This document shows positions 1 to 49,732 of a stretch of 49,732 nucleotides of DNA, piece by piece (within the stretch, counting starts at the first letter, position 1; every line of letters begins with the position of its first letter). The position numbers and the translations under genes are program-made. The DNA is taken from the IMG/VR virus record IMGVR_UViG_3300028283_000011, positions 1 to 49,732 of that record. One strand, 5' to 3'. The notes below the pieces were generated by a model. It was not told where the DNA came from, searched no databases, and saw nothing but the letters and a program-made list of their open reading frames with translations. The DNA is from a virus.

Positions 1-212
1 ATGGAAAAGATTATTACGATGGAGAATACATTAAAGATAATTTAATATTAAATTATAATCATATATTATATCCAACTATAGATCATAAAATTAGTATCTT
101 TCATGGGTTTAAAAATAATATTAGTATCGAAACCATAGCCAATATTGATAATTTATGTATAACTAAAAGAACTACAAATTCTTCTATGAAAAAAGATAAA
201 ATATCACTATGA
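1..212 (+). CDS. C-terminal end of an HNH-type homing endonuclease (partial)
   Basis: An open frame enters from the left edge (first full codon at base 3) and ends with TGA at 210-212. The visible 69 residues contain YPTIDHKISIFHGF followed by NLCITKRTTNSS. A Pro-Thr-x-Asp-His block followed by an Asn-Leu-Cys-x-Thr-Lys block is the zinc-binding and catalytic end of many phage HNH endonucleases. The stop overlaps the ATG of the next gene (ATGA), so the two are probably co-translated. The N-terminal part is outside the window, so domain order cannot be checked. The assignment is by motif recognition only. Confidence 0.6.
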   Translation, partial: GKDYYDGEYIKDNLILNYNHILYPTIDHKISIFHGFKNNISIETIANIDNLCITKRTTNSSMKKDKISL

Positions 213-640
213 TCAAAAAATTCAATGAAAATTGGAGTACCTTTCAAGATTTTTTAGATGCTCACGAACCAAGTGGTAATCCTAATATGGACGGTGAAAT
301 TGAAATGGATACAATAGCTGATTATGCTAAACGTAAAAACATTACTTACGATCACGCTAAAACACTATTAGCAACCAAAATAACATCTGAGATAAAACCA
401 GAACCAAAGAAAATTGAATGGGATAACGGTTACGAAATTATTGGTCTCCCAAGTGGTCAAGTTATATATATGAATACTAAACAAATACAATATTTCAAAG
501 CTAGAAATCTTGTGATGTGGAAAGCAACTTGGAAGAAACCTTTACCTGGTGGATTTGTACCGATTAAATTAGAAAAACATTGTTTTGAAGATAAATTACT
601 TCCAAATATTTTGGATCAAATGGATATGATAGTATGGTGA
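209..640 (+). CDS. Hypothetical protein with GLPSGQV motif; possible capsid-targeted leader
   Basis: 143 residues, function not recognised. The N-terminus (MIKKFNENWSTFQDFLD) is basic and aromatic, like the leader seen on many proteins here, but without a clean (I/L)-x-E site, so it is only a weak member of that set. Residues 79-87 are GLPSGQVIY. Close variants occur in the next gene (residues 50-57) and in two small genes at 14.3-14.7 kb, so this is a small local motif family. The start ATG overlaps the upstream endonuclease stop, and the 3' end overlaps the next ATG by 7 bases, giving a compact operon. Confidence 0.7.
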   Translation: MIKKFNENWSTFQDFLDAHEPSGNPNMDGEIEMDTIADYAKRKNITYDHAKTLLATKITSEIKPEPKKIEWDNGYEIIGLPSGQVIYMNTKQIQYFKARNLVMWKATWKKPLPGGFVPIKLEKHCFEDKLLPNILDQMDMIVW

Positions 641-1263
641 TAAAGAGCTTTAAATTATTCGAACGCGGAGACGGTATTGAAGACGAAGATGATATTCCAA
701 CATATCGTCAAATGGAATTAGACCTAGATGGTAATTATACGCTGAAAAAACAACCAGAAATAGCCATGGATTATATACTAGGAGTACCTAGCGGTGAAGT
801 TGTTTTAATAGATAATATTAATGATTTCAAATCTGTAATAGATAGAAAATTAGCTCATTACACTTATTCATTTAGAGGCACTATATTAAATTGTTATTGT
901 GCTCCAGATAATAATCTTAAAGTTATAAGAACATTTGTTAATGATTTACAAATGAGTAAAACTGGTCAAGAAAAGTACGATATGATTTGTAAAGATTACA
1001 GGAGTGAAATGAGTAGAGTAACTAAAAGAAAACACGTAGTGGCTTATATTCCAAAATTAAATGGCGTTGATTACTATTATATAATATTACCGGATCTCAC
1101 AATGAACAAAGCTTTTTATAAAGCTAAAATTACAGATATGGTTGGAGTAACCAAAATTATGAAAATGAAACATCCTGATTCAGTTTTTTCTTTTACTGAA
1201 AGATTAACTAAACCAGGAGTTGAAGTTAAATATTACGGATTGCCAAAAGCTTACGTAGATTAA
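634..1263 (+). CDS. Hypothetical protein with capsid-targeting-like leader and GVPSGEV motif
   Basis: 209 residues, function not recognised. It starts MVIKSFKLFERGDG, matching the M-x-K-x-F-x-x-F-E leader shared with about 17 other proteins here, with a possible processing site after L-F-E. An acidic linker follows, then GVPSGEVV at residues 50-57, a variant of the GLPSGQV motif in the preceding gene. The rest is a mixed alpha/beta sequence without a recognised fold. It overlaps the upstream gene by 7 bases and probably shares its transcript. Its stop codon overlaps the stop of the convergent minus-strand gene in a TTAA tetramer. Confidence 0.75.
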   Translation: MVIKSFKLFERGDGIEDEDDIPTYRQMELDLDGNYTLKKQPEIAMDYILGVPSGEVVLIDNINDFKSVIDRKLAHYTYSFRGTILNCYCAPDNNLKVIRTFVNDLQMSKTGQEKYDMICKDYRSEMSRVTKRKHVVAYIPKLNGVDYYYIILPDLTMNKAFYKAKITDMVGVTKIMKMKHPDSVFSFTERLTKPGVEVKYYGLPKAYVD

Positions 1264-2036
1264 GGATTACTAAATGGTTCTTGATTAACTGAACCACTAG
1301 GACTAATTCCCCCAGTTCCAAACCCTTGGCCCTGTAACAATGTAGGATCTTTCTTAAAATCTTCAATTATTTTATTCCATTTTCTTTGATCAAAGATAAC
1401 CAAATCGTCTGATACTTTTTGTTCTTCTATTTGTGATTGTTGCTCTTCTACTTTTTGTTGTTCATTAATCTCTTTATGTTCGTATTCGTCTCTTAATTCT
1501 TTATAAAAAGATTTCATTTTAGTAGATAAATCATTTATCATTTTTGAACTATCTCTAATCTCCTTCTGGTAAGCATTTACAGCCACATGCATCTCGGGGT
1601 CGTTAGCACCAGCATCTATTTGTTTCATACAATTTACAAGTCCTCTTTTAGCGCAAGATAACGAGAACTTAATATCACTGATTGTTTCAGCGTCATTTTT
1701 GATGATGCTCATGACATTTTTCTTTCTCATCAAAGTATCATTGAGGTATAAACTTGATAGACACTCCAGTGTTTCAGCAGCGTCTTCTTTTATCATTTCT
1801 ATATCTTTTTCGTAATCGTATTTAGAATATTCAAAATCAAGACCTGGTAATAAATCCTTTGGTGGGATTAAGTCTTGTGGTAAAGTATCTATCTCATCTA
1901 ACATCGAATTAATTTCGTCTTGTAGATTTGATATATTACCTAATTTTTTATTTATGTATTCTTTTTCTTCTGATTTATCTGTCCAAACCTTTTCTGTTTT
2001 TTCTGTTTTCTTTGGACGTCCTCTTTTTCCTGGCAT
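1260..2036 (-). CDS. Charged, predicted helical protein with AT-hook-like N-terminus
   Basis: 258 residues. The first residues (PGKRGRPKK) contain a GRP core flanked by Lys and Arg, an AT-hook-like DNA-binding element. Most of the rest is strongly charged and likely helical, with a coiled-coil-like Glu/Gln-rich stretch near residues 180-212, then a Gly/Ser/Pro-rich tail. A DNA-binding phage protein such as a terminase small subunit or a head-associated factor would fit this layout, but no specific homology is recognised. It is divergent from the metalloprotease-like gene at 2122. Both are likely driven from the 2037-2121 spacer. Confidence 0.7.
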   Translation of the reverse strand: MPGKRGRPKKTEKTEKVWTDKSEEKEYINKKLGNISNLQDEINSMLDEIDTLPQDLIPPKDLLPGLDFEYSKYDYEKDIEMIKEDAAETLECLSSLYLNDTLMRKKNVMSIIKNDAETISDIKFSLSCAKRGLVNCMKQIDAGANDPEMHVAVNAYQKEIRDSSKMINDLSTKMKSFYKELRDEYEHKEINEQQKVEEQQSQIEEQKVSDDLVIFDQRKWNKIIEDFKKDPTLLQGQGFGTGGISPSGSVNQEPFSNP

Positions 2037-2060
2037 AACGTATTCTTATTTTTTGAATAA

Positions 2061-2070
2061 GTATATATAG
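2061..2070 (-). promoter_or_regulatory. Promoter-like TATATATA element for the 2036 gene
   Basis: On the minus strand the spacer reads TTCTATATATACTTATTC about 25 bases ahead of the ATG at 2036. It is a weaker match to the recurrent TTAATATATA element than the plus-strand copy in the same spacer. Confidence 0.35.
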
Positions 2071-2087
2071 AAATATAAAATGTAATT

Positions 2088-2098
2088 TTAATATATAG
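2088..2098 (+). promoter_or_regulatory. TTAATATATAG promoter-like element
   Basis: TTTTAATATATAGC lies 23 bases upstream of the ATG at 2122. The same element recurs before many genes on both strands and resembles a T4-type late promoter (TATAAATA class), which needs no -35 box. Confidence 0.5.
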
Positions 2099-2121
2099 CA
2101 TTATATAAAAAAAATCAACTC

Positions 2122-4113
2122 ATGTTTAATATTTTAACCTTTAAGCAGTTATTCGAAAACAAAGAAGAACCTTTCTATTGGAGACCAGTTCCCTTACCAC
2201 AAGTATATCCCAGTAGAAATCAAGTAGATGTGTGGATAGATAACAACGAAGATTTGGAAAACAAAATGATTAGATTTTTGGCTAAAGATCTAGAATTCAA
2301 AACAATTGATTATCCAGTAGAAAAAATTATAGTGGATATTTATGAAGGGGAAGGTTATATTTATTTTGTTGACGAAAATTATAAAACATACAAGGTTTTA
2401 GGTAAAGAAATAGAAGTAAAAGTAAATGGTGAAAGAAAATATACAAAAGATGATCCTTATGGTGAAGAGGTGTGGGAGGCTTATCATGAATCACAAAAAA
2501 AATTAAATGGAAAATATATCAGATTCATCTATGATATAAAAAATGATAGTGGAAAAAGAATTTTAGTTAAAAAAAATATACCATATAGAATAAAATTCTT
2601 TGATGGAATTTCTTACTACATCGAAGGAGAATATGGATCTTTTGAAATAGATACTTTTTATGTGGAAAATGAAGATTTTTTCGTTGTACCACAAGAAGAA
2701 TTAGATAAAAAAAGAAAGTTATGGATAGATCAACACCCAGAAGATCCTTATGGTGAAGAGGTGTGGGAAAATAAAAGATTAAATGAAATCTTTGATTCTA
2801 ATGTTACCTACGAATACAAATTTGTAAAATCTAGAAAGATGGTACAATTTACTGATCTTGTTTATACTTTTACTTCAAAGGATAATGTTCAATATTTTGT
2901 TACAGTATCTTATAATAAGGATTTTCATTCAATGAGTGTTAAATTTACAGATAAAGCCAATTTCAAGGGGTTGATGAACAAAGTGAAAGATAAATATGTT
3001 GATCTTGAAAACTTTGACGCTATTAATGTTTTAAATACAGTTGTTAAGATATGTAAAGATTTCTATGATAAGAACATGGACAAGGTTAAGATGTTTACTA
3101 CATCTACTTTAGATGAAAAGAGATTAAGAGTATATAAATACATATTAAGAAAATATTTCAAAGGTTGGGAAGTTGATTCATATGTTGATCCTAGAGGTGA
3201 TATAGTTATTGAAGCTGAGCCACCAAAAGAACAAGTAAATGAAGGGTGGAAATTTCAATTAGGTGAATTGGCTTTATTTTTAACTTATTTATTTAGTAGT
3301 ATTGGTAGTGATGTTAGTCATAAACGTTTTACTCGTGAGTATTTTGATAATTACGCTAAAACAATGAACATTGCTAATAACAATCAAATTGTTCAAATGG
3401 TTGTAAAAGATTTTAAGGCTAAGATCGCATCAGACCCAAAAATAATGAATAAACAAGATGTTTATAATGTTATAGATAATACTCCTATTGTATATAGAAA
3501 GAATGACGATGTGTGTTACATTTTATACAATCAAGCAAGACTTAATAATCCTGGTATAACTCCAAGTTGTTGGTGTACAACAATGTTGAAAGACGGTGAG
3601 AAAACTAAAAAGGGTGGTAAGTCTGTTATATTTTTAGCCCAAAACGCCTCTTATAGTGATATTTTACACGAATTATCACACGCTATTGAAACAGTAGTAG
3701 AAGTAGATCCTAAAATTTTAGATATGTTTAATTTTAATTATACTTTTAAACAGCAGGGACTTTTATATATGATGCTTACTAATTTCGAATACGAATTGAA
3801 AACACCTATTAACGCATCTACAATAACTTATCTAAAAAATCCAAGTGAAGTTTACTCAAGATTAAACAACCTTAAAATGTTCTTATTTAAGAATGGTAAA
3901 TTAAAATCAGCGGGTCAAGAAATATCAGAAGATCTTTTATACGATTTAATAGCAGGACAAGTTTACAAGTCATTAACTGAAAAGGCAAAAGAAGAATATA
4001 GAAAGTCTGATTTTATGGAAATATTAATGTTTGTAAATGTAAAAAGGAGTAGAAAAATAAATCAGTACGTACAAAACGTATCACAATCAAGATTAAAAAA
4101 TAATGTGGCATAA
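2122..4113 (+). CDS. Zinc-metalloprotease-like protein with capsid-targeting-like leader and two DPYGEEVW motifs
   Basis: 663 residues. Seen: a leader MFNILTFKQLFENKEE with an L-F-E site; two DPYGEEVW motifs at residues 111-118 and 208-215 embedded in repeated small domains (about 60-100 and 135-190); and a C-terminal domain with ILHELSHAIE at about 514-523. His516, Glu517 and His520 form an HExxH zinc-binding motif typical of metallopeptidases, preceded by Cys-rich PSCWCTT. NEGWKFQLGELALFL near 370 introduces a hydrophobic stretch. I infer a phage-packaged peptidase. Family assignment and substrate are unknown. Start chosen because a promoter-like element and the leader coincide. The stop overlaps the next ATG by one base. 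Confidence 0.75.
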   Translation: MFNILTFKQLFENKEEPFYWRPVPLPQVYPSRNQVDVWIDNNEDLENKMIRFLAKDLEFKTIDYPVEKIIVDIYEGEGYIYFVDENYKTYKVLGKEIEVKVNGERKYTKDDPYGEEVWEAYHESQKKLNGKYIRFIYDIKNDSGKRILVKKNIPYRIKFFDGISYYIEGEYGSFEIDTFYVENEDFFVVPQEELDKKRKLWIDQHPEDPYGEEVWENKRLNEIFDSNVTYEYKFVKSRKMVQFTDLVYTFTSKDNVQYFVTVSYNKDFHSMSVKFTDKANFKGLMNKVKDKYVDLENFDAINVLNTVVKICKDFYDKNMDKVKMFTTSTLDEKRLRVYKYILRKYFKGWEVDSYVDPRGDIVIEAEPPKEQVNEGWKFQLGELALFLTYLFSSIGSDVSHKRFTREYFDNYAKTMNIANNNQIVQMVVKDFKAKIASDPKIMNKQDVYNVIDNTPIVYRKNDDVCYILYNQARLNNPGITPSCWCTTMLKDGEKTKKGGKSVIFLAQNASYSDILHELSHAIETVVEVDPKILDMFNFNYTFKQQGLLYMMLTNFEYELKTPINASTITYLKNPSEVYSRLNNLKMFLFKNGKLKSAGQEISEDLLYDLIAGQVYKSLTEKAKEEYRKSDFMEILMFVNVKRSRKINQYVQNVSQSRLKNNVA

Positions 4114-4421
4114 TGGACGGTTGTATGGAAGGTGGTGTTAATGTTATAAGACATGACCCAGCAAACGATTTAATGATAATGAATGATTTTCAAAGTAACG
4201 TTAATTTAGTTATTAACGGTGAAGTATTAACACAAGAACAACTTGTTAATAAATTATATTACGAAAACAATGGTTACGATAGAATGAGAAACAACGAATT
4301 TGTTGCTAATAAACAAAGACCTAAAAAAATTCACGAAATTCCAGATGAACCTAAACCAATAGAACCAGGACAAGTTGATCCTGCTTCATTCTTCGGTAAT
4401 AGTATGAAAGGTTTATTTTAA
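4113..4421 (+). CDS. Small hypothetical protein ending in a QVDPASFFGNS motif
   Basis: 102 residues, function not recognised. It is translationally coupled to the metalloprotease-like gene (TAATG overlap). The C-terminus has a proline-rich linker then QVDPASFFGNS at residues 87-97, closely matching QVDPSSFFNNS in the ribbon-helix-helix protein at 36820-37224. The shared peptide sits in otherwise unrelated proteins and may be a docking motif. Its 3' end overlaps the 3' end of the convergent gene at 4413 by nine bases. Confidence 0.65.
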   Translation: MDGCMEGGVNVIRHDPANDLMIMNDFQSNVNLVINGEVLTQEQLVNKLYYENNGYDRMRNNEFVANKQRPKKIHEIPDEPKPIEPGQVDPASFFGNSMKGLF

Positions 4422-5498
4422 AAATAAAATTATCTTTTTAGTCGTTCTATCTGATCTTCTAAAAGTGTCAAAATATGGATATTCATTATCCCACTTAAGT
4501 ACACCTAAAGTGACTTTTAATTTTCCGTATTCTCTGAAACCTCTTGCAATTTTATATTCGTATCTATTCTTGTGCATTAACATATTATGTTTAATTGCGT
4601 ATTTTTCAAGTTGAATAGCAGATTTCGCGTCTACACTATAAATTCTATCCATATAAACCCTACCGTCATCAAGTCTCCAAACTAGTGCTCTTGCCCATAA
4701 TCTACCACCTTTAACATAAGTGGCTAAAGCTATTTTATCTGGAAATTGATCGTAAAATTTTACAGAGCTTTGCTCATTAGCGTAACGCATACAAGAATTA
4801 TTTAATGAACCACCCCCTTTTTGGTACATCTTTTGATGGTACCAGTGCGATATATCTTTACCTCTAACTACGTCTACAATTGGTTCAGATAAGTATGACT
4901 CCATTTCAGCTTTATATTTATCAACATAATCCTCTATTTCTTTATCACTTAAATCGGGATTAAGTTTTCTTAATATTCTTCCTATTTTCGATATTTGTCT
5001 AAATTTTTCAAAATCAGCACCAATTGATTTTTTAGAAGGAATGAATGAAATATAATCTGGATTATCCTTTATTATATCAAGATAAGATATATCAAAATAA
5101 TCACCCTTACGTTTGAACTTAGTACCTTTCAATATCCACATAAAATCTTTAGTGGCTTGAAATTTTGCTATCTCACCAGATGCTATTTTATTTCTCATAT
5201 CAACGAAAGAGTCATCTAAAATATCTACATTTCTTAATTGATAGGATGTTAATTTGATCTCGTTGGTAGTCTTTTTCTTTTTCGATTGCAAGTATAAAGG
5301 TAAAGGGACTTCTTTATCAAGCGTGAAAGTCACTATTGTGGCCCATCTTTCTTTTCTAATAGATTTAACAACACCTGTTATCTTATCTAAATTAGTAAGA
5401 GGTCCGCCCTCGTGTCTGAATTTCCCATTAAACATAACCTTAACACCTGGTTTCAGGTCAGTTACTTTTGATTCATTTATAAATTCTAAATATTTCAT
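4413..5498 (-). CDS. NNSCMRY-family phage protein, paralogue 1, capsid-targeting-like leader
   Basis: 361 residues. The leader MKYLEFINESKV contains I-N-E followed by Ser, a near copy of the T4 internal-protein leader ending I-A-E. Next comes a small beta-rich segment (about 15-75; K-P-G-V-K-V-M then V-T-F-T-L), then a helical region and a conserved core GGGSLNNSCMRY near 230, and RALVWRLDDGRVYMDRIY near 270. The same architecture occurs in the adjacent paralogue at 5510, so the pair arose by tandem duplication. The SCMRY core with a following RALVW strand recurs in large phages, but I know of no assigned activity. Conserved Cys, Arg and Tyr hint at an enzyme. A promoter-like element abuts the ATG. 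Confidence 0.75.
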   Translation of the reverse strand: MKYLEFINESKVTDLKPGVKVMFNGKFRHEGGPLTNLDKITGVVKSIRKERWATIVTFTLDKEVPLPLYLQSKKKKTTNEIKLTSYQLRNVDILDDSFVDMRNKIASGEIAKFQATKDFMWILKGTKFKRKGDYFDISYLDIIKDNPDYISFIPSKKSIGADFEKFRQISKIGRILRKLNPDLSDKEIEDYVDKYKAEMESYLSEPIVDVVRGKDISHWYHQKMYQKGGGSLNNSCMRYANEQSSVKFYDQFPDKIALATYVKGGRLWARALVWRLDDGRVYMDRIYSVDAKSAIQLEKYAIKHNMLMHKNRYEYKIARGFREYGKLKVTLGVLKWDNEYPYFDTFRRSDRTTKKIILFLK

Positions 5499-5500
5499 AT

Positions 5501-5513
5501 TACTATATATTAA
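5501..5513 (-). promoter_or_regulatory. TTAATATATAG promoter-like element
   Basis: On the minus strand TTAATATATAGTAAT runs nearly into the ATG at 5498. If it is a -10-type promoter, the transcript would be leaderless or nearly so. The element also overlaps the last codons of the upstream paralogue. Confidence 0.4.
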
Positions 5514-6685
5514 GTTCCAAAATTGCTTATAAAATAATATTCGTTAAACAATTTTTTAGTTTCTTTATCTTCTTTAACTTTATTTCCATTATATTTAAAA
5601 CTGTCCATAAAAGGGGTATCAATCTTAACACTATTTTGACTAACTAAAGTCACTCTAAGTCTTGGTTTTTTACTATATCCATCTTTTCCTATATACTTAT
5701 ATAACAACATATTATGTTTGTTAGCGTATTTTTCTAATTGTACAGTGGTTGCACCATTTATTGAATATATCCTGTCCATATAAACTCTACCGTCGTCGAG
5801 TTTCCATATAAGTGCTCTTGCCGCTAATTTATCTTTACCTGTCTTTTCGTCGTGTTTTGTTAAGATCGCCAAAGCGATTTGATTAGGAAATTTATTATAG
5901 AAACTAACACGTTCTTGTATTCTAGCGTTATCATATCTCATGCAAGAATTATTAAGACTACCGTTACCTTTAACGTATCTTTTTTCGTTGTACCAGAAAG
6001 ATATATCATCTCCTGTTACCACATTTATTTCAGGTTCTTTTAAATGGTTCTCAACCATTGCTTTGTATTTATCACCCATTTCTTCTAATTCTTTATCAGT
6101 AAGGGACGGGTTAAGTTTTCTTAATATTCTACCAGCTCTTGTAGTTTGTCTGAATTTTTCAAAATCATTTACCCAGAAACCTTTATCGTCTAAATGTCTT
6201 TCCCCAACAGCTTTTTTGGCTGGGATGAATGAAATATAATCAGTATTATCTCTAACTATATCAAGGTAAGACACGTCGAAGAAATTATCTTTTAGTTTAA
6301 ATTTCATATCTCTAAAAATTTGCATTATATCTTTAGTGGCTTGAAATTTTATTAACTCACCAGATTCAATTCTTTTTTTCCTTTCTTCGTAATCATCTCC
6401 TATAACTTCTATTTCTCTTACTCCTATACCATATAATTCTATCTCTTCTAGTGGTTTAACAATTTTACCCCTATGTCCTTTTGTTATAGGTTCCTGTAAT
6501 GTGAAAGTGATCACAGTATAGTAATTTTTTTTCACTTTAGATTTTACTGTAGCTAACTTTCCTTCTATATCTATATAACCGTATTCTGGTTTATAAATTT
6601 GGTGTCTGTGTAATATTACCATAGCTCCTGGAACAAGTTCTGATACTTTGGCCTCATTTATAAAATTATTGTAATCGATTATCAT
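5510..6685 (-). CDS. NNSCMRY-family phage protein, paralogue 2, capsid-targeting-like leader
   Basis: 391 residues. The leader MIIDYNNFINEAKV has I-N-E followed by Ala, the closest match in the window to the T4 capsid-targeting sequence and its gp21 cleavage site. It is colinear with the paralogue at 4413: beta-rich N-terminal segment with VITFTL, shared KFQATKD, YISFIP, KFRQ and GRILRKLNP blocks, the GSLNNSCMRY core near 255, and RALIWKLDDGRVYMDRIY. It carries short insertions relative to paralogue 1. The two genes are 11 bases apart and probably form one transcription unit. Biochemical role unknown. Head packaging is inferred from the leader. Confidence 0.75.
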   Translation of the reverse strand: MIIDYNNFINEAKVSELVPGAMVILHRHQIYKPEYGYIDIEGKLATVKSKVKKNYYTVITFTLQEPITKGHRGKIVKPLEEIELYGIGVREIEVIGDDYEERKKRIESGELIKFQATKDIMQIFRDMKFKLKDNFFDVSYLDIVRDNTDYISFIPAKKAVGERHLDDKGFWVNDFEKFRQTTRAGRILRKLNPSLTDKELEEMGDKYKAMVENHLKEPEINVVTGDDISFWYNEKRYVKGNGSLNNSCMRYDNARIQERVSFYNKFPNQIALAILTKHDEKTGKDKLAARALIWKLDDGRVYMDRIYSINGATTVQLEKYANKHNMLLYKYIGKDGYSKKPRLRVTLVSQNSVKIDTPFMDSFKYNGNKVKEDKETKKLFNEYYFISNFGT

Positions 6686-6712
6686 TTATAGGTTATTGTT
6701 GTTTTTTAAATA

Positions 6713-8947
6713 TTACCAACTTCCACCAGCACCACCTCCACCAAAGGAACCGCCACCGAAACTCATACCACCTCCGCCGCCTCCACCGAAACCGCCTCCG
6801 CTGTAACCACTACCGTAGCTTGAGCTGGAAGAGCTATTACGTCTTCTTCTAGCTTTTTCTTCTTCTTCCTCTTCTTCGCGTTTTCTTCTTTCTTCTTCTT
6901 TCTTTCTTTGTATTCTTCTTCTTTCTTCTTCTTCCTCGTCTGCTAAACGACGTTTACCTGTTTGAAGAATATCAGTAAGTTTTTGAAGAATCTTTTGAAG
7001 ACTATCACTAAGTTTTAGAATATCTTGTGTTTGAGCTTTTATACCATCATAAGTACCACCAACTTCTACAGCTTTTTGTACTTCGTCTTTTTTGGTGTAT
7101 CCTTTATTTCTCCAAGCGTCGATTTCCTTTATTAATCTTTGTATTTCACTTTCGTTCTTTTGAACGTATTGTTTAGCAGTTACTATATCGTTAAATTTAG
7201 CAATAGGTCTGCCCATTTCAGTATCCATAGCACCAGCCTTTCTTCCGTATTCGTGTAGAAGATTTGTAGCCTGTGTTAAATCAGTCATATAAATATCACC
7301 TATTTGTTTTATATAACCCCTTAAAGATTCAATATCAGCCTCTGTTGTATTAACATTAGTATCGTAACCAAGTTCTATTACTTTAGCAGTATGCTTCTTA
7401 GCACTTTCCAATTTACTTAAAAGACTTGTTCTGATTTTTTCAAATCCCTGAATATTACTTGTAACATCAGAATATTGACTAGATAGTCCCTCGTATTTTT
7501 TGTAATAAGCAACTAACTTACCATACATGCTCTTATATTTTTCAACTGAATCATCCGATATATCAATATTCTCAAACTTCAATCCATTCATCATATTTAA
7601 AGCAGTTTGAGCCACATCCTTCATTTCAGATGGTTTTGTTTCATAACCCTTCAATCTATTATAAGTATCATTAACAGATATTTTAATTTTGTTTATTTCT
7701 CTTTCAATTCTTTGAATATCACCAAGTTCTGTCTTAACTAATTCTAATTGAGTAGCGATATTGTTTATACCTTTTTCGTTTCTCATTTTAAGAGTGGCTA
7801 GTCCTTCTGCTGCTTTTTTAAGACTAGCTAGTATTTCTTCGTCGTTGAATACTGGATCTCCACCCATTATTAATCTAGCGACGTCTTCGTCGAATTTAGC
7901 TATTTCAGCTTTAACTCTATTAATTTTAACCGCTAATTCTTTTCTTCTTCTAATACTACCACGAATTAAATAAGCCACTAAACCAATAACTAAAACCAAT
8001 AAGGCTATTTCACCAGCAGTAGCGAAGAAATTTTTAACATCTTCTTTTGCTTGTTTATCGTATTTGGCTTCCAAATCCTTTTTCATTTGAATAGGAATAC
8101 TACCAAACTCTTCTTTCATTCTTCCAATTAATTCTTTAAATCCTTCGTCGTAATTACCTTCTTTGAAATTAGGCACTAAACAGTTTTCAGCGAACCTTTT
8201 AGCTAAAGCATCTGGAAACATTCCTTCCATACCGTAACCAGTTGCTATATAATACTTTCTATCACCCATACTTGTAACGATTAATATACCGTTATTGGCA
8301 CCTTTTTTACCAACTCCCCATTTGTTAGCGAGTTTAACTGTAAAATCTGCTGGTTCTTGTCCGTAGAATGATGGTATAGTTAAAATTGCTATTTCGACAC
8401 CAGTTGTTTTTTCATATTTGAATAATACTTGATTCAAAGAATCTTCTATGCTTTGAGACATAAAATCACCGTAGTCACTAATAAGAGAAATACCTGTACC
8501 GTATCTCATTGGTTTTACATTATCAATATCAAAAGCGTATTTAGTATCACCAACTGGTACATTAAGAGTCCATTTATAATGTTTATGTCCGTCGTCATCT
8601 TCATGTTTTTGAACCTCACTCATTTTCAACACGTCGTCCAAAGATATTTTCGTGTTACTTTGTTTATTGAATATCGTTAATTTGTTTTGGATTTCTTCTG
8701 TATCATCAGCGGAAATGTGTTGTTCCCTAGTCAACATGGCTACAAATTTCGCTATTGAAATTTGTTCTTGTGGAACTGATTGTACCCATTCAATTTTATC
8801 TTGTAGGTTTGCCGCTTGAATTTTTGGTGGTACAACACCTAAATTTAATAACAACATAAATGTTGCCATCCAGGTTTTCCAACCCTCATTTAATTCATCT
8901 TCACCAGGGTACATGAATTTTTCGTAAGAAAGTATATATTCTGCCAT
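6713..8947 (-). CDS. TPM-domain membrane protein with Gly-rich tail and capsid-targeting-like leader
   Basis: 744 residues from the ATG at 8947; the frame is open 18 codons further, but that part overlaps the upstream gene. The leader starts MAEYILSYEKF and reaches L-N-E followed by Gly. A hydrophobic segment (about 25-45), a TPM (YgcG/Psb32-like) domain around 165-290 with GILIVTSMGDRKYYIATGYG and GNYDEGFKEL, one membrane helix near 317-333 (ALLVLVIGLVAYLIRG), a long helical and coiled-coil region, a basic/acidic RRRKEEE tract, and a Ser then Gly-rich tail ending AGGSW follow. TPM domains are membrane-linked and some have phosphatase activity. A Gly-rich tail is typical of bacterial YgcG-like proteins. 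Finding one in a phage with a packaging-type leader is unusual. Confidence 0.75.
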   Translation of the reverse strand: MAEYILSYEKFMYPGEDELNEGWKTWMATFMLLLNLGVVPPKIQAANLQDKIEWVQSVPQEQISIAKFVAMLTREQHISADDTEEIQNKLTIFNKQSNTKISLDDVLKMSEVQKHEDDDGHKHYKWTLNVPVGDTKYAFDIDNVKPMRYGTGISLISDYGDFMSQSIEDSLNQVLFKYEKTTGVEIAILTIPSFYGQEPADFTVKLANKWGVGKKGANNGILIVTSMGDRKYYIATGYGMEGMFPDALAKRFAENCLVPNFKEGNYDEGFKELIGRMKEEFGSIPIQMKKDLEAKYDKQAKEDVKNFFATAGEIALLVLVIGLVAYLIRGSIRRRKELAVKINRVKAEIAKFDEDVARLIMGGDPVFNDEEILASLKKAAEGLATLKMRNEKGINNIATQLELVKTELGDIQRIEREINKIKISVNDTYNRLKGYETKPSEMKDVAQTALNMMNGLKFENIDISDDSVEKYKSMYGKLVAYYKKYEGLSSQYSDVTSNIQGFEKIRTSLLSKLESAKKHTAKVIELGYDTNVNTTEADIESLRGYIKQIGDIYMTDLTQATNLLHEYGRKAGAMDTEMGRPIAKFNDIVTAKQYVQKNESEIQRLIKEIDAWRNKGYTKKDEVQKAVEVGGTYDGIKAQTQDILKLSDSLQKILQKLTDILQTGKRRLADEEEEERRRIQRKKEEERRKREEEEEEEKARRRRNSSSSSSYGSGYSGGGFGGGGGGGMSFGGGSFGGGGAGGSW

Positions 8948-8963
8948 ATTTATTTTTTTACTT

Positions 8964-9260
8964 TTAAATATTAAATATTTTATATTCAGCAAAATCACCA
9001 TAATCTGTTTCTATAAATATAAACATTCTGTTTAAATCTACTCTTGTTTCCAAATGATTTTGTAATGATCTATATTGTTCCTTGAACCCATCTGTAAAAA
9101 AATAATTATTATTGTTGACAAGTTCTAAATCGTGCATTCCAAATTCAATTTCTCCATCCCAAGAAGTATATATTTTATACAATTTCTTCTCATTCCATAT
9201 CTCCTCTCCGTATGGATCTAAATCATCTTTGGTCTCAAAAATTTTAAATTTCTTTATCAT
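8964..9260 (-). CDS. Small protein: capsid-targeting-like leader plus DPYGEEIW
   Basis: 98 residues. MIKKFKIFETKDD is a compact example of the shared leader (I-F-E then Thr), followed at once by DPYGEEIW at residues 15-22, then a single small domain of about 70 residues (LYKIYTSWDGEIEFG through FIETDYGDFAEYKIF). That domain resembles the repeated small beta-rich domains of the 2122 gene in layout (IYFVDENYKTYKV and YIEGEYGSFEIDTF). It may therefore be a minimal one-domain version of that cargo. The stop lies upstream of the ATG at 8947 of the TPM gene. A TTTAATATATAGCG element precedes it. Confidence 0.7.
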   Translation of the reverse strand: MIKKFKIFETKDDLDPYGEEIWNEKKLYKIYTSWDGEIEFGMHDLELVNNNNYFFTDGFKEQYRSLQNHLETRVDLNRMFIFIETDYGDFAEYKIFNI

Positions 9261-9265
9261 AATAA

Positions 9266-9279
9266 CGCTATATATTAAA
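9266..9279 (-). promoter_or_regulatory. TTTAATATATAGCG promoter-like element
   Basis: Minus-strand TTTAATATATAGCG ends 5 bases before the ATG at 9260. It is one of the best matches to the recurrent element and probably drives the 9260-6713 pair. Confidence 0.5.
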
Positions 9280-9308
9280 TATTAAAAACAAAAAATTAAT
9301 TTTTGAAT

Positions 9309-9352
9309 ATAATCATTTTGGATTAGATTTAATAAAAATAATCATTTTTGGA
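9309..9352. repeat. Direct repeat ATAATCATTTTGGA in divergent intergenic spacer
   Basis: ATAATCATTTTGGA at 9309-9322 recurs at 9338-9352 as ATAATCATTTTTGGA, 29 bases apart (near three helical turns), in the 127-base spacer between divergent genes at 9260 and 9388. A pair of protein-binding sites is possible. No binder is identified. Confidence 0.35.
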
Positions 9353-9361
9353 CTTGACTTG

Positions 9362-9374
9362 TTTAATATATAAC
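9362..9374 (+). promoter_or_regulatory. TTTAATATATAAC promoter-like element
   Basis: Plus-strand TTTAATATATAAC sits 13 bases before the ATG at 9388. It is a late-promoter-like element for the HNH endonuclease gene. Confidence 0.45.
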
Positions 9375-9387
9375 AATAAAAACTATT

Positions 9388-10119
9388 ATGATAAGGAAGT
9401 GTGAAACATGTGGATCTGATATGGAACTCAAAACGGTTCAAAAGAAAAACGCTAAAAATTTTGGTGAACTTATTGCTATTCATAAATATAAAAGATTCTG
9501 TTCTAAAAATTGTCAGTTAGAATGGCAGAAAAATTGTAATTGGGAAGATAGAGTTGGTAAAGTGGCTGCTGATAGAATAAGAGAAGAAGCTTCTATCAGA
9601 GTATCTGGTGAAAATAATCCAACACATAATCCGGATATAGCTAAAAAAGTATCTGATAGCCTAAAGGTTTATCTTAAAGAAAACCCAAGAAACGGTGATA
9701 AAAACCCTTTTTATGATAGAGAACATTCAGAAGAATATGTAAAATGGGCGTCTGAATCTAGAAAAGGAAAATGGTCATATAACAACGAACAATATATTAA
9801 AAAAGTAGAAAATCAACCAAGAGGTGAGAACTGTCATTTATGGAAAGGCGGAATATCTTTTGAACCATATTCTTTAGATTTTAATAAACAATTAAAAAAT
9901 AAAATTAAAGAAAGAGATAAATACACTTGTATATGCGGTAAAGAAACACAAAAATTAGCAATACATCATATAGATTATGATAAAATGAATTCAGATGAAA
10001 AAAATCTAATATCACTATGTTATAATTGTCACAGTAAAACTAATAGTAATAGAGAACATTGGAAAATATTTTTCATTGGAATTATAAACGAAAAATATGT
10101 CATTTTGACAGATAATTAA
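9388..10119 (+). CDS. HNH homing endonuclease with NUMOD3-like motif
   Basis: 243 residues. The N-terminus has a zinc-ribbon-like CETCGSDM then FCSKNCQ. The middle (about 70-125) has NUMOD3-like DNA-binding segments (NPTHNPDIAKKVSDSLK, GDKNPFYDREHSEE, SRKGKWS). The C-terminus is an HNH nuclease with CICG, LAIHHIDYDKMNSDEKNLI and SLCYNCHSKTN. The tandem His, the Asn and the second Cys pair fit a zinc-stabilised HNH active site. It is probably a free-standing mobile gene inserted between the packaged-protein genes and dnaK. No intron was seen around it. Confidence 0.88.
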   Translation: MIRKCETCGSDMELKTVQKKNAKNFGELIAIHKYKRFCSKNCQLEWQKNCNWEDRVGKVAADRIREEASIRVSGENNPTHNPDIAKKVSDSLKVYLKENPRNGDKNPFYDREHSEEYVKWASESRKGKWSYNNEQYIKKVENQPRGENCHLWKGGISFEPYSLDFNKQLKNKIKERDKYTCICGKETQKLAIHHIDYDKMNSDEKNLISLCYNCHSKTNSNREHWKIFFIGIINEKYVILTDN

Positions 10120-10185
10120 TATAATTAAACTTGGTATAGAATTTGAATAAATAAAAGAAAAAAATAATTTAGAAAGGAATATAAT

Positions 10186-12054
10186 ATGAATAAAAATAAA
10201 TGTGTTGGCATTGATCTTGGAACTACGAATTCGTGTGTAGCTGTTATGGAAAATGGAACCCCTGTCATTATTGTTAATAGTGAGGGTGAAAGAACAACCC
10301 CAAGTGTTGTTGCTTTCTTAGAAAAAGGTGAAAGAAAAATTGGTAATCCAGCTCGTAGACAAGCTGTTATGAATAGTAATAAAACTATTCACTCCATTAA
10401 ACGTTTTATGGGAGAAAAATATGATAATCTTACCAATGAAATTAATCGTTACGCTTATAGTGTTACAAAGAAACACGATACTGCCTACGTTAAAATTGAT
10501 GATAAAGATTATTCCCCACAAGAAATTAGTGCTATCATTCTTCAAAAAATGAAGAAAACAGCAGAAGATTATCTTGGATACGAAGTTAATAGAGCAGTTA
10601 TTACTGTACCAGCTTGGTTTAATAACGACCAACGCCAAGCTACAAAAGAAGCTGGTGAAATTGCTGGATTTAAAGTGGAACGTATTATAAACGAACCTAC
10701 TGCAGCCGCACTGGCTTACGGTCTTGATAAATTGAAAAAAGACATGAAGATAGTTGTCTTTGACTTTGGTGGTGGTACATTTGACGTATCTGTACTTGAC
10801 TCTGGTGACGGTGTATTTGAAGTGAAATCAACTAAGGGAGATGTACATCTTGGTGGTAATGATATTGATGATGTAATTATTGACTGGTTAGTTGCCGAAT
10901 TCAAAAAAGATAACGGAATGGATTTAAGAAAAGATCCAATGGCTTACCAGAGATTGAAAGACGGCGCTGAAAAAGCTAAGATTGAATTATCTTCTAACAC
11001 AGAAACAGAAATTAATCTTCCATATATTACAGCAGTAGATGGTATGCCAAAACATTTGGTATATAAGTTGAGTAGAGCTAAATTTGATCAAATTTCAGAA
11101 CCAGTATTCAAAAAACTTATTCCTATCTGTGAAGACGCTATGAGACTTTCAGGTTTAAATAAGAACCAAATTGATGAGGTTATTTTAGTAGGTGGTTCAA
11201 CTCGTATTCCAGCAGTTCAGAAGATTGTTAAAGATATATTTGGTAAAGAACCTAATAGATCTGTTAACCCAGATGAAGCAGTAGCCGCAGGTGCCGCTAT
11301 TCAAGGTGGTATCATAGGCGGTGAAGTTACAGATATTCTTCTTCTTGATGTTACTCCACTTTCATTGGGAATTGAAACTATGGGTGGTGTAATGACTAAA
11401 TTAGTTGAAGCTAATACAACTATTCCAACTGCTAAATCACAAATCTTCTCTACGGCATCTGATAATCAGCCAGGTGTAGAAATACATATCTTACAGGGAG
11501 AAAGACCAATGGCAAGTCAGAATAAGACTCTGGGTAGGTTCCATTTGGATAACTTACCACCAGCACCAAGAGGTATTCCACAGATTGATGTAAGATTTGA
11601 TATAAATGCTAATGGTATTCTTGAAGTTACTGCTCTTGATAAAGCAACAGGTAAACAACAGAATATCAGAATTGAAAATTCTTCAACACTTCCAAAGGAT
11701 GAAATTGAAAGAATGAAAGACGAAGCCAAAGTAAATGAAGAATCTGATAGAAAAGAAAAAGAGAAGATTGATAAGTTGAATATGGCTGATAGTATGATAT
11801 TCCAAACTGAAAAGAATATTAAAGAGTTTGGTGATAAATTAACTCAGAATGATAGAGACACTTTGAATGAAGTATTAGAAAGACTTAAAACTGCTCATAA
11901 ATCACAAAATGTAGACGATTGTGATATTTATATAAAAGATTTAAATGAGAAGTGGAACGTAATTTCTACTAGAATGTATCAAGAAACTGCATCTAAAGAA
12001 CAAGGACCAAAATCAGAAGATCCAGTAGATGTTGAATATGAAGAGGTAAAATAA
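10186..12054 (+). CDS. dnaK: Hsp70 chaperone DnaK
   Basis: 622 residues, full length for bacterial DnaK (about 640). The nucleotide-binding domain shows [10 protein letters not shown] (8-17), [10 protein letters not shown] (about 169) and [10 protein letters not shown] (about 192). The substrate-binding domain starts with [14 protein letters not shown] near 388, and the C-terminus ends DVEYEEVK, the usual EEVK tail. All ATPase phosphate-binding motifs look intact, so it should be an active ATP-driven cytoplasmic chaperone. AGAAAGGA 9-16 bases upstream of the ATG is a good ribosome site. No TTAATATATA element precedes it, unlike most late-type genes here. It converges with a gene encoding DnaJ-type zinc-finger repeats and shares a terminator with it. 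A complete DnaK in a phage is uncommon and points to a large genome. Confidence 0.97.
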
Positions 12055-12084
12055 AAAAAGAGGGACTTAAGTCCCTCTTTTTTT
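12053..12084. terminator. Bidirectional intrinsic terminator between dnaK and the convergent gene
   Basis: A perfect 32-base palindrome has core AGAGGGACTTAAGTCCCTCT flanked by A-run and T-run, so it works as a hairpin plus U-tract on either strand. It overlaps the final A of the dnaK stop region and the stop of the minus-strand gene. Confidence 0.92.
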
Positions 12085-14227
12085 ATGATCCATAACTATA
12101 ATCAGATGCTCCACCTATACTATAATTCGGTCCTCTCCAATCTTTATCTACCATAATTCTTCCGTCACCACCACATCTAGCACAAGGACTTCCGTCTTGT
12201 TGTCTTCCCCAACCAGAACAGTTCCAACATTCTACTTCTTTGAACTGATTCTTTTTAGGTTTTGGTTCTTCTTTTTTCTTTACTTTATCTTTAACCGCCT
12301 TAGCTATTTCTTCTTCTTCTTTCTCTTCTGGCACTCCGTGTTTTTTAATAAACTCGTCGTATAGTTTTAATTTTGGATCGTCAGCGTATAATTTATCTTC
12401 TAATTCTTTTACTTTATCAGGTTCTTTCTTTGCTGCTTTTTTGCCTTTAGGTTTAGCTTCAGGCTTAGCTTCAGCCTTTGCCTTGTTATCTTCTTCCACT
12501 ATTTTATCTATCTCTTTCACACGTTTTGCGGTGTTTGATTCTTTTCCTATTTTCACACCTTTTGCTATTTCATCGTAATAATTACCCAATTCGTAATTAT
12601 CTTTAAATTTTTGTTTTACAGCTTTTGGTTTACCTTCTACTGGTTCAAGAGTAGCTTCACCTTCGTCGAAATATACAACTACATTTCTTAGACCTCCATC
12701 AAGTTCGAATCTAACGCTTTGTTGATTTCTACCATTTTTAATTCTTCCTCCTTGATAAGTACCAATTTCACCATTATATTTACTACCAGGATTAATATAT
12801 TTAACAAGATTCTTACCTAATTTAGCGTCTTCTTCTGCTAAAAATTTCATCCATTTCGCAGAACCAGTAAGCTGTTCAGCTTTTTTTGGTGCATCGGAAC
12901 CAATTATAGGTTTATCTAAAATTACTTTTTTAGGTGGAGGAGGATAAGGGTACCCTTTATCAGACCATGATTGATAATTTTTATATACATCACCAGTCAT
13001 CACCTTCTTTTCCTTCTTTTCCTCATTTTCTTCTATAATATCGTCTTCTATAGATCCTATAATATCTTCAAGTTCGTCAGGTTCCATAGTGAATAATTCA
13101 TCCATGTAATATTGAGCCAACAATTTATCTTTAACCTTAGGATCACATTCATTAACTATATCTTCTATTTCTTTTTTATTATTTTGCATTACTTTTTTAT
13201 GTAGATCTCTATAAATATCATCTTCCATTTTTAGTAGTGCGTCCATTGGGACATTTTCTAACTCTTGAACATCAAATAATTTCAATATTTCTTTTTTCAC
13301 TGCTGGTTCTGATCCGTCCAAGAAAGATTTTACTTGTTGTTTTGATGTTCCTTTTTTATTTTTCCAATAATTAGCAACGTCGTATGGATTTTTAATAAAC
13401 CATTTATCCTTCCAGTCTTCTTCATCTTTCTTTTCTTCTCTCCACCAATGATCGTGTTCATGATCTGGCGGTAAGATTTCCTGATCATCTTTTTTTCTTC
13501 TCAAGTAAGCTTCACTCTTTTCAAATTCTACTATTCCTTCACCTTTACAAAGATCACAAACACCACTCGATTTCCCTTTTCCCACTGATGATTTACCTGA
13601 ACCACCACATGCTGGACATTCATCTAAATCGTCTTCTATTTTATCATCATCATCAATATCAGGATCTTCTTCACTATCTTCATCTGAGATTTTTTCCATT
13701 GGAATAACAGGCATTCCCATAGCTAATCCTGTTTTAGGATCAACAAAATTATTTCTATTTAATATTTTTTCTTTTTCGTCTTCGTCCCACTTTTCTTCAC
13801 CATAAGGATCAATTGATTTCATTGCCTTATCTTTTATATCGTGTAAGACGTAAGCGCATTTATCCAACATAAAATCAATAGTATCTTTATGTTGTGATCT
13901 TTTATTAACCTTAAACTTTCTATCATAAATAACTTCACCATCTTTATTAGTTATATTGAGAGCAAACAACACTTCGTCATTTAAACTAAGACTTTTCTTT
14001 ATTACAAAAGTGTAATTCTTCTCAGTAGATTTAGCTTCTTTATTATCTTTATCTATTTCAAAATCATCACCTTTCAGCATTTTGATTTCTTCTTTAGAAA
14101 ATTCATCAAGTGGAAGCTTACTGATTCTTTCGGCTTCTTCGTCTTCAAGATGTTGCTTGATTTTAGAAGGAGTCATTTTACGTTTTAACTCTTCGTTTAT
14201 TTGAGAATATTTTCTGATGTAGTCCAA
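12083..14227 (-). CDS. DnaJ-type zinc-finger repeat protein without J domain; leader and DPYGEEKW motif
   Basis: 714 residues, TTG start (DYIRKYSQINEE follows; leader-like with I-N-E). DPYGEEKW is at 140-147. Two separated cysteine pairs have the DnaJ CxxCxGxG form: CPACGGSG with CDLCKGEG near 205-230, and CWNCSGWG with CARCGGDG near 673-694. In DnaJ four such repeats make two zinc centres in one block. Here they sit about 460 residues apart, with acidic and Lys-rich low-complexity sequence between. No J domain HPD motif is seen. I infer a zinc-binding co-chaperone-like or substrate-binding protein that may work with the convergent DnaK. It could instead be a structural packaged protein. Confidence 0.75.
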   Translation of the reverse strand: MDYIRKYSQINEELKRKMTPSKIKQHLEDEEAERISKLPLDEFSKEEIKMLKGDDFEIDKDNKEAKSTEKNYTFVIKKSLSLNDEVLFALNITNKDGEVIYDRKFKVNKRSQHKDTIDFMLDKCAYVLHDIKDKAMKSIDPYGEEKWDEDEKEKILNRNNFVDPKTGLAMGMPVIPMEKISDEDSEEDPDIDDDDKIEDDLDECPACGGSGKSSVGKGKSSGVCDLCKGEGIVEFEKSEAYLRRKKDDQEILPPDHEHDHWWREEKKDEEDWKDKWFIKNPYDVANYWKNKKGTSKQQVKSFLDGSEPAVKKEILKLFDVQELENVPMDALLKMEDDIYRDLHKKVMQNNKKEIEDIVNECDPKVKDKLLAQYYMDELFTMEPDELEDIIGSIEDDIIEENEEKKEKKVMTGDVYKNYQSWSDKGYPYPPPPKKVILDKPIIGSDAPKKAEQLTGSAKWMKFLAEEDAKLGKNLVKYINPGSKYNGEIGTYQGGRIKNGRNQQSVRFELDGGLRNVVVYFDEGEATLEPVEGKPKAVKQKFKDNYELGNYYDEIAKGVKIGKESNTAKRVKEIDKIVEEDNKAKAEAKPEAKPKGKKAAKKEPDKVKELEDKLYADDPKLKLYDEFIKKHGVPEEKEEEEIAKAVKDKVKKKEEPKPKKNQFKEVECWNCSGWGRQQDGSPCARCGGDGRIMVDKDWRGPNYSIGGASDYSYGS

Positions 14228-14244
14228 AGTGAGGATTTTAATTT

Positions 14245-14259
14245 GTTCTATATATTATT
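14245..14259 (-). promoter_or_regulatory. AATAATATATAGAAC promoter-like element
   Basis: The minus-strand element lies 17 bases before the TTG start at 14227. It matches the TAATATATAG core of the recurrent motif. Confidence 0.45.
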
Positions 14260-14311
14260 TTTTTATTGTAGATTTTTTTATTAATTTTGTAAAAACTAAA
14301 AATATGCTGAT

Positions 14312-14512
14312 ATGGGCGTTTTGAATAAACCTAAAGATAGTTACGATCTTGTTTGCATACCAACAGGTGAGGTGATAAACGCTAACGGTATTCAGATGTA
14401 CGGACTATATGAAAATGACGTTATAGAATACGAACCATTTGGTGAATTTTGGTTTTTTGATATATCTGATTTAGATAGAGTTAGATTAACTTGTGGAGTT
14501 TTTAAATTTTAA
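14312..14512 (+). CDS. Small protein with CIPTGEV motif
   Basis: 66 residues, function not recognised. Residues 15-21 (CIPTGEV) match the [GC]-x-P-[ST]-G-[QE]-V motif also present in the next gene and in the genes at 209 and 634. The rest is rich in aromatic and acidic residues (EPFGEFWFFDISDLDRV). It is followed one base later by the ATG of a second motif carrier, so the two look like a diverged tandem pair. Confidence 0.6.
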   Translation: MGVLNKPKDSYDLVCIPTGEVINANGIQMYGLYENDVIEYEPFGEFWFFDISDLDRVRLTCGVFKF

Positions 14513-14513
14513 T

Positions 14514-14720
14514 ATGGATTTACATATGCCTATGAATATTGAAGTTGAATTAACTGGACTACCAAGTGGTCAAGTTATATATATCTATTCCGCATATTTA
14601 CCTATATTATATAACTACGGATATATACTATATCATCCAGATTATTTCTGGACATTCAATGACGAAGATGAATACAGAATCCAAAAGATAATTCAGAAAA
14701 GAGACATCTGTTTATTTTAA
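14514..14720 (+). CDS. Small protein with GLPSGQV motif
   Basis: 68 residues from the ATG at 14514, which follows the previous stop (14510-14512); an earlier GTG at 14493 would overlap that gene and is less likely. Residues 15-23 read GLPSGQVIY, identical to the motif in the gene at 209, and the DNA is nearly identical over this stretch (CCAAGTGGTCAAGTTATATA in both). The remainder is Tyr-rich. Function not recognised. Confidence 0.55.
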   Translation: MDLHMPMNIEVELTGLPSGQVIYIYSAYLPILYNYGYILYHPDYFWTFNDEDEYRIQKIIQKRDICLF

Positions 14721-14729
14721 TATATATTG
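14717..14729 (+). promoter_or_regulatory. TTAATATATATTG promoter-like element
   Basis: It overlaps the stop of the preceding gene and lies just upstream of the short frame at 14733 and the lipoprotein gene at 14820. Confidence 0.4.
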
Positions 14730-14732
14730 TAT

Positions 14733-14816
14733 ATGGGTAAGATTGATAAATTTTTAGATTACTATTACTTTTTAAGTAATTTTTACATGCACCCACTTTT
14801 CTATAAAGGAATATAG
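14733..14816 (+). CDS. Possible 27-residue peptide
   Basis: ATG at 14733 to TAG at 14814-14816. The peptide is aromatic-rich (MGKIDKFLDYYYFLSNFYMH and so on). It lies directly behind a promoter-like element, ends in front of the lipoprotein gene, and its last codons hold that gene's ribosome site (AAAGGA). It could be a leader peptide or untranslated leader. Weak support. Confidence 0.3.
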   Translation: MGKIDKFLDYYYFLSNFYMHPLFYKGI

Positions 14817-14819
14817 GAT

Positions 14820-15044
14820 ATGAAAAAGTTAATAATTGTTTTGTTAAGTGTAATAGTATTATTCTTGACTAATTGTAAGAAGGATGATTTAACAGAAAGG
14901 TATAATGATTGTATAAACCAAAGAGAATTGGCATTAGATGATGCAAAGAGGTTATATGATAATAAGCAGATTAGTTTAAGTGAATATGAAAGAAGGTATA
15001 AGGAGGCAGAACATAATTATCAGGACTGCTTAAATGAAAAATAA
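14820..15044 (+). CDS. Small predicted lipoprotein
   Basis: 74 residues. Lys-Lys start, hydrophobic core LIIVLLSVIVLFL and then TNC with KKDD behind it form a lipoprotein signal peptide with the modified Cys at about residue 19. The mature part is about 56 residues, charged, likely one helical hairpin, with two further Cys (DCINQ and DCLNE) that could form a disulfide. AAAGGA lies about 10 bases upstream. Phage lipoproteins often act at the host envelope, for example in blocking superinfection, but no homologue is recognised. The Cys-Lys-Lys-Asp start is common in Bacteroidota lipoproteins, a weak host hint. Confidence 0.75.
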   Translation: MKKLIIVLLSVIVLFLTNCKKDDLTERYNDCINQRELALDDAKRLYDNKQISLSEYERRYKEAEHNYQDCLNEK

Positions 15045-15053
15045 TAAAATTGG

Positions 15054-15749
15054 ATGAATGGTAAAATATATTTAATTACTTGTTTAATAAATGATAAAAA
15101 ATATGTTGGACAGACTATCGGTAGTGTCGAGAAAAGATGGAAAAAACACATAAAGGGAAATTGGGATAAAAATATAGAATTTTTCCCCATACAGAGATCT
15201 TTTAAAAAACACGGAATTGAAAATTTCAAAATTGATATATTAGAAGAAAATATAGAAGAACAAAATAAATTGGATGATGCTGAAATTCATTATTCTGAAA
15301 TATATAACTCTTTGGTGCCCAATGGATACAATTTAAGGGTCGGAAACGCAAGAGGTAAAGTATCGGATGAAATAAAAGAAAAAATATCTAAAGCTAATAA
15401 GGGAAGACCAAGAACAGAGATATGGTTAAAAAGATCATCTGATAGTCATATGGGTAATAAACACACTGAGGAAACAAAAAAGAAAATAAGTGATTTTTTT
15501 AAAAATAAAAAACCATCTGAAAATACAAGACTTGGTAGTATCGAAAAAAATTCTAAAGATTGGGAATTTGTTTCACCTGATAAAGAACTAACAAAAATAA
15601 AAAATTTAAAACAATTTTGTAAAGATAAAGATTTAAGTTACTCTGAAATGTATTCATTGGATAAAGGAACAAGAAAAACACCACATAAAGGGTGGTCTAA
15701 GTTTATAGAAGAAAATTACACCAATGATTACAAAGAAAATCATTTATGA
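15054..15749 (+). CDS. GIY-YIG homing endonuclease
   Basis: 231 residues. The N-terminal domain has KIYLITCLINDKKYVGQT, a GIY-YIG variant (IYLIT and YVGQT), followed by RWKKHIKG with the conserved Arg, an AEIHYSEIYNSL segment supplying Glu, and NGYNLRVG with Asn. NUMOD3-like repeats follow (ISKANKGRP, GNKHTEETKKKISDFF), then a C-terminal NUMOD1-like helix-turn-helix (NLKQFCKDKDLSYSEMYSL). The order is typical of I-TevI-like free-standing endonucleases. It starts 9 bases after the lipoprotein gene, and its stop abuts the stop of the convergent DUF2059-like gene. Confidence 0.9.
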   Translation: MNGKIYLITCLINDKKYVGQTIGSVEKRWKKHIKGNWDKNIEFFPIQRSFKKHGIENFKIDILEENIEEQNKLDDAEIHYSEIYNSLVPNGYNLRVGNARGKVSDEIKEKISKANKGRPRTEIWLKRSSDSHMGNKHTEETKKKISDFFKNKKPSENTRLGSIEKNSKDWEFVSPDKELTKIKNLKQFCKDKDLSYSEMYSLDKGTRKTPHKGWSKFIEENYTNDYKENHL

Positions 15750-16097
15750 TTTGTTTAACTCAATCAGTTTATTATAAATAATTTCCCCATATTTATTACC
15801 AACTTGCATACTTTCCATCGCCACAATTCCCATCTTAGATAAATAGGTTTTACCTAAATCTGTTTTATAAAATTCAATGATACCAAGTATTTCATCGTTT
15901 GTGAAGTATTTGTCGTATATCGGCACAATCTCGTTTTCTATATCTCCTATAATGTCCTCTATATCAACGTTTTCTTCTTTGAAATTTGGAATAAGATGTT
16001 TAATAGCGTTTATAACTGTTATGGCGGAATTTTCGTAAGATTTTGTTCCACCATTTAATTCTAAAAGAATTTTTATGTTTTTAATTTTTTCTTCCAT
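15744..16097 (-). CDS. DUF2059-like small protein
   Basis: 117 residues, no signal peptide. The C-terminal half (EIVPIYDKYFTNDEILGIIE, then FYKTDLGKTYLSKMG) matches the DUF2059 pattern: Tyr-rich segment, E-[IL]-x-x-[IL]-[IV]-x-F-Y, then Gly-Lys. The family is usually exported or small and helical, with unknown function. Its ATG shares the last base of the protease-like gene stop at 16097, so the two are translationally coupled. Confidence 0.6.
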   Translation of the reverse strand: MEEKIKNIKILLELNGGTKSYENSAITVINAIKHLIPNFKEENVDIEDIIGDIENEIVPIYDKYFTNDEILGIIEFYKTDLGKTYLSKMGIVAMESMQVGNKYGEIIYNKLIELNKS

Positions 16098-16603
16098 TAC
16101 TCTGCCCAGTTTTCTTCACCGTAAGGATCAAGTTCGTTATAAACTCTAATACTTTCTATTTTTTCTATTTTAGTCCCAGGATATTTAGCATCTGGGTTAA
16201 ATGCGTCATTTGATTTATTAACAGCATCAAACGAAAAAACTTTCTTTATATTCACTGTTCCATCTGGATTAACCGAACCAGCTAGTGCCCTTGGCCTAAA
16301 GACCATTTCTCCTTTCTCTAAAAGATCCTTTAGGTCTTTCCCACAATGAGTATTTAATACTTTTATTTCACCAACTACTTTATCGTCTTCAATTCTAACA
16401 TTTTCAATAGTGTGGGATACTCTACGTAAAGTTGTATCAAATGTATCGGGATGACCAAGTTCACCGTAAGCGACGTGTAATTTTTCTTGTTTTTCGTTGA
16501 AATCTTTTATGCACTGTCTCAAGTTTTCATTGTCTTGATATATTCTACCGTTTAAATTAACTTGATTTAAAGGTATTAATGTTGTTGTAAATTGATCTTT
16601 CAT
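16097..16603 (-). CDS. gp21-like prohead protease homologue with C-terminal DPYGEENW tail
   Basis: 168 residues. Seen: LIPLNQVNLNGRIY (9-22), GELGHPDT with His51, RRVSHTIE, then VVGEIKVLNTHCGKDLKDLL (77-96), PRALAGSV (104-111) and AVNKSNDAFNPDA. This order (N-x-N-G-R-x-Y; G-E-L-x-H-P; G-x-I-K-V-L-x-T; a Ser-Arg-Gly-like turn; N-P) is the T4 gp21 prohead core protease pattern, which cuts after (I/L)-x-E during head maturation. Odd points: it is shorter than T4 gp21 (about 210), RPRA replaces the Ser-Ser-Arg-Gly block that supplies the nucleophile, and it ends ELDPYGEENWAE. It could be an active variant using Ser110 or a non-catalytic paralogue. Confidence 0.75.
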   Translation of the reverse strand: MKDQFTTTLIPLNQVNLNGRIYQDNENLRQCIKDFNEKQEKLHVAYGELGHPDTFDTTLRRVSHTIENVRIEDDKVVGEIKVLNTHCGKDLKDLLEKGEMVFRPRALAGSVNPDGTVNIKKVFSFDAVNKSNDAFNPDAKYPGTKIEKIESIRVYNELDPYGEENWAE

Positions 16604-16605
16604 AA

Positions 16606-16908
16606 TTACACTTCTATTATTTTATTACCCATTCTTATTTTTTTAACTTCGTGTGGGATATTCATAGTTAATTTGTTTCTATCAGTGCCGTTCATTAATT
16701 GTTCAATAATATCATCTATGAAAATTTGAAGATATTCATCATTGAATTTTCTTAAACGATTATATACTAATTGACCGTTCTCTTCTGTAATATATGACCA
16801 ATGCCATCCATCTTGAGATAAAAGCGGTTTTCCGTCATATGTTATTTCAACACCACGACCATCACCTATCATTTTGAAATGGTCTTCTTTAAATTTTATT
16901 TTTTCCAT
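16606..16908 (-). CDS. Hypothetical protein
   Basis: 100 residues, not recognised. It has an aromatic-rich patch (DGWHWSYI) in the middle and an acidic helix (YLQIFIDDIIEQLM). The stop is two bases from the ATG of the protease homologue, so it is probably in the same operon. The upstream neighbour is an HNH endonuclease whose stop is at 16916. Confidence 0.65.
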   Translation of the reverse strand: MEKIKFKEDHFKMIGDGRGVEITYDGKPLLSQDGWHWSYITEENGQLVYNRLRKFNDEYLQIFIDDIIEQLMNGTDRNKLTMNIPHEVKKIRMGNKIIEV

Positions 16909-16915
16909 GTTCTAT

Positions 16916-17485
16916 CTAATTTTTTATTTTAAACTCATAAATTTTCTTAATCCATAACATAAAATAATCGTCTCGCATTGTGTGTTTCATATAATTAACT
17001 CGTTTACATACCCAATGCACGTTTCCTTCCTCATACCCCTTATCATTATCAATTCTATCTAATGATGCAATGTTTTCATTATTTTCACCTCTCAATTGTC
17101 TTACATTTATTGGTAAAAATATTTGTTCACCTGTATATTCACATTCACCATTTTGTTTTTCAAATAAATCATATAAATATTGTATTGAAATTGAAAACGA
17201 TATATTTCTATTTTTAGCATTCGATTTTATTCTATTATAGAATGATAAAGATAAATCTTTATACCCTTTCCATGCCTTGTGTTTATTCCCATTGCTTTTA
17301 GATATAATATTTTTATTTTTAAAACACCCACATGACTTAGTTGATCCATTTTTAAGTTTACTAATTCTTACATTAGTATCATTCCCACAATCACACTTAC
17401 ATAACCAAACCCATTCTCTTCTATATTTATATATTGGTTTTATCGCTGTTAAACAGTTAAATTTGAAATTTTCTATGTTTTCCAT
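16916..17485 (-). CDS. HNH homing endonuclease
   Basis: 189 residues. An N-terminal zinc-ribbon-like DNA-binding part has CKCDCG, then KLKNGSTKSCGC, a phage HNH signature. The C-terminal nuclease shows GECEYTGEQI, SLDRIDNDKGYEEGNVHWVC and RVNYMKH. In this subfamily the Asp-Arg-Ile-Asp block, Asn and downstream His/Lys form the His-Me finger site. It ends in TAG, a rare stop in this window. A TCAATATATATG element lies upstream. Confidence 0.85.
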   Translation of the reverse strand: MENIENFKFNCLTAIKPIYKYRREWVWLCKCDCGNDTNVRISKLKNGSTKSCGCFKNKNIISKSNGNKHKAWKGYKDLSLSFYNRIKSNAKNRNISFSISIQYLYDLFEKQNGECEYTGEQIFLPINVRQLRGENNENIASLDRIDNDKGYEEGNVHWVCKRVNYMKHTMRDDYFMLWIKKIYEFKIKN

Positions 17486-17498
17486 TTTTCATTTTATT

Positions 17499-17510
17499 CA
17501 TATATATTGA
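17499..17510 (-). promoter_or_regulatory. TCAATATATATG promoter-like element
   Basis: Minus strand, 14 bases before the ATG at 17485. It is a weaker match with C replacing the first T-A step. Confidence 0.35.
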
Positions 17511-17553
17511 TTTTTAAAATCAAAAATTGATTGGAAGACATTAGTTACTCCCA

Positions 17554-17847
17554 TTATTTTATTCTAAATTTTTTATGGTAAATATCACATTCCTCTCCCC
17601 AACTTATTTGAAAATATGGATAGAACTCTTCTACTTTATACCCTTCTTCTAAAAGAATATTTTTTATATTTTCCCTATCCATACTATCTCTATAATCCCA
17701 TCTTGTAATATAGTGACCGTGTTTAGACTCTCTGTTTATCTGTGAATGTAAACTGTTAAGATCTCTTTTTAAATGTTTAGCTTTTTTCTTTTCATATTTC
17801 TCTTGATTGGCAAGAGCTATTTGATTTGCTACCGATGCGTTCATCAT
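17554..17847 (-). CDS. Hypothetical protein
   Basis: 97 residues, not recognised. The N-terminal half is a Lys-rich helix (NQIALANQEKYEKKKAKHL), and the C-terminal half looks like a small alpha/beta unit (ENIKNILLEEGYKVEEFYPY, then FQISWGEEC). Three bases separate it from the SLOG-like gene upstream, so they are co-transcribed. Confidence 0.65.
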   Translation of the reverse strand: MMNASVANQIALANQEKYEKKKAKHLKRDLNSLHSQINRESKHGHYITRWDYRDSMDRENIKNILLEEGYKVEEFYPYFQISWGEECDIYHKKFRIK

Positions 17848-17850
17848 AAA

Positions 17851-18477
17851 TTACCCTTTCTTTTTAAATATATTTTTAATTGCGTTTATTCCTTTTTCAT
17901 TTATATCTCTTGTTCCAACACCAGCAAACCTATCGGTTAATTCTGGTAAAAATTCACTGTACATATTTGTTAAAAATGTTCCACCAATTTCTTTACCGTT
18001 TTCATCGTTTATTGTACCGTATTTGTACCAATATCCACTTTCCTGATCAAACACGTAAACAGGTATTTTATTATCTATAGCCATTTGTACAGCCCATCCT
18101 GTACCACCGTTTACTATACGCCATCCATTTTGTTTTTGAATTACTCCAACAGCAAAAACAGCATCTGAATTTTTCACTTGGAACCAATTTCTAGATAATA
18201 AATTCCTAACATAAGGTTTTAAATTATATACATTCCTTTTAAGAGTTTCGTTGGCTATCTTAACGTGTTCAAACCCTTCTCTCAAATGTTCGGCTGTAAG
18301 AACTTTTTTATTCAGAGATTTTGTATCATGACCTGGAAAACTCCAAGCGATAACAGGTATTCCATTAGAGATACATTCATTTTCCCATACAGTATCAGCT
18401 CCTTCTGCTCCACCCGAGTTACAATACTTTTGTCCGTACTTTTCTTCTATCCAATTTTGATCGTCAAAATATTCCAT
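17851..18477 (-). CDS. SLOG/LOG-type Rossmann protein, possibly circularly permuted
   Basis: 208 residues. Residues 20-28 (NSGGAEGAD) form the Gly-rich nucleotide-binding turn of SLOG, DprA and YspA-type folds. Further on are NSDAVFAVG, GGTGWAVQMAIDNKIPVYVF (about 124-143), and at the C-terminus FAGVGTRDINEKGINAIKNI. In usual members the (A/I)GxGxR strand-helix unit comes first and GGAxGAD second. Here it comes last, as expected for a circular permutation. Such proteins bind or cleave nucleotide or NAD-derived ligands, and some sit in phage defence and counter-defence systems. No ligand can be assigned here. Confidence 0.7.
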   Translation of the reverse strand: MEYFDDQNWIEEKYGQKYCNSGGAEGADTVWENECISNGIPVIAWSFPGHDTKSLNKKVLTAEHLREGFEHVKIANETLKRNVYNLKPYVRNLLSRNWFQVKNSDAVFAVGVIQKQNGWRIVNGGTGWAVQMAIDNKIPVYVFDQESGYWYKYGTINDENGKEIGGTFLTNMYSEFLPELTDRFAGVGTRDINEKGINAIKNIFKKKG

Positions 18478-18481
18478 ATTT

Positions 18482-19348
18482 CTATTTTATTTTTAGAAAA
18501 TTTTCAAGTTCAGTTACACTTTTGAATATGTGATAATTATCGTATTGATTTTTAGTATAATTACATTTTAATTCTGTATCACTATCCCAATCAAATCCCT
18601 TCATCTCTATTATATACTCTACATTTTTTATTCTCACAATAAAATCAGGTATGTAGTAATGTTCCTGGTTTTCTTTTAAATATTTGATTTTAATTTTATT
18701 ATTCTTTATCCAATCAATTTTTAGATTATCCATCAATATCATAGAATCCAATTCCAAACCACTACTATACCAATATTTATCTTTTTTATTTTCATACCAT
18801 CCACATTTAAAATTACTGAAAGTGTTAACTTCACCACTTAATATTTTATTCGTTAATGTTTCTGATATTTTTCTTCTATATTCTATATCTTTTGGTAAAT
18901 TACTAATTTCTTTTAATTTACTATTATTCCACAACGATTTCATTAAATCACTGTGTTTTCTCAAATAATCGAAATTTTCCTTTGTTCTACCAGTCAATGT
19001 TTTTTTATTTTTTTCACCTATTGAGATAAGTCTATCGTCGTCATTTTTAGTTAATCCATCGTTCCAAGTTTTCCCCCCTTCAATGTAATAATCTTTTATT
19101 GAATTTATCCTTCTATCATTTAACTCTTTATCTGAATAAATCCATTCTCTGGATTCCATCGTTTTTTTCCTATAATCTTCATCCTTCCATTTATCTTTAG
19201 ACCTCTTACTAACTAAACTTCTATATTCATCAGAAACAACTTCTCCATAATCACTTTTATATTTATCTATATCAATTTTATGGATTTTTTGAATATGTTC
19301 AATTAATCTATATTTCGATTCGTGCCCACATATTTTACATTTTATCAT
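18482..19348 (-). CDS. PD-(D/E)XK-type homing endonuclease
   Basis: 288 residues. An N-terminal zinc finger (CKICGHES, then LIEHIQKIH) is followed by charged repeats of SKRSKDKWKDEDY and NUMOD3-like type. The C-terminal nuclease has KYWYSSGLELDSMILMDNL, YYIPDFIVRI and EYIIEMKG, giving the Glu, Pro-Asp and Glu-x-Lys active-site order. The start is supported by GGAGGAG at 19351-19357, the clearest Shine-Dalgarno sequence in the window, and by an upstream promoter-like element. It is probably a mobile free-standing gene. Confidence 0.85.
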   Translation of the reverse strand: MIKCKICGHESKYRLIEHIQKIHKIDIDKYKSDYGEVVSDEYRSLVSKRSKDKWKDEDYRKKTMESREWIYSDKELNDRRINSIKDYYIEGGKTWNDGLTKNDDDRLISIGEKNKKTLTGRTKENFDYLRKHSDLMKSLWNNSKLKEISNLPKDIEYRRKISETLTNKILSGEVNTFSNFKCGWYENKKDKYWYSSGLELDSMILMDNLKIDWIKNNKIKIKYLKENQEHYYIPDFIVRIKNVEYIIEMKGFDWDSDTELKCNYTKNQYDNYHIFKSVTELENFLKIK

Positions 19349-19350
19349 AA

Positions 19351-19357
19351 CTCCTCC
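19351..19357 (-). promoter_or_regulatory. Strong ribosome binding site GGAGGAG
   Basis: Minus-strand GGAGGAG lies two bases before the ATG at 19348. The spacing is short, but the match to the anti-Shine-Dalgarno sequence is unusually strong for this window, where most genes have weak or no site. Confidence 0.6.
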
Positions 19358-19368
19358 ATAATCTTTAT

Positions 19369-19380
19369 CTATATATATTA
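19369..19380 (-). promoter_or_regulatory. TTAATATATATAG promoter-like element
   Basis: Minus strand, about 20 bases before the ATG at 19348. It lies in the 53-base spacer downstream of the dUTPase gene. Confidence 0.5.
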
Positions 19381-19401
19381 AGATTATAGAACCATTTTTT
19401 T

Positions 19402-19845
19402 CTATTTTAATCCAGTTGATGAAAACCCGCCAGATCCTCTATCGGTTTCATTTAGATTATCAGTTTCTTCCCATTCGGCTTTTTCGTATTTATTAATAAT
19501 CATCTGAGCTATTCTATCACCATTAAAAATGGAGAAACTATCTTTAGATAAATTTATTAATAACACACATATTTCGCCTCTAAAATCTGAATCTATTGTT
19601 CCGACACAATTTATTATGGATATTCCATGCTTTATAGCTAATCCACTACGAGGTCTAATTTGGGCTTCATACCCAACAGGAAGTTCAATGAAAAGTCCAG
19701 TTGGCACCATTATTCTATCCAGTGGTTCCAATGTTATTTTTCCTTCTGTTATATGCGCCCTAATGTCCATACCAGCGCTACCAATTGTCTCATATTTAGG
19801 TAATTCCAAAGCTGATTTATTTACTATTTTTATCTTCATTTTCAA
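19402..19845 (-). CDS. dut: dUTPase
   Basis: 147 residues, the normal length of trimeric dUTP pyrophosphatases, which convert dUTP to dUMP and keep uracil out of DNA. All five motifs are visible: GSAGMDIRA, RPRSGLAIK, VGTIDSDFRGEI with the catalytic Asp, NGDRIAQMI, and the C-terminal RGSGGFSSTG. It overlaps the upstream small gene by 29 bases in another frame. A start two codons later (MKIKIV) would not remove the overlap. Confidence 0.97.
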   Translation of the reverse strand: MKMKIKIVNKSALELPKYETIGSAGMDIRAHITEGKITLEPLDRIMVPTGLFIELPVGYEAQIRPRSGLAIKHGISIINCVGTIDSDFRGEICVLLINLSKDSFSIFNGDRIAQMIINKYEKAEWEETDNLNETDRGSGGFSSTGLK

Positions 19846-20134
19846 ATTCTTTTTTTAATTTTAAGTATGTTTTCTTTCTTTTATCTTTACTCTTTTTAGC
19901 AAAATCTTTATCTAAAAATTCTTGCATATAATCTGGCATCAATTCTAATAGAGTTACTTTCAGAACCTTTTTACCGTCGTGCAAATTTCCTTTATGCACT
20001 CTTTCTTCTTTACCATTAAGAAGAACGTATTTATAAGAAGAGTGTTCGTAATTCCCCCAACAATCATGACCGTCAACGTAGGAGTTTTCCTTTACTAATG
20101 AACACTTCTCCATTTTTTCTATAACTATTTTCAT
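19817..20134 (-). CDS. Hypothetical protein
   Basis: 105 residues, not recognised. It has a short Cys/His/Trp patch (VDGHDCWGNYEH) and a Lys-rich C-terminal helix (KKSKDKRKKTYLKLKKEF). Its 3' end overlaps the dut start by 29 bases. It lies just downstream of the terminator at 20170-20198 on the minus strand, so it needs its own promoter. No TTAATATATA element is seen in front of it. Confidence 0.6.
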   Translation of the reverse strand: MKIVIEKMEKCSLVKENSYVDGHDCWGNYEHSSYKYVLLNGKEERVHKGNLHDGKKVLKVTLLELMPDYMQEFLDKDFAKKSKDKRKKTYLKLKKEFENEDKNSK

Positions 20135-20169
20135 TTATATTTTATGATTTTTTATAACGAAAGTTTAAA

Positions 20170-20198
20170 TAAAAAAGGGAACCATTTCTGGTTCCCTT
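20170..20198 (-). terminator. Intrinsic terminator downstream of the 20224-21102 gene
   Basis: Minus-strand RNA reads AAGGGAACCA, a GAAA loop, TGGTTCCCTT, then TTTT: a 10-base-pair stem with a tetraloop and U-tract. It sits 26 bases after the stop of the 292-residue gene. Confidence 0.9.
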
Positions 20199-20223
20199 AA
20201 CAGGTTTCCCGATAAGGAAGTGA

Positions 20224-21102
20224 TTACTTAATCACCTCACCTGTTTCATTATTTACTATCGATACTTCACTATCTGATTCAACCGCAGGCTCTAATGCCT
20301 TACCAACTAACTCACCCTCAACAGTTAACGCTCCGCCCCACATTTGAAAATCTGTGCTAAGTCTTTGAACTACAACGTTATAAGCGTTGAATAATTTAAT
20401 ACGTTCTCCGATTTTAGTAAGAATCTGTAAAAAGTCGTAATGTTCTTGTGTTATACCTTTCACTTTATATTTAGAGATAAGGTGGTAGAAGATGATAAGG
20501 TCGTTAACGTTAATCATAGTCATGTAGCTTCCGTCTTCGAGTTTATCAAAATCTTTATCAAGATAATTTTCTCTAACGTCTTTAAGTTGGAATACTTCGT
20601 TTTGGTCGTATTCTAATTTATTTCTAAATACGTTGAAGATGAATTTTTTTTCATCGTTTGTTAAAGGGAACAAGAATAAAAGATCGTTCAATTTCTTCTG
20701 GTAAGAGTTGAAAAGATATTGTGCTATTTCGTAGATTTTATCTTTTTGTTCTTCTGAAAGAGCTCTAACTGCGTCTACGTTTGGATCAAATTTCTTTATA
20801 AGGTTCAATAAGTTTTCTTCTTCTTTATTGAATTTATCAACAAAATCTGAATCTAAAAATGTTTTAGCGTGTTTTTCGATTATGTTTTTAGCTTCTTTTA
20901 ATTTGATTAGTTCTTTAACAGCTTCATTATCTTCTTCCTTTTTCATTGTCGAAATAAGTTCGTAGTTCGTTTCGATATCAAATTCGTTATCTGAATTGAA
21001 ATCAAAATTATCAAGTTCATCAGTTGAAGCTACAATAGTATAATCTTCTTTGTTTTCAATTATTCCGTCAATTACGAAATCTTTTAATTCTGTGTTGTCC
21101 AT
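20224..21102 (-). CDS. Hypothetical acidic protein
   Basis: 292 residues, not recognised. The N-terminus is acidic (STDELDNFDFNSDNEFDIE), the middle is predominantly helical (about 60-250), and the tail resembles an exposed peptide (SEVSIVNNETGEVIK). No enzyme motif or membrane segment was seen. It has its own strong terminator, so it may be a well-expressed monocistronic or last-in-operon gene, possibly structural. Confidence 0.7.
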   Translation of the reverse strand: MDNTELKDFVIDGIIENKEDYTIVASTDELDNFDFNSDNEFDIETNYELISTMKKEEDNEAVKELIKLKEAKNIIEKHAKTFLDSDFVDKFNKEEENLLNLIKKFDPNVDAVRALSEEQKDKIYEIAQYLFNSYQKKLNDLLFLFPLTNDEKKFIFNVFRNKLEYDQNEVFQLKDVRENYLDKDFDKLEDGSYMTMINVNDLIIFYHLISKYKVKGITQEHYDFLQILTKIGERIKLFNAYNVVVQRLSTDFQMWGGALTVEGELVGKALEPAVESDSEVSIVNNETGEVIK

Positions 21103-21123
21103 GTTATATTAACTTATTTTTTA

Positions 21124-21411
21124 TTAAGGTTTCCATTCTTTTTTTTCTTCTGGGTGTGCCAATTTTAATTCTTCGTCTGTAAAATGAAAAATATTTTTAA
21201 CAATCCATTCAACGTTAAAATATGGTCTTCCTTCTTTATCATATATAGATTGTAATGAAGAAGCTACAGCCATCCTTCTTTCTATGAGGTCCAAAGAGTT
21301 GTATTCATCAATCACTTCATCTTGTTTATCGTTATTGTAAACAGTATCGAAAGCAATCTGTTCTTGTTCAGTGAGCGAATTATAAAGCTCAAATAATTCT
21401 ATACCTGTCAT
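21124..21411 (-). CDS. Hypothetical protein
   Basis: 95 residues from the ATG at 21411. The frame is open 24 codons further, but that extension (MTPFYSIYKTFTNSRYITKK) runs over a promoter-like element and lacks the acidic character of the rest, so the internal Met is preferred. It is helical and acidic (SLTEQEQIAFDTVYNNDKQD). Function not recognised. Confidence 0.6.
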   Translation of the reverse strand: MTGIELFELYNSLTEQEQIAFDTVYNNDKQDEVIDEYNSLDLIERRMAVASSLQSIYDKEGRPYFNVEWIVKNIFHFTDEELKLAHPEEKKEWKP

Positions 21412-21454
21412 TTTTCTTGTCTTTTTCTTTGTTATATACCTACTGTTTGTAAAA

Positions 21455-21470
21455 GTTTTATATATTGAAT
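21455..21470 (-). promoter_or_regulatory. TTCAATATATAAAAC promoter-like element
   Basis: It lies 44 bases before the preferred ATG at 21411 and supports the shorter start of that gene. Confidence 0.4.
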
Positions 21471-21490
21471 AAAAGGGGGTCAAATATTTT

Positions 21491-21937
21491 TTATCCAGTT
21501 ACTTGATTAAAGTTGGAACTCAAAGGTGAATTCATCTTTTCGACTCTCTTTTGAGTGTCTTTAGATAATTCGTAATTTGTTTCCACGTCTTTTTTCAAGT
21601 TATCAAACTTATCATGTAGTTTATCACATCTAGAATCTATTTTAGATGTTAAAGTATTATAATGATCGTCACTAGTTTTATATACATCTTCAATATTATG
21701 ATTTATATTCTGTTGTAGATCATCAAATTGTTTTTGATTACTTGTATCACGAATTTCAAATTCTTTGAAAATCGATGTATGGTTATCATCTATCCATCTT
21801 TCCAGGTGTTTAAATGATCCTTCTGCTTTCTTCTTGAACTTCATCAACTTATAAGACGAAATACCCAACCACGTAAAAAACGCGACCAGACACACACCCA
21901 ACACGGTCAACAAAATCGTCATTAAAATTATATCCAT
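21491..21937 (-). CDS. Membrane-anchored coiled-coil protein
   Basis: 148 residues. An N-terminal membrane helix (MTILLTVLGVCLVAFFTWLG) is followed by a basic cytoplasmic-side patch (KLMKFKKKAE) and a long hydrophilic helical region (about 45-140) with coiled-coil-like spacing. It is a small inner-membrane protein of the spanin- or clamp-like shape, but no family is recognised. Confidence 0.65.
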   Translation of the reverse strand: MDIILMTILLTVLGVCLVAFFTWLGISSYKLMKFKKKAEGSFKHLERWIDDNHTSIFKEFEIRDTSNQKQFDDLQQNINHNIEDVYKTSDDHYNTLTSKIDSRCDKLHDKFDNLKKDVETNYELSKDTQKRVEKMNSPLSSNFNQVTG

Positions 21938-21972
21938 ATTGTTTAATTACTTTTTGTTTGACCCCCATTTAT

Positions 21973-22200
21973 TCATACTTTTTCTATTGTTATTCTATAA
22001 AGATTATCTCCTCTTTCTCTTGCTACTCTATCAGTGGCCTTATTAACTCCAAAGCAAATACTTTTCTTATCTTTCCTAACTATTATAGGTCCGTAATTAC
22101 CAAATAATGTGTGTAATTCTTTTGCTACACCATATTGCTCGTCTGGTATATCTATTTCTTCCATGACGAATGTTTCTTCGTCTCCATATTGCATTTTCAT
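21973..22200 (-). CDS. Hypothetical protein
   Basis: 75 residues, not recognised. A compact alpha/beta sequence (GNYGPIIVRKDKKSICFGVN) with an acidic start. It is four bases from the upstream gene, so part of the 24.0-21.9 kb minus-strand run. Confidence 0.6.
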   Translation of the reverse strand: MKMQYGDEETFVMEEIDIPDEQYGVAKELHTLFGNYGPIIVRKDKKSICFGVNKATDRVARERGDNLYRITIEKV

Positions 22201-22204
22201 ATTT

Positions 22205-22471
22205 TTATCCTTTAATTTTAAATCTATTTACAAGTTTCTTGTAAGTACTTTCTAATAGTTTACCTTCGTATTTTCCATCACTCAAGTAAATATTTTTAAT
22301 TTCTTCTAAGGTTTCAAGGTTACAATTATCCATTAACTCAACTAAAATTTCATATTTTAATTGGTCGTAAAGATTATCAACTTTAATATAAGAATAATCG
22401 ATATCAGTTTCTATATTTTCTACTTCTTCTTTCATATGTAGTTCGTTATTTTTTAACAATAATGTGGCCAT
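22205..22471 (-). CDS. Hypothetical protein
   Basis: 88 residues, not recognised, acidic and helical (DQLKYEILVELMDNCNLETL). Its start overlaps the end of the upstream proline-rich gene by 19 bases. Confidence 0.6.
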   Translation of the reverse strand: MATLLLKNNELHMKEEVENIETDIDYSYIKVDNLYDQLKYEILVELMDNCNLETLEEIKNIYLSDGKYEGKLLESTYKKLVNRFKIKG

Positions 22472-22860
22472 TTTGGATGACCTGTGAGAGTTCTTGGATC
22501 TCCACCTTCTTTAATATATTGACTTGGCGGAGGCGTTGGTGGTTTAGGTGGCTCTTGTCCTTCTTTTAAAATCCTAGGTGGTGGAGATGTTGGTTTACTT
22601 TTATTTTCCTTAATCATAACAGGTTCAACTATAATTACTTTCGATGGATCAATTTCAATTTTTTCACCTCTTTTCTTTTGCTCTTTAATAATAGTCATTA
22701 CCGCTTCTTGTAGTTTACTTGGTTTTTGTTTACCTCTCAACTTCTTTAACACATCTTTCATTTCATCAGTAATCATTACTCTATTAGTAACTGGACCAAT
22801 AGTGAAAGCATTATTATCCAATAGTAAATCTATTAGTTTAATTAAGTGTTTCTTTTTCAT
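22453..22860 (-). CDS. Small protein with proline-rich repeated tail
   Basis: 135 residues. The helical N-terminal domain (about 1-75) precedes a Pro-rich tail with a repeated unit: PPPRILKEGQEP, then PPPSQYIKEGGDP. Such tails are flexible linkers or docking arms. The ATG is separated from the next upstream stop (22862) by only one base. Function not recognised. Confidence 0.65.
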   Translation of the reverse strand: MKKKHLIKLIDLLLDNNAFTIGPVTNRVMITDEMKDVLKKLRGKQKPSKLQEAVMTIIKEQKKRGEKIEIDPSKVIIVEPVMIKENKSKPTSPPPRILKEGQEPPKPPTPPPSQYIKEGGDPRTLTGHPKWPHYC

Positions 22861-22861
22861 T

Positions 22862-23017
22862 TTATTTATTTATTTTCACAATACAAATATCGAAACCATC
22901 GTGCTCTTCGTTATCAAAGTCTAATGTGATTCCGTGTTTACTTGTAATATTATTTATTTCGGCTACAATATCGTACGCGTTATCGTCGTATTCTACTCTA
23001 AATCTATGTTCTTCCAT
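22862..23017 (-). CDS. Small 51-residue protein
   Basis: MEEHRFRVEYDDNAYDIVAE begins an acidic alpha/beta peptide ending IVKINK. Its ATG overlaps the stop of the frame-shifted gene upstream (TAATG), and its stop lies one base from the next ATG. The tight coupling on both sides and its protein-like composition support it as a real gene. Confidence 0.6.
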   Translation of the reverse strand: MEEHRFRVEYDDNAYDIVAEINNITSKHGITLDFDNEEHDGFDICIVKINK

Positions 23018-23201
23018 TATCTTAATTCTATTTCTGTTTCTATACGTTCTATAAGTTCACTTACTGCTGATTCAATACGAACTCTATTATCTTTATTAGC
23101 GTCATAAAATTCACCAATATCATCGTCACCATATGTGAATGATTCAATCCCTTGCCTTTTTTGTCTTCCATATTGCTTTTTTTTAAGATGACTTCCGCCA
23201 T
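23017..23201 (-). CDS. Small gene requiring a -1 frameshift at an A8 run
   Basis: ATG at 23201 opens MAEVILKK, then runs into the wrong frame. The frame that looks coding (KQYGRQKRQGIESFTYGDDD to IETEIELR, stop at 23017) has no ATG, GTG or TTG start of its own. Both join at TTA AAA AAA AGC (A run at 23177-23184), where A-AAA-AAA is a classical -1 slippery heptamer. The product would be about 61 residues. Either a programmed frameshift or a one-base homopolymer deletion explains it. The coding frame couples to the next gene by TAATG. Confidence 0.5.
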
Positions 23202-23239
23202 CCTATTGTTTATAATAAATTAAGTTAATTCAATTTTAA

Positions 23240-23704
23240 TTACTTTTTCCATCTTTTAGCAGCCTTAGGAGTTATTTGACTTTCTTGGTCTTTCTTATCC
23301 TTCTTCTGTTTTTCGTATTCCTTTTGGAGACGATTAGCGTTTTCAACTAACTTCAAAGAAAACTTCTCAATGATACCACAGGATGTGTTAATCTCTGGTT
23401 CTTTGATACTTATTGTTCCCTTTTCTAAATCGAATTCAATCTTATCAATCTCTTGTTCTACTAAGATTTGTTTTGTTTGATCGTCGAAATTATTGAAATA
23501 ATCTTCGTTGAAAACAACTAGAATATCAGCGTCTAAAAGATAAGAGAAAGTATCAGATATTTTAGTTACTTTAACTAACTTCTTTTGTTTACTGTTCGCA
23601 ACGAAAACGAATTTAATATCCATTGGCATTGCGAAGGCTTTTTCTATTCCTTTAAAATAAGCAATGATTTCATCACTTAAACTTTCATACTGTTCTTTAG
23701 CCAT
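23240..23704 (-). CDS. Phage metallopeptidase-like fold with degenerate active site
   Basis: 154 residues. The central part (ADILVVFNEDYFNNFDDQTK, then QILVEQEIDKIEFDLEKGTI) follows the layout of phage putative metallopeptidases: strand, short loop, helix with L-V-x-H-E-L-x-H, then a strand. Here the HExxH position reads EQEID, so zinc-binding His residues are absent. I infer a non-catalytic derivative. The C-terminus is a charged helix with a KKWRK-type end. Alternatively it is an unrelated small protein. Confidence 0.45.
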   Translation of the reverse strand: MAKEQYESLSDEIIAYFKGIEKAFAMPMDIKFVFVANSKQKKLVKVTKISDTFSYLLDADILVVFNEDYFNNFDDQTKQILVEQEIDKIEFDLEKGTISIKEPEINTSCGIIEKFSLKLVENANRLQKEYEKQKKDKKDQESQITPKAAKRWKK

Positions 23705-23724
23705 AATTTTATTTTTTTATTTTT

Positions 23725-24027
23725 TTATACTTCCCTATTTTTAAATCCACCTATAATTTGTTGTAATATAGTAGGTTCCTTGGCCTTTTCAGTCAATTTC
23801 TTTTTCTCTACTAATTCTTCTTGCTCTTTTCTCCAACTATCGTGTACACTAAAGAATAATACTTTCTTATCTTCGTCATACACTATATCATCACCCAAAT
23901 ACCAATCGTAAGCAACTAAATTACCATCCATCCCCTTTTCAATTAAAGGAGTTAACATATCATATAATTCTTTGATTGTTAAACGATTACTTCTATTCTT
24001 TGAGTTTATCACATTAATTTCTTTCAT
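23725..24027 (-). CDS. Hypothetical protein
   Basis: 100 residues, not recognised. The N-terminus contains LTIKELYDMLTPLIEKGMDG followed by a YDWYLGDDIVYDED strand pattern. A charged helical C-terminus ends GGFKNREV. The VxDxxxDxxxxxxFF arrangement is common in small phage proteins of unknown role. Confidence 0.6.
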   Translation of the reverse strand: MKEINVINSKNRSNRLTIKELYDMLTPLIEKGMDGNLVAYDWYLGDDIVYDEDKKVLFFSVHDSWRKEQEELVEKKKLTEKAKEPTILQQIIGGFKNREV

Positions 24028-24059
24028 AATAATTTTAGGTTTAGTTCCTAAAATTTATA

Positions 24060-24494
24060 TCAAAGTGCGATAATAAAGTTTACTAAAAAAATAATTAATT
24101 TTACTATCCCTGTTAGCAAAATAACAGATCCAAACAACGTTATGATACCCAAAATTGTATATAAAATCGCTTGATGAACGTTATATTTATATCTTAAAAC
24201 TACTAGAACATTCACTGCGTCAAGACTATCTATTTTTGAAATAGAAATAAGATCTAACATACCAATAGACAAGAAATATTCTTCTATCGAAGCAATATAT
24301 TTTTTAACTTCGTTGTCCAGATAGTCGTATCCGTAGGTTTTAAGAACCTCTTGACGTTCTTCTGTGACGTTTAAAACTGTATATAATCTACCGTATTTTC
24401 TATCGTACCTGAATTTATAACGTTGTGAAATGACTTCAAAATTCTCATTTATTATTTTTCTATATCTGAAATAACCTAAAAACTTATTGAACAT
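24060..24494 (-). CDS. Small protein with two C-terminal membrane helices
   Basis: 144 residues. Residues about 1-105 are soluble and charged. The C-terminus has hydrophobic segments ILYTILGIITLFGSVILL and IVKLIIFLVNFIIAL separated by a one- or two-residue turn, suggesting a membrane hairpin. Function not recognised. It is downstream of the giant repeat gene in genome order but transcribed separately from the TTAATATATAAAG element at 24510. Confidence 0.6.
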   Translation of the reverse strand: MFNKFLGYFRYRKIINENFEVISQRYKFRYDRKYGRLYTVLNVTEERQEVLKTYGYDYLDNEVKKYIASIEEYFLSIGMLDLISISKIDSLDAVNVLVVLRYKYNVHQAILYTILGIITLFGSVILLTGIVKLIIFLVNFIIAL

Positions 24495-24509
24495 AACATT
24501 AGCATTTTT

Positions 24510-24522
24510 CTTTATATATTAA
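24510..24522 (-). promoter_or_regulatory. TTAATATATAAAG promoter-like element
   Basis: It lies 15 bases before the ATG at 24494 on the minus strand, just past the end of the giant repeat gene. Confidence 0.5.
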
Positions 24523-24548
24523 GAAATATAAGAGTTGTTTAAAAAAAG

Positions 24549-27500
24549 TTATTTACCACCTGGATTTGTTTGATTGCTACCTACACCAGCTACTGGTTTT
24601 TCAACTGGTTTTTCTTCTGTTTCTGTCTCATCTGGTTTTGGAGCCTGTGTAGCAATCTTTGTAACATTTGCGTCCAAATTCTTAACGTAAGCTAATAGTT
24701 CAGTATAGAACTTATCTCTATCTGTTGTTTCGGTTGCTTCACTGGATTTATCCTCTATTGTTGTTTCACCACCAACAGTTTCTTTAGATTTAACAGTAGA
24801 ATTATCTGATAATATAGCCTTTATATCATTTCTTTTCTTATCTATTATTGATATAGCGTCATTTAATTTTTCCTCGTCTATTAAAGATAATACCATTATA
24901 CCACTTGAGAATTTAGATAATTTTTCAAAAGCAGACATATCAACGTTCTTCAAAGCGTCACCAAATTCCACCATAGATTTTGCCAACATTCTTATTGATT
25001 CACCTGTTGTCGTTCCCATTGATGATATTTTCAATAAAGCTTCACCCAATGAGTCCAATCCGTCTGCCATACCAACAGAATTAGGAAGACTCTCTGATAA
25101 TTTTTTCATTGAATCACTAAATGTATCAAATATACCACCCTTTATAAATAACTCTTTATTATCTTCAAGTGATACCATCTTCTTAGCAAAACTTATAATA
25201 GCGTCACCTACTTGATCCATAGCGCCAAAATCATCAGTACCTTTTAATAAATTAACTGAATTAGTAAACGCCGATATAGTTTTTTCTATCCCTTCAGCCC
25301 AAGTGATTGGAGGTCCTTTTAACCATACATCAGGAGTAACCGTAGCGAAGCTTCTGGCCGCTCTAATCATAGATATAATAACACCATCTAAAGCGTCACT
25401 ATCAAAATCATTCTTTTCAATTTCAATTATATAATTAACAAAAGTTCCAATAGCCTTACCAACATTATCAGACCATGTTGCAGATGGTCCTTTTTTCCAT
25501 ACATCTGGTTCAATTCTACCGAAACTCCTTGCTGCCTTTATCATACTAACTATGATATTATCTAAATTATCTAATGATTCTTCATCAAGATCATTTTTCT
25601 CTATTTCAATAAGATATTTAACAAAAGCACCAATAGCCTCGCCTACACCTGTTGACCATGCTGTAGGTGGTCCTTTTTTCCAAATGGCTGCATCTACTCT
25701 ACCAAAATCTCTAGCGGCTTCAATCATTTGGTTAATAATTCTACTTAAATTCTTTATCTCTCCTTTACCAATATCTTTCTTTTCGATCTCTATGAGATAT
25801 TTAACAAAAGTGCTAATAGCCTCACCAACACCAGCAGACCATGTTGTAGGTGGTCCTTTTTTCCACACATCGTCCTTCACTTTAGCAAAGTTTTCAGCAG
25901 CGTCAATCATTTGACTAATGATTCTACTCAGATTCCTTATATCGCCTTTACCAATATCTTTCTTTTCAATTTCAGCGAGATATTTAACAAAGGTATTCAT
26001 GGCGTTACCTACACCTGCTGCCCAAGTATCTGTTGGTCCTTTTTTCCAAACATCTTGCTCTAGTTCAGCAAAATCTTCAGCAGCTGCGATCATTGCCTTA
26101 ATAGTCATTCTAAGAATTCTTAAATCGCCTCTACCTACGTCGTTCTTCTCAATTTCAACTAAATTCTTTACAAACTTTTCTAAAGCGTTACCAACACCAG
26201 TTGTCCAACCAGCACTTGGATAATTTTTAGCTTTACTCCAATCGTAATCATTTATAATTTCAGCCGCTGCTACTAAACCCTTTGCTAGTTTCTTTATTCC
26301 TGTTACTAAATCGTCACTAAAGAAACCAGATTCTTTTTCAAAATCTGTTAAAGGTTTAGCAAAAGCGTTAATTGCGTCACCAACACCTTTTGCCCATCCT
26401 TCTGATGGATAATTCTTAATCTTATTCCATTCAAATTCGTTAAGAATCTTAGCAGCCATTATTATACCACCACATAAAGTGGCAACGTAATACATAAATT
26501 CTATACCTGGACTAACTCCCGCTTCATCCAAAGCTGCCATTCCCTGTGCGAATGCTAATATAGATCCACCTACGCCCTTTGCCCATCCTTCACTTGGATA
26601 ATTATTACTCCAAGAAACACTACTTAAGGCCTGATTTGCTATAACCATAGCGTTAGCAATATCTATAATCTTTTGTCCTTGATCTTGTCCAAATATAGCG
26701 CCTAATAAACTATCTGATTCTGAAAGAGCAGCCAGACCTAAAGCAAAAGCTTGTATTGAACCACCTACACCCTTCGCCCAAGCTTCTGTTGGACCACCAA
26801 TATAATTACCACCAGCTAATATGTTAGATACCTCTACTATTGTTTCAGCCACCTTTTTCATGCTCCATCCACCTAATAATATAAATGGTAATAAAGCACT
26901 GAATAATATAGTGGACATACCAACAGCTAATAAAATTGCACCTGTTCCTAAGGACCAATCCATTGTTGGACCACTAGTGTAATCACCTTCAGCTAATATT
27001 TTTGATACTCCTACAATTGTTCCAGCCACTATTAATATAGCTAAAGCTCCTATACCCATTGTAATAAAACCACCTATTCCAAGAGTACTACCAAGTAATA
27101 GCATAGCTCCACCAAACATTATCATTGATAAACCAACACCCTCAGCCCAATCTAAACTTGGATATTCGTCGTAACTACCCATATTTAAAATATGAGATAC
27201 ACCCACAATTGTTATAGCCACCAAAGCTGTAGCTAAAGCTCCTATGACCATTGCTCCAGCTGCTAATCCACCAGTAGCCATAATTATTCCACCTAATACC
27301 ATCATTGCACCACCAAATGCCACTAATGATAAACCAACACCGAATGCCCAACTCACGTCTGGGTATTCATCGTAGTTACCTAATCCTATTATTAAACTAG
27401 TTGCCATTATTGTTGCGGCAACACCTATTGTGGCTAATGCGCCAATAGCTAAAAGTTCTGTGGCGACTCCTCCACTAGCAGTAAGAATTGCACCTAATAT

Positions 27501-28019
27501 CATCATAGATGCACCAAAAGCTACTAATGTTAATCCAACGCCAAGTGCCCAACCAATACTTGGATATTCATCGTAATTTCCAAATGATAATATCCAACTT
27601 GACGCCATTATAACCGCTGATATTCCAAGAACTGCAATAGCACCAGTAAACATTTGTTTTGCGTCTAATCCCATTTTATTAACTAACCATATTGTACCAG
27701 CGTAAGCGGCGATACTTAAACCAGCTCCCAGCGCCCAGCTAACATCTGGTACATTATTATATGTGCCTAAAGATAATAACCAACTGCTTACCATAATGGC
27801 ACCAGCAGCGATAACTATATTCACTGCAGCCTTCAACATATCTTCATTTTTTATAGATTTAAGAATATATACAGCAGGTGTTATAAATAAAACAGCTAAT
27901 CCTATAGCTAAACTGTTCATTATCAATAACAAAGAATCTTTAAAACTCATAAGTTTCATTCCACTCAAAATCCAACTGGCTGCCACTAATCCTACTGAAA
28001 GAGCTATAACTAACGCCAT
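24549..28019 (-). CDS. Giant repeat membrane or tape-measure-like protein (C-terminal part)
   Basis: 1156 residues. The whole protein is a solenoid of units keyed by Y/G-P-x3-W-x2-G-V-G. About ten N-terminal units (about 1-400) are hydrophobic (for example GNYDEYPSIGWALGVGLTLV) and would form many membrane-type helices. From about 400 the units become amphipathic (NYPSEGWAKGVGGSI), and about 550-900 are near-identical repeats (DVWKKGPPTTWSAGVGEAIS, then FVKYLIEIEKKDIGKG). A Ser/Thr/Glu/Pro-rich tail ends it. Length, helical repeats and hydrophobic segments fit a tail tape-measure protein, but a membrane complex protein is also possible. The preceding frame (28025-29101) is almost certainly its N-terminal part, separated by a one-base shift. 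Confidence 0.7.
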   Translation of the reverse strand: MALVIALSVGLVAASWILSGMKLMSFKDSLLLIMNSLAIGLAVLFITPAVYILKSIKNEDMLKAAVNIVIAAGAIMVSSWLLSLGTYNNVPDVSWALGAGLSIAAYAGTIWLVNKMGLDAKQMFTGAIAVLGISAVIMASSWILSFGNYDEYPSIGWALGVGLTLVAFGASMMILGAILTASGGVATELLAIGALATIGVAATIMATSLIIGLGNYDEYPDVSWAFGVGLSLVAFGGAMMVLGGIIMATGGLAAGAMVIGALATALVAITIVGVSHILNMGSYDEYPSLDWAEGVGLSMIMFGGAMLLLGSTLGIGGFITMGIGALAILIVAGTIVGVSKILAEGDYTSGPTMDWSLGTGAILLAVGMSTILFSALLPFILLGGWSMKKVAETIVEVSNILAGGNYIGGPTEAWAKGVGGSIQAFALGLAALSESDSLLGAIFGQDQGQKIIDIANAMVIANQALSSVSWSNNYPSEGWAKGVGGSILAFAQGMAALDEAGVSPGIEFMYYVATLCGGIIMAAKILNEFEWNKIKNYPSEGWAKGVGDAINAFAKPLTDFEKESGFFSDDLVTGIKKLAKGLVAAAEIINDYDWSKAKNYPSAGWTTGVGNALEKFVKNLVEIEKNDVGRGDLRILRMTIKAMIAAAEDFAELEQDVWKKGPTDTWAAGVGNAMNTFVKYLAEIEKKDIGKGDIRNLSRIISQMIDAAENFAKVKDDVWKKGPPTTWSAGVGEAISTFVKYLIEIEKKDIGKGEIKNLSRIINQMIEAARDFGRVDAAIWKKGPPTAWSTGVGEAIGAFVKYLIEIEKNDLDEESLDNLDNIIVSMIKAARSFGRIEPDVWKKGPSATWSDNVGKAIGTFVNYIIEIEKNDFDSDALDGVIISMIRAARSFATVTPDVWLKGPPITWAEGIEKTISAFTNSVNLLKGTDDFGAMDQVGDAIISFAKKMVSLEDNKELFIKGGIFDTFSDSMKKLSESLPNSVGMADGLDSLGEALLKISSMGTTTGESIRMLAKSMVEFGDALKNVDMSAFEKLSKFSSGIMVLSLIDEEKLNDAISIIDKKRNDIKAILSDNSTVKSKETVGGETTIEDKSSEATETTDRDKFYTELLAYVKNLDANVTKIATQAPKPDETETEEKPVEKPVAGVGSNQTNPGGK

Positions 28020-28024
28020 AACAC

Positions 28025-29101
28025 CTACAATCTCTTTAGTGTAAATTCTTTCATCTTATCTATAACAGGTTTCATTAGATAAACTAACACACCAAGAGTT
28101 ACGGCAGTGAAAACCGCACTTATCATTTGACCAAATGATATAGGCATAATACCTTTTAATATAAAGGAAGATGCCACTAATCCTAAAGCCATTGCTGGTA
28201 ACATAACTGATAATAAGAAGAATTTACCAATATCTTTTGATTCTATTTTCGTTTTTTCAACTGCTTTAGCCATTATGTATAATGAAGTGCCAACTGCTGT
28301 AGCTACAAATATAGTAGTCATAACTTGAGCAAAAGTCATAGGTACAATTCTAGCCAATATTAAACTTGATATCGCTAAACCAATAGCAATAAGAGGTAGA
28401 ATAATAGGAAGCATTGCTAATTTTAAATAATCTTTAGGTTCTAAGTTTGCCTTTCTAACGGCGTAAACCATTAATACTAATGAAGTACCCAAAGCACCAG
28501 CAGTGAATACAAGGGAGGCCGCTTGGGCTAGAGATAATGTCGCAGCAAGGGCAAGGGCCCAGCTGGACACGGTAAGTCCCATAGCCATAATGACCATCAT
28601 TGCACTTGTGTTAACAACATCTCCTGTGGTCATGCCCTCCGTGGCAGCGGCGATTAAAACAAATGCTCCTGTGATAAATACTATTGATAGACCTATAGCG
28701 ACAACAGATAAAAAATTAACTGGAGCTATAAGCTTGAATGCCATACCAATAGCGAGAACACCAGCAGCGATGAGAGTGATTACTTTAACAGCGTCTAGAA
28801 TTTTTCTTTTATTATCAACGTCAGCGACGTCACCGAACATGCCAGTCTCTTTGGCTTTTCTATTAGCTTTAATTTCTGCTAAGATTTTATCGTTTTGTGA
28901 TTCTATTTTCTTTGTAGATTTAAGAACAACTTCCATGTTTTTAACGATACTGTTCAATTTATCGTCCATGTTGGATAACATTTTATTAACGTTATCAACG
29001 TTCTTTTTACCTAGATCTTGTTGAAGTAGTTCTACTATGTTTCCTAAGGCTTTGTTGAAATCTTGAAGATTTCTTACATATCTATCGTCTAATGGTGGCA
29101 T
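28025..29101 (-). CDS. N-terminal part of the giant repeat protein, split by an apparent frameshift
   Basis: 358 residues. Residues about 1-100 are a soluble helical, coiled-coil-like region (NMDDKLNSIVKNMEVVLKST). The rest is a series of hydrophobic hairpins (LPAMALGLVASSFILKGIMP type), the same unit that starts the downstream frame (VIALSVGLVAASWILSGMKL). At the junction the shifted frame upstream of the downstream ATG reads DERIYTKEIVGV, which aligns residue for residue with ESKDIGKFFLLS of the preceding unit. So one protein of about 1,520 residues is split near 28049-28060, restorable by one extra A. A Gly/Ala-rich stretch at 28505-28660 has unusually GC-rich codons. Confidence 0.7.
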   Translation of the reverse strand: MPPLDDRYVRNLQDFNKALGNIVELLQQDLGKKNVDNVNKMLSNMDDKLNSIVKNMEVVLKSTKKIESQNDKILAEIKANRKAKETGMFGDVADVDNKRKILDAVKVITLIAAGVLAIGMAFKLIAPVNFLSVVAIGLSIVFITGAFVLIAAATEGMTTGDVVNTSAMMVIMAMGLTVSSWALALAATLSLAQAASLVFTAGALGTSLVLMVYAVRKANLEPKDYLKLAMLPIILPLIAIGLAISSLILARIVPMTFAQVMTTIFVATAVGTSLYIMAKAVEKTKIESKDIGKFFLLSVMLPAMALGLVASSFILKGIMPISFGQMISAVFTAVTLGVLVYLMKPVIDKMKEFTLKRL

Positions 29102-29105
29102 TAAA

Positions 29106-29145
29106 AAGGCTACGTTTTATTTTTATATATTAAAAACGCAGCCTT
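29106..29145 (-). terminator. Intrinsic terminator hairpin whose loop holds a promoter-like element
   Basis: Minus-strand RNA pairs AAGGCUGCGUUUU with AAAACGUAGCCUU (13 pairs, one G-U), then UUU follows. It would end transcripts from 32.5-29.2 kb. The 14-base loop and arm edges read TTTTTAATATATAAAAAT. Confidence 0.75.
29119..29136 (-). promoter_or_regulatory. TTTTTAATATATAAAAAT promoter-like element inside terminator loop
   Basis: Minus strand, 18 bases before the ATG at 29101. It is a full match to the recurrent element and presumably restarts transcription for the giant repeat gene right where the upstream unit ends. Confidence 0.55.
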
Positions 29146-29165
29146 CTATTTTGTAAAATGTTGTT

Positions 29166-29369
29166 CTATTTTGCTAAATCGGTTCCCAACCATATACCAG
29201 ATACAAATGTTAAAGTGGATTGCCACCCCATATCATTATTATTTGTGTTGAATATATTGAATCCGTTGAAATTAACATATATTCTATCACCTCTACCGTC
29301 AACTGATATTTGGTTTTTACCAGCATTTATTTTATTTACTATTGTTCTAACTTGGTCTGTTGTTTCCAT
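29166..29369 (-). CDS. Small hypothetical protein
   Basis: 67 residues, not recognised. It looks like a compact beta-rich unit (GRGDRIYVNFNGFNIFNT, then WQSTLTFVSGIWLGTDL). Its ATG shares the last base of the upstream gene stop at 29369, so it is co-translated with the Gln-rich protein. Confidence 0.6.
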   Translation of the reverse strand: METTDQVRTIVNKINAGKNQISVDGRGDRIYVNFNGFNIFNTNNNDMGWQSTLTFVSGIWLGTDLAK

Positions 29370-29788
29370 TATAAATAATTTTGTTTATGTCTTGCTATTT
29401 CGCTTTGAAGATTTTTAATTTCGTCGTCCAAAACTTTTAGTTTTTGTTGTTGAATTTTAATTTTTTCACTTTGGTCGTTCACAAACACTTTTAATTTCTG
29501 TGCGTTTTGTGGATCGCCAGGATTATTTGGTGCTAGATCTCTTTGAGCTCCTTGTAGATTAATAATTTCCTGATTAACTATTTTTTTCTGATTATTAATG
29601 TCAAGAATTCTTTGTTGAATATCAGTCACTTTTAAGGTGGCGTTCTTTTGTATTCCAGAATTCTGCTGTTGTGGTTGTTGATTAGGATTAGGTTGTTGAG
29701 CGTCAGTTTTTTCAATACCTAGATCAAGATTATTTTTCATATCTTGGGAAGTTACCATTTCGTTAAACTGATCAAATTTAGTTATCAA
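29369..29788 (-). CDS. Gln-rich coiled-coil protein with capsid-targeting-like leader
   Basis: 139 residues. The leader MITKFDQFNEMVTSQ fits the shared pattern. A low-complexity NPNQQPQQQN stretch follows at about 33-43, then a long coiled coil (ILDINNQKKIVNQEIINLQG and IKIQQQKLKVLDDEIKNLQS). It is probably a small head- or tail-associated structural protein. Not recognised as a family. Confidence 0.65.
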   Translation of the reverse strand: MITKFDQFNEMVTSQDMKNNLDLGIEKTDAQQPNPNQQPQQQNSGIQKNATLKVTDIQQRILDINNQKKIVNQEIINLQGAQRDLAPNNPGDPQNAQKLKVFVNDQSEKIKIQQQKLKVLDDEIKNLQSEIARHKQNYL

Positions 29789-29806
29789 TGTTTTAGTTAT
29801 TATTTT

Positions 29807-30445
29807 TTATTCAACACTTAGTACTGTATATGTTTTTGAAAAAACTGGTTTTTGTTTAGAATTTGTTACAAAATCCATGTTATCGTAAAAATAAAACCAT
29901 GTTAAATTTTTATCTTTAAATGATTGGAAAAAGATAGGCTTTGGCTGAGTTGGTTGAGATTTCATAGGATTACCGGCAACATCTTTTATACCAGAATCAA
30001 CAGGTTGTTGTTTTTCTTGATTCAATAATAATGATATTTCTTCTATATTTGATTTTAAAAGTTTACAAAATTTCTTTTTCCCTGCAGCTACTACTTGGGC
30101 TTTAATATCAATATTTGGTTTTAATTTAATATCTATTGCTTGTCCAGCTCTAAAATTCTGAATTTTTAATGTTAATGGATCAGACTGTTGTTGTGTAGTG
30201 TTACCAGACGGTTTATATTTACTTATAAATGTAGCTATAAGGTTTTCCATATCTGTCTTTTCCACAGGTGCCGCAGGCGCCGCAGGTGCTGGTGCAGGAG
30301 CTTGTTTTTTCTTGACCACAGGAGCTGGTGCCCCACCAGGATTTGCTGGATCAGGAGGAGCCACTTGAGTAGCAACTTGATTTAGTTTGGCTGTACCTTC
30401 TGTTAATTTATCATCTATAAATTGAGTAAACTTTAACATTTTCAT
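29807..30445 (-). CDS. Pro/Ala-rich protein with capsid-targeting-like leader
   Basis: 212 residues. MKMLKFTQFIDDKLTEG gives the leader with an L-T-E site followed by Gly, a canonical gp21-type junction. Then a Pro/Ala linker (QAPAPAPAAPAAPVEK, about 48-63) and a C-terminal domain of about 140 residues with a beta-rich end (KNLTWFYFYDNMDFV, SKTYTVLSVE). Function not recognised. It lies between the Gln-rich protein and the Gly/Pro-rich gene in a minus-strand operon. Confidence 0.65.
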   Translation of the reverse strand: MKMLKFTQFIDDKLTEGTAKLNQVATQVAPPDPANPGGAPAPVVKKKQAPAPAPAAPAAPVEKTDMENLIATFISKYKPSGNTTQQQSDPLTLKIQNFRAGQAIDIKLKPNIDIKAQVVAAGKKKFCKLLKSNIEEISLLLNQEKQQPVDSGIKDVAGNPMKSQPTQPKPIFFQSFKDKNLTWFYFYDNMDFVTNSKQKPVFSKTYTVLSVE

Positions 30446-30448
30446 CTA

Positions 30449-31441
30449 TTAATTTTTTAGTTGTATTTTTGCTTTATAAGGATCTTGGTTGATACATGGT
30501 TGTGTAGTCATGTATTTAGATAATGTTACTTGTCCAGATGCTGGAAAATAAGTATCAAACCAACCTTGCTCTATCTCATATACTTCCCCAAACTCCATTT
30601 TTAACATTTCGCTAGCGGTATCAGTTTTAATTTTATCTAAATTTGCAAAAGGTTTTAAACTATTATCATATAAATATTTCAATTTAAAATCATCAGCCCC
30701 GCCTTTAGGTCCTTGAAATGCCCCATTTGATTGACCATTCTGAATAAAAGTGTATAAGAGTCTAACGTTCTTATTTACTGGATTAGACGCGTAAGAGTTT
30801 ATCCTTTGATATCCAGTATCGGATAAATAAATAGCGTCAAAACTATAACTATTTTCTGTTGGTAAAGGTTTCAATTTCAAAAGATTAATAGCGGCCGTAT
30901 CTGAATCAGTTGTTGTGGCCCCCCAAATAGGCGTAACAAAATTATGTGCGTTATTTTTAAAATCAGACTTATCATATTCTTTATCCGTTAAAATCTTTTG
31001 GAAATTTATACAACCTAAATATTTATAAACTTGCGTACTTCCTTCTGACTTTATTTTAAAGACAGGATAGAATAAAACACCGTTATGATTCACTGTATAT
31101 ACAAAAAGACCACCCTCATTAACTATTTCCGCATTACCTTGTGGCTTTATACCCAGTTTTGTTTTCTGACCAGCAAGTGCTGTAGAATTTCCCAAAGCTG
31201 CAGTAGAAGCCGCGTAACTTAATACAGTTGGATCTGTACCATATTTACCTCTGGACCTCATAGCGTCTGTTAAATTTAATAATTTAAAAGGATCAAGAGC
31301 CTCATCTACATCCAAGAAATTTCTAAATTCACTCTTTACAAATTCTACTTTCTTTTCCCACGATGTTTTTAATTGTGTATCTTCATCGTAATCTACTTTT
31401 CCACCAGCTCCTGGATTTATTCCAACATTATCTGGTGTTTT
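30449..31441 (-). CDS. C-terminal part of the 32523 gene, in shifted frame
   Basis: An open frame of about 330 codons without any usable start at its head: the first ATG is inside the conserved part, and the nearest TTG (31315) is preceded by 42 codons of clearly coding sequence (TPDNVGINPGAGGKVDYDED and on). That sequence begins exactly where the 31417-32523 frame ends, after a run of six A. A -1 shift at ACT AAA AAA CAC joins them to give IIFHTKKTPDNVGINPGAGG. The domain is alpha/beta (NEGGLFVYTVNHNGVLFYPV) and seems structural. A frameshift or a missing A are the two explanations. Confidence 0.65.
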   Translation of the reverse strand, partial: KTPDNVGINPGAGGKVDYDEDTQLKTSWEKKVEFVKSEFRNFLDVDEALDPFKLLNLTDAMRSRGKYGTDPTVLSYAASTAALGNSTALAGQKTKLGIKPQGNAEIVNEGGLFVYTVNHNGVLFYPVFKIKSEGSTQVYKYLGCINFQKILTDKEYDKSDFKNNAHNFVTPIWGATTTDSDTAAINLLKLKPLPTENSYSFDAIYLSDTGYQRINSYASNPVNKNVRLLYTFIQNGQSNGAFQGPKGGADDFKLKYLYDNSLKPFANLDKIKTDTASEMLKMEFGEVYEIEQGWFDTYFPASGQVTLSKYMTTQPCINQDPYKAKIQLKN

Positions 31442-32523
31442 TTAGTGTGGAAAATAATCCTAGAAACAGCGTACTGTATCTTTTTAACACCATCTTGATT
31501 TACGTACTTTGAAGCCTCAGTTTTGTAACTTCCTTCTCCAGATCCTTTAGAAGCAAATAATTTCTGCAACTCTACAAAATTTATTTTATTTACGTCATCA
31601 ATACCTTGGTCTTTTAACCACTGATAAATATTTACTTTCATAGATGGGGCACCAGGAGCAGTTAATTGATCGCCAAGCATTTGTGTTATACCTATTGATT
31701 TATTTAAACCGCTAGTTATAGCTTCTTCGATTAAATCATATTCTGAATAATTAAAACTATCCAATAACGGGACAATTTCGTTTGTAGCTTTATCTTTGAT
31801 CGTTTGTTCGGTAGAAGAAGCGAACCCTTTTAAAAGATTTTTTTCGTTATCTGTGCCTTTGTAAGTAGTACATTTTTTGGCTGAATCTCCTTCTAAAAAA
31901 TTTTTAATTGCGTCTAAAAGTGGAATCACTTTAGTAGCTTCGGTTGAACCAGTAGTTAAGGCTGCTAGATCCCTGAATTTCTCATTGATAGCTCTTTTAT
32001 CAGTACAACATTTAATCATATTATTAGAAAAATCTAAATGTTCTTGTGCTTGATTTTTAATATCGTCCTGTGTATTAGGATCAGCAATTATTGCTTGTAA
32101 AGTTGTAACATATTGTTTAAAATTATTCTCATGTGAATAGATTGTATTACCATTTGTATCTATGATATAATCTATTGCTAAAATTCTACAATATTCTTGC
32201 TCGTGCGGATCAGGTGGAGCTGGCGGATTACCTCCTCCTCCTCCTCCTCCTGCTGGTGGAGTTGGATCTACACCTGTTTCGAGATTTATTTCTTTCACCG
32301 CACAAAAACGTAAAAAACCAGCCAAATATTCATTCTCTAACTTTCTTTTATAATATTCTAATTTACCAAGATTTATACCTTTTTGGAAATATCTCAATAT
32401 TCCAAAAACTGCTCTACCAACAAGAGATTCCTTGAAACCAGTATTATTACTAAACTCGTTTGGTACAGAAGCCTCTAGTATTTTTTTAAACTCTTCAAAT
32501 GGTGTTATATTCTTAAGGTCCAT
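31417..32523 (-). CDS. Predicted structural/packaged protein with Gly/Pro linker (N-terminal part)
   Basis: 368 residues in this frame. The leader MDLKNITPFEEFKKILEAS ends in I-L-E followed by Ala. A helical domain follows (VGRAVFGILRYFQKGINLGK), then a linker PPAGGGGGGGNPPAPPDP near 91-108 and a second helical domain with several Cys (EYCRIL, KCCTDK, KKCTTYKG). Together with the shifted frame at 30449-31441 it would make a protein of about 690 residues. Function not recognised. The leader and the neighbours suggest a virion protein. Confidence 0.7.
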   Translation of the reverse strand: MDLKNITPFEEFKKILEASVPNEFSNNTGFKESLVGRAVFGILRYFQKGINLGKLEYYKRKLENEYLAGFLRFCAVKEINLETGVDPTPPAGGGGGGGNPPAPPDPHEQEYCRILAIDYIIDTNGNTIYSHENNFKQYVTTLQAIIADPNTQDDIKNQAQEHLDFSNNMIKCCTDKRAINEKFRDLAALTTGSTEATKVIPLLDAIKNFLEGDSAKKCTTYKGTDNEKNLLKGFASSTEQTIKDKATNEIVPLLDSFNYSEYDLIEEAITSGLNKSIGITQMLGDQLTAPGAPSMKVNIYQWLKDQGIDDVNKINFVELQKLFASKGSGEGSYKTEASKYVNQDGVKKIQYAVSRIIFHTKKHQIMLE

Positions 32524-32550
32524 ATTTTTTTCTTATTTTAGCGGTTTAAT

Positions 32551-32567
32551 TTCTTATATATATTAAA
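32551..32567 (-). promoter_or_regulatory. TTTAATATATATAAG promoter-like element
   Basis: Minus strand, 28 bases before the ATG at 32523. It heads the minus-strand unit 32523-29166. Confidence 0.5.
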
Positions 32568-32587
32568 AATATTTTTCCATTTTTCAG

Positions 32588-32602
32588 TTTTTATATATAT
32601 TG
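32588..32602 (+). promoter_or_regulatory. TTTTTATATATATTG promoter-like element
   Basis: Plus strand, five bases before the ATG at 32607. It is arranged back to back with the minus-strand element at 32551. Confidence 0.45.
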
Positions 32603-32606
32603 TGGT

Positions 32607-33323
32607 ATGGGAAAAAATAATGTTAAATTCACCAATGATGAGTTTATTATCAAATCAAATTTGGTACATATGAATAGATACGATTATTCGCTTATCGATT
32701 ATAAAAACGCTCATACTAAAATTAAAATAATTTGTAAAGAACATGGAATATTTGAGCAGGAACCAAGAGCTCATTTACATGGTTATGGATGCCCTCAATG
32801 CTCTGGTAATAAAAGATTAACTAAAGAGATTTTCGTTAACAAATCTATGATAAAACATGGTAATAAGTATGATTATTCTTTATCCAATTATAAAAACAAT
32901 AACACAAACGTAAAAATTATTTGTAAAAAACATGGTATATTTGAACAAATACCATTTAATCATATGAAAGGTTGTGGATGTCCTAAATGCGATAATTATA
33001 GTGTTGGTGAACAAATAATAGAAAAAATATTAGAATCCAATAATGTAAAATTTGAATCTCAAAAACAATTCAACAATTGTTCCTTTAAAAATAAATTAAA
33101 GTTCGATTTCTATTTATCTGAAAAAAATTTATGTATAGAATTTGATGGAGATCAACATTTTAATAAATTTAGATTTGAAAAAAATGAAGATGGATTGAAT
33201 ATCAGGAAAAAAAGAGATCATATAAAGAATATATATTGTCAAGATAATAATATAAAACTCGTTAGAATAAAATTCACAGATAATATAGAAAATAAACTAA
33301 ACGAAATACTAAATGATAATTAA
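32607..33323 (+). CDS. Homing endonuclease: tandem zinc-finger repeats plus VSR-like nuclease
   Basis: 238 residues. Two tandem DUF723-like DNA-binding repeats of about 65 residues each contain HGNKYDYSLSNYKN, VKIICKKHGIFEQ and GCPKC. The C-terminal nuclease has KFDFYLSEKNLCIEFDGDQH, with Glu-x-Asp-x-Asp-x-His of the EDxHD/VSR-like homing family, and VRIKF at the end. Its 3' end overlaps the next gene by 11 bases, so insertion left that gene intact. It is probably a mobile free-standing gene. Confidence 0.88.
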   Translation: MGKNNVKFTNDEFIIKSNLVHMNRYDYSLIDYKNAHTKIKIICKEHGIFEQEPRAHLHGYGCPQCSGNKRLTKEIFVNKSMIKHGNKYDYSLSNYKNNNTNVKIICKKHGIFEQIPFNHMKGCGCPKCDNYSVGEQIIEKILESNNVKFESQKQFNNCSFKNKLKFDFYLSEKNLCIEFDGDQHFNKFRFEKNEDGLNIRKKRDHIKNIYCQDNNIKLVRIKFTDNIENKLNEILNDN

Positions 33324-34134
33324 ATTTGATAAATATTTAAGTGAGTCTAGATTAATTGGTTATATTAAAAGATCTGAACAAATTCAAATGATAAAAGAAT
33401 CATCGGAATTTAATCAATTTGGCAATTCTTTTGGAATGGACGGATCCTTTGGCGGTGGGGCTTTCGGGATGGGCTACGGATTTGCCACCGATCCAGGACT
33501 TTCTATATATTCACCTGACTCAAATCCGTACTGTGACCTTTATAGCAGACAGGCCGGGACCACTTCAAAACTCATGCAAATTATCAAGCAAGTTTCTAAA
33601 GAGATGATGGATGATCACGTTTTCGCTAGAAAGTCTGATAGATTCTTAGAAGATATAGATGAATATAAGAATATAAAGATTCTTAGAATATTTGCCAACG
33701 AAAACTTAAAACTAAACGTTTATATATCTTTTGACTTTATGGAACAAGAATTTTTTGGTGTCTTCCGTAATTTTAACTCGAGTCATATGAAACCAACATT
33801 TGATACTGAATTATTAGGTAATCCAGCATTTAATTATATCGATAAAGAATATTATCTTAAACTCAATCAGTACCTTTATAAGTTAGTCTATAACTTCTTT
33901 ATACCAGAAGCAGGTATGTACAAGAATCTAAAAGAAAATTGTGTTGTTAAAGATGATAACATGGGACAATTAAGATATTTAAAAGAAGGTAAGATAGTTG
34001 AAGTACTTGGTTATAATACAGATGAAAATAACGATCCTTATGTTGTTTTAAAAATAGAAGACAAGAAATTTAATATCACGGGAAATAATTACTTTTATTT
34101 CAAATATTGGTTCGATCCAATTACAGTAAAATAA
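33313..34134 (+). CDS. Gly-rich protein with capsid-targeting-like leader
   Basis: 273 residues. MIIKFDKYLSESRL has an L-S-E site followed by Ser. Residues about 36-60 are Gly/Phe-rich (FGGGAFGMGYGF) and encoded by unusually GC-rich codons. The C-terminal part is an alpha/beta region ending with a small beta-domain (YLKEGKIVEVLGYNTDENND, then PYVVLKIEDKKFNITGNNYF). Function not recognised. The foreign-looking patch starts about 110 bases after the endonuclease stop and may be a co-conversion tract. Confidence 0.7.
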   Translation: MIIKFDKYLSESRLIGYIKRSEQIQMIKESSEFNQFGNSFGMDGSFGGGAFGMGYGFATDPGLSIYSPDSNPYCDLYSRQAGTTSKLMQIIKQVSKEMMDDHVFARKSDRFLEDIDEYKNIKILRIFANENLKLNVYISFDFMEQEFFGVFRNFNSSHMKPTFDTELLGNPAFNYIDKEYYLKLNQYLYKLVYNFFIPEAGMYKNLKENCVVKDDNMGQLRYLKEGKIVEVLGYNTDENNDPYVVLKIEDKKFNITGNNYFYFKYWFDPITVK

Positions 34135-34135
34135 A

Positions 34136-34972
34136 CTACTGAAACAATTTCTCGATTTGTTTAAAATTATTATCCATTACCAAATAATAATCGTGTTCTT
34201 TTTCGGCTTCTTGTTTTTTCAAAATATTTATATCTTCTCTTTTCTTCCAATAATATCTAGATTTTATTTCAAATATAATATTAGTGTTTTTTAATTTGTA
34301 GTCCACAAAATAATTATGGATAATCCCATCAATCTCATATTGAATATTTGGACCTCTTTCTATCATTTCTAATTTGCCCATTTCTTCTACAAATTTAAGA
34401 AATTTTAATTCATATGTTCCTTGATAATCAATATTTTGATATTGTTTCACTTTAACATTATTCCAAGTTTTTAATCTTCCTGTTTTAACAGCGTTTATCA
34501 TACTTAAACTCATTTTTTTCTTTATATCTTCACTCCTCTTTTGTCCTCTTGTTTTAGATACAATTTTTTCTATTCGTTCTTTTTCTTTATTTTTAATTTT
34601 TATTTTAACATCATTTCTTGAGAAAGGGTTTCCATTTTCCAACATCCAATTTTTAATGGATTCTTTTTGTTTCTCACCGCATGGAACTCCGTATCTTCCA
34701 TTTTTTTCACCTGTTTTTCTACATTTCCCACATAAATGATAATTTTTATTCGGATCTAAATCTCTTATTTTTCTTTCGCATATATTATTACAATCATCGC
34801 ATTTAACTTTTATAAATTTTGTTCTATATTTAGATTTAGATTTTAATAAAGACCAATGTACAATAAAAGGTTCATTAATTATTGGTTTAAAACCAATTGA
34901 TTTTTCCCATTTACTTGGTTGGGAGCAATGAGTTAATAATACTTCTACGTTTTCATATTCTTTTAGGAACAT
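34136..34972 (-). CDS. PD-(D/E)XK-type homing endonuclease
   Basis: 278 residues. The N-terminal zinc finger has VKCDDCNNICERKIRDLDP and LCGKCRK. Next is a NUMOD3-like segment (GEKNGRYGVPCGEKQKESIK, MSLSMINAVKTGRLKTWNN). The C-terminal nuclease has DYQGTYELKFLKFVEE, NYFVDYKL and NIIFEIKSRYYW, giving Glu, Asp and Glu-x-Lys in order, the same plan as the genes at 18482 and 46969. It is convergent with the Gly-rich gene and divergent from MazG-NadD. Confidence 0.85.
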   Translation of the reverse strand: MFLKEYENVEVLLTHCSQPSKWEKSIGFKPIINEPFIVHWSLLKSKSKYRTKFIKVKCDDCNNICERKIRDLDPNKNYHLCGKCRKTGEKNGRYGVPCGEKQKESIKNWMLENGNPFSRNDVKIKIKNKEKERIEKIVSKTRGQKRSEDIKKKMSLSMINAVKTGRLKTWNNVKVKQYQNIDYQGTYELKFLKFVEEMGKLEMIERGPNIQYEIDGIIHNYFVDYKLKNTNIIFEIKSRYYWKKREDINILKKQEAEKEHDYYLVMDNNFKQIEKLFQ

Positions 34973-34982
34973 ATTTTGTTTT

Positions 34983-34997
34983 ATTTGTATATATTGA
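34983..34997 (-). promoter_or_regulatory. TCAATATATACAAAT promoter-like element
   Basis: Minus strand, 10 bases before the ATG at 34972. Confidence 0.35.
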
Positions 34998-35054
34998 TAT
35001 TAAAAAATGACTTTTTACCAGTTCATAATGGACATATACAAATTGATAATTTAT

Positions 35055-35068
35055 TTTTAATATATAAT
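35055..35068 (+). promoter_or_regulatory. TTTTTAATATATAAT promoter-like element
   Basis: Plus strand, about 21 bases before the ATG at 35090. Its position supports that start over the longer open frame beginning at 34976. Confidence 0.45.
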
Positions 35069-35089
35069 AAAAAATATATTATCAGTTCG

Positions 35090-36010
35090 ATGGATGTTAA
35101 AGAATTGCAACAAAAAATATCTGATTCTTTTGAAATTTTTGGTTCTACTCCGATAGAAGAAAGATTAGATGACATAAAGAGGGAATTTCTTCATCTAATA
35201 AGGAGCGATGGTCCTAAGAGTTTAATGGAGGAAACAGGAGATTTAATGTCCAGTTTAATTCAATTGTGTAACGAGCATGGATGGAATTTAGAAGATATTA
35301 TCAATGGAACCTTATCTAAAATTCACAGACGTAAAGATCAATATCAAAAGTTAGGAAGAAGGATAGAGGTGGCCATACTGGGAGTGGCAGCTGACCCCCC
35401 GCATAACGGACATATTCAATTAGCACAACACGTATTAAATAATAGTGGAGTTATAGAAAAAGTTTGGATGATGCCTCCATACGCACACATGTACGGTAAA
35501 AAAATGGCTTCACCAGAAGATAGATTTGAAATGTGTAAATTAGCGGCTGAAAAAGATAGAAGAATAACAGCATTCAAATACGAAATAGAAAATAAATTAG
35601 CTGGGGAAACTTATTTCTTTTTCAAGAAATTACTAGCAGATAAAGAATATACTGATAAAAACGAATTCTCAATGATAATAGGTCTAGATAACGCTAACTC
35701 TTTTCATAAATGGGTAAACTATAAATATTTAGAAAGAATGGTTAGATTTATAGTTGTTCCTAGAAAAGGTGTAGAAAGAGATCCAAAAGTAGATTGGTAT
35801 TTAAGACCGCCTCATATTTTTATGAAAGAGGAAACTGATATAATGGAAATTTCTTCTACACAAGTAAGAGATATGTTAAAGAATGAAGATCCAAATATAA
35901 ATAAATTCTTAGATCCAAAGGTGGTACAATATATAAAAGAGCATAACTTATATGGTACAGGTGGTGTAATTGAAAGTTATAAAAAATTCATAAGAAATGG
36001 TAAGAATTAA
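35090..36010 (+). CDS. MazG-like pyrophosphohydrolase fused to NadD-like nucleotidyltransferase
   Basis: 306 residues. N-terminal MazG-like domain (about 1-85): LMEETGDLMSSLIQLC with the metal-binding Glu-Glu-x-Gly-Asp, then KIHRRKDQY. C-terminal nicotinate-nucleotide adenylyltransferase-like domain (about 90-295): GVAADPPHNGHIQLAQHV with the H-x-G-H motif, WMMPPYAHMYGKK, SMIIGLDNANSFHKW, and EISSTQVRDML, the I-S-S-T-x-x-R motif. Known roles are hydrolysis of nucleoside triphosphates and NAD(P)+ synthesis from mononucleotide plus ATP. The fusion points to nucleotide or NAD control during infection. The open frame reaches back to 34976 but has no ATG there. Confidence 0.88.
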   Translation: MDVKELQQKISDSFEIFGSTPIEERLDDIKREFLHLIRSDGPKSLMEETGDLMSSLIQLCNEHGWNLEDIINGTLSKIHRRKDQYQKLGRRIEVAILGVAADPPHNGHIQLAQHVLNNSGVIEKVWMMPPYAHMYGKKMASPEDRFEMCKLAAEKDRRITAFKYEIENKLAGETYFFFKKLLADKEYTDKNEFSMIIGLDNANSFHKWVNYKYLERMVRFIVVPRKGVERDPKVDWYLRPPHIFMKEETDIMEISSTQVRDMLKNEDPNINKFLDPKVVQYIKEHNLYGTGGVIESYKKFIRNGKN

Positions 36011-36545
36011 GAGAATATATGAATTTTTAGAATTGGAAAAAATTTATCCTTATAAAGAATATGATAAAAGGAATAGTATGAGTTTTTACTCTTTTAATTC
36101 AGCAGACACTAAATATATTGTCCAAGTATATATAATGCATCATAGTAAAAAGGTACCTTTTGCTAATTTATCATGGGCTAGTGAAGCAGATTGGAAAAAC
36201 GCATCTGGTAAGCCTTTTTCAGATAAAACAAGTAAAACTATAAATTTAAATGATTTATTTAAAATTTTAAATACTGTATTTAAAATATTTTTTGAATTTA
36301 TGGAAAATAGAAATATAGAATACGGACAAGTGGGGTCTTGTAGTAAAAGTAAGTTTAAAGTATATAAACAAATTATAGAAGAAGAAAGTGATTATGAAAT
36401 AGTTAGAGAAAAATCAGAACCATGGAACGGCACTAGAACTTTATATTATATAGATTTTCAAAGAAAGAATTATGTTCCTACACCTACTCCTCCACCATCT
36501 CCACCAAAACCAAAAACTGGATTAAGGAAATTCTTTAATTTTTAA
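35997..36545 (+). CDS. Hypothetical protein with leader-like N-terminus and Pro-rich tail
   Basis: 182 residues. It begins MVRIKRIYEFLELEK, a leader-like sequence with F-L-E. An alpha/beta domain follows (YIVQVYIMHHSKKVPFANLS, then a helix FKIFFEFMENRNIEYGQVGS), and the C-terminus is a linker PTPTPPPSPPKPKTG with a short end GLRKFFNF. It starts inside the last 14 bases of MazG-NadD and is co-transcribed. It shares a TTAA stop overlap with the convergent gene. Function not recognised. Confidence 0.65.
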   Translation: MVRIKRIYEFLELEKIYPYKEYDKRNSMSFYSFNSADTKYIVQVYIMHHSKKVPFANLSWASEADWKNASGKPFSDKTSKTINLNDLFKILNTVFKIFFEFMENRNIEYGQVGSCSKSKFKVYKQIIEEESDYEIVREKSEPWNGTRTLYYIDFQRKNYVPTPTPPPSPPKPKTGLRKFFNF

Positions 36546-36817
36546 TAAAAAACGCTCATAGGATCACTTCTCCATTTTTCACCGTCCCATTCGCCATTTA
36601 TAAGTCCTCCTCCACAAATAAATGTACACGATTCTTTATTTAGTTTATTTAAACCAGAATCGTACATAGCTTGTGCGTCATATATATCAACACCTTTAGC
36701 GTGTTCAAATGTTAATTTTATAAATTCTCCTTTTTTAATTCTAGGATTATATGGTTTATTTTTATCTCTAACTTCTTGATAAACACCGTATAATTTTTCT
36801 AATTCCCAATTACTCAT
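36542..36817 (-). CDS. Hypothetical protein
   Basis: 91 residues, not recognised. Sequence features: an N-terminal helix (SNWELEKLYGVYQEVRDK), VDIYDAQAMYDSG, then SCTFICGGGLINGEWDGEKW. Two bases separate it from the ribbon-helix-helix gene upstream. Confidence 0.6.
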   Translation of the reverse strand: MSNWELEKLYGVYQEVRDKNKPYNPRIKKGEFIKLTFEHAKGVDIYDAQAMYDSGLNKLNKESCTFICGGGLINGEWDGEKWRSDPMSVFY

Positions 36818-36819
36818 TT

Positions 36820-37224
36820 CTATGAATTTATTTGTTCTGATCCCTCAAATCCTGTTCTTTTCAAACTTTGATTTTGTCCATTTATGGTAACTGTTAATCT
36901 ATCAGCTAAAGAATTATTAAAAAAAGAACTAGGATCTACTTGCTCTACTTCTTTATACATCTGCATAAATAGTATAATAGGAATCTTACTACCATCGTTT
37001 AAATAATGGAATGTGTCGTCACTTCTTCTTATTGTTACAGAATAACTAGGATTTGTTTTTAAAACATACACTTTATCCACATGTCCCATATTATTATCAT
37101 CTAAGAATTTATTTATACAGTTTTCAATAAATGAACTTTTATTTATATTTCTTTCATCAGTAATGTGATCAAAAGCTTCGTAAAGTTTTTGATCGACTGA
37201 ATATGTTTTAGTTATTTTTGCCAT
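36820..37224 (-). CDS. Ribbon-helix-helix protein with QVDPSSFFNNS motif
   Basis: 134 residues. Residues 1-45 (KTYSVDQKLYEAFDHIT, then NINKSSFIENCINKFLDD) fit a ribbon-helix-helix DNA-binding fold: beta strand with alternating residues, helix, turn, helix. A beta-rich middle follows, and QVDPSSFFNNS at 95-105, nearly identical to the C-terminal motif of the gene at 4113, then a short tail. It is probably a small transcription regulator, perhaps dimeric, whose C-terminal peptide recruits a partner. Confidence 0.7.
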   Translation of the reverse strand: MAKITKTYSVDQKLYEAFDHITDERNINKSSFIENCINKFLDDNNMGHVDKVYVLKTNPSYSVTIRRSDDTFHYLNDGSKIPIILFMQMYKEVEQVDPSSFFNNSLADRLTVTINGQNQSLKRTGFEGSEQINS

Positions 37225-37243
37225 TTCTTTTTATAATTATTTT

Positions 37244-37570
37244 TTACATATACGCTCCATCTGGAACATGAATTGGTTTACTCCTCAAAAGAACACAATT
37301 GTGTTCGAATTCCTTATCATCTAAAGAGAAAGATAATTTAACTCCACCGTTCTTTAATATAATATCATATGGTTTTTGAAAATCAAATGTTTCTACCTCA
37401 AGAACTTTATTATCGTAATCTTTCCATTCGAAATTAATATCATTTACCAATAATTCAATAGTCATATTTACTAATTGGGTTTCATCGGCTCTGTAATATC
37501 CACACATCTTCATCGCGTGAGGATTAATATCCTCATTTAATCTTTTGAAATCATCCCATTTACTTATCAT
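37244..37570 (-). CDS. Small protein with capsid-targeting-like leader
   Basis: 108 residues from the ATG at 37570. An open frame extends 19 codons upstream but overlaps the preceding gene, and the internal Met gives the shared leader MISKWDDFKRLNEDINP with L-N-E. The body is beta-rich (GVKLSFSLDDKEFEHNCVLL). Function not recognised. It is one base from the stop of the 37572 gene. Confidence 0.65.
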   Translation of the reverse strand: MISKWDDFKRLNEDINPHAMKMCGYYRADETQLVNMTIELLVNDINFEWKDYDNKVLEVETFDFQKPYDIILKNGGVKLSFSLDDKEFEHNCVLLRSKPIHVPDGAYM

Positions 37571-37571
37571 A

Positions 37572-37850
37572 TTAACTATTAATTTTTTCAGCGTTACTGT
37601 TGTCCCACATAGCTCCACAATTCTCAACAGACGGTCCCTGAAACTTCTCTACCTTAGATTTTACACCTTCCATACTCATCATCGTTGCGTATTCAATAGG
37701 GAAACATAACATATTATAGTCAGGTCTCTTCTTGAATAAAGATATATCAACTTTAATATATTCATATTCATCCCCATACATCTCATAAAGTTTCTTGTAA
37801 AGTTTCTCTTTTAAGTCAGAGACATTCTTCTCCATTTCTTGATAATCCAT
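37572..37850 (-). CDS. Hypothetical protein
   Basis: 92 residues, helical N-terminus (MEKNVSDLKEKLYKKLYEMY) and a Tyr-rich middle. Not recognised. It heads a small minus-strand operon behind the TTTATATATACG element at 37865. Confidence 0.6.
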   Translation of the reverse strand: MDYQEMEKNVSDLKEKLYKKLYEMYGDEYEYIKVDISLFKKRPDYNMLCFPIEYATMMSMEGVKSKVEKFQGPSVENCGAMWDNSNAEKINS

Positions 37851-38036
37851 AATAACAATTTTTTATTCGTATATATAAATAAAAAAATGTCAAAAATGTC
37901 ATTTTTAATAAAAAAGTGGAAAATAATTAAGAATTTTTAATAAGAGAAGTCTAAAAAGTCAATAACTCCGTTTCTTTTTTGGTCGGTTTTCTATCCTGTT
38001 TCTTTGTCTGTGTTAGGACCACATTCATTTTCGATA
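37851..38036. other. Gene-free stretch
   Basis: 186 bases. It holds the promoter-like element at 37865-37880 and otherwise no gene I can support. A minus-strand frame through 37940-38036 (ENECGPNTDKETG, then a TAG, then NGVIDFLDFSY) looks faintly protein-like and could be a decayed gene end. Confidence 0.4.
37865..37880 (-). promoter_or_regulatory. ATTTATATATACGAAT promoter-like element
   Basis: Minus strand, 14 bases before the ATG at 37850. Confidence 0.4.
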
Positions 38037-38360
38037 TTATTGTTTATTTAATATCATGTTAATTGCTTCAACGTTAAAGTTAGAAAGAAAATCTTTAACT
38101 TCTATAAGATATTCTTGGAGAGTTTCACTGTCTTCTGATACGTTTATAGCGTTAACAAGTTCCCACCATTCTTTTTCGTTATCAAATCCGACAACGTTTA
38201 AAACGTCTTCCGATGAATTTTTCAATATGAAATATATATTATCTTTATATTCGTAGAATTCATCTGGATCGTTTAGATCAACGTAACCTGCGTCTTCGTC
38301 CCAAGGGAAAATGATTACGTCTTCATTTCCAAAATTTTCAAACATTTTTAACTTTGCCAT
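38037..38360 (-). CDS. Small acidic protein with capsid-targeting-like leader
   Basis: 107 residues. The leader MAKLKMFENFGNED carries M-F-E. The body is acidic with an alpha/beta pattern (NIYFILKNSSEDVLNVVGFD, EKEWWELVNAIN, YLIEVKDFLSNFNVEAINMI). It is a close neighbour (nine bases) of another leader-bearing gene upstream. Function not recognised. Confidence 0.65.
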   Translation of the reverse strand: MAKLKMFENFGNEDVIIFPWDEDAGYVDLNDPDEFYEYKDNIYFILKNSSEDVLNVVGFDNEKEWWELVNAINVSEDSETLQEYLIEVKDFLSNFNVEAINMILNKQ

Positions 38361-38369
38361 ATCTTTATT

Positions 38370-38660
38370 TTATTTTTGTTTTAAATATTCTTTTGTTCTT
38401 GATCTCAACATTTTAAGATATTCTTCGCTCCAACTAACTAAATAATCGTAATCAACTATACCTGAAACCATAAGTTCACTATCACTCGGATCATCAACAG
38501 AATCTTCCCCTAGATGAGGATATAGCCCAAGTATATATTCCTCTCCCTGTTCCAATATCATATCAGCTAGAAAATCTGCTGGATTCCCTTTGAAATATCT
38601 AATGCTATTACCTTCATAGTTATCATCTTCAAATTGTTCATTAAATTTTTTGAGTTTCAT
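38370..38660 (-). CDS. Small protein with capsid-targeting-like leader
   Basis: 96 residues. MKLKKFNEQFEDDN matches the leader (F-N-E). The acidic body has GEEYILGLYPHLGEDSVDDP and an aromatic helix SWSEEYLKMLRSRTKEYL. It is two bases from the WYL-like gene upstream. Not recognised. Confidence 0.65.
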   Translation of the reverse strand: MKLKKFNEQFEDDNYEGNSIRYFKGNPADFLADMILEQGEEYILGLYPHLGEDSVDDPSDSELMVSGIVDYDYLVSWSEEYLKMLRSRTKEYLKQK

Positions 38661-38662
38661 CT

Positions 38663-39553
38663 TTATTTTATTATTTTACTAAATAGCCACACTTTAAAAA
38701 TATATTGACTATTAATAACCTTAGTGGTTAAAATCTCTTTACCTATAATAGCCTTTATTACTTTATATGTGCCTATTAATTTTTTATCTTCAAAAACTTT
38801 TGCCACTCTTCCTTCTGTTCCTGCTGCTCCAAGAATAGCAATATATTCATTACCCATTACAGTTCTCATTATAGTTACTCTGGTCTCATCTATCTTCTTC
38901 TTATCCATAAGAGTATTGGTCCAAGGATCTCTTAAATTTAATTCAGTATCAGTTGGCCTTATATCTATCTTTACAACAGTATTGGTATCATTAGTTACTT
39001 TTGATTCTTCCTCTAATTCAATCTTTCCTTCATTTAAAAGATTTTGTTGATTTCTTCTTATAATATTAAAATCTGCCTGAGCAATAATCCTTTCAGTCAT
39101 AGCCCTATCATTCATTCTATATCCAACAGGAGGAAGACGATAAAAATCACCAGTAAACATCATTGACTTTATATTAGTAGTCTTAAATAATCTCCAAACC
39201 TTCTCAGTATTTCTTTTTTCGTGTACACTCCAACCATTTAAATGCCAACCTCTTACTAACATATTACGAGTATTTCTATTAACACCGAGTACCATAGGAT
39301 AGATAACACGTTCTCTGCCACCACGCCATTCGTCTTTATCACCAGCGTAATTTATTAGAATGATCATACCATTTTGAATAGCTTTAACCATGAGGCCTTC
39401 GTTGAATGGCATTTGTTTATTAACTGGAAAACCTGGCACAATATCTTTATTTTCAGCTGCTTCGCGAATGAGTCTACCGTTTTTAGTGTTATATTTGTAT
39501 CTAATTTTTGGTACAAAATAAAGATCTGTTGTATTTAAGTATTTTTCTACCAT
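38663..39553 (-). CDS. WYL-domain-like protein
   Basis: 296 residues. The middle (about 65-145) reads MIILINYAGDKDEWRGGRER, then VIYPMVLGVNRNTRNMLVRG with W and WRLFKTTNIKSMMFTGDFY. This strand pattern, with R-x-I/V-x-P, V-x-G-W and R-x-F...I, is that of WYL ligand-sensing domains. The C-terminal part (about 200-290) is beta-rich and unidentified (NEYIAILGAAGTEGRVAKVF). No helix-turn-helix is visible at the N-terminus, so a transcriptional role is not shown. WYL proteins bind nucleic acid or nucleotide ligands in several regulators and defence systems. Confidence 0.5.
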   Translation of the reverse strand: MVEKYLNTTDLYFVPKIRYKYNTKNGRLIREAAENKDIVPGFPVNKQMPFNEGLMVKAIQNGMIILINYAGDKDEWRGGRERVIYPMVLGVNRNTRNMLVRGWHLNGWSVHEKRNTEKVWRLFKTTNIKSMMFTGDFYRLPPVGYRMNDRAMTERIIAQADFNIIRRNQQNLLNEGKIELEEESKVTNDTNTVVKIDIRPTDTELNLRDPWTNTLMDKKKIDETRVTIMRTVMGNEYIAILGAAGTEGRVAKVFEDKKLIGTYKVIKAIIGKEILTTKVINSQYIFKVWLFSKIIK

Positions 39554-39572
39554 TAAAATTTTATTAAATTTT

Positions 39573-39586
39573 CGTTATATATTAAT
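39573..39586 (-). promoter_or_regulatory. ATTAATATATAACG promoter-like element
   Basis: Minus strand, 19 bases before the ATG at 39553. It heads the WYL-like unit. Confidence 0.5.
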
Positions 39587-39601
39587 TTATAGAAATGATT
39601 T

Positions 39602-40288
39602 TTATATTGTAAGTGTTTTCATAATAAAGAAACTATCTATTATATCGTCCCAAGGTTTCGGTACGTTCTTCAATTTTAAAAGATCGTCCTTATATTTATT
39701 CAATAGTATAGATAACTTATCATTTCCATTCAAATCAATTAAAGCTTTCATCATATCTTTTTTAACAAAACTTCCGCCGGACACACCGTCTTTGCTTTTA
39801 TTGATCTTTTTATTTTTCGCTTTAGGACTTAAAGTGTAACCGTAAACTAACTCAGCGGTCATTGATTTTACGGTCATAGGTGAAAGTATGATCATCTTTT
39901 CCAATTTAGGAAGAGATAATAACTTTTGTCTTAAAAGAGTTGAAAAAGTTACAATATCTACTATACTATTAGTGTTCTTTAAACCGTAATTATAACCCTC
40001 AATAGCCAAAAGAGTCTTGTCTTTTTTATCCACGTTCCCAACTATCTTATTATATATCAAGTCAGTGACGTAATCGTATTCTCTTAATCTCATTATTTCG
40101 CTTTCAGTATAATTATCTATATCTTTGTAGGTATAGTTAATAAATTCGTAATCGATAGTGTCCATAGTTTTTTTGACCCAACCCACGTTTCTTTTGAGGG
40201 TGGTGAAGTTAGAAATGATTATTTCATCATCTCTTAATAAAGACATTCCTGTTGAATCTATTGATATGTCTATTCCTACTAAGTTCAT
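39602..40288 (-). CDS. RuvC-like resolvase
   Basis: 228 residues, close to RuvC-type nucleases (about 160-230). GIDISIDSTGMSLL gives the first-strand Asp7. LLAIEGYNYG gives Glu97. The C-terminus has PWDDIIDSFFI with Asp215 and Asp218. These are the four acidic metal ligands of the RNase H-like fold. MIILSPMTVKSM matches the usual P-x-x-V-K strand. A role in resolving branched replication or packaging DNA is inferred from the fold. It is divergent from the histidine kinase gene. Confidence 0.8.
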   Translation of the reverse strand: MNLVGIDISIDSTGMSLLRDDEIIISNFTTLKRNVGWVKKTMDTIDYEFINYTYKDIDNYTESEIMRLREYDYVTDLIYNKIVGNVDKKDKTLLAIEGYNYGLKNTNSIVDIVTFSTLLRQKLLSLPKLEKMIILSPMTVKSMTAELVYGYTLSPKAKNKKINKSKDGVSGGSFVKKDMMKALIDLNGNDKLSILLNKYKDDLLKLKNVPKPWDDIIDSFFIMKTLTI

Positions 40289-40317
40289 TGATTTTTATTT
40301 ATTTTTTAATTCTTGTA

Positions 40318-40332
40318 TTTTTATATATAGAT
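40318..40332 (+). promoter_or_regulatory. TTTTTATATATAGAT promoter-like element
   Basis: Plus strand, 18 bases before the ATG at 40351. It supports this start for the histidine kinase. Confidence 0.45.
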
Positions 40333-40350
40333 AAAAATAGGTCCGCTTGT

Positions 40351-42564
40351 ATGATTAATTTTTTATTTGAGAACATGTTAGAAGGGGTGGCCGTTCACGA
40401 GATGATTTACGATGAAAACGGAGTTCCAATTGATTACAGAATATTGAAAGTCAATAAGGGTTTTGAGGACATTTTGGATTTAAAAAAAGATAATATTATA
40501 GGTAAATTAGCGAGTGAAGTGTACGGTGACATACCAGCTTTGGAAGAATATAGTGACGTGGTTTTAAATAAGAAGTCAACACAATTTGAGTTTTATTATC
40601 ATAAAATAAGAAGACATTTTCATGTTTCAGCTTCGTGTTGGGAAAATGGATTTGTTACTATTTTTTCAGACGTTACTGAATCTAAAAGTATATTGGATAA
40701 TTATAAATCTTTATTAAAGGCCATACCAGATATGATGGCAAGAGTTAATTCGGAAGGGAAAATATTAGATATAAAACCAGGAGAGGGTATTTATTCAGAT
40801 GTCGGTCAATCGATAATTTATATAGGCATGAATATATTAGATTTACCTTTCGGTGAAGTTGTAGTAAAAGAGTTTAAAAAAATAATAGATGAAGTTTTAG
40901 AAAAAAATGAACCAATTGAATTTTGTTATTCTATTATTGTAAAAGGAGGCGAAAGACATTATTACTCAAGGACAGTAAAAAACGGACAACACGAGGTTAT
41001 TGTTATAGTAAGAGATATAACAGAAGAGAGAAATATTGGTAGAGATCTTAGAAACTCAAAAGATTTCACTGAAAATTTAATGAACACAGCCAACGTTATG
41101 ATTATCGGGTTAGATCTCAACGCCAACGTAAACATTTTTAATAAATCAGCAGAGAAATTAACTGGTTACAATAAAGATGAAGTGATCGGTAAAAATTGGT
41201 TTAATGAACTATCGATGTTGCCTAAAAACGAAAATATTAGAATAAATAATGTTTTCAACAATCTAATTGGGCAAGATGAATCTGATAACATTGTTGAAAA
41301 TACAATTATCACGAAAGACGGGGAAATTAAATACATTTTATGGCAAAACAACGAAGTGATAGAAAATGGTAAAATAAATGGTATAATATCATTTGGACTA
41401 GATATAAGTGATAGAAGGAAATTTGAAGAAGAACTCATGGAAGCTAAAAACAAAGCTGAACAATCTGATAAAATGAAACTGGAATTTTTAGCCAATATGA
41501 GCCACGATCTTCGTACACCAATGAACTCTATTATAGGATTTTCAGATCTCTTAAGGACTAATAATCTTACAAAATCAGAAAAATCAGATTATATAAATAC
41601 CATAATAAGTAACGGTAAATTTTTGATGGCTCTTATTGACGATATTATTGATATATCTAAAATAGATGCTGGTAATTTGAAAGTCGAAAATAAAGATTTC
41701 GAATTAAATAAACTTATGGAAGAACTTCGACTCTCTCACTCTAAACAAATTAAAGATAAAAATATTGATATTATTATAGACGTAGACGTGAATAAAAATG
41801 TAATATTAAATTCAGATAAATATAGATTAAGACAAATTCTCATGAACCTTATCGGTAACGCTATAAAATTTACTAACGATGGGTACGTTAAATTCGGATA
41901 TAAAATATTGAATAATAAACAATTAGAAATATATGTAGAAGATACTGGTGTCGGTATTGCTCGTCAAAACCAGAGAATTATATTTGAAAGATTTAAACAG
42001 ATAGATAATAATAATAAATTTAAAGGGGCTGGTCTTGGTTTATCCATTACAAGATCTTTAGTTGAGTTGTTAGGATTTAAGGAGATAAGATTAATTTCAG
42101 AATTAGATAGAGGTAGTAAATTTTATTTCAACTGTTCTTATCAAATTAAGCCTTATGATTATATGAGTGGGATCAGAGAAAAATCAAAACATAAAAAAAT
42201 GGATTTTAGTGGTAAAAATATTTTAGTAGTTGAAGATAATCAAGAAAGTAGAACTATTATTAAATTTTATTTATATCACACCAAAGCTAATATAATAGAA
42301 ATAACAGATGGCACTGAAGTTTTAGATATAGTTAAAAGTAATCATATAGATTTAGTTTTATTAGATATAGGATTACCAGGTAAAAATGGTTACGATGTAT
42401 TGAAAGAGTTAAGGGATTACGATAATAGATTACCTATTATTATAGAATCTGCGTTAGCTATGCCAGATCAAAAAAGTAAAGCTTTTAATTTAGGGTGCGA
42501 CGATTTTATATCTAAACCTTTTACCAGAGAAGATTTTTTAAACAAAATAGACAATTTACTATAA
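40351..42564 (+). CDS. Hybrid sensor histidine kinase (PAS-PAS-PAS-HisKA-HATPase-REC)
   Basis: 737 residues. PAS-like domains lie at about 5-105 (YRILKVNKGFEDILDLKKDN), about 110-225 and about 230-345 (NVNIFNKSAEKLTGYNKDEV). HisKA has FLANMSHDLRTPMNSIIGF with His385. HATPase_c has NLIGNAIKF (Asn499), DTGVGIA (Asp531), FERFKQID and GAGLGLS (about 559). The C-terminal receiver has VVEDN, LVLLDIGLPG with Asp672, and SKPF with Lys722. All key catalytic residues are present. No membrane segment is seen from this start, so it is soluble. An open frame back to 40252 adds a hydrophobic stretch but overlaps the resolvase gene. A complete hybrid kinase is very unusual in a phage. Confidence 0.93.
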   Translation: MINFLFENMLEGVAVHEMIYDENGVPIDYRILKVNKGFEDILDLKKDNIIGKLASEVYGDIPALEEYSDVVLNKKSTQFEFYYHKIRRHFHVSASCWENGFVTIFSDVTESKSILDNYKSLLKAIPDMMARVNSEGKILDIKPGEGIYSDVGQSIIYIGMNILDLPFGEVVVKEFKKIIDEVLEKNEPIEFCYSIIVKGGERHYYSRTVKNGQHEVIVIVRDITEERNIGRDLRNSKDFTENLMNTANVMIIGLDLNANVNIFNKSAEKLTGYNKDEVIGKNWFNELSMLPKNENIRINNVFNNLIGQDESDNIVENTIITKDGEIKYILWQNNEVIENGKINGIISFGLDISDRRKFEEELMEAKNKAEQSDKMKLEFLANMSHDLRTPMNSIIGFSDLLRTNNLTKSEKSDYINTIISNGKFLMALIDDIIDISKIDAGNLKVENKDFELNKLMEELRLSHSKQIKDKNIDIIIDVDVNKNVILNSDKYRLRQILMNLIGNAIKFTNDGYVKFGYKILNNKQLEIYVEDTGVGIARQNQRIIFERFKQIDNNNKFKGAGLGLSITRSLVELLGFKEIRLISELDRGSKFYFNCSYQIKPYDYMSGIREKSKHKKMDFSGKNILVVEDNQESRTIIKFYLYHTKANIIEITDGTEVLDIVKSNHIDLVLLDIGLPGKNGYDVLKELRDYDNRLPIIIESALAMPDQKSKAFNLGCDDFISKPFTREDFLNKIDNLL

Positions 42565-42587
42565 ATATAAAAAACAACAGATCAATT

Positions 42588-42866
42588 ATGTACGTAATAA
42601 CAGATTTAAGAAGAAAACAGATAAATGATTACATGTCATCAATCGAATTAAATGAAGAATCAATCAGCGTTAGTCAAATAAAGAGTGATCTTCAAAGAAT
42701 ACTAGGTGAAAAGCCCGGTGTTGAATTAAAGTACAAAACAGACGCCATGCTTGTAGAAGGTGGTCAAAAGGTCAGAAAAAAAGGTATATTAGAATCAATT
42801 ACGATCTTTTATACCTTTGAAGATATGGATGGACCACACTTCGATAGAGTTTCATATTTTGTTTAA
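42588..42866 (+). CDS. Hypothetical protein
   Basis: 92 residues, not recognised. Seen: helix YVITDLRRKQINDYMSSIEL, a segment ESISVSQIKSDLQRILGEKP, and a beta-rich end (GILESITIFYTFEDMDGPHF). It lies 23 bases after the histidine kinase stop and is probably co-transcribed with it. Its stop overlaps the convergent GH16 stop in TTAA. Confidence 0.6.
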   Translation: MYVITDLRRKQINDYMSSIELNEESISVSQIKSDLQRILGEKPGVELKYKTDAMLVEGGQKVRKKGILESITIFYTFEDMDGPHFDRVSYFV

Positions 42867-43792
42867 TTCTTTTTATAGGCTCTAAAATAATCACAATATA
42901 TGCTCTTTGGTACATCAGCAGGATTTGGACCATATTCCTTATCGTATGTATAGTTGAATGTTATTAAAGATAGCATATCTCTTGTTGGAATGTGTTTATC
43001 TAAAACATAGACAGCTAGATTATCAATATACCATACCACTTTATCTGGTGTCCACTCACAGGCGTAAATATGATAATCATTGGCTAAGAAATCTTTTCCT
43101 GGGAATTTCAATCTTCTACCTTTTTGTTCATTTTTTGTTTGAGCAAATAATGCGTCAATGAAATCCTGTTTTTGTTGTGTCCACTCGGGTTGTTGTAAAT
43201 AACGAATTGTATCATCAAAATCAGTAGCAACATAACCATATACTTGATAGATTTGATCGTATATAGATTGTATTTGCTTAGCGTTCGTCCACGTATTTCT
43301 CCAGTGTAAAGTCATTGTGAAATATGAGCTATCATCACCCATTAATTCAAAAATATCAATTTCTGGAGGCCAACTATCAGAAGAACTTAACCAAAATGCA
43401 GGCCAGTACTTAATTCCCCCAGGTGATAATTTTTCTCTTGCTTCAAAATAACCGTATTTGGTGTTGAAGAAATTCCAACTATAAAGTCCACCAGATTTAA
43501 CTAAAGGTTCGTCTGGCACATTATTTAAATCAGATGTTAAAACAGCGTCACTTCCTGATTGTGTAACCTGTGATTGTTTAAAAATGACCATATCCCTTTG
43601 GCATCCCCATTGTTCACACCATCTCCAAGTATTCCAATCAATAGGTTGATCAAATTCATCAGCGTACACTTTTGTATATCCTAATTTGTCTGGTGAATTG
43701 TTGTGTTCTCTTTTAAAATAATTTGTAAACCACGCTTTTGTGTAGAAACGAACATAGTACCAACCATTAGTCAGCCATGTTTTGAAACTCAT
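42863..43792 (-). CDS. GH16-family glycoside hydrolase
   Basis: 309 residues from the ATG at 43792; an earlier in-frame ATG at 43813 lies within a promoter-like AAATATATG. Catalytic motif WPPEIDIFELMG with Glu144, Asp146 and Glu149 fits the GH16 E-I-D-I-x-E signature (nucleophile, assisting Asp, acid/base). Other GH16 landmarks are YADEFDQPIDWNTWRW at the N-terminus, KSGGLYSWNFFNTKYGYFEA, and the C-terminal HIYACEWTPDKVVWYIDNL. The family hydrolyses beta-1,3- and beta-1,4-glucans, agarose, carrageenan or related polymers. The substrate cannot be read off. No signal peptide, so it is a possible tail or lysis-stage depolymerase. The N-terminal 25 residues are aromatic. Confidence 0.88.
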   Translation of the reverse strand: MSFKTWLTNGWYYVRFYTKAWFTNYFKREHNNSPDKLGYTKVYADEFDQPIDWNTWRWCEQWGCQRDMVIFKQSQVTQSGSDAVLTSDLNNVPDEPLVKSGGLYSWNFFNTKYGYFEAREKLSPGGIKYWPAFWLSSSDSWPPEIDIFELMGDDSSYFTMTLHWRNTWTNAKQIQSIYDQIYQVYGYVATDFDDTIRYLQQPEWTQQKQDFIDALFAQTKNEQKGRRLKFPGKDFLANDYHIYACEWTPDKVVWYIDNLAVYVLDKHIPTRDMLSLITFNYTYDKEYGPNPADVPKSIYCDYFRAYKKN

Positions 43793-43807
43793 GTTGTAAA
43801 ATAAATT

Positions 43808-43821
43808 GCACATATATTTAG
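43808..43821 (-). promoter_or_regulatory. CCTAAATATATG promoter-like element
   Basis: The minus-strand element CCTAAATATATG covers the longer ATG at 43813, so the start at 43792 is preferred. It is closer to the T4 TATAAATA form than most copies here. Confidence 0.35.
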
Positions 43822-43830
43822 GATTATTTT

Positions 43831-46047
43831 TTAACTTATTCTTTTTATAAAAAATTTTAACATTTTCTGTAATACCTTATTCTTCTCAAAAAAATCGTGA
43901 TTTAATAACTGTAAGTAATATTCTTTATTGGCTACAAAATATTTTTTAGATTCACCAGTGTCTTCGTAATTAAATACTACACCACCATCATTTTCTAATT
44001 TCACTTCAGCCCCACCGAATGTACTTGGTGCTATCATTTTAAATAAATGCCTGAAAATAACTCTTGGTGGAGTTTTGAAATTATATCTCTTTACTAACAC
44101 ATTAACCATATCCTGAGTCATCATACCCCATACAGGTTTATTCTCTCTTATAAGATCATTTAATCCCCTCATTATAGACTTAATATCCCCAGCTGATCCT
44201 ACCAATTTATAAAACCCAGATGCTTGTGGTCTCACTGCTATATAACCGTTATAATCACCGTAAAATTCCCAATTCTGACTCCTTTCTTTAAATTTATCGA
44301 AATCCCAAGCTGAACCTGTCGCCTTCTCGTAAGAAGCCTTGAACAATTCATATCTCCTTTCAGTATCTTCAGCCAATTTCTTTTCTGCTGGATCATCGTC
44401 TTTAAACATATCCCACATACTTCTCACTCCACCGAAAACATATGAATTCATATCCTTATGTTTCTTAATCAATTTAGCATCATCATGTAAATATTCTATT
44501 TCTTCTTTAAAATCAAATTGTTTATTTCTATTTAAAAATTCAATAGTTTTCTGTTTATTAGCATTCAATAAACTACCAATTAATATTTTTCTCTTTAAGT
44601 CTTCTTCTTCACCCAGACCATACATTTGTTCGTAAGCCAAATAAGTAGGAATGTATTTCCTAAAGAATTCATCCCCAAACTTATTAATCAATATTTTAAT
44701 TAATCTTTCATCTAACCTATCAATCCTAAATTTACCAAAATTATTCATATAAATTTGTAAAGCGTTGGTCATAATTCTGTTATCTTTATTCATTTCCACA
44801 AATTCTGGATGACCACTTATAAAATCGTAATCTCCTTTATTGACTTTTAATAAGAAAATATTAAGAACCCAGTTAGGATCTTTTCTATAAATTCTTTCTA
44901 ATTTATTGGTATCAATCCATTCACCGCTATCTACACATTTTTTAATTTCATTTTTATAACTAGATAAATCATTTATTTCTATAATATCAAAATTATTAAA
45001 CATTTTAGGGGCAAGTAATAGAGCCTGATGTGGTTCGTTTGTATGAATAAACCCGTCACCGTGATCTACAAAGGCATCTATACCAAGTTTTCTAAACATA
45101 TTCCCCCATCTAGACACATCTTCGTCAGATAAATGATAAGTTAAAGTCCAAAATTTATGAACCTCTATCTCTTGATCTTTCCTTATATTATAAGTCATAT
45201 TAGAAAACATATCGTAATGAAATAAATGATGCTTATCCTCCTCTTCTGGCTCTCCACTAATATACTTCTTCACATTATCTAATATCCTTTCAAAATAAGA
45301 TCCATTATCGTAATATAAATCAATCAACTTCTGGTAATAAGGTTTAATATCTTCAAAAGTGGAATTATTATCAAGCACAACAGCTTTAGGATTAAGTTGA
45401 TATAAATATATATAACTAGGATCGTTTCTACCTTTATATGGAAATATATCGAGGAATTCTTGAATGGTATTACATTCTTTAATTTTATCTATAAAATCTA
45501 TAGCTGGGTATGAGTAGACGCCAGTGGGTGTACCAAATGTATTTTTAGGATTAATGAGTGATACGTTAACAGAGTCTCTAAAAGAAATGAATATGTTTGG
45601 TTTAGAGCAATCTGATTTTATTTTATCTATATTTGATTCTTCTGATTTGCTTTCGTTTACTTCAAATTTACCTTTTTTGTACCATCTTATTTTAGTAGTC
45701 TTATTTTCTACAGCTTCTTCTAATTGATAAATAACATCAGCATGCATCACGTTAAATTGTTCCACTTCTTCTCTTAAATTGATATTAGTTATTTTTTCAG
45801 CACTAATATTTTGACCGCCAGCGCTTCCTATATCATATCTAGCAATTAATCTTTTTTTATTTTCGTCGTAAACGTATTCTGTGATATGATAAATACCGCA
45901 CAAAGAAGAGTCTTCTTTATTATCAAAGAGAGCCCAACCAGTAAATTCATTTTTTAAAACATAATAAGTCATTTCATCGGGAAAACGTCCTTTAAAATAT
46001 TCTTCCATTCTTACTACAGGACCAGACTTTTCAAAATCCTTTATCAT
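43831..46047 (-). CDS. Large ART-PolyVal-like protein
   Basis: 738 residues. The N-terminus MIKDFEKSGPVVRMEEYF is a weak leader. A linker has WYKKGKFEVNE, like the WYSKGKLTIDP repeats at the right end. About 145-385 resembles ADP-ribosyltransferase-type domains of phage polyvalent proteins: ISFRDSVNVSLINPKNTF, then GTPTGVYSYP, later WTLTYHLSDEDVSRWGNMFR and LGIDAFVDHGDGFIHTNEPH, QALLLAP. The second half is helical and unidentified. By analogy with T4 Alt, a head-packaged modifying enzyme is plausible, but no catalytic Arg/Ser/Glu triad is proven. It overlaps the HAD gene by four bases. Confidence 0.6.
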   Translation of the reverse strand: MIKDFEKSGPVVRMEEYFKGRFPDEMTYYVLKNEFTGWALFDNKEDSSLCGIYHITEYVYDENKKRLIARYDIGSAGGQNISAEKITNINLREEVEQFNVMHADVIYQLEEAVENKTTKIRWYKKGKFEVNESKSEESNIDKIKSDCSKPNIFISFRDSVNVSLINPKNTFGTPTGVYSYPAIDFIDKIKECNTIQEFLDIFPYKGRNDPSYIYLYQLNPKAVVLDNNSTFEDIKPYYQKLIDLYYDNGSYFERILDNVKKYISGEPEEEDKHHLFHYDMFSNMTYNIRKDQEIEVHKFWTLTYHLSDEDVSRWGNMFRKLGIDAFVDHGDGFIHTNEPHQALLLAPKMFNNFDIIEINDLSSYKNEIKKCVDSGEWIDTNKLERIYRKDPNWVLNIFLLKVNKGDYDFISGHPEFVEMNKDNRIMTNALQIYMNNFGKFRIDRLDERLIKILINKFGDEFFRKYIPTYLAYEQMYGLGEEEDLKRKILIGSLLNANKQKTIEFLNRNKQFDFKEEIEYLHDDAKLIKKHKDMNSYVFGGVRSMWDMFKDDDPAEKKLAEDTERRYELFKASYEKATGSAWDFDKFKERSQNWEFYGDYNGYIAVRPQASGFYKLVGSAGDIKSIMRGLNDLIRENKPVWGMMTQDMVNVLVKRYNFKTPPRVIFRHLFKMIAPSTFGGAEVKLENDGGVVFNYEDTGESKKYFVANKEYYLQLLNHDFFEKNKVLQKMLKFFIKRIS

Positions 46048-46874
46048 ATTCTAATCTTCTTTTTATCTTTACCTGATGTATCAAATAAATAATAACTTAT
46101 ATCATATTTATTCTCAACATCTAATGACTTCTCACCAGAGAAAAATTCAGCAACGTCTTCAATTGTTCTACTTCTATCATCTGAAAATCCCACTTTTGCT
46201 GGTAATCCAAGTTTTCTACTTGACCTTTTTATTCTATCCAAAAATCTTTTTATAACAACAGATTTACCGTATCCTACCAGTTGACTTATTTTCATATTAG
46301 GAACTTTAAAAGTTTCTTTAAAATAGTCACTCATAACTCCAACGTAATCACATTTATCAAGATAATCTTCAATTACGTCATCTGGATCGTTACCAAATAA
46401 TTTATGGAATTTCTTACAATTATTTTTCATTTCTTCTCTTTGATCTTCTGATAAATAATTATATATAATCCATTCTACTGCTTTTCTTATAGAACCTGGT
46501 TCGTGACCGCGTGCTGTTATGATTAAAAATATTCTACCATCTATTAATGAATGAATAAAATCATCCCACGATGGAGCAAAATGTCCGTATTTTATACCTT
46601 TAATGGTATCAAGTAAAAAAGCTTTATTTCCTCGTGGTCCTGTATCTGATGATTCTTCAAACGTTTCGTGGTAGTTACCATTTCTCATTCTTGTTTTTTC
46701 ACTTGAAATATATTTATGGAACTGAGAAGCGGGTACGTCTACTGCCACCCATTCACCGTGTACGAGTCTATCTAGGTGAACTGTTGAAGGCATGTATAAT
46801 ATATTGTCGTCCCAATCTAGCATACTATAGCGAAGTACCTCATTTTTACTATAATCTTCGTATTTTTTGATCAT
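46044..46874 (-). CDS. HAD-superfamily phosphatase-like protein, leader-like N-terminus
   Basis: 276 residues. MIKKYEDYSKNEVLRYS is leader-like, followed by MLDWDDNILYMPST, a variant HAD motif I with Asp20 and Asp22. FLIITARGHEPG holds motif II Thr120. VIKRFLDRI supplies a Lys, and VGFSDDRSRTIEDV gives motif IV acidic residues. Known HAD enzymes hydrolyse phosphate esters. This variant recurs in large phages with no known substrate. Its ATG is preceded by a promoter-like element, and its end couples to the ART-like gene. Confidence 0.75.
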   Translation of the reverse strand: MIKKYEDYSKNEVLRYSMLDWDDNILYMPSTVHLDRLVHGEWVAVDVPASQFHKYISSEKTRMRNGNYHETFEESSDTGPRGNKAFLLDTIKGIKYGHFAPSWDDFIHSLIDGRIFLIITARGHEPGSIRKAVEWIIYNYLSEDQREEMKNNCKKFHKLFGNDPDDVIEDYLDKCDYVGVMSDYFKETFKVPNMKISQLVGYGKSVVIKRFLDRIKRSSRKLGLPAKVGFSDDRSRTIEDVAEFFSGEKSLDVENKYDISYYLFDTSGKDKKKIRI

Positions 46875-46890
46875 ATATCTATATATTAAA
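46875..46890 (-). promoter_or_regulatory. TTTAATATATAGATAT promoter-like element
   Basis: The minus strand element abuts the ATG at 46874. It heads the HAD and ART-like unit. Confidence 0.5.
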
Positions 46891-46938
46891 AAAAGAAATT
46901 GAAAATAAGATGTTTTTTCTTTGATTGTGACTTATCAA

Positions 46939-46953
46939 TTTTTATATATAAAT
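46939..46953 (+). promoter_or_regulatory. TTTTTATATATAAAT promoter-like element
   Basis: Plus strand, 15 bases before the ATG at 46969. Back to back with the minus-strand copy at 46875. Confidence 0.45.
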
Positions 46954-46968
46954 AAAAAAAGAAAGATT

Positions 46969-47862
46969 ATGATAATTGATGAATTTATTAACGTGAAGAT
47001 AAACTCAACAAATTTTAAATGGTATTTTGAAAAAGGATACGGACCATTTCATAAAAATGATATAATAAGAATTAAAATAAATGATCTGAGTGTTGGGTCT
47101 GCTGTGAAAATAAATATTAAATGCGATTCGTGTGGTGAAGTATATTTTCTAAAATATTATAATTATATGAAAAATATTAAGAATAAAGGGTTTTACGCTT
47201 GTCCAAAATGCAAGGAAATAAAATCTAAAATAACTAATATGGAAAGGTATGGGTATGAATATGGATTACAATCTAAAGAAATACAAAGTAAATCAAAAGA
47301 TACATGTATGAAAAAATATGGAGTAGATAACATATCGAAAGTAGATTATATAAAAGAGAGTAGAAAAGATAATTTTAAAAATATCAATTTTAAAAATAAA
47401 TCAAAAGATACTTGGATGGAAAAATACGGAGTGGACAACCCCTCAAAATCAGATATTATAAAAAACAAAAAGATTAGTACTACGATGAAAAATTGGGGAG
47501 TTGAAAATCCAATGCAATCATATAATTTATTCGAAAAGTCTCAAATAAGTGGTAAAAAAATAAATTATCATGATGAAACAAAATTAAAGTATAGAGGCAC
47601 TTATGAGAAAGATTTTTTAGATTATTGTTATTCTAATAATATATTAATTGAGAAAGGGCCAACTATTATATACTATCATAAGAATAAGAAAAAATATTAT
47701 CACTCTGATTTTTATATACCTGGTAAGAATTTAATATGTGAAATAAAATCTGATTATTATTTAAATAAATATTATGATATAAACCAATCTAAAAAAGAAT
47801 ATGCTATTAAAGAGGGGTACAATTTCGATTTCATTGTGAATAAGGACTATTCAGAATTGTAA
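46969..47862 (+). CDS. Homing endonuclease with MKKYGVDN repeats and PD-(D/E)XK domain
   Basis: 297 residues from the ATG at 46969 (the frame is open to 46921, but that extension contains the promoter-like element). A zinc finger (IKCDSCGE, CPKCKE) precedes three or four repeats of T-x-M-x-[KR]-[YW]-G-V-[DE]-N-[IP] (CMKKYGVDNISKVDYIK, WMEKYGVDNPSKSDIIK, MKNWGVENPMQS). The C-terminal nuclease has YRGTYEKDFLDYC, HSDFYIPGKNLICEIKS, with Glu, Asp and Glu-x-Lys. It is a common phage mobile endonuclease type. Its stop is eight bases from the convergent gene. Confidence 0.88.
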   Translation: MIIDEFINVKINSTNFKWYFEKGYGPFHKNDIIRIKINDLSVGSAVKINIKCDSCGEVYFLKYYNYMKNIKNKGFYACPKCKEIKSKITNMERYGYEYGLQSKEIQSKSKDTCMKKYGVDNISKVDYIKESRKDNFKNINFKNKSKDTWMEKYGVDNPSKSDIIKNKKISTTMKNWGVENPMQSYNLFEKSQISGKKINYHDETKLKYRGTYEKDFLDYCYSNNILIEKGPTIIYYHKNKKKYYHSDFYIPGKNLICEIKSDYYLNKYYDINQSKKEYAIKEGYNFDFIVNKDYSEL

Positions 47863-47869
47863 ACGTTTT

Positions 47870-48301
47870 TTACCATTCTTCTTCGCCATATGGATCTTCT
47901 TCTGTAAATTTTTGTTCTTTTTTAATTACTTGAACTATTTGATTATGTTTCACTGGATATAATATTTCGTCAACAAAGAAAAATATTTTTATTTCATCTA
48001 ATATATATTGTTCTGACCAAAATGGTTCTTCAATTCTTTCTACGTGTTGTTCTGTATTAATTGTTATAAAATCTAAATTGCCAGTTATGATCACATCTTT
48101 AGTTGTTAAAAATTTAATAGATTTTCCTATTTTATCAAACAACAACTTAATTTCGAGATGTTTTTGAAGACCCCTCATTTTAGCAATCATATTATCATTC
48201 CATTTCCAACCAATGTACACACTAAGATCAGGAACATTTACTAGCTCTTTATTAGATGGATCTAACTCCTCTTTTATATATGAATCAAATTTTCTTATCA
48301 T
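47870..48301 (-). CDS. Small protein: capsid-targeting-like leader, C-terminal DPYGEEEW
   Basis: 143 residues. MIRKFDSYIKEELDPSN is a good leader with I-K-E. The body is alpha/beta (GWKWNDNMIAKMRGLQKHLE, then DVIITGNLDFITI), and the very C-terminus is EEDPYGEEEW (136-143), so the motif can be terminal. Its ATG directly follows the stop of the 48302 gene. Function not recognised. Confidence 0.7.
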   Translation of the reverse strand: MIRKFDSYIKEELDPSNKELVNVPDLSVYIGWKWNDNMIAKMRGLQKHLEIKLLFDKIGKSIKFLTTKDVIITGNLDFITINTEQHVERIEEPFWSEQYILDEIKIFFFVDEILYPVKHNQIVQVIKKEQKFTEEDPYGEEEW

Positions 48302-49534
48302 TTAGTATCTATTTCTGTTCCATTTACTATTAAGATCACCCCATAAACCGTCACCTGATGGAGTATCACTCCAGTGTAAACAATTATCTATAATATCTAA
48401 TTTCGAATTTCTCAGTGCACTATTAAAATCATCTTTATATTTTTTGTGGCAATATTTAACAAATTCATCATAAACTCCATAATCCATAAGAAAATCTCTA
48501 AACTCGTCGTTAGTTATAAAATCATTATATTCTGGTATGTTATAATCTAAGTTTGGATCAATAGTTAATTTACCTTTACTGTACCATTTAACTGCTTCAT
48601 CCATATCTTCGTCGTCGTAAGCTCCTATTTTTTTGTTCCATTTTGTATCAAGATTAGACCAGAACCTAGAACCTCTTGAATTGTGTGTTGAATCATCCCA
48701 AGAGAAAGCATTATCTATAAATTGTTCCCTATCGTTATTTTTAAAATCTCTTTTAAAACCAGGTTCACAACTGGCAACATAATCATCGTAACAAAAATTA
48801 TATATTAGAAACTCTCTGAACTCGTTATCTGTTATGAAATCTTCGAAATAATCTTTTTCTATTGGTGATACGAAGTTTGGATCAATAGTTAATTTACCTT
48901 TACTGTACCATTTAACTGCTTCATTATTTATTACTAATCTGAATAAATCTGATATGACTGACTCAAGATGGCAATTATATCTTGTTTTTGTTTTACCTTC
49001 TGGTGTATTATAAAAGTAATATTTTAATTGATCTTCTAATTGATCAGATATTTTATTATATACTTCTCTAAAAGTTTTCATATATTCATCGTTAGAATAT
49101 TCATTCCATTTTTTAAATTTATATTTATTAAACACAGAAAGAATAACCTTTTTCTCTAATTCAGCGTCTTCTGGTTTAATTATCAAACCAAATTCAGCTT
49201 CACTTTTTAGAATATTATTGTGAATTATATCGAGTAAAATACTGTGATCTTTAAATTCTGTTAATAGTCTAGATTCACCTACCCATATCTCTTCCCCGTA
49301 AGGATCATCATGTTTATGTATATCTATCAAATCTTTTTCTCTTTTTTTAATTTCTTCTAGTTCTTTGCCTTCAATCTTTTGAAATCTATCTATACGCCAA
49401 CTAGCACCAAGTCCTGACTGATTTTGACCGACAGAACATAGATCTCCATCGATAAGATATATTTTATATATCTTATCCTGTTTTAAAGTACCCACTGGTA
49501 AAGTACATTTAACTATGTCTCCTACTTTAATCAT
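48302..49534 (-). CDS. Repeat protein with DPYGEEIW and two WYSKGKLTIDP modules
   Basis: 410 residues. An N-terminal beta-rich domain (about 1-50; VGDIVKCTLPVGTLKQDKIY) is followed by DPYGEEIW at 77-84. A helical domain comes next, then two tandem repeats, 205-300 and 313-407, each starting EAVKWYSKGKLTIDPN and ending in a D-x-x-W-N segment. The DNA contains a 52-base exact direct repeat (48549-48600 and 48873-48924), so the duplication is recent or homogenised. Its ATG overlaps the end of the partial gene at the right edge. Function not recognised. Confidence 0.7.
   Translation of the reverse strand: MIKVGDIVKCTLPVGTLKQDKIYKIYLIDGDLCSVGQNQSGLGASWRIDRFQKIEGKELEEIKKREKDLIDIHKHDDPYGEEIWVGESRLLTEFKDHSILLDIIHNNILKSEAEFGLIIKPEDAELEKKVILSVFNKYKFKKWNEYSNDEYMKTFREVYNKISDQLEDQLKYYFYNTPEGKTKTRYNCHLESVISDLFRLVINNEAVKWYSKGKLTIDPNFVSPIEKDYFEDFITDNEFREFLIYNFCYDDYVASCEPGFKRDFKNNDREQFIDNAFSWDDSTHNSRGSRFWSNLDTKWNKKIGAYDDEDMDEAVKWYSKGKLTIDPNLDYNIPEYNDFITNDEFRDFLMDYGVYDEFVKYCHKKYKDDFNSALRNSKLDIIDNCLHWSDTPSGDGLWGDLNSKWNRNRY
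48549..48924. repeat. 52-base exact direct repeat within the 48302 gene
   Basis: Copies at 48549-48600 and 48873-48924, 324 bases (108 codons) apart, encode the repeated EAVKWYSKGKLTIDPN segment. Confidence 0.9.
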
Positions 49535-49732
49535 TGTTCATATTATCTTTTAAGAAATCTGAAAATCTATTATATTTTTTCCATTCTGTTTTTAAAAATA
49601 ATTCCTCAGCCTTATCTATTAATTCTATACTTTCCTTATTTCTCAATTTATGTGGTTTTACTTCGTAATCCAATCTACATAAATCTAAACCATCAGCGTC
49701 TCTTAATATAGAAACTGTTTGCCAATATGGAT
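49527..49732 (-). CDS. C-terminal end of an HD-domain-like protein (partial)
   Basis: The open frame runs in from the right edge. The last 66 residues contain SILRDADGLDLCRLDYEV, then KLRNKESIELIDKAEELF. The D-A-D-x-L-D segment with a following L-R helix resembles HD-type phosphohydrolases. The His-Asp metal site would lie outside the window. Its stop overlaps the next ATG. Confidence 0.45.
   Translation of the reverse strand, partial: PYWQTVSILRDADGLDLCRLDYEVKPHKLRNKESIELIDKAEELFLKTEWKKYNRFSDFLKDNMNND

Follow-up and report, generated by a model that had tools for sequence, protein, structure and literature searches.

The hybrid histidine kinase gene in the window (the whole stretch of DNA analysed, 49,732 nucleotides) is best explained as encoding a soluble, catalytically intact kinase of Bacteroidota origin, kept at a fixed locus and reading the infected cell, with the signal leaving through the host phosphorelay; this explanation as a whole is given about an even chance. 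The kinase probably tells these viruses what condition the infected cell is in. As an infection proceeds, an intracellular cue would be sensed by the cytoplasmic PAS domains, His385 would be autophosphorylated and the phosphate would pass to Asp672, from where it would mainly be handed on to phosphorelay proteins of the host, either an HPt or a response regulator; the stand-alone receiver of the phage is a possible extra shuttle. Through the swapping of input modules onto a constant core, each phage lineage could retune which host state gets read. The rewiring of host signalling or sensing of infection state proposed by the first-pass annotation would fit the predicted anatomy, namely a soluble PAS sensor, intact catalysis, no phage HPt, and purifying selection. 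Host-like functions are numerous in the phages with the largest genomes, and the kinase bears on whether the host state is actively read by them.

The open reading frame at 40351-42564 (+) is intact and encodes 737 aa from an ATG start, with 87% full-length amino acid identity to its counterpart in the huge phage genome LR756501. Pfam gave the order PAS-PAS-PAS-HisKA-HATPase-REC, comprising an N-terminal PAS module as the exchangeable input part (residues 1-114, 40351-40692 (+), with PAS_8 at residues 5-66), a second PAS domain (PAS_4, residues 123-227, 40717-41031 (+)), a third PAS domain (residues 241-352, 41071-41406 (+)), the HisKA phospho-acceptor domain (PF00512, E = 1.7e-18, residues 376-441, 41476-41673 (+)), the HATPase_c ATP-binding domain (PF02518, E = 9e-21, residues 489-594, 41815-42132 (+)), and the receiver domain (Response_reg, PF00072, E = 5e-25, residues 624-733, 42220-42549 (+)). 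All domain matches are above the Pfam curated cut-offs and far beyond chance. The phospho-acceptor His385 (41503-41505) lies in an SHDLRT motif found in every kinase member read, the ATP-binding boxes are conserved as N499/N503 (N box), D531xGxG (G1), F545/F548 (F), and G559xGxG (G2), and the receiver carries the acidic pair E628/D629, the phospho-Asp D672 (42364-42366), and K722 (42514-42516). The three PAS-like regions, ATP-binding boxes, and receiver reported by the first-pass annotation were all recovered by Pfam and the residue check, and its numbering of His385, Asp672, and Lys722 was correct.

These signature residues are invariant between the window and LR756501 and are kept in more distant relatives too; judged by its residues, the kinase appears catalytically intact. 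It is most likely soluble and cytoplasmic, since in LR756501 the counterpart has the same ATG start, without a hydrophobic segment. A TTG start at 40252, which would add a hydrophobic N-terminal stretch, was rejected because it has no counterpart in LR756501. The AlphaFold model (mean pLDDT 55) was too poor for proposing a PAS ligand from structure. By fold, the protein is an ordinary hybrid kinase.

The window is an IMG/VR virus record (IMGVR_UViG_3300028283_000011, 49.7 kb) that is collinear with LR756501 from about 4.4 kb to its end. Between 25.0 and 49.7 kb, 85% of it is covered by LR756501 at 88.8% DNA identity, and over the first 25 kb, 64% is covered at 88.5%. LR756501 and LR756503, both 735,411 bp, are probably one genome deposited twice. 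The collinearity, and the recurrence of this locus in another five independent phage records, bear out the earlier placement of the kinase in a phage, and indicate that the window comes from part of a huge phage genome and not from a host; a prophage-free host region, which was considered, is not the case. In a study of huge phages, all those above 634 kb were predicted to replicate in Bacteroidetes (PMC7162821). The relatives of the kinase were found by scanning IMG/VR viral contigs with alignments, whereas a single-protein scan of viral contigs gave none, and the phage database held no full-length match besides LR756501/LR756503. Judged from their names and annotations, many of the kinase matches found in records labelled as phage seem to be bacterial DNA.

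In every relative, the kinase lies between a divergent gene of 228-243 aa and a co-directional gene of 92-103 aa. This locus was found in LR756501 (L002) and in the contigs L007, L011, L012, L075, and L076; L011 and L012 are the same sequence in two contigs and were counted once, giving six independent records including the window. In the window, the divergent gene (39602-40288, -) encodes 228 aa with a RuvC/RNase H-like start recognized by eye and no Pfam family. The co-directional gene (42588-42866, +) encodes 92 aa with a predicted helix-helix-sheet fold (pLDDT 81), which rules it out as an HPt, and its one Foldseek match is an uncharacterised marine phage protein. A dedicated role of this protein as a kinase partner is unlikely, because weak homologues occur in kinase-less huge phages. 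The short divergent intergenic region contains TTTATATATAGA (40320-40331, +), a candidate promoter element present once in the window against 0.11 expected; it is kept in the window, LR756501, L007, and L011, and is not exactly conserved in L075/L076. Adjoining the kinase locus, a glycosyl hydrolase family 16 protein is encoded at 42863-43813 (-); it is also present in LR756501 and L011, and absent from L007.

While the core is constant, the input ends differ between records. The kinases of the window and LR756501 consist of one PAS domain in front of a PAS-PAS-HisKA-HATPase-REC core. The L011 kinase (629 aa) is this core only, and the L007 kinase (981 aa) carries REC-PAS-PAS before the same core; its input-end receiver bears the usual receiver residues, as if it might be driven by another kinase. 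The L075 kinase (1051 aa) has an N-terminal PAS, further PAS domains, and a GAF domain, followed by HisKA-HATPase-REC. The L076 kinase (655 aa) has PAS-PAS, a GAF-like region, and HisKA-HATPase, and is without a C-terminal receiver. The GAF of L075 passes the Pfam cut-off, while that of L076 is assigned from its alignment to L075 (48% over 571 aa). The N-terminal PAS of L075 is 57% identical to that of the window, and the module is absent from L007 and L011.

The same deep split (100/100 each time) was recovered in separate trees of the kinase core and of each of its two flanking genes, with the window, LR756501, and L007 on one side and L011, L075, and L076 on the other; the order inside the latter group varies from gene to gene among the three trees. 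Judged from these sequences, the kinase locus is inherited vertically. The N-terminal PAS occurs on both sides of the deep split, in the window and in L075, but is missing in L007/L011, so loss, exchange, or both must have occurred. When the cellular kinases, a limited sample, were included for the phylogenetic check, the phage members formed a clade of their own (100/100 with four members, 99/97 with six members), nearest to Bacteroidota kinases and not to most of the sampled Desulfobacterota/Campylobacterota ones. The kinase was probably acquired once from a Bacteroidota cell by the ancestor of the huge-phage clade and kept at one locus since.

These results bear on whether the gene is only a passenger of no use to the phage, being either a host gene picked up recently or host sequence that entered the assembly. 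Such an origin would agree with three other phages of 635-642 kb (LR756502, LR745206, and LR756504), in which no histidine kinase was found, and from which it follows that the kinase is not essential to all such phages; both flanking genes have distant homologues in these three phages, at widely separated positions. However, the kinase is intact at one locus in all six independent records, its dN/dS between the window and LR756501 is 0.07, its clade stands far from the sampled cellular genes (about 40% identity or less), and host DNA would imply that the same mis-assembly had hit all six records, which makes the passenger explanation highly improbable.

Between the window and LR756501, the dN/dS of the kinase was 0.074 overall, 0.021 for HisKA, 0.031 for HATPase, 0.046 for REC, 0.05 for the N-terminal PAS, and 0.12 for PAS 2 and 3, the ratios being approximate as some dS values are near saturation. 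All kinase domains appear to be under purifying selection. Among codons for the same residue, synonymous differences were more frequent in kinase residues 1-600 (177/498) than in five neighbouring genes (221/1096; Fisher p 1.4e-10, with the residue-600 boundary picked after the domain dN/dS table was known), and the receiver end is near background again. This suggests that most of the kinase gene was replaced by recombination with a more distant allele, in an exchange between phages; a local difference in synonymous constraint over residues 1-600 is another possible source of the excess.

The constraint on the catalytic domains also bears on an inhibitory role, in which the kinase would mainly be a phosphatase, decoy, or phosphate sink that drains host response regulators and mutes the host stress response. 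An HDLRT motif after the HisKA histidine would permit phosphatase activity, and such a motif at His385, a receiver without an output domain, and a conserved core with variable inputs are all consistent with this role. A decoy, however, needs neither an intact ATP-binding domain (dN/dS 0.03) nor several sensor domains, and the receiver has been lost in L076, so that the muting of host regulators is considered unlikely.

The possible partners of the kinase were searched for. In the window, no receiver (PF00072) was found besides that of the kinase itself. Over the complete 735-kb genome of LR756501, PF00072 matched nothing but the kinase itself and, about 312 kb from it at 350.3-350.6 kb, a stand-alone receiver of 123 aa, which is the candidate output partner from the genome search. 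This receiver is strongly constrained (dN/dS 0.02), and a further phage contig carries it with 98% identity; a recent duplication of the kinase receiver is not supported as its origin, as it is no closer to that receiver than to cellular ones. The same search gave no DNA-binding response regulator and no regulator with an output domain in LR756501, so the earlier observation that no DNA-binding response regulator is seen in the window holds for this whole genome as well. No HPt (PF01627, E up to 10) was found in LR756501 or the L007 contig, with matches in 12/14 control genomes as the positive control; an HPt too divergent for Pfam would escape this search. Apart from the kinase, the sole PF02518 match in LR756501 was a type II topoisomerase-like protein, which was therefore discarded as a second histidine kinase; it is one long frame of about 1,100 aa, with the region concerned at 680.5-680.9 kb (L006). 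The three kinase-less phages each have one HATPase match in an ORF of about 620 aa, and that of LR756502, the one read of the three, is topoisomerase-like.

Judged by LR756501, with neither an HPt nor a regulator with an output domain, and with the window as a 49.7-kb fragment, a complete phosphorelay is not encoded. The lack of an HPt (LR756501, L007 contig) and of a DNA-binding regulator (LR756501) means that the relay would either stop at the stand-alone receiver or continue into proteins not encoded by the phage, and exit mainly to host phosphorelay proteins is preferred on this basis. The L076 kinase, lacking a C-terminal receiver, cannot signal through a His-Asp-His-Asp relay, and in this phage at any rate the receiver has to be a protein distinct from the kinase. 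The stand-alone receivers of LR756501 and L075 count against the host relay, as they could be a phage-internal output.

In such an internal circuit, the kinase would phosphorylate the stand-alone receiver of the phage, which would control a phage or host protein, and host two-component proteins would not be needed. Stand-alone receivers that bind and control proteins are exemplified by CheY, DivK, and Spo0F. In line with this, the complete LR756501 has exactly one kinase and one constrained stand-alone receiver, L075 carries a different stand-alone receiver (114 aa) 4.3 kb from its kinase, the receiver-less kinase of L076 needs a separate receiver, and in the unrelated phages L088 and L089 a kinase and a stand-alone receiver adjoin. 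On the other hand, the receiver of LR756501 is remote from its kinase and is no orthologue of that in L075, LR756504 has a weak receiver of 160 aa without a kinase, and no stand-alone receiver was found in the 114-kb L007, 37-kb L076, and short L011/L012 contigs, though all of these are fragments. The internal circuit is a possible but somewhat doubtful alternative to the host relay.

A more specific proposal is an infection-state circuit belonging to the megaphage clade itself, in which phage-encoded stand-alone receivers, driven by the kinase with its interchangeable sensors, would act on lysis or some other event at the membrane. It is hinted at only by stand-alone receiver genes that adjoin genes for small membrane proteins: in L075 (L075:2732-3435), the receiver overlaps by 4 bases a membrane/coiled-coil gene, the membrane protein having very weak holin/hemolysin PHROG matches, and in LR756501 and L040 (L040:9787-10372), the receivers come directly after the gene for a membrane protein of 52-61 aa. 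To these hints belong also the unrelated L089, where a membrane protein closes the kinase-receiver set, and L088, whose set is near an endolysin. This proposal is regarded as quite improbable.

In comparison with known systems, the Bacteroidota PAS hybrid kinases (Draconibacterium L013-L015; L055, L056) have the HisKA-HATPase-REC core in common with the window kinase (35-41% identity) and are the nearest in the trees, but the phage kinases group by themselves as a separate clade and occupy one constant position in phage genomes, and the window kinase is without membrane, HPt, and DNA-binding parts. The Bacteroidota HK-REC-HTH_AraC type has a periplasmic sensor, membrane segments, and a C-terminal DNA-binding domain, whereas the window kinase has none of these and ends after the receiver. 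Five PHROGs of phage histidine/hybrid kinases (phrog_20458, phrog_857, phrog_5982, phrog_10912, and phrog_18358) match the window kinase with E-values down to 6.6e-87; no function is given for these families, and one is named only 'kinase'. The Clostridioides difficile phage phiCDHM1 encodes a homologue of the agr sensor kinase AgrC without the response regulator AgrA (PMC7790227); this is a quorum-sensing receptor system of a temperate phage, in contrast to the soluble PAS hybrid kinase of a megaphage described here. The phoR genes of soil-virome phages encode sensor kinases whose ATP-binding residues are intact and whose dN/dS is below 1 (PMC10987575), but concern a phosphate regulon kinase as an auxiliary metabolic gene, and a fixed locus with exchanged sensors is not described there. 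The cRec of jumbo phages is tied to NAD/ADP-ribose enzymes and never occurs with histidine kinases (PMC7824862; PMC9503650); it is a receiver-like fold in large phages, while the receiver of the window kinase is a standard Response_reg.

Histidine kinases of mirusviruses have also been described, and in the open-access literature on histidine kinases in huge, jumbo, or mega phages no description of the window kinase was found. Histidine kinases in viruses are thus already known, and what is new and unusual is that megaphages have passed the kinase on vertically at one set position, with the core held constant, the inputs differing and exchangeable, and the receiver sometimes missing. The kinase and the candidate receivers provide defined proteins with which phosphotransfer, be it to the host or within the phage, can be assayed, and the variety of sensor ends amounts to a natural experiment on the cues that these phages need to detect.

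Further kinase genes were observed in other viral contigs. In L088 (L088:8585-11837, IMG/VR 3300036939_000082, 189 kb) and L089 (L089:8891-11931, IMG/VR 3300025018_000098, 169 kb), immediately after a PAS/GAF histidine kinase come a stand-alone receiver of 138-142 aa and then another receiver protein; the L088 set is near an endolysin, and the order in L089 is kinase-receiver-receiver-membrane protein, the last with a 4-base overlap. The 31-kb contig L081 (IMG/VR 3300029822_001155) encodes two different hybrid histidine kinases of 896 and 606 aa (L081:2280-4970 and 9080-10900). The 135-kb contig L085 (IMG/VR 3300010167_000015) encodes a TPR-membrane-HisKA-HATPase kinase without a receiver (L085:3580-5916), and PF00072 gave no receiver at all in this contig.

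Other genes in the window encode a TPM-domain protein of 762 aa (6713-9001, -), a full-length HSP70/DnaK (10186-12054, +; Pfam E = 6e-241), and an HNH/homing endonuclease (32607-33323, +). A MazG-like pyrophosphohydrolase fused to a NadD-like nucleotidyltransferase domain is encoded in LR756501 (L002:2791-3711), with its window counterpart probably at 34976-36010 (+). In addition, translation initiation factor IF-3-like proteins were recognized by eye in L011 (10737-11315), L076 (8815-9333), and L081 (11214-11738).
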